Of a stretch of 64,000 nucleotides of DNA, positions 1 to 64,000 are shown piece by piece. The position numbers and the translations under genes are program-made. Source of the DNA: Collinsella ihumii (GTDB lineage: Bacteria; Actinomycetota; Coriobacteriia; Coriobacteriales; Coriobacteriaceae); assembly GCF_900046475.1 (NCBI RefSeq), contig NZ_FCOU01000013.1:1-64000 (forward strand), in the 5' to 3' direction. Each line of letters starts with the position of its first letter. Positions within the stretch are counted from its first letter, which is position 1. A model generated the notes under the pieces. It made no database searches and was not told where the DNA came from. It worked only from the letters and a program-made list of their open reading frames with translations.

Positions 1-35
1 CCCGTCCCACCTTCTTCTCTTCGTGGCGGATGAAC
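1..35. other. Misplaced duplicate of an internal yaiI segment
   Basis: Bases 3-35 match bases 2111-2143, inside the YaiI/YqxD-family gene, with one mismatch in 33 positions. The match stops exactly where the transposon-end sequence at 36-73 begins. A short exact copy abutting an adapter junction is what a chimeric read or mate-pair junction leaves at a contig end. I read these bases as an assembly artefact and not as a biological duplication. Confidence 0.85.
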
Positions 36-73
36 CTTGCTCTTATACACCTCTAGGTGTGTATAAGAGGCAG
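36..73. other. Nextera mosaic-end junction (sequencing artefact)
   Basis: The 38 bases align with the two head-to-head 19-base Tn5 mosaic ends used in Nextera libraries, with 33 of 38 positions identical by eye (core TCTTATACAC and GTGTATAAGAG). Its translation gives the LLYTP-type peptide known as a vector contaminant in protein databases. It interrupts the minus-strand gene at 74-384, so sequence on its two sides may not be adjacent in the real genome. Confidence 0.93.
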
Positions 74-384
74 CCGCGGCCCTGCAGCTTGCCGATGCCC
101 GCGCAGGTGTCGGCATCGGAAAGCGAGCGCGCGAGCAGCGGGGAGGACAGGTTGCGCAGGCGCGCCTCTCCGATCTGGTCGCACAGCTCGCGGTTGCGGT
201 CGGCGAGCTCCAAGATCACGTCGAACGAGAACCCGGGCTCGTCGTTCACGCGCCACTCGTCGATAAGGGCCTTCATGGCCTCCTCGCCGCGCTGGCGCTC
301 GGACTCCATGGCGTCGTAGTCGCCGTAGATGAACATGGGGATAAAGGGCTGCATCGAGTACTCGAGTGCCTGGTTGACGTTCAC
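74..384 (-). CDS. Hypothetical protein, 3' end lost at adapter junction
   Basis: I do not recognise this protein. About 103 residues survive from a GTG start at 384, chosen because a GAGAGG ribosome-binding site lies about 8 bases upstream; a GTG at 393 is also possible but sits on top of that site. The fragment begins with a hydrophobic patch (PFIPMFIYGDYDAME) followed by mostly helical, charged sequence. The true C-terminus is missing because reading runs into the mosaic-end sequence at 36-73. It is transcribed divergently from the permease at 556, with a 171-base shared control region. Coding is supported by host-like GC3 usage and the absence of any opposing gene. Confidence 0.6.
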
Positions 385-411
385 GCTGGTCACCTCTCGT
401 GTTCTTGTGAA

Positions 412-432
412 TAGTTTGCCTTATGCAACTAA
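412..432. promoter_or_regulatory. Candidate MntR/DtxR-type operator
   Basis: The near-palindrome TAGTTTGCCTTATGCAACTA contains TTTGCCTTA followed by a half-site closely resembling the Bacillus subtilis MntR box (TTTGCCTTAAGGAAAC, from memory). It lies in the divergent spacer upstream of the putative manganese/heavy-metal efflux permease at 556, which fits metal-responsive control. The match is by eye to a known consensus, and no regulator gene is nearby. Confidence 0.45.
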
Positions 433-555
433 CGTGGATACAATACCGGAACTTGTGTTGATGCCGGAACATCCTCGGTCGTTTCACACACGGCGTACAA
501 ATGGGTACTAACCTTATCTGCCGGAAGACGATTATACGAAAGGGAGCTGCGCTCC

Positions 556-1560
556 ATGGAACTTCTTCTTCATCTGCTCGAGCATGCGGTCGAGGACACC
601 TTGCCGCTCGTGCCGTTCCTGCTGGTAACCTATCTGGCGCTCGAGGCGCTTGAGCATGCGGCGGGCGAGCGCGTCAACGCGGCGGTGCGTCGTGCGGGCG
701 CGGCGGGCCCGGTGGTGGGAGCGCTGCTCGGCATCGTGCCGCAGTGCGGGTTCTCCGCCATGGGCGCGACGCTGTACGCGGGACGCGTCATCACGCTCGG
801 TACGCTCGTCGCGGTCTTCCTGTCCACGTCCGACGAGATGCTGCCGATGCTTCTGGCGGAGCGGACCGACGCCGGCTCGCTTGCGTTCGTGCTGCTCGCC
901 AAGGCGGCGGTCGCCGCGATCACCGGCCTGGGCATCGATCTCGGCCTGCGCGTGCTGCGCAGGAACGCGCGCGCCCATACCGCGCTGCGCCGTGCCGCGC
1001 GCGGTGCCGAGGAGGGGCGCGACCTGCTCGACGAGATGGCGGAAGCGGGCGAGGGCGCTTCGCACATCCATCGTCTGTGCGAGCACGACCACTGCGGGTG
1101 CGACGACGACGCCGACCATCACGACCATGCGCATGAGGGGCACGGGCACGACCATGGTCACGGCGCCCTGCGCTCGATCGTGCTGAGCGCCGTGTCCCAC
1201 ACCGTGCAGGTGACCGTGTTCATCTTCGTCGTGACGTTCGCGCTCATCGCGATCCTCGAGACGGTGGGCGAGGGTGCGCTCGCCTCGTTCGTTGCCGGCA
1301 ACCAGGCGCTCGCGGTGTTCGCGTCGGCGTTTGTCGGTCTCGTCCCGAACTGCGCGGCAAGCGTGGTCATCACGCAGCTGTACCTGGAGGGCGTGCTCGG
1401 GTTCGGACCGCTCATGGCCGGCACGCTCGTATCGGCGGGCGTGGGCTTTTTGGTGCTGTTCCGCACGAACCACAACGCGCGCGAGAACGTCATCATCTTG
1501 GCCCTGCTGTACGTGATCGCGGTGGTCTGGGGCTTCGTGCTGATGGCGGCGGGGCTGTAG
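556..1560 (+). CDS. Putative manganese/heavy-metal efflux permease (ArsP_2 family)
   Basis: A 334-residue polytopic membrane protein of the family annotated as putative 10-TM heavy-metal exporter, arsenic efflux protein or putative manganese transporter. It is an internal duplication. The first half has the motif GIVPQCGFSAMG (about residues 57-68) and the second half has GLVPNCAASVVI. Between them, at about residues 175-200, is a cytoplasmic loop very rich in His, Asp and Cys (for example DHHDHAHEGHGHDHGHG) that probably binds metal. An AAAGGGAG ribosome-binding site precedes the ATG. A possible MntR-type operator lies about 125 bases upstream. The substrate is inferred from the family and the His loop; arsenic or another metal is not excluded. 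Confidence 0.8.
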   Translation: MELLLHLLEHAVEDTLPLVPFLLVTYLALEALEHAAGERVNAAVRRAGAAGPVVGALLGIVPQCGFSAMGATLYAGRVITLGTLVAVFLSTSDEMLPMLLAERTDAGSLAFVLLAKAAVAAITGLGIDLGLRVLRRNARAHTALRRAARGAEEGRDLLDEMAEAGEGASHIHRLCEHDHCGCDDDADHHDHAHEGHGHDHGHGALRSIVLSAVSHTVQVTVFIFVVTFALIAILETVGEGALASFVAGNQALAVFASAFVGLVPNCAASVVITQLYLEGVLGFGPLMAGTLVSAGVGFLVLFRTNHNARENVIILALLYVIAVVWGFVLMAAGL

Positions 1561-1651
1561 GGCAGGGCGGATGGGTCCGTGCGGAGGCGCGAGGTCGCCT
1601 CGGAGCGTCCCAGCCGTGCGAACGGGTCCTCCGTTATCACCCGCTGATGGC

Positions 1652-1864
1652 AAAGTGGCTAGAAATTTCTATTTTGCTGTAAGAAACCCCGTGCCGATGT
1701 GCCTGGAGCCTGTGCTTCCGGTTCATCTCCCCTTGACGGGGCCCGATTCGGGACGAATGGGCCTCTCATCCCGCCGTCAGAACCAGCCAATATAGCCAAA
1801 CCAGCCGACTCGGACATCCGAGCCGGCGCGGGTCAACAGCAAATTCGAAATATCTAGCCACTTT
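1652..1864. repeat. 213-bp inverted-repeat intergenic element, copy A
   Basis: The element begins AAAGTGGCTAGAAATTTCTA at 1652 and ends with its imperfect reverse complement (TATCTAGCCACTTT), giving terminal inverted repeats of about 30 bases. A second copy of exactly the same length is at 27292-27504, and its left terminus is identical for the first 30 bases. The interiors differ but share CCCGATTCGGG, CAGCCAATA-AGCCAAA and GGACATC. No transposase is encoded, so it resembles a MITE-like non-autonomous element or a paired regulatory/terminator structure. It fills the convergent gap between the permease and the yaiI-like gene. Confidence 0.75.
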
Positions 1865-2019
1865 TGCGCAACGTGGCGCAAGCGAGGGTGACGTAGCTCA
1901 TGTTCGGTGCGATGACGGATCGGCGCCGTCGCCTTCCGGAGCTGTCCGGCGGCACCTCATGCGCGGGAGGGCGCCCCCATAGAGACCGCGCATCGACAGC
2001 GAGCCCTGCGATCAGCGTT

Positions 2020-2529
2020 TCACGAAGCCAGGAGCTGCGACAGGTTGCGAACGAACCGCTCGCGATCCTCGTCGGTAAACGCCGCCGGCCCCCGCGTGCG
2101 CCCGCCGGTCCGTCGCACCTTCTTCTCTTCGTGGCGGATGAACAGGTCCATGTCGATCGTCGCCCTCGAGTACACGCGCCCGCGCACCCCGATGGCCGCC
2201 GCCCCGCGCCCGAGCACCATGCTCGCCAGCCCGATATCCTGCGTGACGACCACGTCGTCAGGCTGCAGGCGCTCGACGATGGCGAAGTCCGCGCTGTCGG
2301 CACCGATCGACACATCGACGATATCGACCCAAAACCCGGGGCGATCTGCCGTGCGCCCGCGGGCATGCTCGGCGTCGCGCGGGTCGTCGCGCCTGATGTG
2401 CCGCGCAAGGTTCTGCGTGGTGTTGCCGACGATGACGACGGGAATATGGGCGCATCGTGCGCAGGTGAGCGCCTCGCGCAGGACGGGACAGGCGTCAGCA
2501 TCTATATAGAGTGTGCGGATGCAGACCAT
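2020..2529 (-). CDS. YaiI/YqxD family protein (DUF188, PIN-like)
   Basis: A 169-residue member of the UPF0178/DUF188 family, typically about 150 residues, with a PIN-like nuclease fold and unknown physiological role. The N-terminal signature YIDADACPV carries the acidic metal-binding residues. DFAIVERLQPDDVVVTQDIGLA and the C-terminal basic stretch IRHEEKKVRRTGGRTRGPA are also characteristic. The ATG at 2529 was chosen because an AAGGAG site sits 7 bases upstream; longer in-frame extensions to 2592 lack one. Bases 2111-2143 are duplicated at the left edge of the window by an assembly artefact. It is convergent with the permease gene upstream and followed by the repeat at 1652-1864. Confidence 0.88.
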   Translation of the reverse strand: MVCIRTLYIDADACPVLREALTCARCAHIPVVIVGNTTQNLARHIRRDDPRDAEHARGRTADRPGFWVDIVDVSIGADSADFAIVERLQPDDVVVTQDIGLASMVLGRGAAAIGVRGRVYSRATIDMDLFIRHEEKKVRRTGGRTRGPAAFTDEDRERFVRNLSQLLAS

Positions 2530-2682
2530 GCGTCTCCTTGCTCGTCGTCCGTGCACCACGGTCGCGGTGCGCCTCGCTTTCGCTGAGGGCATCGATTATC
2601 GCACATGCGCATCAAGGGGAGCCGCCGAACCGTCGGGCGGGCGAAAGGCGCAGCAACCGGCGCCCCTCCCGAAAAGCGCCGC

Positions 2683-3444
2683 CTACCGCGCGTGCGCGAC
2701 GATCGCGTCGCGCAGCCATGCGGCGCAGCCCTCGACGGAGCGGTCGTAGTAGCTGCGGAACCGATCGTCTGCCACGTAGCTCTCCGCCAGTCCGCGATGC
2801 GCTTCGGCGGAATAGGCGGGCCAGGTGTAGCCCAGCCAGGTGCGGTGCATGCTGCAGATCCGTTCGCCCGTCTCGCCCGCGGGATCGTCTCCCGCGTCGA
2901 CGGCCCTCTCCAGCTCGGAGCGGATCTGCTCCTCCAGTGCACGGAAATCCGCATACTCCTGCTTGCTCATTTTCAGCATCTTCCTGTTGCTCTCGTCGAC
3001 CGCGTCGTTTCCATAGCGCTCGCGCACCTCGGCTCCGTAGCGCTTTTCGTTCTTATCCACGAGATCCCGTTTGAAACCTTCGAACTTCTCGATATCGGTC
3101 ATGGACCCAGCTCCTTCCAAAGTCGCGAGCGTTCGCTCGACGGTGGCGATGAGGCGCGTCAGGCGGAGCCGCTCGTCGCGCAGGCGGCCAAGATGGCGTG
3201 CGAGCAGCTCAGCGCGCTCTGCGGGCGAGGTGCTCAGCAGCGGGCCGATGTCGCGCACCGCTACGCCGCAGCGGCGCAGCAGCAAGATTTCCTGCAGCCG
3301 ATCGGCGTCCGCGCTGCAGTACAGCCGATAGCCGCGTTCGCTGCGGCCCGAGGGCGCAAGCAGCCCCACCTCTTCGTAAAAGCGCAGTGTGCGCGTGGTG
3401 ATCCCCGCCATGCGCGCGAGCTCCCCGATGCGGTATCCGTTCAT
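2683..3444 (-). CDS. MerR-family regulator with TipAS domain
   Basis: A 253-residue regulator. Residues 1-70 form a MerR winged helix (YRIGELARMAGITTRTLRFY, then GLLAPSGRSERGYRLY). A coiled-coil dimerisation segment follows, with a TipAS-like ligand domain from about residue 120 (KRYGAEVRERYG, MSKQEYADFRALEEQI, HRTWLGYTWPAYSAEAHRGLAESYVADDRF). TipA proteins bind thiopeptide antibiotics and activate export or their own promoter. The ATG at 3444 has GAAGGAGG upstream. Its promoter has the 19-bp spacer typical of MerR control (3464-3494). No efflux gene is adjacent, so its regulon beyond itself cannot be inferred here. Confidence 0.9.
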   Translation of the reverse strand: MNGYRIGELARMAGITTRTLRFYEEVGLLAPSGRSERGYRLYCSADADRLQEILLLRRCGVAVRDIGPLLSTSPAERAELLARHLGRLRDERLRLTRLIATVERTLATLEGAGSMTDIEKFEGFKRDLVDKNEKRYGAEVRERYGNDAVDESNRKMLKMSKQEYADFRALEEQIRSELERAVDAGDDPAGETGERICSMHRTWLGYTWPAYSAEAHRGLAESYVADDRFRSYYDRSVEGCAAWLRDAIVAHAR

Positions 3445-3463
3445 GGCCCCTCCTTCGAGCTCC

Positions 3464-3494
3464 ACGATAGCGCTTTACGTAACGGTAAGGTCAA
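3464..3494 (-). promoter_or_regulatory. MerR-type promoter with 19-bp spacer
   Basis: On the minus strand TTGACC (3489-3494) and TATCGT (3464-3469) are separated by exactly 19 bases. This is the over-long spacing that MerR regulators twist into an active form. The spacer holds the dyad CTTTAC-N6-GTAAGG (about 3473-3490). It lies 20 bases upstream of the MerR/TipAS gene start, so autoregulation is the simplest reading. Confidence 0.7.
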
Positions 3495-3598
3495 GACCGA
3501 ATCGTCCCGTTTCAAGCGCGAAAGGATGGGCTGATAAACTGGAGGGGAACATCGCGCATCGACGCGTTCGAAGCATGCTCGGTACGGGAGGGATTGCG

Positions 3599-4279
3599 AT
3601 GAGAAGGCAGATGAGGCATCGCGTTACGGCAGCTCTGGGCGGGATTCTTCTGCTGTTCACGCTCGTCGCTGCCGTCCTCGTCGCGACGGGTGCGGTGAAC
3701 ATGACGTCCGCCGAGCGCCCGGAGCATTACATGGACATACTTTTCGTCGACGACGGGTCGCATGTTGATCGCGACGGGGACGGCATTGAGGACGGCCAGG
3801 ACATTCTCGAGGCGGCGCTCGCGTATGTTCGGACCCGGCCGCGCTATCGAAGCGCATATTACGCGAACGGATATCCGGATGACGGCTTCGGCGTGTGCAC
3901 GGATGTCGTCGCGTTCGCGTTGCGCGATGCGGGCTATGACCTGCAGAAACTCATCGCCGATGATATCGCGGCTGCCCCGGAGGCGTATGACGTGGAGACG
4001 CCCGATGCCGCCATCGACTTCCGCAGGACGGGCAACCAGCTCGTGTACTTCGAGCGCCATGCCCAACGCCTCACGAATAATCCGGAGGATCTCTCCTCGT
4101 GGCAGCCCGGGGACATCGTGATGTTCGAGGGGCACGTGGGCATCGTCTCCGACTATCGTAACAGCCGCGGCACACCCTATGTGATCCACCACCAAAGCGC
4201 ATTTCAGCTGCGCTACGAAGAGGACCTCCTGGAGTCCCGCCGCGGCGACATCGTGGGGCATTTCCGCATGGCCGGTTGA
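3599..4279 (+). CDS. DUF1287 family secreted/membrane-anchored protein
   Basis: A 226-residue protein with an N-terminal membrane segment (about residues 9-31, ALGGILLLFTLVAAVLVATG) after a basic start, so a signal anchor or signal peptide. The rest matches DUF1287, a family related to NlpC/P60-type cysteine hydrolases. The candidate catalytic residues are the Cys in GVCTDVVAFALRDAGYD, the His in GHVGIVSDYR, and another His in YVIHHQSA. A cell-wall amidase or peptidase role is inferred from the fold; the family is not characterised well. GGAGGG lies 6 bases upstream of the ATG at 3599. It is divergent from the MerR gene. Confidence 0.8.
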   Translation: MRRQMRHRVTAALGGILLLFTLVAAVLVATGAVNMTSAERPEHYMDILFVDDGSHVDRDGDGIEDGQDILEAALAYVRTRPRYRSAYYANGYPDDGFGVCTDVVAFALRDAGYDLQKLIADDIAAAPEAYDVETPDAAIDFRRTGNQLVYFERHAQRLTNNPEDLSSWQPGDIVMFEGHVGIVSDYRNSRGTPYVIHHQSAFQLRYEEDLLESRRGDIVGHFRMAG

Positions 4280-4460
4280 CGGCATCCCCGTCATGCGCGC
4301 GTGTCTCCCGATGGAGGACACGTGCCGTCTTTCGCCCGCGTCTGCCGGCCGTTTGCCGCTATGCCAAAGGCTTTGGGCAGCGCGTTCGCTTCGCCTGTGC
4401 TGCAGTGGGGGTACACGGTAGGTAGCCGCATGGGCCGCGGCAAAGTGGAAGGATGCCGTC

Positions 4461-5315
4461 ATGAACGTGAGCGAGCAGATCAGGCGCGGGCGCGAGGCGC
4501 TGGGGATGTCGCAGGCGGATCTGGCCGACGCCATCTGGGTGTCGCGCAACACCGTATCGAACTGGGAGACGGGCGCGACGACGCCGGATATCCAAAGCTT
4601 CATCCTCATGAGCGCCCTGTTCGGCGTCACCATCGACGAGATGGTGAAGGGCGATGCGAACGTGATGGCGCGGGCCATCGCGCGCGATCGGAATCGCCTG
4701 CTGGTGGTGGGGCCGGAATTGTCCGATTCGAGCGCCCAAGGGGCTGATTCTGAGCGGGTTTCCACCGCGGAGGCTGCCGGCGCACAGGATGCCGACGCGC
4801 CCATCACGCTCACCATGCCCGAGCCGCAGGGTAGCGTGGTGTTCGGCAACTACGAGCGCATCGATGCCGTGCGCGCCGGCATGCCGGAGTTTCGCCTGGT
4901 GCGGACGTTCGCGCTGTTCAGCATGAGCAACTATCGCATCGAGAACGGTGCGGGAGAGGCCGTGGGCACCATCCATCGAGGCAGGGCGACCTTCGATCCG
5001 GTGTATCAGCTGCGCGTGCCGGGGTTCGAGCGCGTGCAGGTGAGGCGCGAATGGAAGCCGGGCGAGTTTCGAACCGTCTACACCATCGAGGGCGAGGGCG
5101 TGGGCGTCGAGGGCGCGGTGCTGGGCGACGAGTTCAGCATCTGGCGCCAGGGCGGACGCATCGCCACGGTGACGGCGCTGCGCTCGTCGGGCCGTCCGGT
5201 CTTTCGCATCGAGCTTGAGGACGATGACACCCGCCCGCTCGCATTCGGAGTCGCCATGATATTCCTGCTGCTGCGCGACTTCGACCGCAACTGGGTGCGC
5301 ACGAGCGGGGAGTAG
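4461..5315 (+). CDS. XRE helix-turn-helix protein with LURP-one-related C-terminal domain
   Basis: A 284-residue fusion. Residues 3-65 are a classical XRE/Cro helix-turn-helix (IRRGREALGMSQADLADAIW, SRNTVSNWETGATTPDI, LFGVTIDEMVKG). A low-complexity Ala/Asp/Glu linker spans about 80-115. From about 130 to the end is a beta-rich domain with alternating hydrophobic strands (YRIENGAGEAVGTIHRG, YTIEGEGVGVEGAVLGDEF, GRIATVTALRSSGRPVFRIE) that resembles the tubby-like LURP-one-related/scramblase fold. The C-terminal domain probably senses a membrane or ligand signal. The fold call is by pattern and less certain than the DNA-binding domain. AAAGTGGAAGG lies just upstream of the start. Confidence 0.8.
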   Translation: MNVSEQIRRGREALGMSQADLADAIWVSRNTVSNWETGATTPDIQSFILMSALFGVTIDEMVKGDANVMARAIARDRNRLLVVGPELSDSSAQGADSERVSTAEAAGAQDADAPITLTMPEPQGSVVFGNYERIDAVRAGMPEFRLVRTFALFSMSNYRIENGAGEAVGTIHRGRATFDPVYQLRVPGFERVQVRREWKPGEFRTVYTIEGEGVGVEGAVLGDEFSIWRQGGRIATVTALRSSGRPVFRIELEDDDTRPLAFGVAMIFLLLRDFDRNWVRTSGE

Positions 5316-5414
5316 GGGGCACGGGCCGGGCGGATCCCGAGGTCCCGTATGCGTCAGATAGGGAAACCGCACCGCATAACCGCAGGAACGAGGGGGTCAG
5401 GGTTTCCTGAAAAT

Positions 5415-5572
5415 GAATTTGGTATCAAATTGGGAAGTACGAAAGGGAAGCGGCCATATTTGACAAGCCTGTGACCTGCGTTTTTTCCACACGATCGATT
5501 CCGGAGGCCTCGGAAGGGGTATCCGATTCGCTCTTACGTGGCCCTTATTGCCCAAGACTTGATACCAAATTC
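5415..5572. repeat. 158-bp inverted-repeat intergenic element, copy A
   Basis: The element is bounded by GAATTTGGTATCAA and its exact reverse complement. A second copy of identical length lies in the opposite orientation at 17450-17607. The two share internal blocks such as CGGCCATAT, TGACAAGCCTGTGACCTGC and CCTTATTGCCCAAGA. No protein is encoded, which suggests a non-autonomous mobile element or a conserved palindromic spacer. It sits 27 bases before the second adapter junction, so its right-hand neighbour in the true genome is uncertain. Confidence 0.78.
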
Positions 5573-5598
5573 AAAACGAAGCGTCCGCAGGCCCTGGT

Positions 5599-5636
5599 CT
5601 GCCTCTTATACACATCTAGATGTGTATAAGACACAG
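5599..5636. other. Nextera mosaic-end junction (sequencing artefact)
   Basis: 36 of 38 bases match the head-to-head Tn5 mosaic-end pair (core CTCTTATACACATCT then AGATGTGTATAAGA). Translation produces the YTHLDVYK peptide familiar as library contamination in protein databases. The activase reading frame starts abruptly on its right side without its radical-SAM cysteines, so the left and right flanks were probably joined artificially. Confidence 0.96.
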
Positions 5637-6221
5637 GGTCATCACCAACTCCGACTGCGCGACCGCATGTTCTACGAGAAATCGGGCGGCGGCGTCACGC
5701 TGTCGGGCGGGGAGTGCCTGGCACAGGACATCGATTACCTGGTCGAGCTTTGCCGCCTGCTGCGCGAGGAGGGCGTGCACGTGGCGGCGGACACGTGCGG
5801 CGCGGCGCCCCGCGCGCATCTGGAGCGGCTGCTGCCTTTCGTGAACCTCTGGCTCTATGACATCAAGGCTGCCGACGAGACGACCCATCGGGCGCTCACG
5901 GGCGCGCCGAACGGGGCCATCTTGGAGAACCTGGCCTACCTCGCGGAACACGGCGCGCATATCAACGTGCGCATGCCCATCGTCGAGCCCGTGAACAGCG
6001 GCGACGACGATATCATCGCCGCCGCGGAGGTCATCAAGTCGCATGCGGGGCTGTGCCCGGTGAGCCTGCTGCCGTATCATACAACGGGTAATGGAAAGTA
6101 CGCGCGCCTGGGTCGCGCCGCGCCGGCTGGCGCGTTCGCGGTGCCCCCGGCGCAGACGATGGAGCACCTGCGCGACCTGCTGCGCGAGCGCGGCTTCTTG
6201 CAGGTGGAAATCGGGGGTTGA
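5637..6221 (+). CDS. Glycyl-radical enzyme activase, N-terminus missing
   Basis: The C-terminal 194 residues of a radical SAM activase of the PflA type. It retains the signature SGGGVTLSGGECL, the later YDIKAADETTHRALTGAPN block and the terminal LLPYHTTGNGKYARLGR. The CxxxCxxC radical-SAM cysteines and the ferredoxin-like insert of the first 100 or so residues are lost at the adapter junction. The gene is probably whole in the genome but truncated in this assembly. It ends in TGA two bases before a possible ATG of the next gene, so it is very likely co-translated with the glycyl-radical dehydratase it would activate. Confidence 0.85.
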   Translation, partial: GHHQLRLRDRMFYEKSGGGVTLSGGECLAQDIDYLVELCRLLREEGVHVAADTCGAAPRAHLERLLPFVNLWLYDIKAADETTHRALTGAPNGAILENLAYLAEHGAHINVRMPIVEPVNSGDDDIIAAAEVIKSHAGLCPVSLLPYHTTGNGKYARLGRAAPAGAFAVPPAQTMEHLRDLLRERGFLQVEIGG

Positions 6222-6255
6222 TATGACAGGGAACACCGATACGGGGGAGGTCGCC

Positions 6256-8781
6256 ATGGAGGCAGGCAAGCCGTCGGGCATCCGCCAGACCGCCGCATCC
6301 TCCACGCTCGACGACCCGCGCTTCCAGGCGATCCGCGACGCGCTCGCCGCGGTGCGCTCGCATACCGCGCCCACGCGGACCACGTCGCATGCCACGTGGG
6401 AGGACGACCGCGGCATGAACGAGCGCGTGAAGCGGCTGCGCCATCAGTCCGAGACCACCCAGCCCTACCTCGACATGGAGCGGGCGCTCATCGAGACGGC
6501 GACCTACCTGCGCTACGAGGGCACGGTCTCCACCCCTGAGCTGCGCGGTCTGGTGCTGCGCGACTACTTTGCGCACAAGAGCATCTCCATCGAGCCGGGC
6601 GAGCTTATCGTGGGCGAGAAGGGTCGCGGCCCGCAGGCGGCGCCCACCTTCCCCGAGCTGTGCTGCCACACGCTCGAGGACATGCACAACATGAACGACC
6701 GCGAGCAGGTCAACTTCACCGTCACCGAGGACGACCTGGCCGCGCAGCGCGACATCGTGATCCCGTACTGGACGGGCCGCGCGAGCCGCGACGCCATCAT
6801 GCGCGCGCAGGAGCCCGCCTGGCACGACGCCTACGAGGCCGGCATCTTCACCGAGTTCTACGAGCAGCGTGCCGGCGGGCACACCTGCCTGGGCTCCGAG
6901 CGCGGCGTGCGCGCGGGCTTCGGCGAGATCCGCGCCGACATCGAGGCCGCGCTGGCGAGCCTCGACTACCTGGCCGACGAGCACGCCGTGGCCAAGCGCG
7001 ACGAGCTCTCGGGCATGCTTATCGCCCTCGAGGGCGTGCAGACGCTGGCCATCCGCTACGCCGAGCTGGCGAGCGCCATGGCGGCCGATGAGTCCGATCC
7101 CGTGCGCGCCGCCGAGCTGTCGCAGATCGCCGAGAACTGCCGCGTCGTCGCGACCGAGCGCCCGCAGACGTTCTGGCAGTGGATCCAGCGCTACTGGTTC
7201 ATCCACCTGGCCATCACGAGCGAGACGAACCCGTGGGACGCCTACACGCCCGGCCGCCTCGACCAGCATCTCATCGGCCACTACCGCGCCGACGTGGCGT
7301 CTGGCGCGCTCGACCGCGACCGCGCGCTCGAGCTGCTGGAATGCCTGTGGGTGAAGTTCAACAACCAGCCCGCGCCGCCCAAGGTGGGCGTGACGCTCAA
7401 GGAGAGCGGCACGTACAGCGATTTCGCCAACATCAACACCGGCGGCATCACGCCCGATGGCGCCGACGGCGTGAACGAGGTGTCCTACCTCATCTTGGAC
7501 TGCATGGACGAGATGATGTTCATCCAGCCGAACTCCAACGTGCAGATCTCGCGCAAGACGCCGCGCCGCTTCCTGCTGCGCGCCTGCGAGGTGGCGCGCG
7601 CCGGATGGGGCCAGCCGGCCTTCTACAGCACCGAGGAGATCGTCGACGAGCTGCTGGCGGCCGGCAAGAGCCTGGCCGATGCGCGCCGTGGCGGGGCGTC
7701 GGGCTGCGTGGAGACGGGCTGCTGGGGCTACGAGGCCTATCCGCTGACGGGCTACTTCAACCTGCCCAAGATCCTCGAGGTCACGCTGCATAACGGCGTG
7801 GACCCGCGCACGGGCAAGCTCATCGGCCTCACGACGGGCGATCCGCGCGGTTTTGCCAGCTACGACGAGCTGTTCGACGCCTACTGCGCCCAGATGCGCC
7901 ACTTCATCGACATCAAGGTGCGCGGCTCCAACATCAACACGCAGCTGTGCGCACGGCTAAACCCGGTGCCGTTCATGTCTATCATGACCGAGGACTGCAT
8001 CGCGCGCGGCCAGGACTACAACGCCGGCGGCGCGCGCTACAACACCACCTACCTGCAGGGCGTGGGTATCGGCTCCATCACCGACGCGCTGGCGTCGCTG
8101 CGCCTCAACGTGTTCGACGAGCACCGGGTGTCGATGGGCGAGATGATGGATGCGCTCGACGCCAACTTCGAGGGCGAGCGCTTCGCGGCGTTGCACGGCA
8201 TGGTGAGCCGCCGCACGCCCAAGTACGGCAACGACGACGATTACGCCGACGACATCATGCGCTCGGTGTTCGCGTGCTTCCGCGACGCGGTGACCGGGCG
8301 CCCCAACATGCGCCGCGGCGAGTGGCGCGTCGACATGCTGCCCACCACCTGCCATATCTATTTCGGCGAGGTCACGGGAGCGTCCCCGTCGGGACGCCTG
8401 GCGGGCGAGCCGGTCTCCGACGGCATCTCGCCGGAGCGCGGGGCGGACGTGAACGGCCCGACCGCCGTGATCGCGTCGTGTGCCAAGATGGATCACGCCT
8501 CCACGGGAGGCACGCTGCTGAACCAGAAGTTCGCGCCGGCGGCCATCGAGGGCGAGCGCGGCCTGGAGAACCTGGCCGACCTCGTGCGCACCTACTTCGA
8601 CATGGGCGGGCACCACATCCAGTTCAACATCATCGATCGCGCCACGCTGCTCGACGCGCGCGAGCACCCGGAGAACTACCGCGACCTCATCGTGCGCGTG
8701 GCGGGCTTCTCCGAAAAGTGGTGTAACCTGGGCCGCGAGCTGCAAGACGAGATCATCAACCGTACGGAGCAGGCGTTTTAG
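6256..8781 (+). CDS. hypD: trans-4-hydroxy-L-proline dehydratase (glycyl radical enzyme)
   Basis: A glycyl-radical enzyme that dehydrates trans-4-hydroxy-L-proline to 1-pyrroline-5-carboxylate in the cytoplasm of anaerobes. The active-site loop GGASGCVETGCWGYEAYPLT carries the thiyl cysteine and base of the HypD class, and the C-terminal RVAGFS carries the radical glycine. From the internal ATG at 6415 the cysteine is residue 431 and the glycine 764 of 788, nearly the positions in Clostridioides difficile HypD as I recall them. The start at 6256 is preferred because GGGAGG is well spaced, but it adds 53 residues; 6223 and 6415 are alternatives. The preceding activase and following proC make the pathway explicit. 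Confidence 0.93.
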   Translation: MEAGKPSGIRQTAASSTLDDPRFQAIRDALAAVRSHTAPTRTTSHATWEDDRGMNERVKRLRHQSETTQPYLDMERALIETATYLRYEGTVSTPELRGLVLRDYFAHKSISIEPGELIVGEKGRGPQAAPTFPELCCHTLEDMHNMNDREQVNFTVTEDDLAAQRDIVIPYWTGRASRDAIMRAQEPAWHDAYEAGIFTEFYEQRAGGHTCLGSERGVRAGFGEIRADIEAALASLDYLADEHAVAKRDELSGMLIALEGVQTLAIRYAELASAMAADESDPVRAAELSQIAENCRVVATERPQTFWQWIQRYWFIHLAITSETNPWDAYTPGRLDQHLIGHYRADVASGALDRDRALELLECLWVKFNNQPAPPKVGVTLKESGTYSDFANINTGGITPDGADGVNEVSYLILDCMDEMMFIQPNSNVQISRKTPRRFLLRACEVARAGWGQPAFYSTEEIVDELLAAGKSLADARRGGASGCVETGCWGYEAYPLTGYFNLPKILEVTLHNGVDPRTGKLIGLTTGDPRGFASYDELFDAYCAQMRHFIDIKVRGSNINTQLCARLNPVPFMSIMTEDCIARGQDYNAGGARYNTTYLQGVGIGSITDALASLRLNVFDEHRVSMGEMMDALDANFEGERFAALHGMVSRRTPKYGNDDDYADDIMRSVFACFRDAVTGRPNMRRGEWRVDMLPTTCHIYFGEVTGASPSGRLAGEPVSDGISPERGADVNGPTAVIASCAKMDHASTGGTLLNQKFAPAAIEGERGLENLADLVRTYFDMGGHHIQFNIIDRATLLDAREHPENYRDLIVRVAGFSEKWCNLGRELQDEIINRTEQAF

Positions 8782-8832
8782 CGGCTCTGGGGAGACGCTG
8801 AACCATTCGTATCACGGGAAAGGACAAGCATC

Positions 8833-9633
8833 ATGCATAAGGAATTGGCCCTCATCGGCTGCGGCAACATGGGCAGCGCGATCGTGAAGGGCATCGTGGG
8901 CGCGGGCCTCATCGACGCGGGCGACATCGTGGTGTCGGACGTGAGCGAGGCGGCGTCCACACGGCTGGCTGGCGAGCTGGGGTGCGCGGGCACCTGCGAC
9001 AACGTCGAGGCGGTGCGCGACGCGGCCATGGTCATCATCGCGGTGAAGCCGCAGTATCTGGACGACGTGGTGCGTGGGTTCGCCGACGCCGTGGTGCCCG
9101 ATGCGCTCGTGGTGTCCATCGCCGCCGGCGTGACGCTCGCGCGCCTGGAGGGCCTGCTGGGCTCCGAGCGCAAGATCGTGCGCGTGATGCCCAACCTGCC
9201 GGCGATGGTGCTTGCGGGCATGAGCTCGCTGACGCCGAACGCGCAGGTGAGCGCCGAGGAGTGCGCGCGCGTGCAGGAGCTGTTCGAAAGCTTCGGCCGC
9301 GCCGAGGTGGTGCCCGAGCACCTCATCGACGCCGTGATCGCCGCGTCCGGCAGCTCGCCTGCGTACGTATGCGTGTTCATCGAGGCCCTGGCCGATGCAG
9401 CCGTGGCCGAGGGCATGCCGCGCGCGCAGGCCTACACCTTCGCCGAGCAGGCGGTGCTGGGCACGGCGAAGTACCTGCTTGAGACCGGGGTGCACCCGGC
9501 GGTGCTGAAGGACATGGTGTCCTCGCCCGCGGGCACGACGATCGAGGCCGTATCCGCGCTCGAGTCCGGCGGCTTTCGCGCCGCGGTGATCGACGCCGCC
9601 CGCGCCGCGGCGGCGAAGAACCGTGCGATGTAG
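8833..9633 (+). CDS. proC: Pyrroline-5-carboxylate reductase
   Basis: A 266-residue NAD(P)H-dependent reductase that converts 1-pyrroline-5-carboxylate to L-proline. An N-terminal Rossmann fold (ALIGCGNMGSAIVKGIVGAG), the substrate region MPNLPAMVLAGMSSL, and the C-terminal dimer domain SGSSPAYVCVFIEALADAAV and SSPAGTTIEAVSALE are all present at the family's normal length. It starts 51 bases after hypD with GGAAAGGA upstream, so it probably shares the transcript. It would reduce the dehydratase product as well as serve the proB/proA route encoded at 57.6-61.7 kb. Confidence 0.96.
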   Translation: MHKELALIGCGNMGSAIVKGIVGAGLIDAGDIVVSDVSEAASTRLAGELGCAGTCDNVEAVRDAAMVIIAVKPQYLDDVVRGFADAVVPDALVVSIAAGVTLARLEGLLGSERKIVRVMPNLPAMVLAGMSSLTPNAQVSAEECARVQELFESFGRAEVVPEHLIDAVIAASGSSPAYVCVFIEALADAAVAEGMPRAQAYTFAEQAVLGTAKYLLETGVHPAVLKDMVSSPAGTTIEAVSALESGGFRAAVIDAARAAAAKNRAM

Positions 9634-9672
9634 CGCCGCGGATTGTCGGATTGTAAGGCGGTGGGAACCCTG

Positions 9673-10254
9673 ATGACCAGACATCTCTATCTTGTGCGCC
9701 ACGGTGAGACGCTGTTCAACGTCAAGGGGCTGATTCAAGGCTGGTGCGACTCGCCCCTCACGGATCTCGGTTGGGAGCAGGCGCGTCGCGCCGGGGCGTA
9801 CCTCGAGCGCGAGGGCGTCGTGTTCGATCACGCATACGCCTCGACGCTCACGCGGACGCAGCGAACGCTCGAATGCATCACCGGTATGCCCTATAGCTGC
9901 GAGGACGGTCTTCGCGAATGGTATTTCGGCACCTTCGAGGCGGAGCATTCCAACATTATGTTCCCTAAGCCCTGGGGCGACTTCTTCAAGCGCTTCGGCG
10001 GGGAGGGCCAGATGGAGGTCAGGAGGCGCATGGTCGAGACGCTGTCCGAGATCATGCGGCGGCCCGGTCACGAGTGCGTGCTCGCCGTGTCCTCCGGTTC
10101 GTCTTGTCGCGAGTTCCTCGCGCACGCGCTGGGCTATGAGGATAGCGGCAGGGTCGACCTGCCGGGCAACTGCTCCATCATGCTGTTTTCCTTCGATGGT
10201 TCGGCCTTCTCGCTCGATCGCATCGTGACGAGCGAGGAGCAGAAGGAGGGCTGA
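9673..10254 (+). CDS. Histidine phosphatase-superfamily protein lacking the second catalytic His
   Basis: A 193-residue protein of the phosphoglycerate-mutase-like superfamily. The N-terminal motif LYLVRHGETLFN with the phospho-acceptor histidine is intact. QGWCDSPLTDLGWEQARRAG and the YASTLTRTQRTLE block are also normal. The late motif, normally VSHG, reads AVSSGSSCREF, so the second histidine is replaced by serine. Activity may be altered or lost. A metal-independent phosphoserine phosphatase role would fill the missing serB step for the nearby serC/serA, but that is speculation. The ATG at 9673 is preferred because it directly precedes the conserved motif and follows GTGGGA. Confidence 0.8.
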   Translation: MTRHLYLVRHGETLFNVKGLIQGWCDSPLTDLGWEQARRAGAYLEREGVVFDHAYASTLTRTQRTLECITGMPYSCEDGLREWYFGTFEAEHSNIMFPKPWGDFFKRFGGEGQMEVRRRMVETLSEIMRRPGHECVLAVSSGSSCREFLAHALGYEDSGRVDLPGNCSIMLFSFDGSAFSLDRIVTSEEQKEG

Positions 10255-10273
10255 GGCCGTCCGGACGAAAAGA

Positions 10274-10307
10274 GCGCCCGCAGGACTCGCGAGAATCCTG
10301 CGGGTGC
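10274..10307 (-). terminator. Hairpin terminator between convergent genes
   Basis: A 12-bp stem with one wobble pair (core CCCGCAGGA and TCCTGCGGG) is followed on the minus strand by CTCTTTTC. It would end transcription of the DUF1015 gene and may also stop readthrough from the histidine-phosphatase gene. Confidence 0.7.
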
Positions 10308-10340
10308 TGGCATTCTGAGGTGCCATGTCGCGCTCACGTC

Positions 10341-10380
10341 GGGATGGGTTGAAACGAACCCGTCCCCAAATGACCCATTA
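10341..10380. repeat. 40-bp palindromic repeat, copy A
   Basis: A GGGATGGGTT...TGACCCATT structure containing AACCCGTCCCC. Its near reverse complement occurs at 24342-24381. It overlaps the stop codon of the DUF1015 gene and is probably a dispersed intergenic repeat that can fold as a hairpin. Confidence 0.6.
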
Positions 10381-11637
10381 GGGGCGGGCGATGCGGTGGA
10401 TGAACAGGCCGCTGCGGAGCTTGGGCTCGAACCAGGTCGACTTGGGCGGCATGAGCAGGCCCGCATCCGCCACGGCGAGCAGCTGGTCGATGGAGGTGGC
10501 GTACATCGAGAACGCCACGCCCTCGGCGCCCGCGCGGCGCTCGAGCTCGTCCACGCCTCGGATGCCGCCCACAAAGGAGATGCGGGGGTCGCTGCGCACG
10601 TCGCCGATGCCCAGCACCGGGGCGAGCACGCGCTCCTGAAGCACGGACACGTCGAGCGCGGAGACGGGGTCTCCGTCGGCGATCTGGGAGGCGAGCTCCT
10701 CGCCCAGGGCCAGCCGCCACCAGCGCCCATCGGTGAACATCCCGAACGTTCCCGCGGACGAGGGAACCACCGCCGCGGGGGCGGCGTCGACGGTGAAGCC
10801 CGCTTCGCGCACGCGTGCGAGCAGCTCGTCGACGGTCAGCCCCGCACGATCTGCCACCACGCGGTTGTACGGCAGGATCGTCAGCTGGCTCGCCGGGAAC
10901 AGGACGGACAGGAAGAAGTTGAACGGCTCCTTGCCGGTCAGCGTGCCGGCGGCGCGCGCCTCGTCGCGCATGGCCTGTGCGACCTTCACGGCCGATGCGG
11001 TGCGGTGATGCCCGTCGGCGATGTAGGCGCACGGGACATGCTCGAACATGGCGTGGATCGCCTCGACGGCATCGGTGCGCGCGACCTCCCACACGATCTG
11101 CTCCACGCCCTCGTCGTCGGTGAAGCGGTAGATCGGCGAGGACTCCTTCGCCGCGTTGATGATGATGTCGAGCACCGGCTGGTCGCGGTAGGTGAGAAAG
11201 ATCGGGCCCGTCTGGCACCCGAGCGCGCGCATGTGCTCGATGCGGTCGCGCTCCTTGTCCTCGCGCGTGAGCTCATGGCGCTTGATGGTGCCGTCCTCGT
11301 ATTCGTCGATTGAGCAGATGGCCACCACGCCCGTCTGCGCATGTCCGTCCATCCGCAGCTCGTAGATGTAGTAGGCGCGGTTCGAATCCGAGAGGTACGT
11401 CCCGTCCTCGATGCGCTGCTCGAGCACCTCGGCTGCGCGGGCGTAGACCTCCGGCGCGTACATGTCCTGATCCGGTGCGAACTGCGTCTCGGGACGATCG
11501 ATGTTCAGGAAGGACAGGGGCCTCGTGCGCACGTATTCGGCTGCCTCCGCGCGGTCGAAGACGTCGTAGGGCAGGGCCGCGACGTCGGAGGCGTGCTCAG
11601 GGACGGGGCGGATGCAGGGGAAGGGGAGGACGCGCAT
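10378..11637 (-). CDS. DUF1015 family protein
   Basis: A 419-residue cytoplasmic protein of the DUF1015 family, which is often encoded next to serC/serA, as it nearly is here. Recognisable blocks are ALPYDVFDRAEAAEY, PLSFLNIDRPE, the nucleotide-site-like YIADGHHRTASA with paired histidines, NFFLSVLFPASQLTILPYNR, and the terminal LLMPPKSTWFEPKLRSGLF. The biochemical role of the family is not established to my knowledge, but the recurrent neighbourhood suggests serine metabolism. The start at 11637 has AGAAAGG upstream. It is separated from serC/serA by a divergently oriented transporter. Confidence 0.85.
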   Translation of the reverse strand: MRVLPFPCIRPVPEHASDVAALPYDVFDRAEAAEYVRTRPLSFLNIDRPETQFAPDQDMYAPEVYARAAEVLEQRIEDGTYLSDSNRAYYIYELRMDGHAQTGVVAICSIDEYEDGTIKRHELTREDKERDRIEHMRALGCQTGPIFLTYRDQPVLDIIINAAKESSPIYRFTDDEGVEQIVWEVARTDAVEAIHAMFEHVPCAYIADGHHRTASAVKVAQAMRDEARAAGTLTGKEPFNFFLSVLFPASQLTILPYNRVVADRAGLTVDELLARVREAGFTVDAAPAAVVPSSAGTFGMFTDGRWWRLALGEELASQIADGDPVSALDVSVLQERVLAPVLGIGDVRSDPRISFVGGIRGVDELERRAGAEGVAFSMYATSIDQLLAVADAGLLMPPKSTWFEPKLRSGLFIHRIARP

Positions 11638-11756
11638 GGGATGCCTTTCTGATCGTGGATCGGCCGGTCGAACCACGACCATCATACCGCAGGGCACGCG
11701 CCGCGCGTGGCGTGCGTAGCGGGGAGCCCCATGATGTAACCAAAGGAAAGACGTTG

Positions 11757-11774
11757 GGTGTATTCTTATACACC
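11757..11774. promoter_or_regulatory. Candidate operator palindrome upstream of AEC transporter
   Basis: GGTGTA-TTCTTA-TACACC is a perfect 6-6-6 dyad, 20 to 35 bases before the possible starts of the AEC-family transporter. Its size suits a dimeric repressor. It resembles the mosaic-end core by chance but is not an adapter copy, because only about ten bases agree and the flanks continue host sequence. Confidence 0.4.
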
Positions 11775-11808
11775 TGTTGCACACTACGAGGGAATGCGAG
11801 CTCCACCT

Positions 11809-12732
11809 ATGGGATTTATCGAGACGGCGCTGCAGATGGTCACGCTTGCCATCCCCATCCTGATCGGCTACGTGGCGCATAAGCTCGGCTTTCTGGGCGG
11901 AGATTTCGACAGCGCGCTGTCCAAGCTGGTGATCAACATCACGCTGCCGTGCATGATCCTGGTCTCGGTGTGCGGTCGCGAGCTGCCGCCGGCGACCGAG
12001 CTGCTGCAGCTGCTCGCCCTGTCCGCCGCGGGCTACGTCATGGCCGTCATCGTGGCGCTGATCGCCCCGAGGCTGATGCGCGCGCCCGAATCCGGCGCGT
12101 ACAGCTTCGTCATCGCGTTCGGCAACGTGGGCTTCATCGGTTTCCCCGTGCTGAGCGCCGTGCTCGGACCCGACGCGGTGCTCTACGCCGCCATCGCGAA
12201 CATCCCCTGGTACATCCTGTCGAGCAGCATCGGCGTGCTCATGATCTCGGGCTTGCCGGAAGGCGGCCTTGCCAAGGCCCTGCGCGCGAGCGCGAAGCGG
12301 CTCGTCTCGCCCATGCTCGTGGCGAGCCTGATCGTGCTGGCGTTCGCCCTCGTCGGCATCAACGATTTCGGCGTGGTCGGCGACGGCCTGTCCAACGTGG
12401 GCGCCTTCACGACGCCCGCGGCGCTGCTGATCTGCGGCTCGTCGCTGGCGAACTATTCGGCGCGCGAGATGCTGAGCAACTGGCGCGCCTACGTGGCGAC
12501 CGCGCTGAGGCTGGTCGGCGTGCCGCTGCTGCTGTTCGCGACCCTGCGCGGGTTCGCCGCGACGCCGCTGATCCTGTCGGTCATCGTGCTCGGCCAGGCC
12601 ATGCCGGTGGCGACGAACGGCATCCTGTACTGCCTCATGTACGGCATGGACGCCAAGCCGGTCATGCAGGGTATGTTCCTATCGGTGTTCGCCTCGATCC
12701 TCACGATCCCGCTCATGGCGCTCATCGTCTAG
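11809..12732 (+). CDS. AEC family (auxin efflux carrier-like) transporter
   Basis: A membrane protein of about 307 residues with ten predicted helices in two repeats. Typical elements are LAIPILIGYVAHKLGFL at the N-terminus, SKLVINITLPCMILVS in the first half, FGNVGFIGFPVLSAVLG, and GQAMPVATNGILYCLMYG near the end. AEC carriers export or import small organic anions such as malate. The substrate cannot be told from sequence. The start is uncertain: 11809 gives the usual N-terminus but a weak ribosome site, and 11794 is the alternative. It is divergent from the DUF1015 gene and convergent with the M20 peptidase, with a strong terminator between. Confidence 0.85.
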   Translation: MGFIETALQMVTLAIPILIGYVAHKLGFLGGDFDSALSKLVINITLPCMILVSVCGRELPPATELLQLLALSAAGYVMAVIVALIAPRLMRAPESGAYSFVIAFGNVGFIGFPVLSAVLGPDAVLYAAIANIPWYILSSSIGVLMISGLPEGGLAKALRASAKRLVSPMLVASLIVLAFALVGINDFGVVGDGLSNVGAFTTPAALLICGSSLANYSAREMLSNWRAYVATALRLVGVPLLLFATLRGFAATPLILSVIVLGQAMPVATNGILYCLMYGMDAKPVMQGMFLSVFASILTIPLMALIV

Positions 12733-12740
12733 GCAAATGG

Positions 12741-12777
12741 AAGGTGCCCCTTTCTGCAGGCGGGAAGGGGCACCTTT
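12741..12777. terminator. Bidirectional terminator
   Basis: A perfect 12-bp stem (AAGGTGCCCCTT / AAGGGGCACCTT) with a 12-base loop and flanking A/T on both sides. It lies between the convergent AEC transporter and M20 peptidase genes. Confidence 0.85.
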
Positions 12778-12787
12778 GCGCTTCTTA

Positions 12788-13972
12788 TCACCAGAGCTCG
12801 CGACGGGTCAGCTCGGTGAGCACGCGCTCAACGCGCTCGATGTCGGCGCGCGGCACGAATTCGTCCGGCTTGTGCGCGCGAGCGAGCGATCCCGGCCCGT
12901 AGCTCATGCAGTTGCGGTTGGCGCAGCGTCCCGCGATGACGGCGGTGTCGGTGTAGCCCGTGAAAAAGCCGACCTCGGCGGGCGCGCCGCAGGCCTCGGT
13001 GCTTGCAAGCAGGGCGGCGAGCAGGGGCGAGTCGGGGTCGCGCTCGACGGCGGGTCGGTCGCCGGTGATGACATAGGTGCCGTGGGTGCCCGGCACGGCG
13101 CTCTCGGCGGCGGCGCACGCCTCCTCCACGATGCGGCGCGCGGCCGCCGTGTCCGTTGGCGGCACGAGGCGCATGTCGATCGAGACCTGGCAGCGGTCGG
13201 GGACGACATAGGGCTGGTAGCCGCCCGAGATCATGCCGAACGTGACCGTCGAGGGTCCCAGCTCGCCGTGGGCGGGCAGGTCGGCGAACGCGCGGCGAAT
13301 CGAGCACAGGGCCTCGGCCATGGCCGCGATGGCGTCCGCTCCCTGCCAGGGCTGGCTCGCGTGGGCCGTCACGCCCTCCATCGTGAGCTCGAACCACGTG
13401 CGCCCCTTGTGCGCGACCTGGACCTGCCCGTCGGTGGGCTCGGTGTCGAGCACCCACTCGCCGGAGCCGACCCAGCCGGCCTCGATCGCGGCCTCGACGC
13501 CGCGCATCAGGTCCTCCTCGTCCACTGAGCAGATGAGCGAGAATCCGCGCCGGGGCAGCGCTTGCTTGCGCTCGACCTCGTCGAGCAGCGAGAACAGCGC
13601 CGACAGGGCGCATGCGAGCCCGCCTTTCATATCGCAGGCGCCGCGTCCGTACAGCCGCCCGTCGCGCACGACCGCGCCGAGCGGTGGCGTGTCGTCGCTC
13701 CATCCCTCGCCCAAGGTCACGGTGTCCATATGGCAGATGTAGACAAGTCGCTCCTCGTCGGTGGTGCCGGGCACGGTGACCATGAGGTCGCAGCGTCCGG
13801 GCAGCACCTCGAGCTCCTCGATGTCCACGCACGCCGCGAGCTCGGAGGGCATCTGCGCCAGCCGGTGCTCGACCAGCTGCTTGATGGCCTGCTCGATCTC
13901 GCCCTCATATGCCCCGGGGTCGGAGCTGTCGATCCCCACGAGCTGCTGCGCGAGCTCCCAAGCGGAATACAT
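12788..13972 (-). CDS. M20 family metallopeptidase (DapE/ArgE-like)
   Basis: A 394-residue two-zinc hydrolase. Metal and catalytic motifs are ordered as expected: CHMDTVTLG (about 80-88), GRGACDMKGGLA with the bridging Asp, SVDEEDLMRG with the Glu pair, DTEPTDGQV, and RAHKPDEFV near the C-terminus. The dimerisation domain starts near GRTWFELTMEGVTAHASQPWQG. Members cleave N-succinyl-diaminopimelate, acetylornithine or dipeptides, and the sequence alone does not decide. It follows serA on the same strand by 27 bases, so serC-serA-M20 is probably one operon. Confidence 0.85.
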   Translation of the reverse strand: MYSAWELAQQLVGIDSSDPGAYEGEIEQAIKQLVEHRLAQMPSELAACVDIEELEVLPGRCDLMVTVPGTTDEERLVYICHMDTVTLGEGWSDDTPPLGAVVRDGRLYGRGACDMKGGLACALSALFSLLDEVERKQALPRRGFSLICSVDEEDLMRGVEAAIEAGWVGSGEWVLDTEPTDGQVQVAHKGRTWFELTMEGVTAHASQPWQGADAIAAMAEALCSIRRAFADLPAHGELGPSTVTFGMISGGYQPYVVPDRCQVSIDMRLVPPTDTAAARRIVEEACAAAESAVPGTHGTYVITGDRPAVERDPDSPLLAALLASTEACGAPAEVGFFTGYTDTAVIAGRCANRNCMSYGPGSLARAHKPDEFVPRADIERVERVLTELTRRELW

Positions 13973-13999
13973 GTCGACTCCTCGTTTCGGTTGCTGGTG

Positions 14000-15163
14000 C
14001 TACTTGATAACGCGCACGCGGTAGACGGCGGGAATCCTCTTCAGCGCCTCGATCGTGCTGCTGTCGAGATGCTCGTCGGTGTCGAACATGGTGTAGGCGT
14101 TCTCGCCCGCGCTCTCGTTGACCATGCGTTGGACGTTGGCGTTGTCGTCCGCCAGGATCCGCGTGATCTGGCCGATCATGTTCGGCACGTTGGCATGCAG
14201 GCAGGCGATGCGGCTCGCGGCGCGCGCCTTGCCCATGGAGCAGGCCGGATAGTTCACGGAGTGCGCGATGTTGCCGTTCTCCAGGTAGTCCTTGAGCTCG
14301 GAGATCGCCATGTCGGCGCAGTTGGCCTCGGCCTCGCCCGTGCCCGCGCCGGAATGCGTGGTGATGAACGTGTTGGGCATGAGCACGGTCTTCGGCGTGG
14401 CGAAGTCGGTGGCGAACCAGGACAGCTGCCCGCGATGCAGGGCGGTGTCCACGGCGTCCTCGTCCACGATGGTCTCGCGCGCGAAGTTGACGAGCACCGC
14501 GCCCGGGGCGAGCAGGTCGAGCTGCTCGGTGGAGATCATGCCGACGGTGTCGGCCTTGGACGGCACGTGGAGGGTGAGGTAGTCGCACCCGCGGCACAGG
14601 TCCTCGAGCGTGCCCACGCGCTGCACGTCCTGGGAGAGCGCCCACGCGTGCTCGACGGAGATGAACGGGTCGTAGCCGTACACGTTCATGCCGAGGCTCA
14701 CGGCTGCGTTGGCGACCTTGGAGCCCACGTTGCCCAGGCCGATGACGCCGATGCGCTTGCCCTTGAGCTCGTGGCCCACGAACGCCTTCTTCGCCTTCTC
14801 GGCGTTGACGAGGATGTCGGGGTCGCCGGCGTTGTTCCTCACCCATTCCATGGACTGGACGATGCCGCGGCTGGACAGGATCATCATGGCGATGACGATC
14901 TCCTTCACGGCGTTGGCGTTGGCGCCGGGGGAGTTGAACACCACGACGCCGCGCTTGGCGTACTCCTCGACGGGGATGTTGTTGACGCCCGCCCCGCAGC
15001 GCGCGATGGCGCGGATGCCGTCGGGAAGCTCGTAGCCGTGCAGGTCGGTGGAGCGCATGAGGATGGCGTCGGCGTCCTCGGTGTGCTCGACGAACTCGTA
15101 GCCCTCGCCGAACTCGACGTTGCCGTCCTTGGTGATGTCATCGATGGTCTTGATGTAGCGCAT
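14000..15163 (-). CDS. serA: D-3-phosphoglycerate dehydrogenase, short ACT-type
   Basis: A 387-residue enzyme for the first step of serine synthesis (3-phosphoglycerate to 3-phosphohydroxypyruvate). It has the catalytic-domain start AIARCGAGVNNIPVE, the NAD site KGKRIGVIGLGNVGSKVA, YDPFISVEHAW, and the catalytic His in ITTHSGAGTGEAE. A C-terminal ACT domain begins about residue 315 (ACLHANVPNMIGQITRILAD), which normally gives serine feedback. It is the compact form without the extra domain of longer Actinomycetota SerA proteins. AAGGAGAT is just upstream of the ATG. serC precedes it by 69 bases. Confidence 0.96.
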   Translation of the reverse strand: MRYIKTIDDITKDGNVEFGEGYEFVEHTEDADAILMRSTDLHGYELPDGIRAIARCGAGVNNIPVEEYAKRGVVVFNSPGANANAVKEIVIAMMILSSRGIVQSMEWVRNNAGDPDILVNAEKAKKAFVGHELKGKRIGVIGLGNVGSKVANAAVSLGMNVYGYDPFISVEHAWALSQDVQRVGTLEDLCRGCDYLTLHVPSKADTVGMISTEQLDLLAPGAVLVNFARETIVDEDAVDTALHRGQLSWFATDFATPKTVLMPNTFITTHSGAGTGEAEANCADMAISELKDYLENGNIAHSVNYPACSMGKARAASRIACLHANVPNMIGQITRILADDNANVQRMVNESAGENAYTMFDTDEHLDSSTIEALKRIPAVYRVRVIK

Positions 15164-15232
15164 GGAACGATCTCCTTTGTCGATCTTCGTTGTGTTGCCG
15201 TAACGGTCGAGAGGGGCCCGCGTGTCAGCGGG

Positions 15233-16345
15233 CTACGAAGATCGCGTCTGCGTGCGCCGGCTCTCTTCGAACTCGGTCATGTACGCGGCGAGCGCCTCGA
15301 CCGACGCCATGTCGACGGCGTTGTAGATGCTCGCGCGCATGCCTCCCACGAGGCGGTGTCCCGCGATGCCCTCGATGCCGCGCTCGCGCGCGCCGGCGAT
15401 GAAGGCGGCGTCGAGCTCGGGGGAGGCGGTCCTGAACGTCACGTTGGCGATCGAGCGCGAGGCGGGCTGGGCCGTGCCGTGGAACAGGTCGCTGCCGTCG
15501 AGCAGGTTGTAGAGCAGCTCCGCCTTGGCGCGGTTCCGCTGCTCCATGGCGGCGAGCCCGCCGGTGCGCTCGATCCAGGCAAAGACCTTGCCGCACAGGT
15601 AGATGCCGAACGTGTTGGGCGTGTTGAGCATGGAGCCCTTCGCCGCCTGGGTGCGCCAATCGAGATAGGTCGGGCAGATGGGCAGCGCCGGCCCGTCCTC
15701 GATCAGGTCCCGGCGTACGATGACGACGGTCACGCCCGCGGGGCCCGCGTTCTTCTGTGCGCCCGCGTAGACGACCCCGTAGCGCTCGATGTCGAGCGGC
15801 ATCGAGAGGAAGCAGCTCGACACGTCGGCCACGAGCGGCGCCTCGCCGGTGCTCGGGAGCTCGTGGTACATCGTGCCGAAGATGGTGTTGTTCTGGCAGA
15901 TGTGGATGTAGTCGAGGTCGCCGCATGCGGCGCGCTCGGCGATGGGGGAAAGATCGGGGATGCAGTCGAAGTTCGTGTCCTCGCTCGAGGCGAGCGCGAC
16001 CGCCTCGCCGTAGCGGCGGGCCTCCTCCCAGGCCTTCTTGGCGAAGTTGCCCGATACCACGTAGCCCGCCCGCCCGCGACGCATGAGGTTCAGCGGGATG
16101 GCGGCGAACTCGAGCGTCGCCCCGCCCTGCAGGAAGAGCACCTGGTAGGTGTCGGGAATGCTCAGGATGCGTCGTAGGCAGGCCTCGGTCTCATCGTAGA
16201 TGCGCTGGTATGCGGCCGAACGGTGGCTCATCTCCAGCACGGACATGCCGCATCCGCGGTAGTCGATCAGCTCGGACGCCGTCTGCTCGAGCACTTCGAG
16301 CGGAAGGGCGGCGGGGCCGGCGGAGAAGTTGTGCACGCGTGCCAT
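15233..16345 (-). CDS. serC: Phosphoserine aminotransferase
   Basis: A 370-residue class V PLP-dependent aminotransferase that makes phosphoserine from 3-phosphohydroxypyruvate and glutamate. The protein opens with VHNFSAGPAALPLEVLEQ. It has FLQGGATLEFAAIPLNL, the Asp of VADVSSCFLS, and the PLP lysine in YAGAQKNAGPAGVTVV. The ATG at 16345 has GGAGGTCG upstream. An extended -10 like TGCTATGCT lies about 55 bases before the start. It heads the serC-serA-M20 set. A serB-like phosphatase is not seen next to it. Confidence 0.95.
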   Translation of the reverse strand: MARVHNFSAGPAALPLEVLEQTASELIDYRGCGMSVLEMSHRSAAYQRIYDETEACLRRILSIPDTYQVLFLQGGATLEFAAIPLNLMRRGRAGYVVSGNFAKKAWEEARRYGEAVALASSEDTNFDCIPDLSPIAERAACGDLDYIHICQNNTIFGTMYHELPSTGEAPLVADVSSCFLSMPLDIERYGVVYAGAQKNAGPAGVTVVIVRRDLIEDGPALPICPTYLDWRTQAAKGSMLNTPNTFGIYLCGKVFAWIERTGGLAAMEQRNRAKAELLYNLLDGSDLFHGTAQPASRSIANVTFRTASPELDAAFIAGARERGIEGIAGHRLVGGMRASIYNAVDMASVEALAAYMTEFEESRRTQTRSS

Positions 16346-16531
16346 ATATACGCGACCTCCAGACCTGAGTCGATTGCAAAGTGCGCCTAACTCTAGCATA
16401 GCAAAGTATTTTATGCGTTTTCGTTAACCGGTGCGTAACCTCGCATGGGGGATTGGTGCCGGCTCGGATGCGGTAGCGGGAAACGTGTACAATAACGTTC
16501 AACTTGAAGTTTAAGGATTGCGAGGCAGGCC

Positions 16532-17365
16532 ATGGCGACATATGTTACCTCCGATGCGCACGGCCATCTGCGCGCATTCGATGCGGCGCTCGAGCAGATC
16601 TCCCTTGGCGCCGACGACAGGCTCTACGTGCTCGGAGACATGGTCGACCGCGGACCCGATCCGGTGGGCGTGCTGCGATTGGTCCGGAGCCTCCCCAACG
16701 CGCAGGTCCTGATGGGCAACCATGAGGACATGCTGCTCAACACGATCTCATCGGGGACCCAGCTCGATCTTCTGACCTGGGAGATGAACGGCGGGTCGTC
16801 CACGGCCGCCGGCCTCGATGCCTGCCCGCACGACGAGTACGTGGACATCATCCGCTGGATCTCTGCGCTGCCGCTGTTCGACGTGGTGAGCGCGGGCGAA
16901 AGGACGTATCTGCTCGCGCATGCCGGCATCGACGCGCTTGGCCTGCGCGGCTATCTGGCAACGGCCGGCTTCAACGCGGACACCGGATACGGCGACGTGC
17001 CGGAGGACGTGTGGCGCGCGGCGCTCGCCGAGCAGGATCCCGAGGACCTGCTGTGGACGCGCGGGGCCTTCTGGGGGGAGCCGACCGGCCTGGTCGGTCC
17101 CGACGGGCGCGGTCCCGTCGTCATCTCCGGGCACACGCCGACGGTGCTGCTGGCGCGCTACGCCGAGATGATGGGCGGACCGGTGCTCAACGAGGACGAT
17201 CGGGCGAACATGGTCGAGGTCGGAGCCTGCTGGGACACGTTCGGCGTGGCCGACCGCATCGACATCGACTGCTCGGCCGCCGCGGGCGCGCCCCACGGGC
17301 GCGTGGGAATCATGCGCCTCGACGACCACGCCGTCTTCTACGGGACCATCGAAGAGGGCGCCTGA
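16532..17365 (+). CDS. PPP-type metallophosphoesterase
   Basis: A 277-residue dinuclear metal phosphatase of the protein phosphatase / symmetrical Ap4A hydrolase group. All metal motifs are present: TSDAHGHLRAFD, LGDMVDRGPDPVG, LMGNHEDMLL, YLLAHAGIDA and VISGHTPTV. The length suits ApaH-like or PrpA-like enzymes. Whether it acts on phosphoproteins or dinucleoside polyphosphates cannot be decided by reading. It is divergent from serC and followed by a hairpin at 17403. Confidence 0.88.
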   Translation: MATYVTSDAHGHLRAFDAALEQISLGADDRLYVLGDMVDRGPDPVGVLRLVRSLPNAQVLMGNHEDMLLNTISSGTQLDLLTWEMNGGSSTAAGLDACPHDEYVDIIRWISALPLFDVVSAGERTYLLAHAGIDALGLRGYLATAGFNADTGYGDVPEDVWRAALAEQDPEDLLWTRGAFWGEPTGLVGPDGRGPVVISGHTPTVLLARYAEMMGGPVLNEDDRANMVEVGACWDTFGVADRIDIDCSAAAGAPHGRVGIMRLDDHAVFYGTIEEGA

Positions 17366-17402
17366 CGCAGAAGGGGCCGCTGTATCCGCCCGTGTGCGGA
17401 AT

Positions 17403-17434
17403 CGCACCTTGATAAAAGGTTTTCCCAAGGTGCG
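17403..17434 (+). terminator. Hairpin after phosphatase gene
   Basis: A perfect 9-bp stem CGCACCTTG / CAAGGTGCG around a 14-base A/T-rich loop. It has no strong T tract after it, so termination is probable but not certain. Confidence 0.5.
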
Positions 17435-17449
17435 CGGATGCCCTGTTTT

Positions 17450-17607
17450 GAATTTGGTATCAATTCTTGGGCAATAAGGACCGCTTCCGGGTGGATCGAG
17501 TGCCCCTCGCGGGATCGCTGGAATCTGCCGGACAAAGAAACAGCAGGTCACAGGCTTGTCAGATATGGCCGTTTTCCCTCTGTGCTTCCCGAATTGACAC
17601 CAAATTC
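17450..17607. repeat. 158-bp inverted-repeat intergenic element, copy B
   Basis: The same length as, and the reverse orientation of, the element at 5415-5572. The termini are GAATTTGGTATCAA and TTGACACCAAATTC, and most of the interior aligns after inversion. Most of the 403-base gap between the phosphatase and flippase genes is this element, the hairpin at 17403 and GC-rich sequence in which I see no gene. Confidence 0.78.
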
Positions 17608-17768
17608 ATTTTCAAAAAATAATAACCCCCTCATTCCTGGAGTTTTGCGGTGCGGTTTGCCCGCCGCGCGCATACGGGGCCCGGAATCCGCCCGTCGTGC
17701 GCCGTCGCCGCGCGAGACGCGCCCCTGGAAGGCCAAGGGCCCGCATTCGCTAAAAAACCGGGGCCTCC

Positions 17769-19253
17769 CTAGGCGAAGGGGTCGGCTCGGCGCGTGATCT
17801 CCTTGCGAATCTGGGCGTATTGCCAGACCAGCAGGCAGAGCAGCAGCGTCATCACGGCGAGGTAGCTCGCCACGGCGCCCGCGAGGCCGAACAGGTTCAC
17901 GAGCGCGAGCGGCAGCGCGACCGACGCCGCGAACGCGATGAGGTACAGGCGGATCACGTCGCCCTGGCGCCTCAGCACGGTGATGATCGCATACAGGAAA
18001 TCGATGACGGCCGTGACACCGCCGGCGGCGACCATGCAGTAGGCGAGCGGGCGGAACTGCTCGAAGTCGACGCCGTACATGAAGCTCATGAGCGGGATGC
18101 CGATCGAGCCCAAAAAGAGCCCGCACACGATCGAGATGATGACGACCACGCCCACGACGGCGCCGATGATGAGGTCGAATCGACGGCGCTTGCGCGGGTT
18201 CGACCAGATACTCGCCAGGCGCACGAGCTGCGGCTTGTAGATAAAGCCCGTCGCCAGCAGGATCCCCTGCGCCGGGAAGTACAACGCGTTGAAGTAGAGC
18301 TGGTTCTCGTAGGCGATGGACCCCTCCATCACGAACTTGGGCATGCTCTCGATGAGGTTGAACATGAACAGGGCGCAAAACAGCGGGAAGCCCTGCGTGA
18401 ACAGGCGCGCCACCTCCTTCATGCTCGCCGGACGCGACTTCTCGGTCTCAAGCAGGGCGAGCGGGACGGTGACGAGCACGAAGGTTGCGGCGGCGGCGAT
18501 CGCCATGCCCACCGAGGCGATCTCCAGGCTGCGCGTCACGAACAGGAGCACGGAGAACGCCGCCACGATCGCGACGGAGCGCAGCGCCTGGCTGATGCCG
18601 GCGAGATAGAGCTTGTCGGCCTGCTGGAGCCTGCCCTCGTAGACGTCGGCGACACCGTCGAGCACCTTGTAGACGAACACGCCCGCGCAGATGGTCGTCA
18701 TGGAGGCGTCGTAGTCGCGCAGGGCGCAGTACAGCGCGCCGACGGCAAGGGCGACGATGCTCGTCAGCCAGCGGTTGATCTGGTAGGAGGAAAACGAGTT
18801 CGCCTCCTCGATGTCCGAGACCTGGTAGTTGCGGATGCCGTAGTTCGACGCGATCATCAGCAGGGTGCCCACGACGAACGCCATGGAGAACATGCCGGCG
18901 CCCTCGACGCCGGCGAGCTGGGTCGCAACGACGGTGAGCAGCGGGAAGGTGAACCCCCAGACCGAGGTGCCGATGGTGTTCCACAGGTAGTCGCGCGTGG
19001 TGCTGCCCTCTTCGTACTGGGCCTCCTGCTCGGAGAGGGAGCCCTCGTAGACGGATTGCAGCAGGCGGTTCCACCAGCGGTTGACGAGACGGGCGATAGG
19101 GCCGGTGCGATGCGGGCGCGACGGCGTGCGCGCCGGCGTCGCGGGCGGAACGGAGCTTGCGGGTACGGTGCGGTACTGCGGCTTGCCGACGGCGCGGGCG
19201 GCTGCGCGAGCTGCGCGTCGGGCGCGCAGGCGGTCGAGAAGTGAGAGAGCCAT
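17769..19253 (-). CDS. Oligosaccharide flippase-like (Wzx/MATE) membrane protein
   Basis: A 494-residue polytopic protein with about 12-14 membrane helices after a basic N-terminal tail of roughly 70 residues (LDRLRARRAARAAARAVGK and onward). The first conserved segment is DYLWNTIGTSVWGFTFPLLT, as in polysaccharide flippases (lipid-linked sugar export). YGIRNYQVSDIEE and YKVLDGVADVYEGRLQQ are also of that type. No glycosyltransferase cluster surrounds it, so the exported glycan is unknown. GGAGG lies 4 bases before the ATG at 19253. Confidence 0.8.
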   Translation of the reverse strand: MALSLLDRLRARRAARAAARAVGKPQYRTVPASSVPPATPARTPSRPHRTGPIARLVNRWWNRLLQSVYEGSLSEQEAQYEEGSTTRDYLWNTIGTSVWGFTFPLLTVVATQLAGVEGAGMFSMAFVVGTLLMIASNYGIRNYQVSDIEEANSFSSYQINRWLTSIVALAVGALYCALRDYDASMTTICAGVFVYKVLDGVADVYEGRLQQADKLYLAGISQALRSVAIVAAFSVLLFVTRSLEIASVGMAIAAAATFVLVTVPLALLETEKSRPASMKEVARLFTQGFPLFCALFMFNLIESMPKFVMEGSIAYENQLYFNALYFPAQGILLATGFIYKPQLVRLASIWSNPRKRRRFDLIIGAVVGVVVIISIVCGLFLGSIGIPLMSFMYGVDFEQFRPLAYCMVAAGGVTAVIDFLYAIITVLRRQGDVIRLYLIAFAASVALPLALVNLFGLAGAVASYLAVMTLLLCLLVWQYAQIRKEITRRADPFA

Positions 19254-19555
19254 GAGCCTCCAGAAGAATCGATGTCCCCCACATGATACGTTGCCGTCGG
19301 CTCCCCTGTGGGGGAAGGGCCCACATCTGCCGTTTCGTTCCATATTGGTAGGGGGCCGCCGGGGTGGCGCGGAATCGATCGGCGTCGCCGTGCCCTTCTT
19401 GGAAGACGCGCTGCCGTGACATAGACGGTTCGGCGCAGATAGCCATGCGCCGATTTCATGGCGACGGCGCGTTTTCATGACGGCTGTTGCGGTATGCTGA
19501 TGGTGCTGATATCGAAATTATTTTCCATTCCGGTTTTTCATCGTGAAGGAGTCCC
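19254..19555. other. Divergent spacer, no gene seen
   Basis: 302 bases between the minus-strand flippase and the plus-strand lactate permease must hold both promoters. A GTGGGGGAAGGGCCCACA near-dyad lies at about 19309-19326. The last 60 bases are A/T-richer (GAAATTATTTTCCATTCC) and end in AAGGAG for the permease. I see no coding frame that looks real. Confidence 0.5.
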
Positions 19556-21112
19556 ATGGATCTGCTCGCATTCATCCTGGCGCTCGCCCCGATCCTGTGG
19601 CTGGTGGTCGTCCTGCTCGTCTTCAGGCTTCCGGCGTGGAAGGCTGCCATCGGCTCGTTTCTCATCGCCTGCGCCCTCGCGTTCCTCATGTGGCACCTGC
19701 CTCTGCGCGAGGTGGCGACGGCGAGCCTCGAGGGCTTCTGCATGGCGCTCTGGCCGATCGTCTTGGTCATCATCGCCGCGGTCTTCGCCTACAACCTGTG
19801 CGTGAGCACGGGCGCGATGGATGTGATCGGCAGGATGATCTGCTCCATCTCGAGCGACCGCCGCATTCTCGCCCTGCTGATCGCCTGGTGCTTCGGCGGC
19901 TTCATGGAGGGCATGGCGGGCTTCGGCACCGCGGTCGCCATCCCCGCCGGCATGCTCGTGGGCCTCGGGTTCAGCCCCCTGTCGTCGGTGCTCGTCTGCC
20001 TGCTGGCCAACGGCGTGCCCACGCCCTACGGGTCCATCGGCATCCCGACGGTCTCGCTCGCGGGCCTCGTGGGGCTCGACCCCGCGCAGCTCGCCTTCAC
20101 CGAGGCGATCCAGCTCGCCCCGTTCTTCATCGCGGCGCCCTTCCTGATCGTGCTCGTGGCGGGGTCGGGCAACACCCAGACCGCCTCGTTTACCGTCCGC
20201 ATGCGGGGCGTCGGCGTCATCGCCCTCGTCTCGGGCGTGTCGTTCATCGTGCCCACGGCGGTCGTGGCCGCGCTGGTGGGGCCCGAGCTCTCGGTCGTGG
20301 TCGGCTCCATCTGCTCGCTGGCCTGCACGGCCCTGCTGGGCATGCGCGCAGAGCGGGCCGACGTGCTCGACGCACGGTTCCATATGAAGGTCGACCGGTC
20401 GCAGGCGGTCGGCATCCGCGAGGCGCTCGTCGCCTGGTCCACCTTCATCTTGATTTTCGTGCTCCTCATGGGGACCTCGAAGCTCGTGGCGCCCCTCAAC
20501 GCATGGCTCGCGCAATTCAGCTCGACGGTCGTCGTGTACACCGGTGCGGACCCCGGCTCGCTGTCGTTTTCCTGGGTGAACACGCCCGGCGTGTGGATCA
20601 TCGTCGCCGCTCTGGCGGGCGGGCGCATCCAGGGCGCGGGGGCAGGCCAGATGGCGCGGGTGTTCGCCGCCACGGTTCGGCAGATGATGCCGACGGTCGT
20701 CACTATGCTCGCGGTGCTCGGGTGCGCCAAGGTGATGGGCTATGCGGGCATGATCTCGTCCATCTCCGCGTTCTGCATCCAGATGACCGGGGGCCTCTAT
20801 CCTCTGGTGGCGCCGTGGATCGGCATGGTGGGCGCCTTCGTGACCGGCTCGGGGACGAGCTCCGGCATGCTGTTCGGTCCCGTGCAGGCACAGGCCGCCT
20901 CGGCGCTCGGGGCCGATCCGTACTGGATGGTCGCCCTGAACGAGCTCGGCGTCGCGGCGGGCAAGATGCTCTCGCCGCAGACCCTCGCCATCGGTCTCGC
21001 CTCGGTGCGCGTGGTGGGGAAGGACGCGGAGCTCCTGCGCTCGGTCCTGCCGTACGCGCTGGGCTTTTTGGTTGCGATGTCGCTGATCGCGATGGCGGGC
21101 ACGATGCTGTAG
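19556..21112 (+). CDS. lctP: L-lactate permease (LctP family)
   Basis: A 518-residue membrane symporter for lactate/glycolate with about 13 helices. Signature regions are FGGFMEGMAGFGTAVAIPAG, ANGVPTPYGSIGIPT, AGGRIQGAGAGQMARVF and TGSGTSSGMLFGPVQ, with the terminal LSPQTLAIGLASVRVVGKDA. GAAGGAG lies six bases before the ATG. It precedes pckA, and the two could serve lactate uptake and gluconeogenesis or anaplerotic CO2 fixation. The 450-base gap and the large palindrome between them suggest separate transcription. Confidence 0.9.
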   Translation: MDLLAFILALAPILWLVVVLLVFRLPAWKAAIGSFLIACALAFLMWHLPLREVATASLEGFCMALWPIVLVIIAAVFAYNLCVSTGAMDVIGRMICSISSDRRILALLIAWCFGGFMEGMAGFGTAVAIPAGMLVGLGFSPLSSVLVCLLANGVPTPYGSIGIPTVSLAGLVGLDPAQLAFTEAIQLAPFFIAAPFLIVLVAGSGNTQTASFTVRMRGVGVIALVSGVSFIVPTAVVAALVGPELSVVVGSICSLACTALLGMRAERADVLDARFHMKVDRSQAVGIREALVAWSTFILIFVLLMGTSKLVAPLNAWLAQFSSTVVVYTGADPGSLSFSWVNTPGVWIIVAALAGGRIQGAGAGQMARVFAATVRQMMPTVVTMLAVLGCAKVMGYAGMISSISAFCIQMTGGLYPLVAPWIGMVGAFVTGSGTSSGMLFGPVQAQAASALGADPYWMVALNELGVAAGKMLSPQTLAIGLASVRVVGKDAELLRSVLPYALGFLVAMSLIAMAGTML

Positions 21113-21169
21113 GGGAGCGGTTGGCCCTCGGGCTACCGACCAGTTTATTCCGCACCGCGTGCCCCGTGG

Positions 21170-21257
21170 TGCAACTCCGACGGTATCACCCGGCCGGAAT
21201 GCACGGAATCGCCGCCGATTCCGTGCATTCCGGCCGGGTGATACCGTCACTGTTGCA
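21170..21257. repeat. Perfect 33-bp-arm palindrome with 4-base loop
   Basis: Arms 21179-21211 and 21216-21248 are exact reverse complements around the loop CCGC. After a three-base gap on each side, TGCAAC and GTTGCA pair again, so the whole structure spans 88 bases. Each arm contains CACCCGGCCGGAATGCACGG. No T tract follows, and it lies between lctP and pckA. Perfect arms of this length rarely persist without selection or recent templated repair. Confidence 0.85.
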
Positions 21258-21562
21258 GGTTGAAGTAAGCGGATCCGGTGCGGTGCGGCGGGGGGCGTCC
21301 GGCGGGCCATCGAGCGCCCCGGCGAAACGAAATGCACCTTTATACCATTTCTCGGAGCCTCGTGCGACCCTCGAATAGGTATCCGGTACATTTGTGCCCC
21401 GTTGCTGTTCTTTCACCGATATCTCGCTATACGGGGAGTCACTTCTGCAGGTATTATGTAGCAAGTGCGCTGTCCTCTCGGGACAACGCCCCATCCAACG
21501 TGGGTTTATTTAGTAGGGCGCCTTGCGCCGAGCATCGCGCCGAGTATGAAAGGTTGCTGCTT
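21258..21562 (+). other. Long pckA leader region, no gene seen
   Basis: About 300 bases separate the palindrome from pckA. A possible -10 TATTAT is at about 21453-21458. The leader beyond it is about 100 bases and contains GGGCGCCTTGCGCCGAGCATC, a short GC hairpin candidate. I find no convincing riboswitch and no coding frame. Confidence 0.4.
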
Positions 21563-23152
<1,590 letters not shown>

Positions 23153-23177
23153 GGCGCATCACCGCCCTTGCCTTCTT

Positions 23178-23225
23178 GCGAACCCGCTCGCCGCACTCGA
23201 TTGCGGCGGGCGGGTTCGCCCTTTT
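23178..23225 (+). terminator. Rho-independent terminator of pckA
   Basis: GCGAACCCGC and GCGGGTTCGC form the base of a long GC stem with a second CGCCGC/GCGGCG pairing, followed by CCCTTTTC. It lies 26 bases after the pckA stop. Confidence 0.85.
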
Positions 23226-23372
23226 CGGGGCGCGGGCGACCGGATCGCCGCCGCCTGGCCGTCCCCTCCTTTGTCGCGTCTGTGAAGACCGGTTGACCCC
23301 GTTTGAACTGCAGGAACACATCGATAGAATGAATGTTGACGCGTTAACAAGTTACGGATGGAAGGAGGCCCC

Positions 23373-23822
23373 GTGGAGACGGAGCGATTCGAGGATTTCG
23401 TGGGCCTCATCACGCTGATCTCCAAAGAGATCCAGCGCATCAAGACGGTCGAGGCCTCCAAGCTGGGTCTCAAGGGATCCGACATCATGTGCTTGTACTA
23501 CCTGGGGCAGCATGAGGAGGGGCTGACCGGATCCGAGCTTGCGCGCGAGGCGGACGTCACGCGCGCCGCGGTCTCGCGCACGCTTGCCCATCTGGAGGAG
23601 GACGGTTTCGTCGAGGTCGCGGGCGAGCAGAAGACGGGGTCGCGCTACCGGGCTCCGGTGCGCCTGACCAAGCGCGGCCGCGAGGTCACCGATACGGTGG
23701 GCGAGATCATCCGCCGCGTCGTCGCGGAGGCGGGCGAGGAGCTTGGCGACATCCAGCGCATCCAGATGTACCGCTCGCTGAACCTCATCCTCGAACGGCT
23801 CAAGGGCATCTCGCGCGACTGA
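23373..23822 (+). CDS. MarR-family transcriptional regulator
   Basis: A 149-residue winged-helix repressor. The helix-turn-helix is GLTGSELAREADVTRAAVSR, followed by the wing VEVAGEQKTGSRYRAPVRLT and the C-terminal dimer helices. The GTG at 23373 is chosen because AAGGAGG lies four bases upstream; an in-frame ATG at 23358 would overlap that site. A TTGACG at about 23337 may be its -35. It is convergent with the Fur-type gene. No obvious target gene is adjacent, so its ligand is unknown. Confidence 0.85.
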   Translation: METERFEDFVGLITLISKEIQRIKTVEASKLGLKGSDIMCLYYLGQHEEGLTGSELAREADVTRAAVSRTLAHLEEDGFVEVAGEQKTGSRYRAPVRLTKRGREVTDTVGEIIRRVVAEAGEELGDIQRIQMYRSLNLILERLKGISRD

Positions 23823-23831
23823 TCGCGAAAG

Positions 23832-24233
23832 CTACTGTTCAGGGTTTTCTGCGCGCTGGCAGTTCGGGCAGATGCCGGTGAAGATGGTGCTGTGCCCCGT
23901 GACGGCGTAGCCGGTGCCGGTTGCGACGGCGTTGTCGGCCGACTCGTCATAGGGGAGCGTGGCGTCGATGACGGCTCCGCATTCGGTGCACACGACGTGC
24001 GCGTGCGCGTCGAGGCGCAGGTCAAAGCGGTCGCCGCCGGGCGCCTTGACGCAGGTGATCGCATGGGTGTCTTCCAGAAGGCGCAGATTGCGGTAGACCG
24101 TGGCCCGGCTGATCTTGTCGTCCTGACGACGGACGTCGAGGTAGATGTCCTCGGCGGTGGGGTGGTCGTTGCGAGAGCGCACCGCGTCGAGCACGAGCGT
24201 GCGCTGCTTGGTGTTCCTGCGCTGCACCGTCAT
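23832..24233 (-). CDS. Fur/PerR-family metal-dependent repressor
   Basis: A 133-residue ferric-uptake-regulator family protein. The winged helix holds KQRTLVLDAVRSRNDHPTAE and ISRATVYRNLRLLED. The regulatory region is DRFDLRLDAHAHVVCTECG, and two CxxC pairs (CTEC, CPNC) form the structural zinc site. The DAHAHVVC block is compatible with PerR-like peroxide sensing or Fur/Zur, and I cannot separate these. AAGGAGG is 7 bases before the ATG at 24233. A possible promoter TTGATT-17-TGAAAT lies upstream on the minus strand. Confidence 0.88.
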   Translation of the reverse strand: MTVQRRNTKQRTLVLDAVRSRNDHPTAEDIYLDVRRQDDKISRATVYRNLRLLEDTHAITCVKAPGGDRFDLRLDAHAHVVCTECGAVIDATLPYDESADNAVATGTGYAVTGHSTIFTGICPNCQRAENPEQ

Positions 24234-24341
24234 GGCGCCCTCCTTTTCAACTGACCTCATGTGCATTTCAGCAAAAGAAAAAGCCCGAATCAAGGTATGG
24301 CGTCCGTCTCCATAAAATGACACCTGCTTTGGCGCTTTTTT

Positions 24342-24381
24342 GGATGGGTCCTGTGGGGACGGGTTCATTTCGACCCATCCC
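24342..24381. repeat. 40-bp palindromic repeat, copy B
   Basis: GGATGGGTC ... GACCCATCC is a perfect 9-bp terminal dyad enclosing GGGGACGGGTTCATTTC. It is the near reverse complement of 10341-10380. Directly downstream of rnhA on the minus strand, it is followed by a run of six A's in the transcript sense (CATCCAAAAAAGCGCC), so it is not a classical T-tract terminator in that direction. On the plus strand a GGCGCTTTTTTGG precedes it. Confidence 0.55.
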
Positions 24382-24394
24382 CTAAAAGGCGCCG

Positions 24395-24883
24395 TTAATC
24401 GACGTCGCCCTCCACGAAGCCCTCGTCGACATAGAGCGGCCCGTTGTCGGCGGCGCTCGTGGCGAGCTGGTCGCAGCGCTCGTTGAAGGTGTGGCCGGCG
24501 TGGCCCTTGACCCACACGAAAGTGACCTGGTGCTGCTGCTTCGCTGCGAGCAGGCGCCGCCACAGGTCGGGGTTCTTCACCGGCTTCTTCGCCGCGGTCT
24601 TCCAGCCGCGCTTCTGCCAGCCCTCGATCCAGTGCTTGTTGAACGCGTTCACCACGTACTGCGAATCGGAGTGCAGCTCGACGGTGCAGGGGCGGTTGAG
24701 CACCTCGAGCGCGGCGATGACCGCCATGAGCTCCATGCGGTTGTTGGTGGTGCGCTCGTATCCGCGCGACAGTTCGAGCACGTGCACCTTGCCCGAAGGA
24801 GCGGTGTAGCGCAGCACGGCTCCGTATCCGCCGGGGCCGGGGTTGCCGCGTGCGGCGCCGTCGGTATAGATGGTGACGTTCAA
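24395..24883 (-). CDS. rnhA: Ribonuclease HI
   Basis: A 162-residue RNase H that removes RNA from RNA-DNA hybrids. The catalytic acids are in [16 protein letters not shown] (D), [13 protein letters not shown] (E), [13 protein letters not shown] (D) and [11 protein letters not shown] (D). The basic handle [20 protein letters not shown] identifies the type I bacterial form. A TTG start at 24883 is inferred: AAAGGAT lies 8 bases upstream and the protein then begins LNVTIYTDG as expected. The alternative ATG at 24922 would add 13 residues and overlap the stop of the acylphosphatase gene. Confidence 0.93.
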
Positions 24884-24921
24884 GCGTTGGATCCTTTCTG
24901 AACGGACATCAAGCCGAACCA

Positions 24922-25353
24922 TTATAGAGTGATGCCGGGCTCGTAGCGCGCCTCGAACGACGTCTCGTCCGCGATCACGGGAATCTCGCGCTTCTCCTCA
25001 AGCCAGATGCGGTTGGCGAACCGTCGGTAATACGCATGGAGCTCGTCAAGATGGACGATGACCTGCTTCGGAGTCCCCTGGATCTCCATCTCGACCGAGC
25101 CGTCGGACAGATTCATGACCCAGCCCGTCATACCGTGCTCGCGCGCGAGCCCCATGTTGGTCCAGCGGAATCCCACGCCCTGCACCTCCCCGGTGAAGCG
25201 CAGGTAGAGCCGGATGGGGCGCTCCTCGTGCAGCGGGTCGCCGATGCGGTCCTGCATGGTTTCGATGAGCTGTGCCTCTTGGGGGCTTCGCACCGTGGGC
25301 GCCTTCGTGTCGTCTGCCGAGCCCCATGCGCGAATGCGATCCAACAGTCCCAT
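24922..25353 (-). CDS. acyP: Acylphosphatase with N-terminal extension
   Basis: A 143-residue protein; the acylphosphatase domain is about residues 50-140. The catalytic loop is [19 protein letters not shown] with the essential Arg, and the catalytic Asn is in [14 protein letters not shown]. The family hydrolyses acyl phosphates. The first 50 residues ([18 protein letters not shown] and on) are extra compared with the usual 90-residue enzyme and have no match I recognise. GGAGG lies before the ATG at 25353. rnhA follows 38 bases later on the same strand. Confidence 0.88.
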
Positions 25354-25447
25354 GTGCGGCCTCCATCTCCCGGACGTTTCATCCAGTGTAGCGGTTTCGA
25401 GGGGCAAGGGAGGTCTTTGGTCACAGGGGACAAGGTAATAGGGGATA

Positions 25448-25648
25448 ATGGAGGAGAAAGACGACATGGAGGAGACGTACATGGAGTTATTGGTCTACCT
25501 AGGCATCCTGCTTGTGATAGCCGCCGTCATATCGCTGGTGCTGTCGTTTTTGGGCACGGTGCTTGTCGGCGCGCTGCGCCTGCTGCCCGTCGTGTTCGTG
25601 GCGCTCGCCATCGCCGTGTTCGTCCGGTGGTATCGCGACCGTCACTGA
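25448..25648 (+). CDS. Small single/double-pass membrane protein
   Basis: A 66-residue protein dominated by hydrophobic residues (VYLGILLVIAAVISLVLSFL and VGALRLLPVVFVALAIAVFV) with a basic RWYRDRH tail, so probably two helices with the tail in the cytoplasm. Three in-frame ATGs are possible (25448, 25466, 25481). The last two have GGAGGAG upstream, so the real protein may be 55-60 residues. No family recognised. Confidence 0.55.
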   Translation: MEEKDDMEETYMELLVYLGILLVIAAVISLVLSFLGTVLVGALRLLPVVFVALAIAVFVRWYRDRH

Positions 25649-25758
25649 TCGGGGCCGCCTCCCGAGGACCCTTATCGAAGTTTCCCTTGGCAAACGTTTT
25701 GCAATATGCAACAATCCCGATAACAATTAACGGGCTGCGACTATGTTGGGGAGCCATC

Positions 25759-25983
25759 ATGGGAAAGACGGTTATCAAGTTCTGCAAGAAGTGCTCGGGC
25801 ATCTCGCCGAAGGACCTCAAGGGGACCATCGACAAAAGCTACTGGAAAGAGGGCTGCGTGCACGCGTGCGTCAAGAAGAAGGACGCCGACTCCGGGCGCA
25901 CGTTCGCGCGCATCGACGGCAAGCTCGTGGTCTGCTCTTCGAAAAAGGAGCTGATCAAGAAGATGAAGGACGCGGTCGCCTAG
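25759..25983 (+). CDS. Small cysteine-containing protein, unknown
   Basis: A 74-residue basic protein (IKFCKKCSGISPKDLKGTID, then EGCVHACVKKK and VVCSSKKEL). The paired cysteines CxxC and CxxxC plus one more could bind zinc or an iron-sulfur cluster, as in thioredoxin-fold small ferredoxins. I do not recognise a named family. GGGGAG lies 6 bases before the ATG. It precedes the ferredoxin-tailed aldo/keto reductase by 60 bases on the same strand, so an electron-transfer partnership is possible but unproven. Confidence 0.65.
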   Translation: MGKTVIKFCKKCSGISPKDLKGTIDKSYWKEGCVHACVKKKDADSGRTFARIDGKLVVCSSKKELIKKMKDAVA

Positions 25984-26043
25984 GCGGTGCGTTTTGGCGC
26001 CGGGTCCGGCTTCCAGGGGGCGATGGGTTGTACAGGAGGATGA

Positions 26044-27228
26044 ATGCAGTATCGAATCGACCCTAAAAGCGGCAACAGGATTTCGGCGCTGGGACTCGGC
26101 TGCATGCGCATCCCGGGCTTTGCCCTAGGCAAACCCGACGCCCGGGCGGCCGCCTCGATCATCTCGGCGGCGGTGGAGACGGGCATCAACTACCTGGACA
26201 CCGCCTACCTGTATCCGGGCAACGAGGCCGTCGTGGGGGCGACGCTCGAGAAACTCGGCATGCGCGACCGGGTGTTCCTGGCGACCAAGCTGCCCCATGC
26301 CTCCTGCAAGCGCGCAGACGACTTCGATCGCTTCTTCGACGAGCAGCTGCGCCGTCTTCGAACCGATCATATCGACTACTACCTCATGCACAACATCACG
26401 AGCCCGGGTCAGTGGGAACGGGTGCGCGGCTTGGGGATCGAGGACTGGATAGCCGCCCAGAAGGAACGGGGGCGCATCCGTCAGATCGGATTCTCCTTCC
26501 ACGGCAGCGCCGTCGACTTCCCGGTGGTGCTCGACGCCTACGATTGGGATTTCTGCCAGATCCAGTACAACTACGCCAACGAGCATTATCAGGCGGGGAC
26601 CGCGGGCCTCAAGGCCGCTGCCGGGCGGGGGATGGCCGTGTTCATCATGGAGCCGCTGCTCGGGGGCCGTCTGGCGACCAAGCTTCCGCGCGCGGCGCAG
26701 CGCGTCTTCGACATGGCGTCCCATGAGCATCTGACGACGCCCGCCGCATGGGGGCTGTCGTGGGTGTGGAACCACCCCGAGGTGACCATGCTGCTTTCGG
26801 GGATGACGAGCGCCGAGCAGGTTGCCGACAACGCCCGGATCGCCTGCCGCGCCCTGCCCGGCAGCATGGGGAAGTCCGAGCTCGAGGTCGTCCAGGAGGC
26901 GCTCGGCCACATCGAGCAGGCCAATCGCATCCCGTGCACCGGCTGCAGCTACTGCATGCCCTGCCCGCGCGGCGTCAACATCCCCGGATGCTTCGCCGCG
27001 TACAACGCGAGCTTCGCCCACAGCTGGTTTACGGGCGTGCAGCAGTATTTCACGGCGAGCGCCATCCGCACCGGCTCGCCGCGCCTTGCGAGCAACTGCG
27101 TGGGGTGCGGTGCCTGCACGCGCCATTGCCCCCAGCAGATCGACATCCCCGAACGCCTGCGCGACGTGCGCCGCAGGCTCCAGCCCGGACCGGTCGACTG
27201 GGTGCTCAGGGCCATGGCCGAACGGTAG
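26044..27228 (+). CDS. Aldo/keto reductase with C-terminal 4Fe-4S ferredoxin domain (first copy)
   Basis: A 394-residue fusion. Residues 1-285 are a TIM-barrel aldo/keto reductase with the catalytic tetrad in YLDTAYLYPGNE (Asp, Tyr), LATKLP (Lys) and YLMHNI (His). Residues about 298-385 are a ferredoxin-like tail with two cluster motifs, CTGCSYCMPCPRGVNIP and CVGCGACTRHCPQQIDIP. This architecture is common in anaerobes and probably couples carbonyl reduction to low-potential ferredoxin. The substrate is unknown. AGGAGG is 5 bases before the ATG. A paralogue is at 32963. Confidence 0.9.
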   Translation: MQYRIDPKSGNRISALGLGCMRIPGFALGKPDARAAASIISAAVETGINYLDTAYLYPGNEAVVGATLEKLGMRDRVFLATKLPHASCKRADDFDRFFDEQLRRLRTDHIDYYLMHNITSPGQWERVRGLGIEDWIAAQKERGRIRQIGFSFHGSAVDFPVVLDAYDWDFCQIQYNYANEHYQAGTAGLKAAAGRGMAVFIMEPLLGGRLATKLPRAAQRVFDMASHEHLTTPAAWGLSWVWNHPEVTMLLSGMTSAEQVADNARIACRALPGSMGKSELEVVQEALGHIEQANRIPCTGCSYCMPCPRGVNIPGCFAAYNASFAHSWFTGVQQYFTASAIRTGSPRLASNCVGCGACTRHCPQQIDIPERLRDVRRRLQPGPVDWVLRAMAER

Positions 27229-27291
27229 GGAACGCTGGTTAATTCCGATCGGGAGCGCCCGCATGGCCCCTGCCGCGACCTCTTCCGGGCG

Positions 27292-27504
27292 AAAGTGGCT
27301 AGAAATTTCTATTTTGCTGTAGCTGAGCCTGGATGGAGGGGTCGGAAGCCCGCCGCCGGCACCGATTTCTCCCCGGGAGCGCCCGATTCGGGGATCTTTG
27401 GGTCCAGAAACCAGCTTCGCAGCCAGCCAATACAGCCAAAACGGTTTATCCGGACATCTCCGCCGCGCCCGGCTTACAGCAAAACAGAAAATTCTAGCCA
27501 CTTT
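27292..27504. repeat. 213-bp inverted-repeat intergenic element, copy B
   Basis: The left end AAAGTGGCTAGAAATTTCTA is identical to the left end of the 1652-1864 element for 30 bases. The right end (AATTCTAGCCACTTT) is its inverted copy, and the length is again 213. It occupies half of the 438-base gap after the aldo/keto reductase gene. The rest of that gap (27505-27666) holds no gene I can see, only the upstream region of the next gene. Confidence 0.78.
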
Positions 27505-27666
27505 TCCCACGGAGTGCGGCATCCCCCGGGGTCCTCCGGCGCAGCAGAGGGAAGGACGGTGCGTTGGCCAGCGCTTCCCTAAGAAGCTGGCCCTCCCCGT
27601 CGTTGGGCATGCGCGCACTTGGGTATCATAGCCTCGTGAGTCGAACCGCTACGAAGGAGCGAACCC

Positions 27667-29595
27667 ATGGCCAACGACCATGAAGACCTGTTCAGATTGC
27701 TTCGCATGATGGGGATGCCCGTGCCCGAGGACAGAGACGGCGACGACGCCATACCGGTGGACGCGGTGATCGGCGACGCGGACGATGCCAAGGGGGACGA
27801 CAAGAAGGGGACGTCGGCCTCGAGCAGCTCAGGGGGCGGAAAGCGCCGCTCGTCGCGCGGGCCGCGAGGGCATGCGGGAGGCGACCTGCTCGACCGCTTG
27901 GCGCAATGGAGCAAACGGGCCCTGATCGTGGCCTGCATCGTGCTCGTCGTCGTGCTCGCCGCGAGCTACTGGTGGTTCCATCCTGCGCTCAACCTGCAGA
28001 GCCCGCAGGTCTGGAGCTGGATTCTGGGAATCGCCGCCGTCGCGGCCTTTGCGCTCAAGGTGCTCTCGATGCGCTCGACGAAGCACGAAGTGCTGCTGCG
28101 CCGCCTGATCATCGTGCCGATCGCCGTGATCGCGGCGTTCGTGGTGGGCGTCGTCGCCGGATTCCCGTTCATTCCGGGCAACGCGGAGCGCTACGCCACG
28201 GTGCTCGAGACGACCGACGGCGATTTCGCCGAGGACATCCAGGAGGTCGATTACGCTGACGTGCCGGTGATCGACCGCGCGTCGGCCATCCTGCTCGGCG
28301 CCCGCGCCATGGGCTCGATCCCCGAGTACGTGAGCCAGTTCGAGATCTCGGATGCCTACAGCCAGATCAACTACCAGGGCCGCCCGGTGCGCGTGAGCCC
28401 GCTGATCTACGCCGACCTGTTCAAATGGTTCTCGAACCGCGAGTCGGGCATCCCGGCCTACGTGCTGGTCGACATGGTGACCCAGGAGGCCGAGGTCGTT
28501 CGGCTGGACGAGCCCATCAAGTACAGCGAGTCCGAGCCGCTTGCGCGCAACGTCGACCGCTACGTGCAGCTCAAGTACCCGACCTACATGTTCGACCAGA
28601 AGTCGTTCGAGCTCGACGAGGACGGCACGCCGTGGTGGGTCTATCCCGTGCAGCGCCGCACCATCGGTCTGTTCGAGGGCACGACCATCCAGCGCGTGGT
28701 GCTCGTGAACGCCTGCACCGGCGAGACGGCGGACTACGCGGTCGAGGACGTCCCCACGTGGGTCGACCGCGCGTATCCGAGCGACCTCATCATCCAGCAG
28801 TACAACTGGAGCGGGGCCTACGTGAACGGCTGGCTCAACTCGTGGCTGGGCCAGCGCGACGTGGTGCGGACCACGCGTGGGACCGACGGCGAGCTGGGCT
28901 ACAACTACCTGGCGCAGGGTGAGGACATCTACCTGTATTCCGGCGTGTCGAGCGTGACCGCCGACAGCTCGAACGTCGGGTTCATCCTCGTGAACCAGCG
29001 CACGGGCGAGTCCCACTTCTATCCCGTCGCGGGGGCGACCGAGGACTCCGCGATGGCGAGCGCCGAGGGTGAGCTCCAGAACCTGCGCTACCAGGCGACG
29101 TTCCCGCTGCTGCTCAACGTGGCCGGTCAGCCCACGTATTTCATGGCCATGAAGGATGATGCCGGCCTGGTGAAGATGTACGCGATGCTCAACGTCGAGC
29201 ATTACCAGAATGTCGCTACGGGCTCGACGGTCGCCGCCTGCCAGGATAGCTATCTGCAGATGCTCGCTGCGGACGGAACGCTCTCCGATGAGCAGGCCGA
29301 GGCGTCGGGCGTGCAGCAGCGGGTCGAGGGCAAGATCGCGACGATCGCGCAGGCGGTCATCGACGGCAACTCCCATTTCTACGTAACGCTCGAGGGCTCC
29401 TCCGACATCTACGATTTTGCCCTGCCCGACCTGCTTTCCATCGTGCGCTACCGGGTGGGCGACCAGATCGCCTTCACCTGCACGGCCGAGGAGGCGCCGA
29501 CTGCCGACGGATCGCAGGAGGATGAGGACGCGACGGCGGTCGCCGAAGATGTTGGCGCGGCGCTGGTGCGTCCCGTGACGGCCATCGAGCAGTAG
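27667..29595 (+). CDS. Large membrane protein with extracytoplasmic domain, unknown function
   Basis: A 642-residue protein. Residues 1-75 are a charged cytoplasmic tail with a Ser/Gly/Lys/Arg-rich stretch (GTSASSSSGGGKRRSSRGPR). Three membrane helices follow at about 86-105, 118-134 and 147-168. From about residue 170 is a large soluble domain with repeated patterns such as WWVYPVQRRTIGLFEGTTIQ, VPTWVDRAYPSDLIIQQYNW, SNVGFILVNQRTGESHFYPV and ATFPLLLNVAGQPTYFMAMK. I recall similar conserved proteins in Firmicutes that are sometimes auto-labelled CvpA-like; the function is not known. GAAGGAG precedes the ATG. Confidence 0.75.
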   Translation: MANDHEDLFRLLRMMGMPVPEDRDGDDAIPVDAVIGDADDAKGDDKKGTSASSSSGGGKRRSSRGPRGHAGGDLLDRLAQWSKRALIVACIVLVVVLAASYWWFHPALNLQSPQVWSWILGIAAVAAFALKVLSMRSTKHEVLLRRLIIVPIAVIAAFVVGVVAGFPFIPGNAERYATVLETTDGDFAEDIQEVDYADVPVIDRASAILLGARAMGSIPEYVSQFEISDAYSQINYQGRPVRVSPLIYADLFKWFSNRESGIPAYVLVDMVTQEAEVVRLDEPIKYSESEPLARNVDRYVQLKYPTYMFDQKSFELDEDGTPWWVYPVQRRTIGLFEGTTIQRVVLVNACTGETADYAVEDVPTWVDRAYPSDLIIQQYNWSGAYVNGWLNSWLGQRDVVRTTRGTDGELGYNYLAQGEDIYLYSGVSSVTADSSNVGFILVNQRTGESHFYPVAGATEDSAMASAEGELQNLRYQATFPLLLNVAGQPTYFMAMKDDAGLVKMYAMLNVEHYQNVATGSTVAACQDSYLQMLAADGTLSDEQAEASGVQQRVEGKIATIAQAVIDGNSHFYVTLEGSSDIYDFALPDLLSIVRYRVGDQIAFTCTAEEAPTADGSQEDEDATAVAEDVGAALVRPVTAIEQ

Positions 29596-29661
29596 GCGCG
29601 CTTGTACCGCAAGACGACCCGGCGGCTGATGCCGGGCCGTCTCGGATAGAAAGGTGGAGCC

Positions 29662-29988
29662 ATGATCATCACGACCACACCCAACGTCGAGGGGTACCGC
29701 ATCAGCGGGTATTACGGCATCGTGTTCGGCGAGGTCATCGCGGGCGTCGACTTCATCAAGGATATCGGCGCGAGCCTGCGCAACCTGGTCGGCGGGCGCA
29801 GCAAGGGCTATGAGGACGAGCTGATCTCCGCGCGCGAGGAGGCGCTCGACGAGCTCGGCCGGCGCGCTTCCTAGCTCGGGGCCCACGCCGTGGTGGGCGT
29901 CGACCTCGACTACGAGGTGCTCGGCCAGGGCGGCATGCTCATGGTCACGGCGAGCGGCACCGCGGTGACGCTCGAGCGCGTGTCGTAG
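29662..29988 (+). pseudogene. YbjQ/UPF0145 family gene with in-frame stop
   Basis: Codons 1-70 encode the start of a YbjQ-type small protein ([35 protein letters not shown]). Codon 71 at 29872-29874 is TAG. The same frame then continues [20 protein letters not shown] and [14 protein letters not shown] to a second stop at 29988, giving exactly the full family length of about 108 residues. A single G-to-T change from GAG (Glu, usual here) explains it. It is either a recent nonsense mutation, a suppressed stop or a base-call error. AAAGGTGGAG lies before the ATG. Confidence 0.85.
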
Positions 29989-30031
29989 CTTTCCGATCGG
30001 CAGGGCTGGCCTCGTCCTGGAACGTCCCAGC

Positions 30032-30955
30032 TCAGCGGTCTTTATTCAGGCGGTCGCGCAGGATAAGGACCGCGCCGAGGTCCGGCTCGTGGACGGGGGC
30101 GACGAGCCGGCAGCAGGAGGGGAGCGCGTCGGCAAGCGGATTCAAGATGAGATCGCCCGCGTTGAAGGTGCCGCCGATGTAGGCGACCGGGATCGCTGCC
30201 GGGCTGTCTGTGAGGTCGCGGAACAGCTGGCGCACGATGGCGCCGACCATATCCGCCTCCTCGGCAGCCGCGCGTTCAAAGATCGCCCGGGCGCTCGAGT
30301 CGTCTGCGCACGCGGCTTCGCTTGCCAGACGGCTGAGCGCGGCCGTCTGCGTGCGGTCGGCGAGCAGGGTGCGGGCGCGTCCGATGATGTCGAAATCGCT
30401 CTCGAGGGCAAGCTCGCGACGCACCAGGTCGTACAGGGGTCCTCGGGCATCGCGGCCGTCGGCCTGCCGCGTGAAGGCGCGCAGCACCTCGCGACCCATC
30501 CAGCCACCGCTGCCCTCGTCGCCGATCTCGAAATCCCAGCCGCCGCAGCGCACGGTGCGCCCTGCGCGCACGCCGAGCGCGATGGAGCCGGTGCCGGCGA
30601 TCAGGGCGATGCCGTCGCGCATGTCGAGTCCGGCAGCCCAAGCGGCCTCGACATCGTTGACGAGCGCATAGGGCCTCCCTTGCGCGATATCGTGCGCGGC
30701 GTCCTTCGCGGCGCGGTCCGCCTCGGCATCTTCGCCGAACCCGCAGATGGAAAACCCGATGCCAAAGCGTGGGCCCAGATGCCCGGTCGCGATGGCGCGC
30801 TCGGTTCCCTCGGCGAGCACCGCGCGCATGCCCGTCAGGCCCGCTTGCGCATAGTGGCAGGTCGGCAGCACGATGCGGTCGACCTGCCGAAGGCTTTCGT
30901 CGTAGATGGAGAACGCGGTCTTGGTGCCGCCCCCGTCGATGCCGAGCCAGCGCAT
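30032..30955 (-). CDS. BadF/BadG/N-acetylglucosamine-kinase-type ASKHA ATPase
   Basis: A 307-residue sugar-kinase-like ATPase. Phosphate-1 motif LGIDGGGTKTAFSIYDES at the start, VNDVEAAWAAG for the catalytic Asp region, phosphate-2 ALIAGTGSIALGVR, then FEIGDEGSGGWMGREVLRAF, and the adenosine region VAYIGGTFNAGD. These features fit N-acetylglucosamine kinase or related amino-sugar kinases of this fold. The exact substrate is inferred only from the family. Its ATG directly abuts the stop codon of the coiled-coil gene at 30956, so the two are co-translated. Confidence 0.85.
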   Translation of the reverse strand: MRWLGIDGGGTKTAFSIYDESLRQVDRIVLPTCHYAQAGLTGMRAVLAEGTERAIATGHLGPRFGIGFSICGFGEDAEADRAAKDAAHDIAQGRPYALVNDVEAAWAAGLDMRDGIALIAGTGSIALGVRAGRTVRCGGWDFEIGDEGSGGWMGREVLRAFTRQADGRDARGPLYDLVRRELALESDFDIIGRARTLLADRTQTAALSRLASEAACADDSSARAIFERAAAEEADMVGAIVRQLFRDLTDSPAAIPVAYIGGTFNAGDLILNPLADALPSCCRLVAPVHEPDLGAVLILRDRLNKDR

Positions 30956-32710
30956 TTACGTGAGCGCGAACCAGATGGCCGCGATGATCACGATCACGAC
31001 GATGACGGCGGCGATGGCGCCGATGAACTTCACGCGCGAGTCGCGCGTGCGCTCGCGGACGTTCGCCTCGGTTTCCGCGAGGGCCTGGACCTGCTGCATG
31101 AGCTCATCGTGCTCGGCGGTGTCGGCGGCAAGCGATGCGGCGATGCGGTCGGTGACGTCGGGGTTGTCGTGGATCTCGGCGGCCTTGGTGATGGTGTCGT
31201 CGGCGTCGGCGATCTCTGCCTGCGCCTCCTCCTGGGCCCGCTGCTGATCCCGGTAGGCGCGCTCCTGCTCGGAGATCTTGCTCTTGAGAGCCTTCTGGCG
31301 GTCGGCGGCTTCCTTGCGGGACGCCTCGAGCGCATCGCGCGCGTTGCCCGTCTCGTCGGCGATACCGCGGAAGGAGTTCTTGGCCTCGGCGACGGGCCTC
31401 TCCGCCTCGGCAAGCGCGGACTTGGCGGCCAGAAGCGTCGCCTCGGCGTCCGCGGTCACGCGCGGCAGGTTCTCCTTGGCGCGGCGCAGCTCCTCGGTCG
31501 CGTCGGCGATCTCGGCGGAGAGCTGGTTGTCGCGCACGCTGTAGGCGGCGGAGTTCGCCGAGGGGTTGCGCTGCAGCTCGGCGTATTCCTCGCGGAGCGT
31601 GTTAAGGCGCGCGTTTGCCGCCTCGACCGCATGCTGGGCCGTCTCGATGTTCGTCGCCTTGGCCTCCTGCGCCTTCTCGACGGCGCGCTGCGCGTCGGAA
31701 AGGCGCCGCTTGAGGCGGTTGGCGGCGTCGCGGGCGGATTCCTCGCGGTTCTCGGCGGCCTCCAGGGCCGACTTGAGGCGCTTCTCGGTCGCCTCGTCGC
31801 TCGCGCGCATGTCATCGAGCTGCTTTTTGAGCATGTCGATGTTGTCCTGGATGGTTTTCTGGAGCGCCTGGGCGGCCTTGATCGATGCCGCGGCGCTCGA
31901 CTTGCGCGTCGTCTGCTCCTGGATGATCTCGGGGTAGCGCTCGGTGACGTCGCGACGGTGCTCGAGCTCGGCGGTCTGGTCGGTGATGCGGTGCTTGAGC
32001 TCTTCGAGCTGCTCGCGCGCCTCGGCGTGGGCGCGCTTGGCGTCGCTCATCTCGCGCACGGCGCCGACGCCCTGCCTGATGAACGCGTTGACCGTGCTCG
32101 CGGCCTCCTTGGCGGCGACCGACGCGGCGCGCGCGAAATGCTCGCCTTTGGACGGGCCGTGCTGCTCGGGTTCGGCGGGGGCGGGGGAGGGTGCGGCGGA
32201 GACGGGCGGCATGCTGCCGGTGTTGCCCGCGCCTCCCTCGATGACCTCGAATCCCTCGGGCAGCGGCTCGGGGTCATCGCCGAAGTTCTCGTACTCCTCG
32301 CGCGTCAGAAAGCGCGGCATGCTGCCGTAGTACTCCGGCTCCGCGTCGTCGGCAGCGGCATGCGGGACCTCGGGCTCATCGCCGTCGGCCTCGTCTGCGC
32401 CGTCCTCATCGAGGTCGGCGGGCAGGTCGTCCTCGTCTTCTGCCGGGGTCTCGTCGTCTGCGGGCTCGCCTGCGTCAGGGGCGCTGTCCTCGGGGTCGTC
32501 ACCCTCGGCATCGTCCTCCTCGACGATGTCGTTTTCGTCTTCGTCCTCGGCGAGGTAGAGCGGCTCTTCTGCTTCGGGCTCCTCGTCGACGGCGGCGTCC
32601 GTCTCGGCGGCCTCATCGTCGTCGACCGACGCGCCCTCCTGCGCCTCGTCGCTTGCCTGTATGTCTTCGTCCCAAACGCCGGGCTGTTTGGTTGTACGCT
32701 CGTCGCTCAT
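30956..32710 (-). CDS. Acidic coiled-coil protein with C-terminal membrane anchor
   Basis: A 584-residue protein. Residues 1-165 are extremely acidic and low-complexity (DEEPEAEEPLYLAEDEDEND). Residues about 190-550 are long heptad-rich coiled coil (EQLEELKHRITDQTAELEHR, ESARDAANRLKRRLSDAQ, AEARLNTLREE-like segments). The last 20 residues are a single hydrophobic helix (IGAIAAVIVVIVIIAAIWFA), so the bulk lies in the cytoplasm as a tail-anchored protein. No enzymatic domain is visible. It may have a structural or membrane-scaffold role. It is upstream of, and probably co-transcribed with, the ASKHA kinase. GATGGAG precedes the ATG. Confidence 0.8.
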   Translation of the reverse strand: MSDERTTKQPGVWDEDIQASDEAQEGASVDDDEAAETDAAVDEEPEAEEPLYLAEDEDENDIVEEDDAEGDDPEDSAPDAGEPADDETPAEDEDDLPADLDEDGADEADGDEPEVPHAAADDAEPEYYGSMPRFLTREEYENFGDDPEPLPEGFEVIEGGAGNTGSMPPVSAAPSPAPAEPEQHGPSKGEHFARAASVAAKEAASTVNAFIRQGVGAVREMSDAKRAHAEAREQLEELKHRITDQTAELEHRRDVTERYPEIIQEQTTRKSSAAASIKAAQALQKTIQDNIDMLKKQLDDMRASDEATEKRLKSALEAAENREESARDAANRLKRRLSDAQRAVEKAQEAKATNIETAQHAVEAANARLNTLREEYAELQRNPSANSAAYSVRDNQLSAEIADATEELRRAKENLPRVTADAEATLLAAKSALAEAERPVAEAKNSFRGIADETGNARDALEASRKEAADRQKALKSKISEQERAYRDQQRAQEEAQAEIADADDTITKAAEIHDNPDVTDRIAASLAADTAEHDELMQQVQALAETEANVRERTRDSRVKFIGAIAAVIVVIVIIAAIWFALT

Positions 32711-32962
32711 GGTCGCTCCATCTCTCAAACGCGCCGCTATGGCAGCGCGCATATGTTTCACTGCACCATAATAAACCCTTGAGGGGACACGCGGGGATGG
32801 CGCGGCGCGCGTCTGCGAGCGTTTACGTCAAGTACAAAAACGGCGCGCGGATGTTGCGCGACCCGATTGACTTGGAGCGCGGTCCAGGTTCTACCATATG
32901 CGCAGGGCCGCGCCGTGTGCTGTGGTCTTTCGTGTTGTGCACGCGTACAGAGGGGAAAACAG

Positions 32963-34102
32963 ATGCTGTACAAGGACTTTCAGGGCATGAAGCTGTCCGC
33001 GCTCGGCTTTGGCGCGATGCGCCTGCCGGTTGTCGACGGTGATGACACCAAGATCGATCAGGCCGCGGTCGACGAGATGGTCGACTACGCGTTGGAGCAG
33101 GGCGTCAACTACTTCGACACCGCGTGGGGCTATCATGGCGGCAATTCCGAGATCGCGATGGGTACTGCGCTCGCCCGCCATCCGCGCGACTCCTTCTACC
33201 TCGCCACCAAGTTTCCCGGTTACGACCTGTCGAACATGGACAAGGTCGAGGAGATCTTCGAGAAGCAGCTCGAGAAGACCGGTGCGGGGTATTTCGATTT
33301 CTATCTCATCCACAACGTGTGCGAGATGAATATCGACGAGTACCTCAATCTCGACCACGGCATCGTCGCCTACCTGCTTAAGCAGAAGGAGGCCGGCCGC
33401 ATCCGCCATCTGGGATTCTCCGCTCACGGCGCCATCCCGGTGATGAAGCGCTTCCTGGAGGCGTACGGCGAGCACATGGAGTTCTGCCAGATCCAGCTGA
33501 ACTTCCTGGACTGGGAGTTCCAGGACGCCAAGGGCAAGGTCGAGCTGCTGAGCAAGTACAACCTGCCCGTGTGGGTCATGGAGCCGGTGCGCGGCGGCAA
33601 GCTTGCGCAGATCACCGATGAGGAGAGCGCGCACCTGCACGAGCTGCGCCCCGACGAGTCCACGGTCGCGTGGGCGTTCCGCTTCATCCAGGGTATCCCC
33701 GAGGTCTGCGTGACGCTGTCCGGCATGTCCAACTTCGAGCAGCTGAAGGAGAACATCCAGACGTTCTCCGAGGATAAGCCGCTGAACGAGGAGGAGTCCG
33801 CGGCGCTGCAGGCGGTTGTGGACGAGATGCTCGGTCGCGGCACCGTGCCGTGCACCGCGTGCCACTACTGCACGAGCCACTGTCCGCAGGGGCTCGACAT
33901 CCCCAAGCTGCTGGAGATGTACAACGAGGCCATCGTGACCGGCGGCAAGGGCGGGTTCATCCCCAGCATGTACGTGAACGCGCTGCCCGAGGACAAGCGC
34001 CCGGACGCCTGCATCGGCTGCGGCAGCTGCGCGGCGGTCTGCCCGCAGCAGATCGACATCCCCGGCACGCTCGCGGACTTCGCGGCCAAGCTCGCTGGGT
34101 AG
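32963..34102 (+). CDS. Aldo/keto reductase with C-terminal 4Fe-4S ferredoxin domain (second copy)
   Basis: A 379-residue paralogue of the protein at 26044. The barrel opens LYKDFQGMKLSALGFGAMRL and carries YFDTAWGYHGGNSE, LATKFPGYD and YLIHNVCEM for the Asp/Tyr/Lys/His set. The tail has CTACHYCTSHCPQGLDIP and CIGCGSCAAVCPQQIDIP cluster motifs. GAGGGGAAAACAG precedes the ATG at 32963. The 252-base gap upstream contains no gene I can see. A good terminator at 34129 makes it monocistronic. Confidence 0.92.
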   Translation: MLYKDFQGMKLSALGFGAMRLPVVDGDDTKIDQAAVDEMVDYALEQGVNYFDTAWGYHGGNSEIAMGTALARHPRDSFYLATKFPGYDLSNMDKVEEIFEKQLEKTGAGYFDFYLIHNVCEMNIDEYLNLDHGIVAYLLKQKEAGRIRHLGFSAHGAIPVMKRFLEAYGEHMEFCQIQLNFLDWEFQDAKGKVELLSKYNLPVWVMEPVRGGKLAQITDEESAHLHELRPDESTVAWAFRFIQGIPEVCVTLSGMSNFEQLKENIQTFSEDKPLNEEESAALQAVVDEMLGRGTVPCTACHYCTSHCPQGLDIPKLLEMYNEAIVTGGKGGFIPSMYVNALPEDKRPDACIGCGSCAAVCPQQIDIPGTLADFAAKLAG

Positions 34103-34128
34103 ATGCGCGGCACGATCTGTGACTGATG

Positions 34129-34166
34129 GCGCCCGTCGGCCATTTCGGCCGACGGGCGCTTTGTTT
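34129..34166 (+). terminator. Rho-independent terminator
   Basis: A perfect 13-bp stem GCGCCCGTCGGCC / GGCCGACGGGCGC with loop ATTTC, followed by TTTGTTTT, 26 bases after the reductase stop codon. Confidence 0.93.
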
Positions 34167-34220
34167 TGCGCGGCTGCATCTCATCCCTTTTCTGAACGAT
34201 CTTCCGATTTCGTCAGCCGA

Positions 34221-34254
34221 CCTAAAGCTTTCCTCAATCTTCGCCTCGTAAGAT
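34221..34254 (+). promoter_or_regulatory. Candidate OmpR-type regulator boxes and -10
   Basis: Two adjacent 11-base direct repeats, CCTAAAGCTTT and CCTCAATCTTC (8 of 11 identical), occupy the -35 region. TAAGAT at 34249-34254 could be the -10. Tandem repeats at one helical turn are typical of OmpR/PhoB-type activators, and such a regulator is encoded 430 bases downstream. The exported peptide at 34304 is the first gene after it. Confidence 0.5.
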
Positions 34255-34303
34255 GTGCTCAGGGTGGCCACCCGGATACACCTACCACCCGAGGAGGCAT
34301 ACG

Positions 34304-34603
34304 ATGGGAACACGGATGAAGACGATGATGAGAATGCTGGCGGTCGCGAGCGCGTGCTGCGCCGTCGTCGGATCGGCAGCGGTGCTGGGCGCGCCTCGAA
34401 CGGCGAGCGCCGATCCGGTCGAGCAGGGTGTCGTCATCACGTTGGGCGACGAGCTGAGCAGGCGAGACGGCATGATCGCCTACGCTGTCGAGTCGTATCG
34501 GGCGCTTGACGGGACCGCTGATCCGGGGGAGTTCGCGCCCGATCTGACGGTTACCGTGCCCGAGTCGATCGCGGAAGGCGGCGCATCGGGGTCCGAGGCG
34601 TAA
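34304..34603 (+). CDS. Small exported protein
   Basis: A 99-residue protein with a clear signal peptide (basic TRMKTMMR, hydrophobic MLAVASACCAVVGSAAVLG, cleavage near ASADP) and an acidic mature region of about 60 residues ending SIAEGGASGSEA. No family recognised. GAGGAGG lies 7 bases before the ATG. It is followed within 75 bases by a response regulator and kinase, so it may be their target or signal partner, as with small periplasmic modulators of other two-component systems; this is inference. Confidence 0.7.
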   Translation: MGTRMKTMMRMLAVASACCAVVGSAAVLGAPRTASADPVEQGVVITLGDELSRRDGMIAYAVESYRALDGTADPGEFAPDLTVTVPESIAEGGASGSEA

Positions 34604-34677
34604 GGAAGCGCCGGTCGATCCATTCCGCTCCGGGCCGTCCCGCTTTGCGCCAGACGGTCCGAATCGAGGAGATGAGT

Positions 34678-35373
34678 ATGAGAATCTTGTTGGTAGAGGA
34701 TGCGCGCCTGGTCGCCGAGCCGCTCACCCACGCACTCGGGCGCGCCGGATACGCGGTTGACGCGGCGTGCGACGGGGCGCGGGGGCTCGAGCTCGCGTGC
34801 ACGGGAGCCTATGACGCCATCGTGCTCGACATCATGCTTCCGCAGCTCGACGGCCTGTCGATGCTCGCGAAGCTGCGCCGTGAGCGCATCGACACGCCGG
34901 TCATCCTGCTGACGGCTCGCGGCGACGTGCGCGACCGCGTGCGCGGGCTCGACGCGGGCGCCGACGACTACCTGGCCAAGCCCTTCCATGTGGAGGAGCT
35001 GCTGGCGCGCATCCGCGCCGTGTTGCGCCGCCGCGGAGCTCCCGACTCGGCAACGGCCATTCAAGAGCTGGGCCTTTGCTACGTTCCCGAATCGCGCGAG
35101 CTGCAGCATGAGGGCGTGTCGGTGGCGCTCACGCCCAAAGAGGGCCTGGTGCTCGAGGCGCTGATGCGCGCTTCTGGGCACACGGTCACGCGAGAGCGCC
35201 TTGAGCTCGCGGTGTGGGGGCCGGACGACGCGGCGTCGGACACCCGGCTGGACGTGCAGGTGTCGCTCGTGCGCACGAAGCTGCGCGCGGTCGGCGCGCC
35301 CGTGCGCATCCGGGCGGTGCGAGGCATGGGCTACGTGCTGGAAGAGGAGGGGGAGGGCCGTGAAAGATCATGA
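34678..35373 (+). CDS. OmpR-family response regulator
   Basis: A 231-residue two-component regulator. Receiver domain: acidic pocket VED near residue 8, phospho-acceptor Asp51 in DAIVLDIMLPQLDG, Lys101 in YLAKPF. A C-terminal winged helix begins about residue 130 and includes LTPKEGLVLEALMR, VTRERLELAVWG and RLDVQVSLVRTKLRAVG. The ATG at 34678 has GAGGAG 6 bases upstream. The next gene, the histidine kinase, overlaps it by 14 bases. Confidence 0.94.
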   Translation: MRILLVEDARLVAEPLTHALGRAGYAVDAACDGARGLELACTGAYDAIVLDIMLPQLDGLSMLAKLRRERIDTPVILLTARGDVRDRVRGLDAGADDYLAKPFHVEELLARIRAVLRRRGAPDSATAIQELGLCYVPESRELQHEGVSVALTPKEGLVLEALMRASGHTVTRERLELAVWGPDDAASDTRLDVQVSLVRTKLRAVGAPVRIRAVRGMGYVLEEEGEGRERS

Positions 35374-36256
35374 GCTCAAGCGTTTTCGTCGTCGCATCGT
35401 CGCTGCGGCCGCAGGGGCGCTCACGGTTTGCGTCGCGCTCTGCATGGCCGCCTTGTGCTATGTGGTGGTGGACGCGAATCTCAGCGATTATCGCGCGAGG
35501 CTCGAGGACGCCTCGAACGCTCCGTTTTCGGGCGTTTCGGCGGATAGGCTCGATGCCCGCGAGGTGACGCTGCCGTCCGGCGGGATCTATCCGTCGGAGA
35601 CCGTTTGGAGGGCCCTTGTAAACGATGCGGGCGAGGTGCTGGAGGTGGCCCTGCCCGCGGTCGGCGATCAGTTCACGTGGACGCCCGACTCGGAGACGAC
35701 GTTCACCTCGAAGGACTTATCCGAGCTCGTCGGCCTGCGTGACGAGAAGGGATCCGCGCCGTTCGAGTATGCCGGCTGCACGTGGCTGGGCACCTGGCAG
35801 CCGGCGGGGGAGTCGGAGGACGGCATCACGGTGTCGCCCACCGGCGCGATTGAGGACGCGGAGGTCGCCGCGGATGCCGTCGGTTCCGATGCGGGCGATC
35901 GGGTCTATACCTTCATCGATATCTCCTATCATTATGACTACCTGCGAGGAATCGCGTTTCGCTGCATCGCTGCGACCATCGTGCTGTCGGCGGCGTCTGC
36001 GGCAGTCCTTTGGATCGCCGCCGGCCATCTGCTGCGCCCCGTGTATGCGGCGCGCAAGCGGGAGCAGGAGTTCGTCATCTCGGCATCGCATGAGCTCAAG
36101 ACGCCGCTCATGGCGATGATGGCAAACTGCGACGTGCTGGAAGCCGAGGCCGCAGGCGATGGGCGCCTGGCTCCATGGATCGCGAACATCCGCTCTGCCG
36201 CCGATGGAATGGCGGACTGCGTGGCGACCCTGCTGAATGCGGCAGGTGAACGGTAG
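35360..36256 (+). CDS. Sensor histidine kinase lacking the ATP-binding domain
   Basis: 298 residues from a GTG at 35360 with GGGAGG upstream. It has a membrane helix (about 13-36), an extracytoplasmic sensor region of about 160 residues, and a second helix (about 200-222). A dimerisation/phospho-acceptor helix with His244 in EFVISASHELKTPL and its second helix end at LLNAAGER. The HATPase_c domain with N, G1 and G2 boxes, normally another 110 residues, is absent. A stop followed at once by a strong hairpin ends the gene. It cannot autophosphorylate unaided; it may be a decayed kinase, a phosphatase-only form, or a partner needing another kinase. Confidence 0.85.
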   Translation: MKDHELKRFRRRIVAAAAGALTVCVALCMAALCYVVVDANLSDYRARLEDASNAPFSGVSADRLDAREVTLPSGGIYPSETVWRALVNDAGEVLEVALPAVGDQFTWTPDSETTFTSKDLSELVGLRDEKGSAPFEYAGCTWLGTWQPAGESEDGITVSPTGAIEDAEVAADAVGSDAGDRVYTFIDISYHYDYLRGIAFRCIAATIVLSAASAAVLWIAAGHLLRPVYAARKREQEFVISASHELKTPLMAMMANCDVLEAEAAGDGRLAPWIANIRSAADGMADCVATLLNAAGER

Positions 36257-36314
36257 CCGCCGAGGGATGCGGACTATCATGATGCAAGCCGCCCCGCATC
36301 TGCTTCTCGGCGGC
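36256..36314 (+). terminator. Two-part hairpin at end of kinase gene
   Basis: GCCGCCGAG pairs with CTCGGCGGC, with a nested GATGCGG / CCGCATC pairing. It begins on the last base of the truncated kinase stop codon. No T tract follows. It marks the left boundary of the lower-GC restriction island. Confidence 0.55.
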
Positions 36315-36413
36315 CATAAGATATTCCTGCGGTCAATCGTGTACTATGGAATATGAAGATAGTTCTCGTTGATTGCTCGTGACCCCATCGTCCGGGTCGT
36401 GAAGAGGAGAAGG

Positions 36414-36476
36414 ATGCTGTTCCCCGATGTGAAAAGTCGGGGGGGGGCTTTCATAGACAGGCTCTTCCTTCGGTAG
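36414..36476 (+). CDS. Short leader ORF containing a G9 tract
   Basis: A 20-codon ORF (MLFPDVKSRGGAFIDRLFLR) with GAGGAGAAGG directly before its ATG. The run of nine G at 36439-36447 encodes Arg-Gly-Gly. If the tract had ten G, the frame would run to a TAA at 36530-36532 that directly abuts the ATG of the helicase gene, giving translational coupling. At nine G it stops 57 bases short. Homopolymeric G tracts slip readily, so this may be an on/off switch for the restriction operon. The leader's translation is not proven. Confidence 0.5.
   Translation: MLFPDVKSRGGAFIDRLFLR
36439..36447. repeat. Homopolymeric G9 tract
   Basis: Nine consecutive G in an otherwise moderate-GC region, inside the short leader ORF 86 bases before the helicase start. 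Tracts of this kind vary by slipped-strand mispairing in many bacteria and are also prone to sequencing length error. Confidence 0.8.
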
Positions 36477-36532
36477 CAAATATCAATATCGCAGGTTTGC
36501 GCCGCGCGCATTGGTTGATGGCGGTTTCCTAA

Positions 36533-39500
36533 ATGGACGCCGCCTTTATCGACAACCGAGCGCGTGTCCTTAAAGATGACCTCGTGAATACGGTTCACAG
36601 CGGCGACTCCATATCGGTTGCCGCATCGGTCTTTTCCATGTATGCCTATCGCGAGCTGCGCGAGCGGCTCGAGGGGCTCGATGAATTTAGATTCATCTTT
36701 ACCGAGCCCACTTTTGCCACGGAGCGTGCCGCGAAGGAGCAACGCGAATTCTACATCCCGCGTCTTTCGCGCGAGCAGGGGTTGTACGGTACCGAGTTTG
36801 AAATCAAGCTGCGCAACGAGCTCACGCAAAAAGCCATAGCGGGTGAATGTGCTCGTTGGATACGAAAGAAGGCGACTTTCAAGTCGCCCAAATCTGGGGT
36901 GGCTTCGGTTACGCCTGCGCTCACGGTATCGGGCCACAACGATGCTGTCACCTACATGCCGATGATGAACGGATTCACCGTAGGCCAGCTCGGCATGGGC
37001 GACCACCCTACGCTCACTGGTATCCAACGTAGCGATTCCCAATCATCGTGCATGTTCCTAGGTCTGTTCGATCAAGTATGGCAGAGCGGTGAGCTTGAGG
37101 ACGTAACCGCAACCGTAACGGAAAACATCGAGCAGATGTATCGGGAGAATCCACCCGAGCTTATCTATTACGTGGCTCTCTATCGCATCTTTCATGAGTT
37201 TTTGGACGACGTGTCCACCGACAACCTGCCCAAGGAGGGGACCGGCTTTCGCGATAGCAAGATCTGGAACCTGCTCTATGACTTCCAGCGCGATGCGGTG
37301 CTGGCGATTATCAACAAGCTGCAGACCTATAACGGTTGCATCTTGGCTGATAGCGTCGGTTTGGGCAAGACGTTTACGGCGCTCGCGGTCATCAAGTATT
37401 ACGAATCCCTCAACCGCAATGTGCTGGTGCTTTGCCCGAAGAAGCTCTCGGACAACTGGACCACATACCGCAACAACCAGAAGAACAATCCCATTGCGGA
37501 GGACCGCCTGCGCTATGACGTGCTCTACCATACCGACCTTTCGCGCAAGCGCGGACGAAGCGCCACGGGTATCGATCTTGAGGCGTTCAACTGGGGCGGT
37601 TACGACCTCGTCGTCATCGACGAGTCCCATAACTTCCGCAACGGCGAGGATTCGGCACGCGCGGCAAAGGACGATGGCTCCGGTGGTGTCGAGAATCGCT
37701 ATCAGCGCCTGCTGAGTCGCGTTCTTCGCGGGGGAGTGCCCACGAAGGTGCTCATGCTGTCGGCTACACCGGTCAACAATCGGTTCCGCGATTTGCGGAA
37801 CCAACTCGCCCTTGCGTATCAGGGTGATTCCGATGGGTGGTCCGAGCGTCTGGGGCTATCCAGCAACATAGAGGACGTGTTCCGTCGGGCGCAGGCCTCC
37901 TTTTCCGCGTGGAGCGACCTGCCGGCTGAGGAGCGCACGACCGAGGCGCTCACGGAGTCGTTGGATTTCGATTTCTTCCGCGTGCTCGACCAGGTAACCG
38001 TTGCGCGCTCGCGCCGCCATATCCAGCGCTACTACGATGTGAGCGTCATCGGGCCGTTCCCGGAGCGCAAGAAACCCATCTCGGTCTATCCCAAGCTCTC
38101 GACGTTGGAGCATGGCCCGACATACAGCGAGATCGCCGACTCTCTCAATCTGCTCACGCTGGCAGTCTACGTGCCCTCGCAGTACGTATTGCCGAGCACT
38201 GCATACAAGTACGAGAGCGAAAACGGAAACCTTACCAACAGAGGCCGCGAAACGGGGGTGCGCCGACTGATGGCGGCAAACCTTCTCAAGCGCTTGGAGA
38301 GCTCGGTTTCCTCGTTTCGCCTGACATTGGAACGCGTGCTTTCTGTCATGAATGCATGTCTGGGCACCATCGAGGCGTTCAAGGAGACGGGAGCGTCGAC
38401 ATCGAGCGTAAACATTGCCACTTATCAGGAGGGTTTTGATTTCGATGCGGACGATAGCGAGGTCATGGACTTCTCGGTAGGAGGGAAGACCCGCTATGAC
38501 CTGCGCGACCTCGATTGGAAAAGCTGGGAGCGCGATGTGCGCGATGACGCTCAGACCATCGAGGGCCTGCTTGCCATGATTGATGATATAGATGCCGCGC
38601 GCGATGCCAAGCTGCTCGATCTCAAGAAGCTCATCGCGCGGAAGGTGACGAACCCCATCAATCCGGGGAATAGGAAAGTCATCATCTTCACGGCGTTCGC
38701 CGATACGGCAAACTATCTGTACGAGCAGATCGCCCCCTATGTTTCGGAGAGCTTGGGCCTCGGCGTTGCCGAAGTGACGGGTACGGGCGGTGGCAAGACC
38801 ACCGTCAAGGGTGTGCGCGGCGACTTGGCGGAAATCCTCACCTGCTTCTCGCCGGTCTCCAAGGAGCGCGACAAAGTCTATCCGCGCCTGGCGGGCAAGG
38901 ACATCGATATCCTCATCGCTACGGATTGCATCTCGGAAGGCCAGAACCTGCAGGATGCCGACTACCTCGTGAACTACGACATCCACTGGAACCCCGTGCG
39001 CATCGTCCAGCGATTCGGCCGTGTTGACCGAATCGGCTCGAAGAACAGCGCGATCCAGCTCGTCAACTTCTGGCCGGATGATGATCTGGACCACTACATC
39101 AACCTCAAAGCGCGCGTGGAGAATCGCATGCACGCCGTGGTGATGAGCTCAACCGGCGATGACGACTACATCAACGAGGACGAACAAGGCGACCTTGCAT
39201 ACCGTCGCCAGCAACTCGAGCAGATGCAACATGAGGTGGTCGATCTTGAGGACGTTTCGGGCGGTGTATCCATTACCGACCTCGGCCTCAATGAGTTCCG
39301 GATGGATTTGGTTGCCTACTACCAAGAGAACCCAGACATCGACTGTGTTCCCACGGGCATCGATGCTGTTGTAGCGGGTGATGAGCCCGGCGTGATCTTC
39401 GTACTGCGCAATGTGAGCCAGCAGCTCGATGCGAAGACGCGCAACCAGATTCATCCGTTTTACCTGGTGTATGTGGGCGACGACGGCGAGGTGCGGCATG

Positions 39501-39793
39501 GCTACCTCGACCCCAAGGACACGCTCGATGCCATGCGGCGCTTGTGCCGGGGCAAAGGTGAGCCGGATGCAGACCTTTGCCGCGAGTACAACAGAGTCAC
39601 TAAGAATGGCCGCGATATGCGTGCGGCTTCGAACATGCTGAGAAGCGCTATCGAATCCATCGTAGATAAGAAGGCCGAAGAGGACCTGAGGAGCTTCTTT
39701 ACGGCGGGCACAACCAGCTTTTTGGAAAACGACGTGGCAGGGCTCGACGACTTCGAACTCATCTGCTTCTTGGTGGTGAGGCCCCATGAGTAG
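36533..39793 (+). CDS. SNF2-type helicase of a restriction/defence operon
   Basis: A 1086-residue superfamily 2 helicase. The N-terminal 200 residues resemble the phospholipase-D-like region of related helicases, but I see no HxK motif. The motor contains GCILADSVGLGKTFTALAVI (about 271-290), VVIDESHNFRN (DESH), VLMLSATPVNNRFRD, ILIATDCISEGQNLQDADYL and QRFGRVDRIGSKNSAIQL. The C-terminal 230 residues are specific to this family. It overlaps the next gene by 8 bases and is the first gene of the cluster helicase-DUF4391-Mod. The likely role is DNA translocation within a restriction or anti-phage complex. The upstream ribosome site is weak. Confidence 0.88.
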   Translation: MDAAFIDNRARVLKDDLVNTVHSGDSISVAASVFSMYAYRELRERLEGLDEFRFIFTEPTFATERAAKEQREFYIPRLSREQGLYGTEFEIKLRNELTQKAIAGECARWIRKKATFKSPKSGVASVTPALTVSGHNDAVTYMPMMNGFTVGQLGMGDHPTLTGIQRSDSQSSCMFLGLFDQVWQSGELEDVTATVTENIEQMYRENPPELIYYVALYRIFHEFLDDVSTDNLPKEGTGFRDSKIWNLLYDFQRDAVLAIINKLQTYNGCILADSVGLGKTFTALAVIKYYESLNRNVLVLCPKKLSDNWTTYRNNQKNNPIAEDRLRYDVLYHTDLSRKRGRSATGIDLEAFNWGGYDLVVIDESHNFRNGEDSARAAKDDGSGGVENRYQRLLSRVLRGGVPTKVLMLSATPVNNRFRDLRNQLALAYQGDSDGWSERLGLSSNIEDVFRRAQASFSAWSDLPAEERTTEALTESLDFDFFRVLDQVTVARSRRHIQRYYDVSVIGPFPERKKPISVYPKLSTLEHGPTYSEIADSLNLLTLAVYVPSQYVLPSTAYKYESENGNLTNRGRETGVRRLMAANLLKRLESSVSSFRLTLERVLSVMNACLGTIEAFKETGASTSSVNIATYQEGFDFDADDSEVMDFSVGGKTRYDLRDLDWKSWERDVRDDAQTIEGLLAMIDDIDAARDAKLLDLKKLIARKVTNPINPGNRKVIIFTAFADTANYLYEQIAPYVSESLGLGVAEVTGTGGGKTTVKGVRGDLAEILTCFSPVSKERDKVYPRLAGKDIDILIATDCISEGQNLQDADYLVNYDIHWNPVRIVQRFGRVDRIGSKNSAIQLVNFWPDDDLDHYINLKARVENRMHAVVMSSTGDDDYINEDEQGDLAYRRQQLEQMQHEVVDLEDVSGGVSITDLGLNEFRMDLVAYYQENPDIDCVPTGIDAVVAGDEPGVIFVLRNVSQQLDAKTRNQIHPFYLVYVGDDGEVRHGYLDPKDTLDAMRRLCRGKGEPDADLCREYNRVTKNGRDMRAASNMLRSAIESIVDKKAEEDLRSFFTAGTTSFLENDVAGLDDFELICFLVVRPHE

Positions 39794-40427
39794 CCTCACG
39801 CTGGGGCTGCCGAGCACCGTGTTGGTGGGAAAGACGATGCCCAAGAAGCTTTTCTATGAATTCCTTGCAACAACCGCTGCTGTCAAAGACGAGTTCGTGC
39901 GGCTCATTGAGCGCATCGATATGGTCGCCTCGATAAAAGAGGAGACGCTGCATATTCCCGCTAGTGGCGAGGTTAATGAGATTGATGTCCTGGGGCTTTA
40001 TCTGCGTGTGGGTGATAGAGCTGGGGCTGAGGCACCCTACGCGGCCATTGATCTCATTGCGAAGAGTGTGTCCAGCAAGGTGCTGTTTGTCTGCGAGACG
40101 GATGACGCAGTGAAGTTGCTCGTGCGGCGAGATCGGTTGTACGAAACCGCTTGGTTGCCATGTGACGAGACGACAGTTGAGCTGCGAGGATCAACCTTGG
40201 TTGAGCTTTGGGACTCCTTGAGTTCTCAAGTGGTGTTCGGCAATAGCGAGCCTGGCGATTTTGCCGGGCGCGTTGAGCGCAAAAATCGCATTGAGGAACT
40301 TCAAGGCGAGCTGGTGTCAATAAATAAAAAACGTAAATCAGAGAAGCAGATTGCAAAACGCAATGCACTGTTTGATCGCGCACGCGCGATCAAACAGGAG
40401 CTTGCCCGACTTGAAGCAGGTGCCTGA
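39786..40427 (+). CDS. DUF4391 domain protein
   Basis: A 213-residue protein that begins LTLGLPSTVLVGKTMPKKLF, the usual opening of DUF4391. A central beta-rich part (VNEIDVLGLYLRVGDRAG, VSSKVLFVCETDDAVKLLVR) and a C-terminal basic coiled coil (KNRIEELQGELVSINKKRKS) follow. The family has no established activity that I know of, but it recurs between SNF2-type helicases and type III methyltransferases, as here. It overlaps both neighbours (8 bases and 1 base), so the three proteins are made together and probably act as a complex. Confidence 0.82.
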   Translation: MSSLTLGLPSTVLVGKTMPKKLFYEFLATTAAVKDEFVRLIERIDMVASIKEETLHIPASGEVNEIDVLGLYLRVGDRAGAEAPYAAIDLIAKSVSSKVLFVCETDDAVKLLVRRDRLYETAWLPCDETTVELRGSTLVELWDSLSSQVVFGNSEPGDFAGRVERKNRIEELQGELVSINKKRKSEKQIAKRNALFDRARAIKQELARLEAGA

Positions 40428-42301
40428 TGGAGAAGCTTTCGCATGCAACCGAGAACATTCTGGACGAGAACGTCGAGAAGCTCGCCGAGCTCTTTCCCGA
40501 GGTGGTGACCGAGGTCCGTGAGCCCGATGGAAGCCTGCGCCATACCATCGATGTCGAAGCGCTGAAAGAGCGTGTGGGTGACGTCGCTGAGGGTCAACGC
40601 GAACGCTATCAGTTCACGTGGCCGGGCAAGCGTGATGCCAAACAGGAGGCGTATCGCCCTATCGACAAGTGCTTGCGCCCGTGTCCTGAGGAGAGCGTCA
40701 ACTGGGATACGACGGAGAACCTCTACATCGAGGGGGACAACCTCGATGCGTTGAAGCTTTTGCGCAACACCTATGCCGGCAAGAATGCCGGCAAGATTAA
40801 GATGATCTACATCGATCCGCCGTACAACACGGGGCATGACTTCATCTATGACGATGACTTCGCGCGCACCAAGACTGATTATGACGCCGAGAGCGGCGAC
40901 TACGACGAGGATGGCGGTCGCCTGGTTGCCAACCCCGAGTCCAACGGCCGCTTTCACTCCGACTGGTGCAGCATGATGTATCCGCGCCTGCTGCTTGCGA
41001 GGGATCTGCTGAGCGATGATGGAGTATTATTTGTGAGCTGCGACGATGGTGAGCAGGGGTCGCTTGACAGAATGCTCAATGAAATATTCGGAAACGATTG
41101 CCATCTCGGCGCTCTGATTCATCAGAGGGCGAAGGGCGGCGGTCAAGCGAAATATATCGTAAAGGGACATGATTATATTCATGTCTGTATCAAATCGACT
41201 CAATCCGATGTCTCTCTAGCGAGGAAAAAGATTGTTCAGGGCCGTACTTACGTCGTGGATGGTGTTTTGTGCATCAAGAACGATGATGTTGTGAGAAAGC
41301 AGTTCGGAAAGTACGATTCCGGGGTCGACCGTCGCTGTTTCTACGAGCAGTTGGAACAGTATAAGGGGATAAAGAAAAAACAGGAGATCGATTATCTTCT
41401 AAGACAAGGCAAGCTGTTTCTCGAAAAGAATTCCGAAGGAATGCACACGATTTGCGAGTGGATTCCGGTTAATTCGGCGACCTCTAAAATATATTCGATC
41501 ATCAAGGTGTTGTCTGAGGAAGGCAAGAAGGACCTCGAAGGACTTGGGGTGGAGGGTTTTTCCTACCCGAAGCCTGTTGAGCTAGTTTATCAGTTGGTTG
41601 AGGCAGCCACTTTGACTGATAAGAACGTGATAATTCTCGACTTCTTCTCCGGCTCCGCCACAACCGCTCATGCCGTCATGAAGCTCAATGCTGAAGACGG
41701 CGGCAACCGCAAGTTCATCATGGTGCAGCTGCCCGAAGTTTGTGGACCGGAGACGGAGGCGGCCAAGGCGGGCTACAAGAACATCTGCGAAATCGGCAAG
41801 GAGCGCATCCGCCGTGCGGGCAAGAAGATTGCCGACGAGGTGGAGCAGTCCAACCGGCAGCTCAAACTCGGCGAGGAGCCCAAGAAGGTCCCAGACATCG
41901 GTTTCCGCGTGCTCAAGATCGACTCGTCCAACTTCGAGGACGTTTCGGCTGAGCCCGCGGCTTACACCCAGGAGTCACTCATGGGCCTTGCGGACAACCT
42001 CAAGCCCGGTCGCACGGCGGAGGATATCCTGTTCCAGGTGATGCTGCAGTTCCAGATTCCGTTGTCTGTAAGCATCGAGCGCAAGAGTATCAACGGCTCC
42101 ACGGTGTTCTCGGTTGACGACGGTCGCCTCGCAGCCTGCTTCGACCGTGACGTTTCAACGGACACCATCGCCGAGATGGCCAAGATGGAACCCGATTACG
42201 CCGTGATGCGCGACGCTTCCTTCGCGGGCGACGACGCCGTTTCCAACTTCGGCGAGCTCTTCAAAACGTATAGCCCCACCACCATCACGAGAGTGGTGTA
42301 G
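40427..42301 (+). CDS. mod: Type III restriction-modification DNA methyltransferase (Mod)
   Basis: A 624-residue N6-adenine methyltransferase. The catalytic motif DPPYNTG is at about residue 130 and the AdoMet motif DFFSGSATTAHAVMKL at about 405, the order of the beta class used by type III Mod. The segment between (residues about 200-400, bases 41030-41640) is the target-recognition domain. It is visibly A/T-richer than its flanks; the 60 bases from 41341 are 38% GC by hand count. The domain was probably swapped in horizontally, changing the methylated site. The last 150 residues are the normal Mod tail. It overlaps DUF4391 by one base (TGATG-type). Confidence 0.93.
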   Translation: MEKLSHATENILDENVEKLAELFPEVVTEVREPDGSLRHTIDVEALKERVGDVAEGQRERYQFTWPGKRDAKQEAYRPIDKCLRPCPEESVNWDTTENLYIEGDNLDALKLLRNTYAGKNAGKIKMIYIDPPYNTGHDFIYDDDFARTKTDYDAESGDYDEDGGRLVANPESNGRFHSDWCSMMYPRLLLARDLLSDDGVLFVSCDDGEQGSLDRMLNEIFGNDCHLGALIHQRAKGGGQAKYIVKGHDYIHVCIKSTQSDVSLARKKIVQGRTYVVDGVLCIKNDDVVRKQFGKYDSGVDRRCFYEQLEQYKGIKKKQEIDYLLRQGKLFLEKNSEGMHTICEWIPVNSATSKIYSIIKVLSEEGKKDLEGLGVEGFSYPKPVELVYQLVEAATLTDKNVIILDFFSGSATTAHAVMKLNAEDGGNRKFIMVQLPEVCGPETEAAKAGYKNICEIGKERIRRAGKKIADEVEQSNRQLKLGEEPKKVPDIGFRVLKIDSSNFEDVSAEPAAYTQESLMGLADNLKPGRTAEDILFQVMLQFQIPLSVSIERKSINGSTVFSVDDGRLAACFDRDVSTDTIAEMAKMEPDYAVMRDASFAGDDAVSNFGELFKTYSPTTITRVV

Positions 42302-42315
42302 ATATGGGCGATCAG

Positions 42316-42594
42316 CTATCGGTAAAAGCGCAGCATATCGGTCTTGAAGACATTCTTCCATGCGTCGCAGATGCGTCCGTGGTTAAGCGCGATGAAGTTC
42401 GCGAGCTTTCTCAGCTCCTTATTGGGAAGATTGCTCCCGTTGCTGGCGAGGATGCAACCGCCGTCTTCGGTCAGCCAGAACTTCGTGGCATGCTCCGTTG
42501 GCCTGCGGACGGCGACATGGATGTGGACCGGCTCGTCGGGTTCATTCATCCAAAAGAACAGAACGTAGCGTCCGAGTGTGAGGATCGTCGGCAT
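42316..42594 (-). CDS. DUF4160 family protein
   Basis: A 92-residue protein that matches DUF4160, a small family usually paired with a second small protein in toxin-antitoxin-like or regulatory pairs. Typical features are the start PTILTLGRYVLFFWMNEPDE, the His pair in PVHIHVAVRR, AKFWLTEDG, and NHGRICDAWKNVF. It is encoded antiparallel to the restriction genes, between mod and res. Its ATG overlaps the stop of the partner gene (TGATG), so the two are translationally coupled. A guard or toxin role for the island is possible but not shown. Confidence 0.82.
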   Translation of the reverse strand: MPTILTLGRYVLFFWMNEPDEPVHIHVAVRRPTEHATKFWLTEDGGCILASNGSNLPNKELRKLANFIALNHGRICDAWKNVFKTDMLRFYR

Positions 42595-42872
42595 CAGGCA
42601 GCTCTCCATCCGCCTTCGGGATCGCTTGCGAACTCAAAGATGAGGGGCGCATTATCACGCAGGAACGACTCGAGGTTATCGAGGTCGCTCTCGGAGAACC
42701 CGTCGACATCGAGCCAGCGGTATGCGGGCATAAGGCAGCGCGCGCTGTCGAAGCCCCAATCGCGGGGACGCTCTATGAGGATCTCGACCGTGCAGTCATC
42801 GCGCATGTCGCTGTATGCGATGACTGTTTCGTCGGGGAATTGAGCATAGGGGCGGACCAAGATTGCCTCCAT
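42594..42872 (-). CDS. Small partner of DUF4160 protein, unknown
   Basis: About 92 residues from an ATG at 42872. A TTG 12 bases further in has a better ribosome site (GGAGG) and would drop the first residues. The protein (RPYAQFPDETVIAYSDMRDD, then VDGFSESDLDNLESFLRDNA) occupies the position where a DUF2442-type partner is usually found, but I do not recognise the family from sequence. It is the first gene of a two-gene minus-strand unit with DUF4160, divergent from res, with 46 bases between the two starts. Confidence 0.65.
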   Translation of the reverse strand: MEAILVRPYAQFPDETVIAYSDMRDDCTVEILIERPRDWGFDSARCLMPAYRWLDVDGFSESDLDNLESFLRDNAPLIFEFASDPEGGWRAA

Positions 42873-42918
42873 CGTTCGCTCGGAAACTACACGAATTGTA
42901 CCCGCAAAGGTTATAACC

Positions 42919-45900
42919 ATGGAATTCAAGTTCAGCATCCAAGAGTATCAGACGCGCGCGGCGGATTCGGTGGCGCGCGTGTTCGACGGGCAGCCCAAGG
43001 TCGAGGGACAGCAGTTCGTGCGCGATCTTGGCCGTACGCGGTTCGACACAAAGACGGGTACGGAGGCCATCCAGTATGAATCCTCGGACGGCTATCGCAA
43101 CGCTCCGCTTGCGCTAGGTCCTGATGCGTTGCTGGATAACATCCACAAGATACAGGACGGCAACCTCATCGAGCGTTCCTCAGCGCTTCACCATGCACTC
43201 GGCGCCTGCGAGCTCGACGTTGAGATGGAGACGGGCACGGGCAAGACCTACGTCTACACCGAGACCATCTTCGAGCTCAATCGCCGCTACGGGTGGTCGA
43301 AGTTCATCATCGTAGTGCCGAGCGTCGCCATCCGTGAGGGCGTAGCAAAATCACTTGCCGTGACGGAACGGCACTTCGCGGAGCGTTACGGTAAGCGAAT
43401 CTGGTGGTTCGTCTACAACAGCAGCCGTCTGAACGAACTCGACAGCTTCGCCAGCCGCAGCGATATCTCCGTCATGGTCATCAATATGCAGGCTTTCAAC
43501 GCGTTTGATGAGTCCAAAAACAAGGAGGGCCGCGGCGGCGACAAAACGGCGCGCATCATGTTCTCCGAGCGCGATGACTTCGGCAGTCGACGCCCCATCG
43601 ACGTGCTCGCCGCCACCAACCCCATCCTCATCCTCGATGAGCCGCAGAAGATGGGCAAGAAGAACAGCGCCACGCGCAAGGCAATGCAGCAGTTCAGGCC
43701 CTTGTTCTCCCTCGACTATTCCGCCACGCACGCCGAGCACCACAACGAGGTGTATGCGCTCGATGCGCTCGACGCCTACAACATGCGTCTCGTGAAGCGC
43801 ATCGAGGTGAAGGGTTTTGAGGTGCGGGGTATGCGCGGGACCGATGGATACCTTTGCCTGCAGGAGATTCGCGTGAGCAAGAATCATCCTCCGGTAGCGG
43901 TAATTGAGTTCACGCGTCGCATGGCAAGCGGAAGCATGAAGCGCGCCGTGAGGCAGTTCAACGAAGGCGATGACATCTTTGTCGCCTCGGGTGAGCTCGA
44001 AGCATACCGAAACGATTTCGTGATCGCGGAGATTGTTCCCGATCAGTGGGGCGCGTTAGGCCACGTCCGTTTCCGCAACGGCGAGGAGATCTGCTGCGGT
44101 GAGGTGGTGGGCGACTCCACCGGTGAGGATCTGCGTCGTGTGCAGATTCGTGAAACGATCAAGAGCCACATCCAAAAGGAGGAGGCTCTGTACGAGCGCG
44201 GCATCAAATGCCTCTCGCTCTTCTTCATCGACGAGGTGGCGAAATACCGCGCATACGATGACGACGGCAATGAGCTCACCGTCGGATACGGGAAGGTCTT
44301 CGAGGAAGAATACGCGGCGGCGGTCCGCGAGCGCCTCAGCAATCCGCAGATTGGCGATGAGCTGCCCGGATCCTACTCGGCATATCTTTCGAGCTTTACC
44401 GCTGACCAGGTGCACAAGGGGTACTTCTCTATCGACAAGAAGGGACGTGCGGTTGACAGCAAAACCAAGCGCGGCAGCGAGGATTCAGACGACGAGAGTG
44501 CGTACGACCTCATCCTCAAGAACAAAGAACGCCTGCTCTCCTTTGACGAGCCGACGCGCTTCATCTTTAGCCATTCGGCGCTGCGCGAGGGCTGGGATAA
44601 CCCCAACGTATTCCAAATCTGCACGCTCAAGGAGTCCGGTTCCGAGACGAGCAAGCGTCAGGAAGTCGGGCGCGGCATGCGCCTGTGCGTGAATCGCGAT
44701 GGCGACCGTCAGGACGTTTCCGCGCTGGGCGAGAATATGGTGCAGCGGGTGAATCTCCTCACGGTGATTGCGTCCGAAAGTTATACGTCGTACGTAAAGG
44801 GCCTTCAGGACGGCATGCGAGAGGAGCTGCGCAAGCGTCCTCAAGCGGTCACCGAGCAGTACCTGCTTCGCTTCCGCATTCCAAACGAGCAGGGTATCGA
44901 TATCGAATTCGATAGCTCGCAGGCGAGTATCGCACATGGATTCCTCGAGACGTTCGGCTATGTGGATAAGGACGGCGCCGTGACCGATCGCTATCGGGAT
45001 GGCGGGATTCGCGATGCGGATATCGCTTCATTGCCCGAGTCGTCCCGCACGGTTATCGAGCAGACGCGCCCGCTCATAGACGCAGCGCTGGCGAGCGTGT
45101 ACGACCAGTCTGTGCTCGACGGCATGTTTGAGAACGGCCTCGAGACGAAAGTGACCTCGAATCCGCTGAACGAGAACTTCGGGAGGAAGGAGTTTCAGGA
45201 ACTCTGGAACCGCATCAACTTCAAGCAGGCATATACCGTGCATTTTGATGATGCGGAACTGCGGCGCAAGGCGATCGATAACATCGATCGCAGCCTGACG
45301 GTATCGAAGGTGAGCTATCGGATGATAGTCGGAGAGCAACGGGAGTCCGCACGCGAGGACGAGCTTGCCGATGGATCGCATTTCTCCGTGCATAGCAGGA
45401 AGACCATGGACCTTGCGGCATCTGCTCCCGTCAACGTGAAGTACGATTTGGTGGGCGAGGTCGCTGCGCGCGCCCACATAACCCGCAAGAGTGCGGCAGC
45501 GATTCTATCCGGTATGAGTGCGTACAAGTTCCGCATGTTCCAGGACAACCCTGAAGAGTTCATCGCCAAGGTGGCCGCCGCCATCGTGGACGAGAAGGCA
45601 GCGATGGTGGTCGAGCACATCAGCTATAACCGGCTGAGCGAGCGGTACGACTCCGCCATCTTTACCGAGGAGATGCCCGAGAACCTTTCGCGTGCCTACC
45701 ATGCCCGCAAGAACGTTCAGGACTACGTGTTTCCCGATGGCTCGGCGGAGCGGTCGGTGGAGCGCCGCTTTGCAGAGGACCTCGATGCAGCGGAAGAGGT
45801 GTGCGTGTACGCGAAGCTGCCGCGCGCCTTCCAGATTCCGACGCCGGTGGGGAACTATGCGCCGGACTGGGCGATTGCGTTCAAGCGCGGCACGGTCAAG

Positions 45901-46074
45901 CACGTATTCTTCGTTGCGGAAACGAAGGGGTCCATGAAGAGCATGCAGCTGCGCGGGGTGGAGCGGGCGAAAATCGCATGCGCCCGTAAGCTGTTCAATA
46001 GTTTGGGCGATGCCGATGTGCGCTACGACGCCGTCGACAGCTTCGAGAGCCTGCTCGATCTTGTACGAGGATAA
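42919..46074 (+). CDS. res: Type III restriction enzyme Res subunit
   Basis: A 1051-residue helicase-nuclease. P-loop METGTGKTYVYTETI (about 103-117), the DEAD-like box ILILDEPQKMG, SATHAEHHN, FIFSHSALREGWDNPNVFQI and QEVGRGMRLCVN form the motor. The C-terminal PD-(D/E)xK nuclease is YAPDWAIAFKRG with VFFVAETKGS about ten residues later. With Mod it makes an ATP-dependent type III restriction enzyme that cuts about 25 bases from the site. It has its own start after the antiparallel pair; AAAGGTTATAACC lies just upstream. Confidence 0.93.
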   Translation: MEFKFSIQEYQTRAADSVARVFDGQPKVEGQQFVRDLGRTRFDTKTGTEAIQYESSDGYRNAPLALGPDALLDNIHKIQDGNLIERSSALHHALGACELDVEMETGTGKTYVYTETIFELNRRYGWSKFIIVVPSVAIREGVAKSLAVTERHFAERYGKRIWWFVYNSSRLNELDSFASRSDISVMVINMQAFNAFDESKNKEGRGGDKTARIMFSERDDFGSRRPIDVLAATNPILILDEPQKMGKKNSATRKAMQQFRPLFSLDYSATHAEHHNEVYALDALDAYNMRLVKRIEVKGFEVRGMRGTDGYLCLQEIRVSKNHPPVAVIEFTRRMASGSMKRAVRQFNEGDDIFVASGELEAYRNDFVIAEIVPDQWGALGHVRFRNGEEICCGEVVGDSTGEDLRRVQIRETIKSHIQKEEALYERGIKCLSLFFIDEVAKYRAYDDDGNELTVGYGKVFEEEYAAAVRERLSNPQIGDELPGSYSAYLSSFTADQVHKGYFSIDKKGRAVDSKTKRGSEDSDDESAYDLILKNKERLLSFDEPTRFIFSHSALREGWDNPNVFQICTLKESGSETSKRQEVGRGMRLCVNRDGDRQDVSALGENMVQRVNLLTVIASESYTSYVKGLQDGMREELRKRPQAVTEQYLLRFRIPNEQGIDIEFDSSQASIAHGFLETFGYVDKDGAVTDRYRDGGIRDADIASLPESSRTVIEQTRPLIDAALASVYDQSVLDGMFENGLETKVTSNPLNENFGRKEFQELWNRINFKQAYTVHFDDAELRRKAIDNIDRSLTVSKVSYRMIVGEQRESAREDELADGSHFSVHSRKTMDLAASAPVNVKYDLVGEVAARAHITRKSAAAILSGMSAYKFRMFQDNPEEFIAKVAAAIVDEKAAMVVEHISYNRLSERYDSAIFTEEMPENLSRAYHARKNVQDYVFPDGSAERSVERRFAEDLDAAEEVCVYAKLPRAFQIPTPVGNYAPDWAIAFKRGTVKHVFFVAETKGSMKSMQLRGVERAKIACARKLFNSLGDADVRYDAVDSFESLLDLVRG

Positions 46075-46203
46075 CGTTTCGGGATGATCGGAGGGCTTGT
46101 TTCATAGTTCGGAATTGTGGAGGAGTGGGCGATAGGGATTCATCCTGCATATGTCACCATAGTAGAATGGCTGGTCGAAGCATCGCTGTAACAAGGAGGC
46201 CCC

Positions 46204-47343
46204 ATGGACCAGAGCCTGTTCACCTACGATATCGTCGCCGAGGATCCCAAGACGCATGCGCGCGCGGGCATCCTGCACACGCCGCATGGCGATATCGAGA
46301 CGCCCATCTTCATGCCGGTGGGCACCAAGGCCAACGTTAAGGGCATCCCCACCGAGACCGTGCGTGAGCTCGGTGCGCAGATCGTGCTCGCCAACACCTA
46401 TCACCTGGCCATGCGTCCCGGCGAGGACCTGATCGATGAGCTCGGCGGCCTGCACACCTTCATGAACTGGCACGGGCCGATCCTGACCGATTCGGGCGGC
46501 TTCCAGGTGTTTTCCCATGGCGACGCCGTCAAGCTGACCGATGACGGCGTGCGCTTCATCGCCACCGACTACGACGGGTCGCATATCTTCTGGACGCCCG
46601 AGGACAACATGGCGATCGCCCAGAAGCTCGGATCCGACATCTGCATGCAGCTCGACCAGTGCCCGGGCTATCCGGCCACGCGCGCCTACGTCGAGCGCGC
46701 CGTGGAGCTCTCCAGCATGTGGGCGGAGCGCTGCTACGCCGCGCACACCCGTCCCGACCAGGCGCTTTTCGGCATCGTGCAGGGTGGCATGCATCTCGAT
46801 CTGCGCCTGCGCTCCCTGCGCCATCTCGAGGAGTGCGGAGACTTCCCGGGCTACGGCATCGGTGGCTATTCGGTGGGCGAGGACCACGAGACGATGTTCG
46901 AGTCGCTGACGCCGCTCGCGTCCGAATACATGCCCAAGCACAAGCCCCGCTACCTCATGGGCGTGGGCAATCCCACGACGCTGGTGCGCGGCGTCGGGAT
47001 CGGTATCGACATGTTCGACTGCGTGCTGCCGACGCGCACCGGGCGCATGGGCACGGCGTTCTCTCACGAGGGCCGTCTGAACTTCCGCAACGCGCGCTTT
47101 GCCCGCGACGCGGGGCCCATCGACCCGCAGTGTACCTGCCCGGTGTGCACCGGCGGCTACAGCCGTGCGCTCATCCGCCACATGGTGACGCAAAAGGAGA
47201 TGCTCGGCGGCATCCTGCTGTCGATGCACAACATCTATTTCCTGCTAGACCTCATGCGCCGTGCGCGCCAAGCCATCATCGACGGCCGCTATGCCGAGTT
47301 CCAGCAGGAGTGGATGGACAGCCCCGCCGCCCAAGATTACTGA
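46204..47343 (+). CDS. tgt: Queuine/preQ1 tRNA-guanine transglycosylase
   Basis: A 379-residue enzyme that exchanges guanine 34 for preQ1 in GU(N)-anticodon tRNAs. The catalytic region is ILTDSGGFQVFSHGD with the nucleophilic Asp, with QLDQCPGYPATR and GIVQGGMHLDLRLRSL. The zinc site is CTCPVCTGGYSRALIRH with a later His. GGAGGCCCC sits before the ATG. It is the first host gene to the right of the restriction island; the 129 bases between hold no other feature I can name. Confidence 0.96.
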   Translation: MDQSLFTYDIVAEDPKTHARAGILHTPHGDIETPIFMPVGTKANVKGIPTETVRELGAQIVLANTYHLAMRPGEDLIDELGGLHTFMNWHGPILTDSGGFQVFSHGDAVKLTDDGVRFIATDYDGSHIFWTPEDNMAIAQKLGSDICMQLDQCPGYPATRAYVERAVELSSMWAERCYAAHTRPDQALFGIVQGGMHLDLRLRSLRHLEECGDFPGYGIGGYSVGEDHETMFESLTPLASEYMPKHKPRYLMGVGNPTTLVRGVGIGIDMFDCVLPTRTGRMGTAFSHEGRLNFRNARFARDAGPIDPQCTCPVCTGGYSRALIRHMVTQKEMLGGILLSMHNIYFLLDLMRRARQAIIDGRYAEFQQEWMDSPAAQDY

Positions 47344-47352
47344 TCGATATTT

Positions 47353-47393
47353 CCCGAGGAGAGGACCGATCAGCTCGCGCCTTCCTCCTCGGG
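47353..47393 (+). terminator. Hairpin after tgt
   Basis: A perfect 9-bp stem CCCGAGGAG / CTCCTCGGG with a long loop, directly after the tgt stop. No T tract follows. It is immediately followed by the larger inverted repeat at 47415-47493. Confidence 0.5.
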
Positions 47394-47414
47394 ATGGGGG
47401 CGAAGAGGGGCCGA

Positions 47415-47493
47415 TGACACAAAACGGGCTGTTTGGCACGCTAACTCCTTTTACAGACCCCCTTTAGCGTGCCAAACGGTCCGCTCTGTGTCA
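47415..47493. repeat. 79-bp inverted repeat with 30-base arms
   Basis: Arms TGACACAAAACGGGCTGTTT... (47415-47444) and ...GTCCGCTCTGTGTCA (47464-47493) match at 26 of 30 positions, with the inner 14 bases (GTTTGGCACGCTAA) exact. The loop is 19 bases. It lies between convergent tgt and DUF2252 genes and may act as a two-way terminator or be a dispersed palindromic repeat. Confidence 0.72.
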
Positions 47494-47583
47494 CGGGCCC
47501 CCGCGTCGTCCTTCGCGGAAGACGCGGGGGCGCGTTTGGGCGATGGCGCCGCCGTGTGCGGAAATGAATCGATCGACGTCTCG

Positions 47584-48981
47584 CTAGGATAGCAGGCGTT
47601 CGCAGAAGAGCCGGTAGTCGGCCTCGTTTTGGTCTGCGTAGGCCTGCGAGAACTCCCAGAGCGCATCGTCGAAGGCGTTTCCGTCTCCCAGATACGCCGC
47701 GATGGCCACGCCGTCCCCGGTGCGCGCGTGCGCGTGCGCGAGCGCCCAGGCGCACAGGCGCGCTGTGCTGGCAAGGCCCTCCTCGCCGATCTTCTCGAGG
47801 TCGATCGAGCCCTTGCCGTTCCACAGCTGGCGTACGTAGTAGTCGCGCGTGCGACCGCAGGGAAGCTCGATGCCCGTCCATCCGAGCAGGATGTCGCTGG
47901 TCGATTGGATGAGCTTCTGCCCCTGGACGACGCGCTCGCCGTGGGACGAGAACGGGGTGGCGCGATAGAACCGCTCGACCACCGACGTCCCCGCCTCCTT
48001 GATCTGCAGAACCAGCGGATCGTCTCGGTCCTTGCCGTGCAGCAGCGCCACCCAGGCGCGGGTTCCCACGCTGCCCACGCCGACGACCTTGCGCGCGATG
48101 TCGTCGGGACGGTACCGGTTGACCAGGCAGCGCTTGTCATACGAAAGGTTGTCGAGGTAGCCGGCGTACAGCGCCCCGATGCGGCGGGCCACCTCGGCAC
48201 TGTCGGCCCCTTCGAACCGGCCGAGGTCGTCGAGCGGGACGAGCTCGGGCGGCTCGCTGAGAAAGCGCATCGTCCCGTCCTCGCGGCAGCGGGCGAGCCT
48301 GTCGGCCGCCCGGACGTTGTCCTTTGCGCGCGCCTTCTCTATGGCGCGGCGGAGCGTCTTGCTCTGCTTGCCGTTGAGCTCCTCCTCAAACTGGCCGACG
48401 GTCTGCTCGACATCGAGATGTGCGTACCAGATATCGAGCTCGCGCATCTCGGCGAAGCGCGCCATGTTCTTGCGGTACGCCTTGGCGCAGGCGCGCACGG
48501 CATCCTCTCGCTCCGACGGGTCGAAGCCTCGGTCGCGCCCGCAGATCTCGACACTCGCGGCGAGGCGCTTGATATCCCATTCCCACGGGCCGGGAGCGGT
48601 CTCGTCGAAATCGTTGATGTCGAAGACCAGGTGCCTGGTGGGACTCGAGAAGATCCCGAAGTTCGCGATGTGCGCGTCGCCCACGCACTGGACCTCGATG
48701 CCGGTGCTCGGCGTGCTCGCCAGGTCGTGCGCCATGATGATGGCGCTGCCGCGATAGAACGTGAAGGGGGATGCCCCCATGCGCTCGTAGCGCAGCCCGA
48801 TGAGCTCCTGGACGCGCTCGGAGGACTGCTCTTCGATCAGGTCGATGACCTCGTCGCGGTGCTCCTCGACAGTCCAGGCCCCGTGCGAGGAGCGGGGGCA
48901 TGCCTCGCGCGCGGCGCGTCCGCGCTCGCGGCGGGTGAGGTCGTCTCCGCGCTGGCGGCGGTCGGGTGTCGTCTTGGGCAT
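47584..48981 (-). CDS. DUF2252 family protein
   Basis: A 465-residue cytoplasmic protein of DUF2252, an uncharacterised family with a protein-kinase-like fold. Landmarks are RYERMGASPFTFYRGSAIIM, VQCVGDAHIANFGIF, VFDINDFDETAPGPWEWDIK (metal/catalytic-like Asp cluster), KVVGVGSVGTRAWVALL and LAHAHARTGDGVAIAAYLGD. Small-molecule phosphotransfer is suspected from the fold only. AAAGGAG precedes the ATG. It is convergent with tgt and divergent from the ATP-grasp gene. Confidence 0.87.
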   Translation of the reverse strand: MPKTTPDRRQRGDDLTRRERGRAAREACPRSSHGAWTVEEHRDEVIDLIEEQSSERVQELIGLRYERMGASPFTFYRGSAIIMAHDLASTPSTGIEVQCVGDAHIANFGIFSSPTRHLVFDINDFDETAPGPWEWDIKRLAASVEICGRDRGFDPSEREDAVRACAKAYRKNMARFAEMRELDIWYAHLDVEQTVGQFEEELNGKQSKTLRRAIEKARAKDNVRAADRLARCREDGTMRFLSEPPELVPLDDLGRFEGADSAEVARRIGALYAGYLDNLSYDKRCLVNRYRPDDIARKVVGVGSVGTRAWVALLHGKDRDDPLVLQIKEAGTSVVERFYRATPFSSHGERVVQGQKLIQSTSDILLGWTGIELPCGRTRDYYVRQLWNGKGSIDLEKIGEEGLASTARLCAWALAHAHARTGDGVAIAAYLGDGNAFDDALWEFSQAYADQNEADYRLFCERLLS

Positions 48982-49225
48982 GGCGGGCTCCTTTCTTCTG
49001 GGAGATGCCGGTCGGCCCTGCGCGTCCGTCGGCGCCGTACCGGGCGCGCGGACACCTGGCCGATGGTCCCCTCGGCATCATTGTTGCACGTCATCGTTGC
49101 AGCGTGATCGCGCTTTTCAATCATCTGTGGAGGGGTCCCATATTACGGCTCTCCATGCAAGGCGGTGTGCGAGCTGAGCTATACTCAACAAGCTATTGAT
49201 TTGCAGATCTGAGGGAGGGGCCGGC

Positions 49226-50239
49226 ATGGGTCGTCTCGGATATATCTTTCGCTGTATCGCCCATATGGATTACGGTGCGCTGTTCGATACGGTGAGCCGC
49301 GTGCACGAGAAGAACCGCAAGAACCGCGCCTGGCTGTTCTTCGATATCGTCAAATGCGGCTTCAAGTTCGGCGCGGGCTATAAGGACTACGACCTGCTCG
49401 AGTTCTACAACATGGACGATGCCCACCGCGCGACCTTCGTGACGCGCGGCGTCAACAACACCATCGTGCGCATGCTGAACGACCCCGAGTACTACCACTG
49501 CATCGACGACAAGTTCGAGTTCTACACCAACTTCTCCGACTACCTGCACCGCGGGTGGCTGCACTTCTCGGCATGCCCCAAGGAGGACTTCATCGCCTTC
49601 ATGGCCGATCGCGACCAGATCATGGCCAAGCCGAGCGACAAGTCTTGCGGCCAGGGCGTCGAGAAGCTCAAGAAGGCGGATTTCGATTCACTTGACGCCA
49701 TGTACGACTACCTGAAGCGCGCCGATATCGACCTGGTCGAGGACGTTGTTGTCCAGCATCCCGCCATGGCCGCCATCAATCCCGGTTCGGTGAACACCAT
49801 CCGCGTCTATACCATCCTAGCCGACGGCGAGCCGCACGTGATCTACGCGTGCATCCGCATGGGTAACTCCGACCGACCGGTGGACAATATCAACGCGGGC
49901 GGCATGTATTCGGTGGTCGATCTGGAGACCGGCAAGATCGCCGGTCCCGCCTGCGACAAGAACTACCATGTCTACGAGCGCCATCCGCGTACGGGCACCC
50001 TGCTGACCGGCTACCAGATCCCGCTGTGGGACCAGGTCATGAACCTGTGCCTCAAGGCGGCGACGCGCATCCCGCAGATGGGTTATGTGGGCTGGGACGT
50101 GGCCATCACCGAGGACGGCCCGCTGTTCATCGAGGCCAACAACCTGCCGGGCCACGACGCCTTCCCGCAGATGCCCTCGCAGGCGCCCGACCATATCGGG
50201 TTCAAGCCCGAGTTCCAGAAGTACCTCAAGGGGCTGTAG
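49226..50239 (+). CDS. Sugar-transfer-associated ATP-grasp protein
   Basis: A 337-residue ATP-grasp enzyme of the group often found with exopolysaccharide and sugar-transfer genes. The ATP site includes IMAKPSDKSCGQGVEKLK, the substrate region NPGSVNTIRVYTIL, INAGGMYSVVDLETG, and the metal-binding end GYVGWDVAITEDGPLFIEAN. It probably ligates an acid to an amine or thiol group on a glycan or lipid precursor; the actual substrate is unknown. GAGGGAGG lies before the ATG at 49226. No polysaccharide cluster is adjacent. A terminator follows at 50356. Confidence 0.83.
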   Translation: MGRLGYIFRCIAHMDYGALFDTVSRVHEKNRKNRAWLFFDIVKCGFKFGAGYKDYDLLEFYNMDDAHRATFVTRGVNNTIVRMLNDPEYYHCIDDKFEFYTNFSDYLHRGWLHFSACPKEDFIAFMADRDQIMAKPSDKSCGQGVEKLKKADFDSLDAMYDYLKRADIDLVEDVVVQHPAMAAINPGSVNTIRVYTILADGEPHVIYACIRMGNSDRPVDNINAGGMYSVVDLETGKIAGPACDKNYHVYERHPRTGTLLTGYQIPLWDQVMNLCLKAATRIPQMGYVGWDVAITEDGPLFIEANNLPGHDAFPQMPSQAPDHIGFKPEFQKYLKGL

Positions 50240-50355
50240 TACGACGTCTGTCGATCTGCTTTGCGTGCCTTTTTTGGGTCTCGTTGCGTTCTTCTCGCAT
50301 CGATCTCGCGCAGGTGGTCGTCGGGCGCGGGAGCTTCTGATCGATGTTTCGCGTA

Positions 50356-50390
50356 AGCGGCGTCCCAAGAGGGGCGCCGCTATCGTTTTC
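50356..50390 (+). terminator. Rho-independent terminator
   Basis: AGCGGCGTCCC and GGGGCGCCGCT form an 11-bp stem with one wobble pair, followed after three bases by CGTTTTC. It closes the ATP-grasp transcript. Confidence 0.75.
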
Positions 50391-50526
50391 TGCCCCGTCG
50401 AGCCGTGCCAGGTCCGCCGACGACGTCTTGCCGAGCCGGATGCGCCGCTGGTGGAAGGCCTTGTTGAGAATGAGTCCCGATATATTACGATGGCTGTGAT
50501 GATCGCCCCGAAACGAGGGAGGAACC

Positions 50527-51957
50527 ATGGCCAAGTACCGGTGTCCCATGTGCGGTTGGGTGTACGACGAGCAGGCGGAGGGGGCTCCTTTCTCGGAGCT
50601 CGAGCGCTGCCCCATGTGCGGGGCGCCTGCGGCCGAATTCTATCCGGTGGAGGATGACGGGGTGACGCCCGCGCCCGTCGATCCCGCGCCGGCACCTGTC
50701 TCCGCCTCCGTGCCGAAGGAGGCGGGAGGGTCGCTTGCCATTCCGGCCGAGCTGCGGAGGGTCGATCCTGCCATCCGCCATATGGACACCATCCACGCGC
50801 TCGCGGAGCACGGGCGCATCCCGGACGGGGCCATGGCGACGACGCTGCCGCTGCCACGCTGGGAGGACATCTTGGTGCTCGGTGCCCAGCTGTCGCCCAT
50901 GCCGCTCGCCGACGGCGCCCCGGTCGATATCGGCTGCACCATCGGGCCCAAGGCCGACCGCCCGCTTGCTCTCGAAGGCCCCGCGTTCGTGTCGCACATG
51001 TCATTCGGCGCCCTGTCGCGTGAAGCCAAGATCGCCCTTGCCCGCGGAGCCGCCGCAGCGGGCACCGCAACCTGTTCGGGCGAGGGCGGCATCTTGCCCG
51101 AGGAGCTTGCCGAGGCGGGCGGCCGCTACATCTTCGAGTTCGCCCCGTTGCGCTACTCGGTTACCGATGAGAACCTGCGCGCCGCCGGTGCGGTCGAGAT
51201 CAAGATCGGCCAAGGGACCAAGCCCGGTATGGGCGGGCATCTGCCGGGCGAGAAGGTTACCGAGGAGATCGCGCGCATCCGCGGGCGCCGGCCGGGGGAG
51301 GACATCGTGTCGCCCTCGACCATACCGGGCGTGGAGACCATTGACGACCTGCGGATGCTCGTCGACGAGCTGCGCGAGCGGAGCTGCGGTGCGCCGATCG
51401 GCATCAAGCTCGCAGCGGGCCATATCGAGCGCGATGTGGCGTCGGCCGTCCTCGCGGGTGCCGACTTCATCACCATCGACGGTCGCGGCGGGGCGACGGG
51501 CGCCTCGCCGGTCATGCTGCGCGACGCGAGCTCGGTGCCCACCATCTTCGCGCTTGCGCGCGCCCGCCGCTGCCTGGACGAGCTTGGCTCTTCGGCGAGC
51601 CTGATCATCACCGGCGGGCTGCGGGTCGCCTCCGATATCGTCAAGGCCCTCGCCATGGGTGCCGACGCCGTGGCGCTGGCGAGCGCCTCGCTTATGGCGC
51701 TCGGTTGCCAGCAGTACCGCATCTGCGGCAGCGGCATGTGCCCCATGGGCATCGCCACGCAGGATCCGGAGCTGCGCGCTCGTCTGGACGTGGATGCGGG
51801 CGCGCGCCGCGTGGAGAACTTCTACCGCGCGACCTTCGATGACCTGCGGATGTTCTGCCGGGTGACGGGGCATCCGTCCATCTCTGAGCTGGGCCTCGAC
51901 GACCTGGTGACAACCGACGCCGGTATCGCTGAGCGCTGCGGCATCGCGCGCGCATAA
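50527..51957 (+). CDS. Rubredoxin-glutamate synthase-like FMN protein
   Basis: A 476-residue fusion. Residues 1-40 are a rubredoxin-type metal site (YRCPMCGWVYDEQ and ERCPMCGAPAAEF). After a Pro/Ala linker, residues about 95-470 match the FMN-binding half of glutamate synthase: HMSFGALSREAKIALARGAA, IKIGQGTKPGMGGHLPGEKV, FITIDGRGGATGASP, GADAVALASASLMALGCQQY. The iron-sulfur cysteines are in CGSGMCPMGIATQ. No glutaminase domain is present. Such proteins occur in anaerobes and archaea as GltB-like oxidoreductases of uncertain substrate. GAGGGAGG lies before the ATG. Confidence 0.87.
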   Translation: MAKYRCPMCGWVYDEQAEGAPFSELERCPMCGAPAAEFYPVEDDGVTPAPVDPAPAPVSASVPKEAGGSLAIPAELRRVDPAIRHMDTIHALAEHGRIPDGAMATTLPLPRWEDILVLGAQLSPMPLADGAPVDIGCTIGPKADRPLALEGPAFVSHMSFGALSREAKIALARGAAAAGTATCSGEGGILPEELAEAGGRYIFEFAPLRYSVTDENLRAAGAVEIKIGQGTKPGMGGHLPGEKVTEEIARIRGRRPGEDIVSPSTIPGVETIDDLRMLVDELRERSCGAPIGIKLAAGHIERDVASAVLAGADFITIDGRGGATGASPVMLRDASSVPTIFALARARRCLDELGSSASLIITGGLRVASDIVKALAMGADAVALASASLMALGCQQYRICGSGMCPMGIATQDPELRARLDVDAGARRVENFYRATFDDLRMFCRVTGHPSISELGLDDLVTTDAGIAERCGIARA

Positions 51958-52072
51958 GCAAAGGGGCGGGCCCGCCGTTGCGGTGGGTTGAGCGCGCTTG
52001 TACGGGGAATACTGAGGGCATGCGGCATCCGTGCGTTGTCGCATGCCCCGTTTCCTGTTGCGAGGAGGCCCC

Positions 52073-52867
52073 ATGTCCGACGACAGCGCGCGTACCGATT
52101 CCATGACGCCTGAATCCTCCACGGGTGCGAAAGGCGCCCCGTTTACCAACACCTATTACAAGGGTCCGGTCATCCTGCGCGGCCCGATGATTCCAACCGA
52201 GACCACGACTGGAAAGCTGCTGGCATCCGAAGATTCCACCGATTGGCTTCACATGGACCCATGGCGCGTGATGCGCATCCAGGCGGAGTTCGTCGACGGG
52301 TTCGGCGCCTTGGCGGAATTGGGTCCTGCGGTCTCCGTGTTCGGCTCCGCGCGCACACCGCGCACCGACCCTATGTACAAGGCGGCGCGCCGGGCAGGAA
52401 AGCTCATCGCAGCCCGCGACGTCGCGGTGATCACGGGCGGCGGGCCGGGCATCATGGAGGCCGCCAACCGCGGGGCGGCGGTGGCGGGCGGCACGTCGGT
52501 CGGCTTGGGCATCGAGCTGCCTCACGAGCAGGAGCTCAACGCCTGGGTCAACCTGGGCATGACGTTTCGGTACTTCTTTGTGCGGAAGACCATGTTCGTG
52601 AAGTACTCCTCGGGCGCCATCGTGTTCCCCGGCGGATTCGGCACGCTCGACGAGCTCTTCGAGTTGCTCACGCTCGTGCAGACCCATAAGGTCAAGCGCG
52701 TGCCCGTGGCCCTCGTGGGAACGGACTACTGGCGGGGCCTGTTCGATTGGATCACCGGCACCATGCTCGAAGAGGGCAACATCTCGCAGCTCGACCCCTC
52801 GCTCATGCAGATTACCGACGATGTCGAGCAGGCGGTGGACGTAGCCGTGTCGGGCATCGCGCGGTAG
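52073..52867 (+). CDS. LOG family protein (lysine-decarboxylase-like nucleotide hydrolase)
   Basis: A 264-residue protein with a Rossmann-like LOG domain. VSVFGSARTPRTDPMYKAAR begins the fold, VITGGGPGIMEAANRGA binds phosphoribose, and GAIVFPGGFGTLDELFELLT is the PGGxGTxxE active-site signature. Family members release nucleobases or cytokinins from nucleoside 5'-monophosphates. The N-terminal 65 residues are extra. GAGGAGG precedes the ATG at 52073. It is convergent with the GNAT-radical SAM gene. Confidence 0.9.
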   Translation: MSDDSARTDSMTPESSTGAKGAPFTNTYYKGPVILRGPMIPTETTTGKLLASEDSTDWLHMDPWRVMRIQAEFVDGFGALAELGPAVSVFGSARTPRTDPMYKAARRAGKLIAARDVAVITGGGPGIMEAANRGAAVAGGTSVGLGIELPHEQELNAWVNLGMTFRYFFVRKTMFVKYSSGAIVFPGGFGTLDELFELLTLVQTHKVKRVPVALVGTDYWRGLFDWITGTMLEEGNISQLDPSLMQITDDVEQAVDVAVSGIAR

Positions 52868-52923
52868 GGCCTGGCGCCGTGATCGCGCGAAGGCGGCCGG
52901 CGCGGAACGGATCAATCGGTGTA

Positions 52924-54438
52924 CTACGCCCGCGGCAGGATGGGGCCGTCCGCCGCCCTAAGGACGCCCGTCGTGTCGAATGCGGGGGTGAAGCTTTCGC
53001 TCACGGCTCCGCCTTCCTGCCAGAAAACCGTGCTGAAGCCCAGGTCGTCGGCATGGGCGAGCACCATCTCGTACTCCTCGTCCGTGACGGCGCGCGCCAA
53101 GGCGCCGCCATCCGAGCGCATCCGCTCGTTGGGGGTGTATTGGTTCATGACCGAGATGGGCACATCGCCCGCAGCGTTCCATATGAGGTCGAGCACGCGG
53201 CATGAGTCGTCTGCGTGCCCCGGCAGCACAAGATGGCGCACGATGATGCCCTGCTGCATGATGCCGTCCTCGTTGTAGACGATGCCGCCGCGCGCGGCAA
53301 CCTGCGCCGCCATGCGGGCTAGGGCGCGTGCCGCCTGCTCGGGATAGTCCGGCACGTGGGAGAGCTCCCGGCCCAGCGAGGCGTCTGCGTACTTGAAGTC
53401 GGTAAGCCAGACGTCCACGATGCCGTCGAGTTCCCGCACCGCCTCGGTGCGCTCGTATCCGCTCGTGTTGTATACGATGGGGATATGGAGGCCCCGGGCG
53501 CGTGCGGCCTTGAGGGCGCCGGGCAGCAGATGCGCAAAGTGCGTCGCGGTCACCAGGTTGATGTTGAGTGCGCCCTGGTCTTGTAGCTCGAGCATGATCT
53601 CCGCCAGCCGCTGCTCGGGCACGTCGATACCGAAATTGCCCGTCGAGATCTCGTGGTTTTGGCAGTAGATGCACTTGAGGGGGCATCCGCTGAAGAAGAT
53701 GGTTCCTGAGCCCTCCTCGCCCGATATCGGAGGCTCCTCCCATAGGTGGAGGGCTGCGCGGGCGAGCCTGAGGGTGGACCCTGCACCGCACACGCCGGTA
53801 GCGTCGGCGGTGCGGTCCGCGCGGCAACGGCGGGGGCAGAGCTCGCACGAAGCGAGCGACGCGGGGGCCAGCAGCGCGCGATCGGCGTTCGGGGCGGGGT
53901 CGTCCAGGTCGAGTTCCATCAGATGGGCGGGAAGCATGAGCCCGCCGCCGTAATCGAGCGTGAAGACGCCGTGGTCTGTAAAGCCGCGGGACGCGTAGAG
54001 GTCGACAGCCGGCTGGTTGTGGGCGATGACGTCGAGGCGGATGGAGCGCATGCGCCGTGCGCGCGCCGTGCGGATCGCGGCGTTGACGAGCGCGGCGCCG
54101 ATGCGACGGCCCCGGGCGTCGGGATCGACGGCGAGCAGGTGAATGCAGGCGATGCGGTTCGCGGGTTCCGCGATAAGCCAGGGGATCTGGCCGTATTGGG
54201 GGTCCTGGCTCGTGTCGAGGACGAAGGCGCCGAGGATTGCGCCGCTTGCGTCCTCGGAATCGTCCACGGCGATAAAGAGGTCGCCCGCCTCGATGGCCGC
54301 GGAAAGATCGTTGGCGGTCGGGTGGAACTCCATGTCCCAATGGGCGTTGTAGGGGGAGGTGCGCATGGAGTGCACAACGCGTTCATACACATGGAGTACC
54401 GGTGTGCTGTCGGCTGTGACGGCGGGGCGAACGATCAT
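52924..54438 (-). CDS. GNAT acetyltransferase-radical SAM fusion protein
   Basis: 504 residues with two unrelated enzymes. Residues 1-165 are a GNAT acetyltransferase (IHLLAVDPDARGRRIGAALV acetyl-CoA site, HNQPAVDLYASRGFTDHG). Residues about 185-500 are a radical SAM domain of the COG1313/PflA-like group. It has an N-terminal cysteine cluster (CELCPRRCRADRTADATGVC) and FFSGCPLKCIYCQNHEIS with the CxxxCxxC cluster motif. The radical SAM half is related to glycyl-radical activases, but no cognate enzyme is adjacent. The link suggests acylation and radical chemistry on one substrate or protein. GAGGTGTTTCGT precedes the ATG. Confidence 0.87.
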   Translation of the reverse strand: MIVRPAVTADSTPVLHVYERVVHSMRTSPYNAHWDMEFHPTANDLSAAIEAGDLFIAVDDSEDASGAILGAFVLDTSQDPQYGQIPWLIAEPANRIACIHLLAVDPDARGRRIGAALVNAAIRTARARRMRSIRLDVIAHNQPAVDLYASRGFTDHGVFTLDYGGGLMLPAHLMELDLDDPAPNADRALLAPASLASCELCPRRCRADRTADATGVCGAGSTLRLARAALHLWEEPPISGEEGSGTIFFSGCPLKCIYCQNHEISTGNFGIDVPEQRLAEIMLELQDQGALNINLVTATHFAHLLPGALKAARARGLHIPIVYNTSGYERTEAVRELDGIVDVWLTDFKYADASLGRELSHVPDYPEQAARALARMAAQVAARGGIVYNEDGIMQQGIIVRHLVLPGHADDSCRVLDLIWNAAGDVPISVMNQYTPNERMRSDGGALARAVTDEEYEMVLAHADDLGFSTVFWQEGGAVSESFTPAFDTTGVLRAADGPILPRA

Positions 54439-54578
54439 ACGAAACACCTCTTCACATGAAAAAGCGCCGGTCAGGCGCTTAAAGAGCCTTGATACAGGCG
54501 TGTGCTTCCATCTTCCACCACACATCGATACAAGTCAAGACTGGTAATGCGAACGGCGTGCTTTATGATAAAGATGTC

Positions 54579-54747
54579 CCGCCCCACGCGGAGCAACTGG
54601 GTGAACCGTCGAGTTTATTTAGGGAGCCCACACAGTCGCGCCTAGTACAGGTATCCTTCGTTGTTAAGGACGCTGGAACGGACGATGAGGGCACCCACCT
54701 TGTAGAGGTGGGTTCATTTTCGTGAAGCGTGGGGCGGCCCATTTTTT
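54579..54747 (+). ncRNA. ssrS: Probable 6S RNA
   Basis: A 160-base structured transcript. The closing stem CCGCCCCACGC (54579) pairs with GCGTGGGGCGG (54727-54737). Inside is a large open region and the hairpin ACCCACCTTGTAGAGGTGGGT, resembling the conserved terminal part of 6S RNAs that mimic an open promoter and hold RNA polymerase. TTTATGATAAAG upstream supplies a plausible -10, and CCCATTTTTT ends it. No ORF fits. The call is by structure and remembered consensus, not by covariance model. Confidence 0.7.
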
Positions 54748-54760
54748 GCCAAGTTTGTTG

Positions 54761-54788
54761 TTGACAGCGAAGATTTGCTTGCTATCAT
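54761..54788 (+). promoter_or_regulatory. tRNA-Ala promoter
   Basis: TTGACA (54761-54766) and TATCAT (54783-54788) with 16 bases between, 13 bases upstream of the mature tRNA 5' end. It is close to the sigma-70 consensus and starts right after the 6S terminator. Confidence 0.8.
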
Positions 54789-54801
54789 AAACACTTGTCT
54801 C

Positions 54802-54874
54802 GGGGACGTAGCTCAGCTGGGAGAGCGCTGCCGTCGCATGGCAGAGGCCGAGGGTTCGATTCCCTTCGTCTCCA
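54802..54874 (+). tRNA. tRNA-Ala (anticodon CGC)
   Basis: The 73-base cloverleaf reads GGGGACG acceptor, TAGCTCAGCTGGGAGAGC D-arm, CTGCC-GTCGCAT-GGCAG anticodon arm with anticodon CGC (reads GCG), GAGGGTTCGATTCCCTT T-arm and CGTCTCC acceptor, then A73. G3 faces T70, the G3:U70 wobble that marks tRNA-Ala. The CCA end is not fully encoded (ACCC). The last 17 bases of the gene are duplicated 187 bases downstream. Confidence 0.96.
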
Positions 54875-55200
54875 CCCTTGATTCGCCAAGAGCTCCTACG
54901 CAGGTAGGGGCTCTTTTTCGTTACCGCCGCAGGGGAATCGAACCCCGTTCGGGGCGCGGAGCGTGTGAACGGCGGAGCCGTTCGCCGCGCAGCGCGCGAG
55001 GCCGCGTCAGCGGCCGAAGCGGATGCGGCCGCGCAGCGACCGCGGATTCCCTTCGTCTCCACCCTTGATTCGCCAAGAGCTCCTACGCAGGTAGGGGCTC
55101 TTTTTCGTTGCCGCCGCAGGGGAATCGAACCCCGTTCGGGGCGCGGAGCGTGTGAACGGCGGAGCCGCATCTCCGCGCAGCGCGCGAGGCCGCGTACGCG
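54858..55200. repeat. 187-bp tandem duplication starting in the tRNA 3' end
   Basis: Unit 1 runs 54858-55044 and unit 2 starts at 55045. Both begin GATTCCCTTCGTCTCCACCC, the tRNA T-arm/acceptor end. Each holds the same terminator and GGGGAATCGAACCCC, which is a T-arm-like sequence on the opposite strand, followed by GC-rich palindromic sequence. Units are nearly identical for about 150 bases. It may be an att-like duplication or a slipped tRNA remnant. The 634-base gap between tRNA and the next gene is this repeat plus the element at 55212-55318. Confidence 0.85.
54889..54918 (+). terminator. tRNA-Ala terminator (also duplicated at 55076-55105)
   Basis: An 11-bp stem AGAGCTCCTAC / GTAGGGGCTCT with one wobble pair and loop GCAG, followed by TTTT. 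The identical hairpin occurs again at 55076-55105 in the second repeat unit. Confidence 0.92.
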
Positions 55201-55211
55201 GCGGATTGATG

Positions 55212-55318
55212 GTACGCTATAGGAACGCAGCCTCGTCCACGGTACGCTATAGGAACGCTTTCGGGTGAAAAACGTGCCTATACCGTACAGTCAACAAGGC
55301 AGCGTTCCTATAGCGTAC
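55212..55318. repeat. 107-bp cluster of a 17-base motif in both orientations
   Basis: GTACGCTATAGGAACGC occurs directly at 55212-55228 and 55242-55258 and inverted exactly at 55302-55318. A partial inverted copy, GTGCCTATACCGTAC, is at 55274-55288. The outermost pair extends as a 21-base terminal inverted repeat. The layout suits either a miniature mobile element or a multi-site operator about 190 bases before the gene at 55509. Confidence 0.8.
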
Positions 55319-55508
55319 TTTCGATTCGGACCGATCCATGGGGCGCGCGATGGGATGCGCGTGAAAAGTGCCCCCAGGGCGGGTCTCAACCGACATCGGC
55401 CATCCAAATCAGCGCGTCCCTACGCGAACACCTCAGATGGGAAACGGGTATACTTCTGCAGATATACCAGTCCCGGTTGTTCGGATGATATTGAATCGGA
55501 GGCCTGTC

Positions 55509-55910
55509 ATGGCCGATCAGAATAGCACCCCGCTTACCGACGAGGAGCGCGCCGAGCTCGAGGCCCTGCGCGCGGAGAAGGCCGCCCGCGAGGAGGCCGA
55601 GCGCGCCCGCAAGGAGCGCGCCGAGCTCGAGGCCCTGCGTGCGGAGTCCAAGAAGGCGGAGCAGGCAGAGCCCGCCTCCGCTCCCGCCCCCGCACCCGCA
55701 CCTCAGCCGAAGCGCCAGGCACCGGCCCCGCGCCCTGCAGACCACGAGCCCCGCACGTTCGGCCAGCGCATGGTCATGACGCCCGAGGAGACTGACGACG
55801 ACGGCATTCCCAAGATGCCTCCCGCCCAGAAGATCATCATCCTTATCGTCATGGTGTGCTTCATCGGCGGCGGCATCTACATCTGGCTTTCCAATTCCGG
55901 CCTCATCTAG
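55509..55910 (+). CDS. Small coiled-coil membrane-anchored protein
   Basis: A 133-residue protein. An N-terminal charged helix contains an imperfect repeat (EERAELEALRAEKAAREEAE then KERAELEALRAESKKAEQ), followed by a Pro/Ala-rich linker (PASAPAPAPAPQPKRQAPAP). One C-terminal membrane helix (KIIILIVMVCFIGGGIYIWL) precedes four outside residues. It is probably tail-anchored with the coil in the cytoplasm. No family recognised. CGGAGG lies 6 bases before the ATG. pncB follows 77 bases later. Confidence 0.7.
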   Translation: MADQNSTPLTDEERAELEALRAEKAAREEAERARKERAELEALRAESKKAEQAEPASAPAPAPAPQPKRQAPAPRPADHEPRTFGQRMVMTPEETDDDGIPKMPPAQKIIILIVMVCFIGGGIYIWLSNSGLI

Positions 55911-55987
55911 CAACACATAAGCCGCTGCGCGCCGGCAGCGCCCGCCACGGGGCGCACATGCGCGTTCATCACGGTAAAGGAGCAATC

Positions 55988-57487
55988 ATGGCTTTGACAG
56001 ATGCGTCGCGCCCGACCGATATCACGATGCTCACCGACCTGTATGAGTTGACGATGGCCCAGGGCTTTTGGGAGAACGGCAAGCAGGACGAGCAGGCGTG
56101 CTTCACGGCCTTCTACCGCGATCATCCTTTCGGCAGCGAATACGCGGTGATGTGCGGTTCGGCCGAGCTCGCTGACCTGGTGGAGAGCTTCCGCTTTACC
56201 GATGAGGACATCAGCTACCTGGCGAGCCTGTCCGCACCTGCCGGCGGCAGCCTGTTCAGCCCCTCGTTCTTGAACTACCTGCGCGATTTCAGGCCCCATG
56301 TGGACATCGACGCGGTGCCCGAGGGCGAGTTGGTGTTCCCGCGTGAGCCCATGGTGCGCGTGAGCGGCTCCATGTTCGAGTGCCAGCTGCTCGAGACGGC
56401 GCTGCTCAACACAATCGGCTTCGAGACGCTCGTGGCCACCAAGACGGCGCGTGTCGTCGCGGCGGCCAAGGGAAGGCCGGTCGCGGAGTTCGGCCTGCGC
56501 CGCGCGCAGGGTCCCGACGGCGGCATGGCCGTCGCGCGCGCAAGCTACGTCGCGGGCTGCGCTTCGACCTCGAACGTGCTCGCGGGGCGCAAGTACGGCA
56601 TCCCCGTGTCGGGCACGCATGCGCACAGCTGGGTCATGACGTTCGATTCCGAGCTCGAGGCGTTTCGCGCCTTCGCGAGCTCGAGTCCCAAGAACTGCAC
56701 GCTGCTGATCGATACCTATGATGTGCGCGAGGGCGTCGAGAACGCCATCGTCGTGGCGAAGGAGATGGAGGCGCGCGGCGAGCGCCTGGCGGGCATCCGC
56801 ATCGATTCGGGCGACCTGGCCAAGCTCTCGGCCTATGTCCGCAACCGTTTCGACGAGGAGGGGCTCGACTACGTCAAGATCATCGTGTCCAACGACCTGG
56901 ACGAGTACACCATCCAGTCGTTGCTCAACCAGGGCGCGCCGGTCGACAGCTTCGGCGTGGGCACCAAGCTCGCGACCTGCTACGACCAGCCCGCGCTCGG
57001 CTGCGTCTACAAGCTCGCCGCGCATCGCGCCTCGGCCGATGACCCGTGGACGCCGGTGCTCAAGCTCTCCGAGCAGCCGTACAAGCGCACGATTCCCGGC
57101 ATCCAGAAGGTCCGCCGCTATGTGGACGAGACGGGCAGCCCGGTGTGCGACATGATCTATGACGAGTCCTACATCGAGGGCGACGGCACAACGCTCGTGG
57201 CCGTGAACGACGCGGCGCTCGTCACGAGCGTGCGCGACCTTTCGTACCATGAGCTGCTGCAGCCCGTGGTGCGCGACGGCGCCGCGGCGGCTCCCCGCGA
57301 GTCGATCGAAGCCGCCCGCGCGCGCTGCAAGGACGCGCTCGATGCGCTCGACCCCGTGTACAAGCGCTTCCTGTACCCGCAGTCCTACATGGTGAGCATG
57401 GAGCGCGGCCTTGCCCGCGTGCGCGACGAGCTGGTGCGCGAGCGCATGGCGGCGAGCAGCTCTGCTATCCCGTGGAAGCGCATCTAG
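55988..57487 (+). CDS. pncB: Nicotinate phosphoribosyltransferase
   Basis: A 499-residue enzyme making nicotinate mononucleotide from nicotinate and PRPP for NAD salvage. Diagnostic regions are TDLYELTMAQGFWENG at the start, FGLRRAQGPDGGMAVARASY, VSGTHAHSWVM with the catalytic histidines, LIDTYDVREGVENAI, GIRIDSGDLAKLSAYVR and VDSFGVGTKLATCYDQPALG. AAAGGAG is 6 bases before the ATG. It ends at the terminator 57506-57569. Confidence 0.95.
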   Translation: MALTDASRPTDITMLTDLYELTMAQGFWENGKQDEQACFTAFYRDHPFGSEYAVMCGSAELADLVESFRFTDEDISYLASLSAPAGGSLFSPSFLNYLRDFRPHVDIDAVPEGELVFPREPMVRVSGSMFECQLLETALLNTIGFETLVATKTARVVAAAKGRPVAEFGLRRAQGPDGGMAVARASYVAGCASTSNVLAGRKYGIPVSGTHAHSWVMTFDSELEAFRAFASSSPKNCTLLIDTYDVREGVENAIVVAKEMEARGERLAGIRIDSGDLAKLSAYVRNRFDEEGLDYVKIIVSNDLDEYTIQSLLNQGAPVDSFGVGTKLATCYDQPALGCVYKLAAHRASADDPWTPVLKLSEQPYKRTIPGIQKVRRYVDETGSPVCDMIYDESYIEGDGTTLVAVNDAALVTSVRDLSYHELLQPVVRDGAAAAPRESIEAARARCKDALDALDPVYKRFLYPQSYMVSMERGLARVRDELVRERMAASSSAIPWKRI

Positions 57488-57505
57488 TTCGAAGAGGAGA
57501 CGACG

Positions 57506-57569
57506 GGGCGGCTCTTGTCGACGTGGGCGGACATGCGCTTGTCCGCAAGACGGCGGGAGCCGCCCTTTT
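57506..57569 (+). terminator. Terminator of pncB
   Basis: GGGCGGCTC and GAGCCGCCC form the outer stem with a second inner hairpin (GCGGACATGCGCTTGTCCGC), followed by TTTT. Confidence 0.8.
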
Positions 57570-57609
57570 CCTGTGAACACTCAATCCCCGTGTCAACGAA
57601 AGGCATGCC

Positions 57610-58734
57610 ATGACCTCTGATCGTAAGACCATGGTCGTCAAGATCGGTTCCTCCACGCTGGTGGGGGCCGATCGCGCGCTGCGTCGCGACTTCATCGCCG
57701 ACCTTGCCCGGCAGGCCTCCGAGCTCGCCGACGCAGGCTGGAACCTCGTCGTGGTGAGTTCGGGCGCCATCGCGTGCGGCGCGCCGGTGCTCGGTTTTGC
57801 ATCCAAGCCCACCGACATGCCGAGCCTGCAGGCCTGCGCCTCGGTGGGGCAGTGCGTGCTGTCGGCCGCCTACGACGAGGAGTTCCGCGCCCGCGGCCTG
57901 CTCACCTCGCTCGTGCTGCTCACGCGCCACGACACGGCGCGCCGCAACTCCTACCTGCACGCGCGCGACACGCTCACCCGGCTCGTCGAGCTCGGTGTCG
58001 TGCCGGTCGTGAACGAGAACGACACGGTCACGGTCGACGAGATCCGCTTCGGCGATAACGACACGCTCGCGGCGCTCGTGAGCTGCCTGGTCTCTGCCGA
58101 CCTGTGCGTCACGCTGTCCGACATCGACGGGCTATACACGGCCAACCCCATGGAGGACCCCACCGCCGCGTTCATCCCGCGTGTGGAGAAGATCGACGCC
58201 GGCATCATCGCGTCGGCGGGCGATTCCTCCACATCGGTGGGAACGGGCGGCATGATCACCAAGATTCGCAGCTGCCGCATCCTCATGACGGCGGGCATCG
58301 CAAGCGTCATCTGCTCGGGTTCCGAGCCTAACGTGCTCGTTCGCCTCGCTGCGGGCGAGGCGGTCGGCACGCTGTTCGTGCCGCCGGTGGAGCGGCTGGA
58401 CATCGCCCCGCGCAAGCTGTGGATCGCGCTGGGCGACTCGACGCATGGCAGCGTGACGGTCGACGCGGGCGCTGCGGATGCGCTCGTGCGCCGCGGGTCG
58501 TCGCTGCTGCCGGTGGGCATCACGCATGTCGAGGGGGCTTTCTCGGCGGGCGACACGCTCGACGTTCGCGACGAGCGCGGGCTCACCATCGCGCGCGGCC
58601 TCGCCCAGGCGGGCTCCGACGAGCTCAAGCTCGCGGCCGGTCGGCACCAGGACGAGATCGCGTCAAATCGCCTGCTGGCGGCACTTGCCGGCAAACCGGC
58701 CATCCATCGCGACGAAATGATCGTCTTCGCGTGA
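57610..58734 (+). CDS. proB: Glutamate 5-kinase
   Basis: A 374-residue first enzyme of proline synthesis. The amino-acid kinase domain carries VVKIGSSTLVGADRALRRDF, VVSSGAIACGAPVLG, VVPVVNENDTVTVDEIRFGD, ALVSCLVSADLCVTLSDIDG and VGTGGMITKIRSCR. From about residue 285 a PUA domain follows (LPVGITHVEGAFSAGDTLDV). Proline feedback normally acts on the kinase domain. AACGAAAGG precedes the ATG. It is separated from proA by an opposing peptidase gene. Confidence 0.96.
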   Translation: MTSDRKTMVVKIGSSTLVGADRALRRDFIADLARQASELADAGWNLVVVSSGAIACGAPVLGFASKPTDMPSLQACASVGQCVLSAAYDEEFRARGLLTSLVLLTRHDTARRNSYLHARDTLTRLVELGVVPVVNENDTVTVDEIRFGDNDTLAALVSCLVSADLCVTLSDIDGLYTANPMEDPTAAFIPRVEKIDAGIIASAGDSSTSVGTGGMITKIRSCRILMTAGIASVICSGSEPNVLVRLAAGEAVGTLFVPPVERLDIAPRKLWIALGDSTHGSVTVDAGAADALVRRGSSLLPVGITHVEGAFSAGDTLDVRDERGLTIARGLAQAGSDELKLAAGRHQDEIASNRLLAALAGKPAIHRDEMIVFA

Positions 58735-58781
58735 TGGCAAAGGAGGCGGCCGGCGCGTCCGGACGTCTGACATGAAAGCGC

Positions 58782-58824
58782 GGCGCCACCCTCGACGTCT
58801 TCGGGATGTCGAGGGCGGCGCCGC
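58782..58824. terminator. Bidirectional terminator between proB and S33 peptidase
   Basis: CGGCGCC and CCCTCGAC pair with GTCGAGGG and GGCGCCG around a short loop in a convergent spacer. There is a one-base bulge and no T tract. The stem is nearly 16 bp. Confidence 0.7.
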
Positions 58825-58852
58825 GGCGTATTGGGGAAGGCTGCGGGCGGTC

Positions 58853-60274
58853 CTATCTCGTGCGGCCGTGCAGATGCCCCACGTCGCGCGCCTCCTCGTA
58901 CAGGTGGCGGAACACGCGGTCGCCGTGAAGGCCGTCGTGCTCGAACTCGTTGGTGACCCAAGGGTGCGCGTTGCCGATGCGCGACAGCGTGTCGAGCTGC
59001 AGGCCGGAGTCCACGTACATGTCGTCGAAATAGATCGCGGCGTGCAGCGGCACCTCGTTTTGGGCCAGGCGCACCGGGTTGTACACGGGATCGAACTCGA
59101 TGTCCTCCATGAGCAGGCCGACGGCGTCGGCGAAGGGCTTGAGCTCGGGCATGTCCTTGAACATCCAGGGGAAGCACGCCTCGCCGGTGAACATCAACGG
59201 CCGGGCGTCCGCATCGAATTCCGCGCGCTTGCCCTTCTCGGCGGCTGCGGCCCACCGGATGGGGGCGCAGGTCCCGTCCGCGTAGATGAGCTCCTGCAGC
59301 GTCCAGTACAGCGGGTTGGCGCGCGTGGTCGTGCGGTCGAGCACGCCCATGAGGAAGCCGTCGGAAAGCACGAGCTCGCTGCCGACCGTGCCGTCGCCCT
59401 GCTCGAAGGCGGTGTCGAACAGCCAGTGTATGCGCTCGAAGCTCGGCTTCATGCCGAAGTCGCTGCCCAAAAGCTGCAGCCGCTCGACCGTGAGCGGGCT
59501 GCCGTCGGGCAGCGCTACATCGCCTGCGGCCACGATGTCGGCAACGGCGGCGACGCGCTCGACGTCGCCCGGATAGCGCTCGTAATACTGGCGGGTCTTG
59601 GCCGCCATGCGCGGGAACGTGTGCTTGTAGACCTCGGCGGCGCCGGCGGGAACATGCGGGATGCCGCCGCAGGTGAACGACGCCGTGATACCGGTGGGGT
59701 AGCTCGACAGGTACGCGAGCGTGATGAACCCGCCGTAGCTTTGGCCGAGCGTGGTCCAAGGTTTGCCGCCGAACTGCGTGAGGCGCAGGTACTCGAAGTC
59801 GCGCACGATGGACGGCGCGAGGAACCGCTTGAGGAAATCCGCCTGGGCGCGCGCCGGGTCGGCTCCGGAGGCCTGGGCGCGCCGCGCCAGCCCCGCCATG
59901 GTCTGCCCGCTCACCCGGGAGCTGCGGCCCGTGCCGCGCTGGTCGGGAAGGACGACGCGGTAGTGCTTGACCGCCTCCGCGATCCATCCGTCGCTGGTCG
60001 GGGAGAGCGGGCGAGGGCAGGCGCCGCCCGGTCCGCCCTGGAAAAAGACGAGCAGGGGCAGGTCGTCGTTCACATGCTCCGGCGCGCACACGACGCGGTA
60101 GAACAGCTTGATGGATTCGGGGGCGCCGGGGATCTCCGCCGGAAACGCGCCGACGCGCATGGTCATGCCCATGGCGAGCAGGGCGGGTTCCAGCCCGCGC
60201 CAATCGAGCGGGACGTCGATGCTGTGGTCCTCGACATACAGGCCGGGGGCGTAGTAGCTTGCAAGCTGGGCCAT
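58853..60274 (-). CDS. S33-type alpha/beta hydrolase, probable prolyl aminopeptidase
   Basis: A 473-residue serine peptidase-like protein. The oxyanion segment is LLVFFQGGPGGACPRPLSPT and the nucleophile elbow is LGQSYGGFITLAYL. VVLPDQRGTGRSSRVSGQT precedes a cap domain. Near the C-terminus are RPLMFTGEACFPWMF and EFEHDGLHGDRVFRHLYEEA with candidate acid and His. The family releases N-terminal proline or other residues from peptides. The position between proB and proA on the opposite strand fits proline metabolism. AAAGGAG is before the ATG at 60274. Confidence 0.87.
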   Translation of the reverse strand: MAQLASYYAPGLYVEDHSIDVPLDWRGLEPALLAMGMTMRVGAFPAEIPGAPESIKLFYRVVCAPEHVNDDLPLLVFFQGGPGGACPRPLSPTSDGWIAEAVKHYRVVLPDQRGTGRSSRVSGQTMAGLARRAQASGADPARAQADFLKRFLAPSIVRDFEYLRLTQFGGKPWTTLGQSYGGFITLAYLSSYPTGITASFTCGGIPHVPAGAAEVYKHTFPRMAAKTRQYYERYPGDVERVAAVADIVAAGDVALPDGSPLTVERLQLLGSDFGMKPSFERIHWLFDTAFEQGDGTVGSELVLSDGFLMGVLDRTTTRANPLYWTLQELIYADGTCAPIRWAAAAEKGKRAEFDADARPLMFTGEACFPWMFKDMPELKPFADAVGLLMEDIEFDPVYNPVRLAQNEVPLHAAIYFDDMYVDSGLQLDTLSRIGNAHPWVTNEFEHDGLHGDRVFRHLYEEARDVGHLHGRTR

Positions 60275-60406
60275 GCGGACTCCTTTTGTACGGACCGTTA
60301 ACCGCGCGGGATGCGGACGGCGAGAGGTTCTGACAGGGTAAACTGTACGGTATCGAGATCCATTGTAGGGCGATGAGCGCCGAACACACGCGATCGGAGG
60401 TGCCTC

Positions 60407-61693
60407 ATGGCACAAGATATCAGGGAGTACGTCGAGCAGCTTGCGCGCGCCGCCAAGGAGGCCTCGCGCTCGCTCGGCTTTGCCGACAACGAGAGCCGTC
60501 AGGCCGCGGTGCGCGCCATGGCCGCTGAGCTGCGCAACAGAGCGGATGAGATCCTGGCGGCGAACGCACAGGACATGGAGGCGGCGAAGGCGGCGGGGAC
60601 GAACGCCGGCCTGCTCGACCGCCTGCTGCTCACGCCCGAGCGCATCGATGGCATGGCGTCGGGGCTCGAGAAGCTCGCGGAGCTGCCCGACCCGGTGGGA
60701 CGCGTGCTTGAGCATCGCACCATCGACCAGGGGCTCGACCTGAAAAAGGTCAGCGTGCCGCTGGGGCTTGTCGCCATGGTGTACGAGGCGCGCCCCAACG
60801 TCACGGCGGATGCGGCGGGCATCTGCATCCGCACCGGAAACGCCTGCATCCTGCGCGGCGGCTCGCTCGCGCAGCATTCGTGCGCAGCCATCGCGCACGC
60901 GCTCGCCGACGCCGTCGAGGCGTGCGGATTTGCGCGCGAGGCCGTGACGATCATCGAGACGACCGATCGCGAGGCGACCGGTGCGCTCATGAGCCTGCGC
61001 GGCATCGTCGACGTGCTCATTCCCCGCGGCGGGGCGGGGCTCATCCAGCGCTGCGTGCGCGAGTCGCTCGTCCCGGTCATCGAGACGGGCACGGGCAACT
61101 GCCATATCTACGTGCACGAGAGCGCCGATTTCGCCAAGGCGCGCCCCATCGTCATGAATGCCAAGACGCAGCGCGTGGGCGTGTGCAACGCGTGCGAGTC
61201 CCTGCTGGTGGACGAGTCGATCGCGCGCGCGTTTTTGCCCGGCATGCTGGGCGAGCTGGCGAATGCCGGCGTGCTCATCCACGGCGACGAGACGGCGTGC
61301 GCGGTCTGCCGCGACCTCGGGCTCGTCGAGGGGGAGGGCTTCGTGCCGGCGACCGAGGACGACTGGGGCCGCGAGTACCTGGCGCTTGAGATCTCGGTCA
61401 CGTGCGTCAGCGGGCTTTCGGAGGCGATCGCCCATATCAACCGCTACGGCACCATGCACTCCGAGGCCATCGTCGCCGAGGACGAGGCCGCCTGCGAGCG
61501 CTTCCTGCGCGAGGTCGACGCGAGCTCGGTCTACGCCAACGCGAGCACGCGCTTCACCGACGGCGGGGAGTTCGGCCTGGGCGCCGAGATCGGCATCTCC
61601 ACGCAGAAGCTGCACGCGCGCGGACCGTTTGCCGCCGAGGCGCTCACCACCTACAAGTACCTGGTCCGCGGCGCCGGCCAGGTCCGCCCGTAA
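60407..61693 (+). CDS. proA: Glutamate-5-semialdehyde dehydrogenase
   Basis: A 428-residue second enzyme of proline synthesis, reducing glutamyl phosphate to the semialdehyde. GLDLKKVSVPLGLVAMVYEA, ARPNVTADAAGICIRTGNAC, VDVLIPRGGAGLIQ and the catalytic Cys in RVGVCNACESLLVDES are normal, with EISVTCVSGLSEAIAHINRY and STRFTDGGEFGLGAEIGIST at the end. GGAGGTGCC precedes the ATG. With proB (57610) and proC (8833) the route from glutamate is complete in this window. Confidence 0.97.
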   Translation: MAQDIREYVEQLARAAKEASRSLGFADNESRQAAVRAMAAELRNRADEILAANAQDMEAAKAAGTNAGLLDRLLLTPERIDGMASGLEKLAELPDPVGRVLEHRTIDQGLDLKKVSVPLGLVAMVYEARPNVTADAAGICIRTGNACILRGGSLAQHSCAAIAHALADAVEACGFAREAVTIIETTDREATGALMSLRGIVDVLIPRGGAGLIQRCVRESLVPVIETGTGNCHIYVHESADFAKARPIVMNAKTQRVGVCNACESLLVDESIARAFLPGMLGELANAGVLIHGDETACAVCRDLGLVEGEGFVPATEDDWGREYLALEISVTCVSGLSEAIAHINRYGTMHSEAIVAEDEAACERFLREVDASSVYANASTRFTDGGEFGLGAEIGISTQKLHARGPFAAEALTTYKYLVRGAGQVRP

Positions 61694-61698
61694 TCCGT

Positions 61699-61839
61699 TC
61701 ATAAGGAATATGTGAGGCCGGAACGGCCGTTCATGTAAACATGAATGGCCGCTCCGGTCTTTTCCCAAGAAGAAGCAATCTTATATTTGCCCAGCTCAAC
61801 GATGTAGACAGTGCTTTCATACGGCTTGACTACAGACAC
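61699..61839 (-). pseudogene. Possible C-terminal gene fragment
   Basis: On the minus strand this region reads KPYESTVYIVELGKYKIASS and then AAIHVYMNGRSGLTYSL before a TGA. The composition looks like a real secreted protein tail, unlike the random frames nearby, and no gene opposes it. A GTG at 61839 has no ribosome site, and the frame upstream degenerates into Arg/Gly-rich nonsense. I take it as a remnant, with low confidence. The proA terminator hairpin lies within it. Confidence 0.3.
61716..61764 (+). terminator. Terminator of proA
   Basis: CCGGAACGGCCGTTCAT and ATGAATGGCCGCTCCGG form a 17-bp stem with two non-canonical (wobble) positions and a 6-base loop, followed by TCTTTTC, 25 bases after the proA stop. 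Confidence 0.9.
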
Positions 61840-61935
61840 CTGCGCCTGCGATGACCCAAGATGCGGGTAGAGCGGGGTCGGGACTCGGCGGCCCCGCCTC
61901 GCCCCTTGAGGGCGACAGACGCGAAGGAGGTCATC

Positions 61936-62868
61936 ATGGCGAGGATCTGGCGCAGGCTGAAAGAAGGTATGCGGGAGCACAGACATGTGGTTGCGGGAGG
62001 TGCTGCGACGGCGGTCTTTGCGATCGGGGCTATGTGGGCTATGGGTGGCGCCATACCCGCGACGGGGCAGGTGGCCACGGCTGCCGATCCCATAACGGAA
62101 CTCTACCGCCAGCGTGCGGAGGATGAGCTCATGCGTCCAAGCGAACGCAATCTGTATCGCCAGCTTGCGGGTGCTGAGGTGACCCATGTCGATCAGGGGG
62201 TCTGGTATACGCTCGACACCGATGAGCTTGCGGCGCGCACCCCGGCTTGCGAGCCGGTTGGTTGGCGGGGGACGCTGAAGGTCCGCATGAACGGCATCGA
62301 GCTGTTCGACACCCATGAAGAGGCGGGGCTTACCGACGAGATGCTCCGCTTTGACATCAACGATTCCGCTGAGGCGCGAGACGGTAAGTACGGCCATGTT
62401 GCGTATGGGGTCGCAAAGCTCAATATGTCCATCGAGAATGTCGATGCGGACTTTTGGGTTGTAAGCGATCAATACGATTCGGATGCCTGCATGCTGATGA
62501 GCGAATGGCGCCTGACGCCTGTCAGGCAACAATCGGGAGTCAACTATGCCGCACGTGATGAGCCCGGTAATTGGCTTGCAGGCGAGTACAGCATCGGCGG
62601 GTATTTCACGGCAGGCTCCCCCGACGCTCCGCATGAGCACACGCGCGACGACGGTACGGGTGGCGAAGAGACCTATACCTGCAGCCAACCGTATATCGCT
62701 ACGGGCGAGACGAAAGACGTGAGCGTGTATTACTGGGTTCCGCTCGAGGATATCGAGGCGGCCCGAGCGGGGGAGTGCGCATTCTCCGTTCACGTCGGCA
62801 TGCTGGTCGATGATGAAGAACAGATAGGCGTACACAACAACACGATAGCGTTCGATATCGAGCTTTAA
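61936..62868 (+). CDS. Exported or membrane-anchored protein, unknown
   Basis: A 310-residue protein with a basic start (ARIWRRLKEGMREHRH), one hydrophobic segment (VVAGGAATAVFAIGAMWAMG) and a mature region of about 260 residues of mixed beta character (TDELAARTPACEPVGWRGTL, FWVVSDQYDSDACMLMSEWR, TGETKDVSVYYWVPLEDIEA). Three cysteines lie in the mature part. No family recognised; the beta-sandwich-like pattern resembles uncharacterised extracytoplasmic domains of Coriobacteriia. GAAGGAGG is 6 bases before the ATG. The next gene encodes a membrane LuxR regulator, which may control it. Confidence 0.72.
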   Translation: MARIWRRLKEGMREHRHVVAGGAATAVFAIGAMWAMGGAIPATGQVATAADPITELYRQRAEDELMRPSERNLYRQLAGAEVTHVDQGVWYTLDTDELAARTPACEPVGWRGTLKVRMNGIELFDTHEEAGLTDEMLRFDINDSAEARDGKYGHVAYGVAKLNMSIENVDADFWVVSDQYDSDACMLMSEWRLTPVRQQSGVNYAARDEPGNWLAGEYSIGGYFTAGSPDAPHEHTRDDGTGGEETYTCSQPYIATGETKDVSVYYWVPLEDIEAARAGECAFSVHVGMLVDDEEQIGVHNNTIAFDIEL

Positions 62869-62921
62869 GTACGCGCCTTTGTTGGACGGCGACGTTGAGA
62901 GATGACTTGGGGGCGAGCGAT

Positions 62922-64000
62922 ATGAGAGGCATGCGGTTGATCACGGCCGTGACGGGCGCACTGCTATGCGCCTGGTGTTGCATACTGTTGCTCGTCCCCG
63001 TGGAGTCGATGGACATGCTCTCCGTCTCCCTTGCGACCCACCATTCATATAGTGCTGCGGGTCTTCTCGTTGCGGCGCTGGTGTCGATTCCACTCGGCCG
63101 TGCGCCCGTGCGCCCGCGTCGGCTGGCCCGCATCGCGCTTATGGTTTTCGGCATCTTGGCCACAGTCGGGATCGCGGTGGATGCCTGGGGCGCCGGTACA
63201 AGCTGGTATGGGTGGCCCGCAGGAACGCCTGCCGTCATGGAGGTGTTGCTGGGTGCGGGGAGGCTCCGACCTTGGACGCTCCCATATTGGTTTTTCACGT
63301 CTGCGTTGGGTCTTGGCATCGCCTGCGTCGGCTTTCTTTCGAAGGCGATGGAAGGGCGACGGCTCGCGTCGGGTGCGGCGTTCGGACCGCTGCGCGTGAC
63401 GCTCGCTGTAACCGTCGCCTTGGGTGCGTTGCGCGCGCCCGCGCTCATGTGGTGCCTGCCGCATGCCACGTACCCAGCTGACGCCTCCGTTACGCTGCCG
63501 GGATTTACCCCGCTGACTTGGTCGGCGGGCGAGCCGATGGCAGCGGTGCTGGTGACGGCAGTCGGCCTGTTCGTCATCGGTTTTTGCGCCGTCCGCTCGT
63601 CTGCGGGCATTCCGGCCGAGCGCGCGGTGGAGGCTGCGGCGCTTGAGGTCGGTTCCGGTGCGCTCGGCATGCTGCTGTGGACTGCATGCTCGCAGCTCTG
63701 GATGCCTTTCGCCCCGGATTTTGTGGTGAGCAGCCGCATGTTCTGCGCGCTCGGTGTCGCCTTCATGACATATCTTATGACCGTGACGATCCTCGCGCCT
63801 CCTTCCCCTGAGGTTGAGTCTCAAGCGGATCACGGTTCTGATGAGGGCCCATCCGTATCCGTTGCCCCTCTGTTGGACGAGCGCCTGACTGAACGCGAGT
63901 CGACTTGTCTCGAGCTTGCACTCGCCGGCGAGAATTCGGCGCACGTGGCGGAAAAGCTCGGTATCAAGGCCTCAACCGTCCGCTCGTATCTGCAGCGTGC
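62922..64000 (+). CDS. Membrane-embedded LuxR-type regulator, cut by window end
   Basis: 359 residues are visible from an ATG at 62922 with GGGGGCGAG upstream; the frame stays open to the last base. About eight hydrophobic segments fill residues 5-290 (AVTGALLCAWCCILLLVPVE, ARIALMVFGILATVGIAV, VAFMTYLMTVTILA). An acidic linker follows, then the start of a LuxR/GerE helix-turn-helix, LTERESTCLELALAGENSAH and VAEKLGIKASTVRSYLQR. Multi-pass LuxR regulators are abundant in Coriobacteriia and probably sense a membrane-linked signal. The last 20 or so residues of the DNA-binding domain are missing because the window ends. Confidence 0.85.
   Translation, partial: MRGMRLITAVTGALLCAWCCILLLVPVESMDMLSVSLATHHSYSAAGLLVAALVSIPLGRAPVRPRRLARIALMVFGILATVGIAVDAWGAGTSWYGWPAGTPAVMEVLLGAGRLRPWTLPYWFFTSALGLGIACVGFLSKAMEGRRLASGAAFGPLRVTLAVTVALGALRAPALMWCLPHATYPADASVTLPGFTPLTWSAGEPMAAVLVTAVGLFVIGFCAVRSSAGIPAERAVEAAALEVGSGALGMLLWTACSQLWMPFAPDFVVSSRMFCALGVAFMTYLMTVTILAPPSPEVESQADHGSDEGPSVSVAPLLDERLTERESTCLELALAGENSAHVAEKLGIKASTVRSYLQR

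Follow-up and report, generated by a model that had tools for sequence, protein, structure and literature searches.

Among the described systems that resemble the locus reported here, the closest is the leader of the pil1 operon of Streptococcus gallolyticus (Danne et al. 2014), which carries repeats within a leader-peptide gene and switches the operon via transcription attenuation (PMC3894217). In pil1 and pil3, as is proposed for our locus, the length of the repeat sets the position where the leader ends, and this switches the downstream operon; pil1 and pil3 are otherwise characterised by GCAGA repeats, a premature terminator, transcription antitermination and pilus genes (PMC3894217), while our locus combines a poly-G tract, a stop codon that touches the next start codon, a ribosome site that is predicted to be buried, and defence operons, in Coriobacteriales. 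Poly-G slippage, the mechanism proposed here, switches Pgl, an anti-phage system of the actinobacterium Streptomyces coelicolor and a relative of BREX, but the tract is located in pglX, with no leader cistron (PMC4365076). The phase variation of type III mod genes, i.e. the phasevarions of Neisseria, Haemophilus and Helicobacter, also depends on a change in repeat length that switches the expression of a type III restriction-modification (R-M) system; there, the repeats lie within mod and switch methylation (PMC2667262, PMC3230613), while here the tract precedes the first gene of the operon and should switch the helicase, Mod and perhaps Res together, so that the switch, if true, would govern a whole operon and not one coding region.

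Attenuation by a repeat-bearing leader has, thus, already been published; in the open-licence literature we have found no report of a poly-G leader that is coupled by a stop-start junction or of a leader that is shared across defence systems, and a switch based on stop-start coupling is apparently undescribed there. Here, we present such an arrangement: a run of nine G, located in a tiny upstream gene, is probably a random on/off switch for an anti-phage gene cluster.

The restriction operon and its leader ORF

The operon is located on the forward (+) strand of the window, i.e. the whole stretch of 64,000 nucleotides that was analysed. Its first gene (36533..39793, +) encodes an SNF2/DEAD-like helicase of 1086 aa (Pfam Helicase_C, SNF2-rel_dom and ResIII; PADLOC C3a139 'HKD+Snf2', E 4.6e-125); it is followed by the gene of a DUF4391 protein (39786..40427, +; Pfam E 1.6e-31), which is kept beside the helicase in relatives, and by the gene of the type III methyltransferase, Mod (40427..42301, +; Pfam N6_N4_Mtase; PADLOC MTase_III, E 7.9e-190). 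The start of DUF4391 overlaps the end of the helicase gene and the start of Mod overlaps the stop of DUF4391, and therefore the three proteins are likely co-translated. An accessory ORF of 179 aa (42304..42843, +), without a Pfam or PADLOC match and with a partial relative in only one of the 14 loci compared (L010), is located between mod and the gene of the type III restriction subunit, Res (42919..46074, +; Pfam ResIII and RE_endonuc; PADLOC REase_III, E 1.5e-275); res starts 75 nt past the accessory ORF and may be partly independent. The adjoining genes of Mod (N6_N4_Mtase) and Res (ResIII plus endonuclease) identify a type III R-M system, and the gene order helicase-DUF4391-Mod-Res is common to most of the relatives compared.

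The operon is flanked upstream by the genes of a response regulator and a sensor kinase, and downstream by that of a tRNA-guanine transglycosylase. The sensor histidine kinase gene (35201-36256), which has a HisKA domain but not the ATPase domain, ends just upstream of the operon and has possibly been truncated by the insertion of the operon; the idea that the operon splits this gene was set aside, as no HATPase remnant occurs among the downstream ORFs scanned.

The leader ORF starts at the ATG at 36414, preceded by GAAGAGGAGAAGG; its ribosome site, AAGAGGAGA, has an anti-SD energy of -8.4 kcal/mol. The proposed slippage site is a homopolymer of nine G (36439..36447, +). As assembled, the leader ORF (36414..36476, +) is read directly as a product of 20 aa, MLFPDVKSRGGAFIDRLFLR, that ends at the TAG at 36474-36476. 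With ten G (or with 7 or 13), the frame extends over 36414..36532 (+) and yields a product of 39 aa, MLFPDVKSRGGGFHRQALPSVANINIAGLRRAHWLMAVS, whose stop codon, the TAA at 36530-36532, adjoins the helicase ATG at 36533; with eight G, the stop occurs even earlier than with nine. The window as assembled is, hence, in the predicted OFF phase. The initial annotation had given the same leader coordinates, the same stops at nine and ten G and the abutting TAA-ATG, all of them exact on re-reading, and the good ribosome site that it assigned to the leader is borne out by the anti-SD pairing.

The homopolymer is long enough to slip and one of its three phases couples the leader with the helicase, with an effect on expression that we infer; judged on the window alone, however, the pattern is non-significant. 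Runs of at least eight G give two matches in the window, against 2.7 expected for its composition, and 9% of dinucleotide-shuffled sequences likewise have one of the three frames ending at -3 to 0 of the ATG. The leader tract, ahead of the helicase gene, is the sole run of at least eight G or C in the window, and the same scan, which covered G/C runs only, found none within mod. In the operon genes tested, GGG accounts for only 13-17% of the Gly codons, and therefore the unbroken G tract is not explained by coding. The pattern becomes significant because it is conserved across relatives.

Conservation of the leader and its proposed coupling with the helicase start

Helicase relatives have been gathered from genome contigs and from Coriobacteriia genomes, and the set compared consists of distinct loci with a helicase identity of at least 68%. 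Among these, 15 loci from three families of Coriobacteriales, one of them the window, have a tract of 9-11 G in an equivalent position, some 60-165 nt ahead of the helicase start. In 15/15, a start codon with a ribosome site is located ahead of the tract and exactly one G-count phase has its end at 0, -1 or -3 nt relative to the start of the helicase gene, i.e. the coupling phase always places a stop within a few nucleotides of that start; the two non-coupling phases end 29-133 nt before it. The only locus at this level of identity that lacks the tract is L096 (73% helicase identity); the tract is absent from all of the more distant helicase loci examined, and in the viral contigs, where the helicase relatives are at most 59% identical, none has an upstream G tract and three leader patterns gave no match.

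The leaders of the 15 loci form five groups, whose likeness to one another is at the level of shuffled sequence (about 0.45); the architecture has therefore outlasted the sequence. The per-locus chance of the junction, estimated by shuffling, is 0.07-0.10 in four of the leader groups and 0.010-0.024 for each of the three Slackia-type leaders; as the loci inside one group are kin, the 15 loci do not represent 15 independent events. The leader/tract arrangement is almost certainly under selection, and the proposal of the initial annotation, that a one-base slip would connect or disconnect the leader ORF and the helicase start, gains support from the single coupling phase that is kept in all 15 loci despite their diverged leaders.

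Several tract-less helicase operons (L011, L015, L082 and L103-L109) have a gene of about 70 aa that weakly matches DUF6290 and ends immediately ahead of the helicase start; this DUF6290-like gene is perhaps a regulator at the same coupled position.

The helicase ribosome site had been described as weak, which holds only modestly by its anti-SD energy (-6.0 kcal/mol, compared to -8.4 for the leader, -6.9 for Mod and -3.8 for Res); the site is, rather, hidden in a predicted hairpin (36519..36546, +) that contains both the ribosome site and the start codon (GGCGGUUUCCUAAAUGGACGCCGCC), where the unpaired probability of the site is 0.12. The surrounding segment, 36448-36570, is predicted to fold at z = -3.07. 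The helicase site is predicted to be paired in every leader group: its mean unpaired probability is 0.17 in the 15 tract loci, compared to 0.50 in 42 homologues without a tract (p = 4e-8); the latter have a GC above 0.5, and the two sets are only roughly matched in GC. In clade A, a predicted 13-bp stem spans the whole site, AGGGGGUGG, together with the leader stop; 94.5% of its pairs are kept, compared to 37-68% when the stem is slid, and the changes in the 5' arm mostly preserve pairing. It is this slide control alone that favours the stem, as the covariation in clade A is non-significant against column shuffles (138 of 500), given a nearly invariant 3' arm and pair changes that are almost all one-sided.

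In the mechanism that we propose, the strong site of the leader would ensure that ribosomes always load there, while the helicase site, located downstream, would be folded into the hairpin. At one of the three lengths modulo 3 (in the window, 10 G), the leader frame would reach the stop that touches the helicase start, and the translating ribosome would open the hairpin and re-initiate or hand over (ON); at the other two lengths, the ribosome would leave the RNA 29-133 nt earlier and the hairpin would stay shut (OFF); polar or Rho effects may add to this. Slipped-strand mispairing would add or remove a G in the tract, at some presumed rate, and as the tract slips, single cells would toggle the helicase between ON and OFF at random; through the overlaps between the genes, DUF4391 and Mod would probably be switched along with the helicase. 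We consider it likely that the element is a slipped-strand phase-variable leader cistron that is translationally coupled to the defence operon, with a presumed coupling strength; coupling through the hidden ribosome site is reasonably probable as its main output. The element would offer a case of phase variation, by way of stop-start coupling, that can be tested directly.

An alternative, which we regard as unlikely, is that the tract switches the operon mainly through transcription attenuation or Rho polarity, with a long leader keeping the ribosomes on the RNA and preventing termination. Attenuation by a repeat-bearing leader is the mechanism demonstrated at pil1 (PMC3894217), and a strong terminator-like hairpin is located inside one of our leaders, the Slackia-type leader of L008/L098, where the coupling frame is open through the hairpin; the switch may therefore act through transcription in that relative. 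It is in this one relative that a terminator-like site has been found, while in the window no intrinsic terminator was found between the leader and the first gene. Moreover, attenuation does not need a stop so near the helicase start, yet in 15/15 loci one is kept at 0 to -3 nt, and the prediction of a buried ribosome site in every leader group also counts against attenuation.

Tract length and predicted state

Tracts of 9, 10 and 11 G occur among the related genomes, nine being the commonest length (10/15 loci). The lengths have been obtained from draft assemblies, where homopolymers may be wrong, and from one genome per species, so that the differences are between species and not within a strain. 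As assembled, nine of the 15 loci are in the coupling phase (ON) and six, including the window, are OFF; if the switch is true, surveys of gene presence would overstate expressed defence, since 6/15 operons read OFF here. The count of tract lengths, which the initial annotation had proposed as a check across related strains, has, thus, revealed across species variable tracts of 9-11 G and close pairs, from different species, that are one G apart. In three such pairs, each with the same leader and with helicase genes that are 89-92% identical in nucleotides, the members are L086 (G10, ON) and L091 (G9, OFF), L090 (G9, ON) and L093 (G10, OFF), and L087 (G9, ON) and L094 (G10, OFF); near-identical leaders that are one G apart have therefore opposite predicted states. 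The length of the leader before the tract shifts by one nucleotide between sub-clades, a shift for which the required tract length compensates, with the frame after the tract being kept; the tract length that corresponds to the ON state varies, accordingly, among leaders. The tracts are mostly exactly nine G long, a narrower spread than in some known switches, which counts against a switch. Judging from these sequence comparisons, the tract is very likely a slippage switch. A few further G9 runs of the window's own genome (L118, L133) have been discarded, as they are located in G-rich stretches that look like assembly artefacts.

Homopolymers of about nine nucleotides can slip during transcription, and it could be argued that RNA polymerase slips, or ribosomes shift frame, at the G tract, so that all cells have a low level of coupling, whether fixed or regulated, with no genetic switch; the predominance of nine G agrees with this reading. 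We find it improbable, given that close relatives that are one G apart swap their predicted states, that the ON length varies among leaders, and that pilin-like and surface-protein genes of the window's genus and order have like tracts in their own 5' end; in addition, a G8 tract has been proven to act as a genetic switch in Streptomyces, where it lies in pglX (PMC4365076). Returning to the genetic switch, the leader peptide itself might be a functional protein that is varied by the tract, as its good start and its first place in the operon would allow, but this is very improbable, since leaders of different groups show no sequence relationship and have only the place of the coupling stop in common. 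Lastly, a coincidence of a spurious short ORF and a G run upstream of the helicase gene, compatible with the window alone (P = 0.09 for the junction and a tract that is unremarkable for the composition), is refuted by the comparison, i.e. by the 15/15 loci, by leaders that are unrelated between groups and by the other defence operons described below, and is hardly credible.

Related tracts ahead of and within other genes

A search for the pattern in 397 genomes from the order, complemented by a BrxA search, has revealed the same leader design ahead of other defence genes. Nine genomes contain the tract motif of clade A: in six of them it accompanies the type III operon and in the other three (L246, L256 and L258) the leader precedes brxA, in BREX operons. 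The type III R-M and BREX versions of the clade A cassette are about 93% similar over about 460 nt, with the similarity ending at the start codon; this cassette serves both types of system within one genus. Other stop-start leaders of like design are located ahead of brxA in L241 and L298, ahead of the gene of an HmaA helicase in L233 and ahead of an IrrE-like gene in L259, while in L303 and L286 the leader overlaps brxA. In six more BREX operons (L283, L284, L300, L306, L324 and L328), the tract is located inside the 5' end of brxA itself, with L283 being OFF as assembled; as the brxA tract is located either in a leader or in the gene, BREX is targeted in two ways. One candidate, L232, has been left out of the count, as the frame to which it seems to be coupled is short and probably not a gene.

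The reading of the initial annotation, a switch of a restriction operon, is to be amended in that the leader design extends beyond that operon, to BREX, HmaA and the IrrE-like gene. We lean towards the view that the leader cistron, the poly-G tract and the hairpin-hidden site constitute a portable phase-switch cassette, placed before unrelated anti-phage operons (type III R-M with helicase, BREX and Hma) in gut Coriobacteriales, which would give populations random ON/OFF combinations of whole defence systems. If this is true, the anti-phage systems of common gut bacteria would be bet-hedged by one compact, exchangeable switch, with a presumed effect on phage resistance.

An ORF of 68 aa (MNSMPDWAAWGSLAEEQLAGEAEALLRES...), without a Pfam match, is likewise contained in the clade A cassette (L246, L247, L254, L258 ~1160-1619, in the orientation of the operon); it is common to the type III and BREX versions and is possibly part of the exchanged unit.

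In the tracts that are located inside coding regions of Coriobacteriales (brxA, pilin-like and surface genes), the lengths are the same as in the leaders and so is the place, a few codons past a good start; there, however, one phase joins the start to the protein itself, while the leader of the window is a separate ORF that is coupled by the stop-start junction. The order-wide pattern search places the tract of the surface-protein and pilin-like genes inside the gene's own 5' end. The multi-copy ATGCATGCAGCGG...G9 sequences of the window's genus, considered as copies of the leader, are actually the 5' ends of pilin-like genes. Such genes (L262-L272, L275, L278 and L279) have a tract of 9-11 G that separates the start codon from the signal motif, and are present in one to four copies per genome in ten genomes of the genus (G001, G003, G004, G006, G007, G012, G013, G022, G032 and G033). 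They have a Flp/Fap-like start, ...RGQSIIEYVLIIAVIGLVIVFAGPG, and one phase generally continues into the protein; the one tested has a DUF6273 tail. From their sequences, they look like a phase-variable surface family.

Large surface-type proteins (L236-L238, L240, L242-L244, L248, L249, L252, L255, L276, L280 and L281) have G9-G11 a few codons past the start, before the signal peptide, and classical phase variation within the coding region appears to be common across Coriobacteriales. In the window's own genome, two G9 tracts (L125 and L126, at G000 C7:177717 and C7:180808) are located in an apparent surface polysaccharide locus, one of them within a coding frame, and may be phase-variable.
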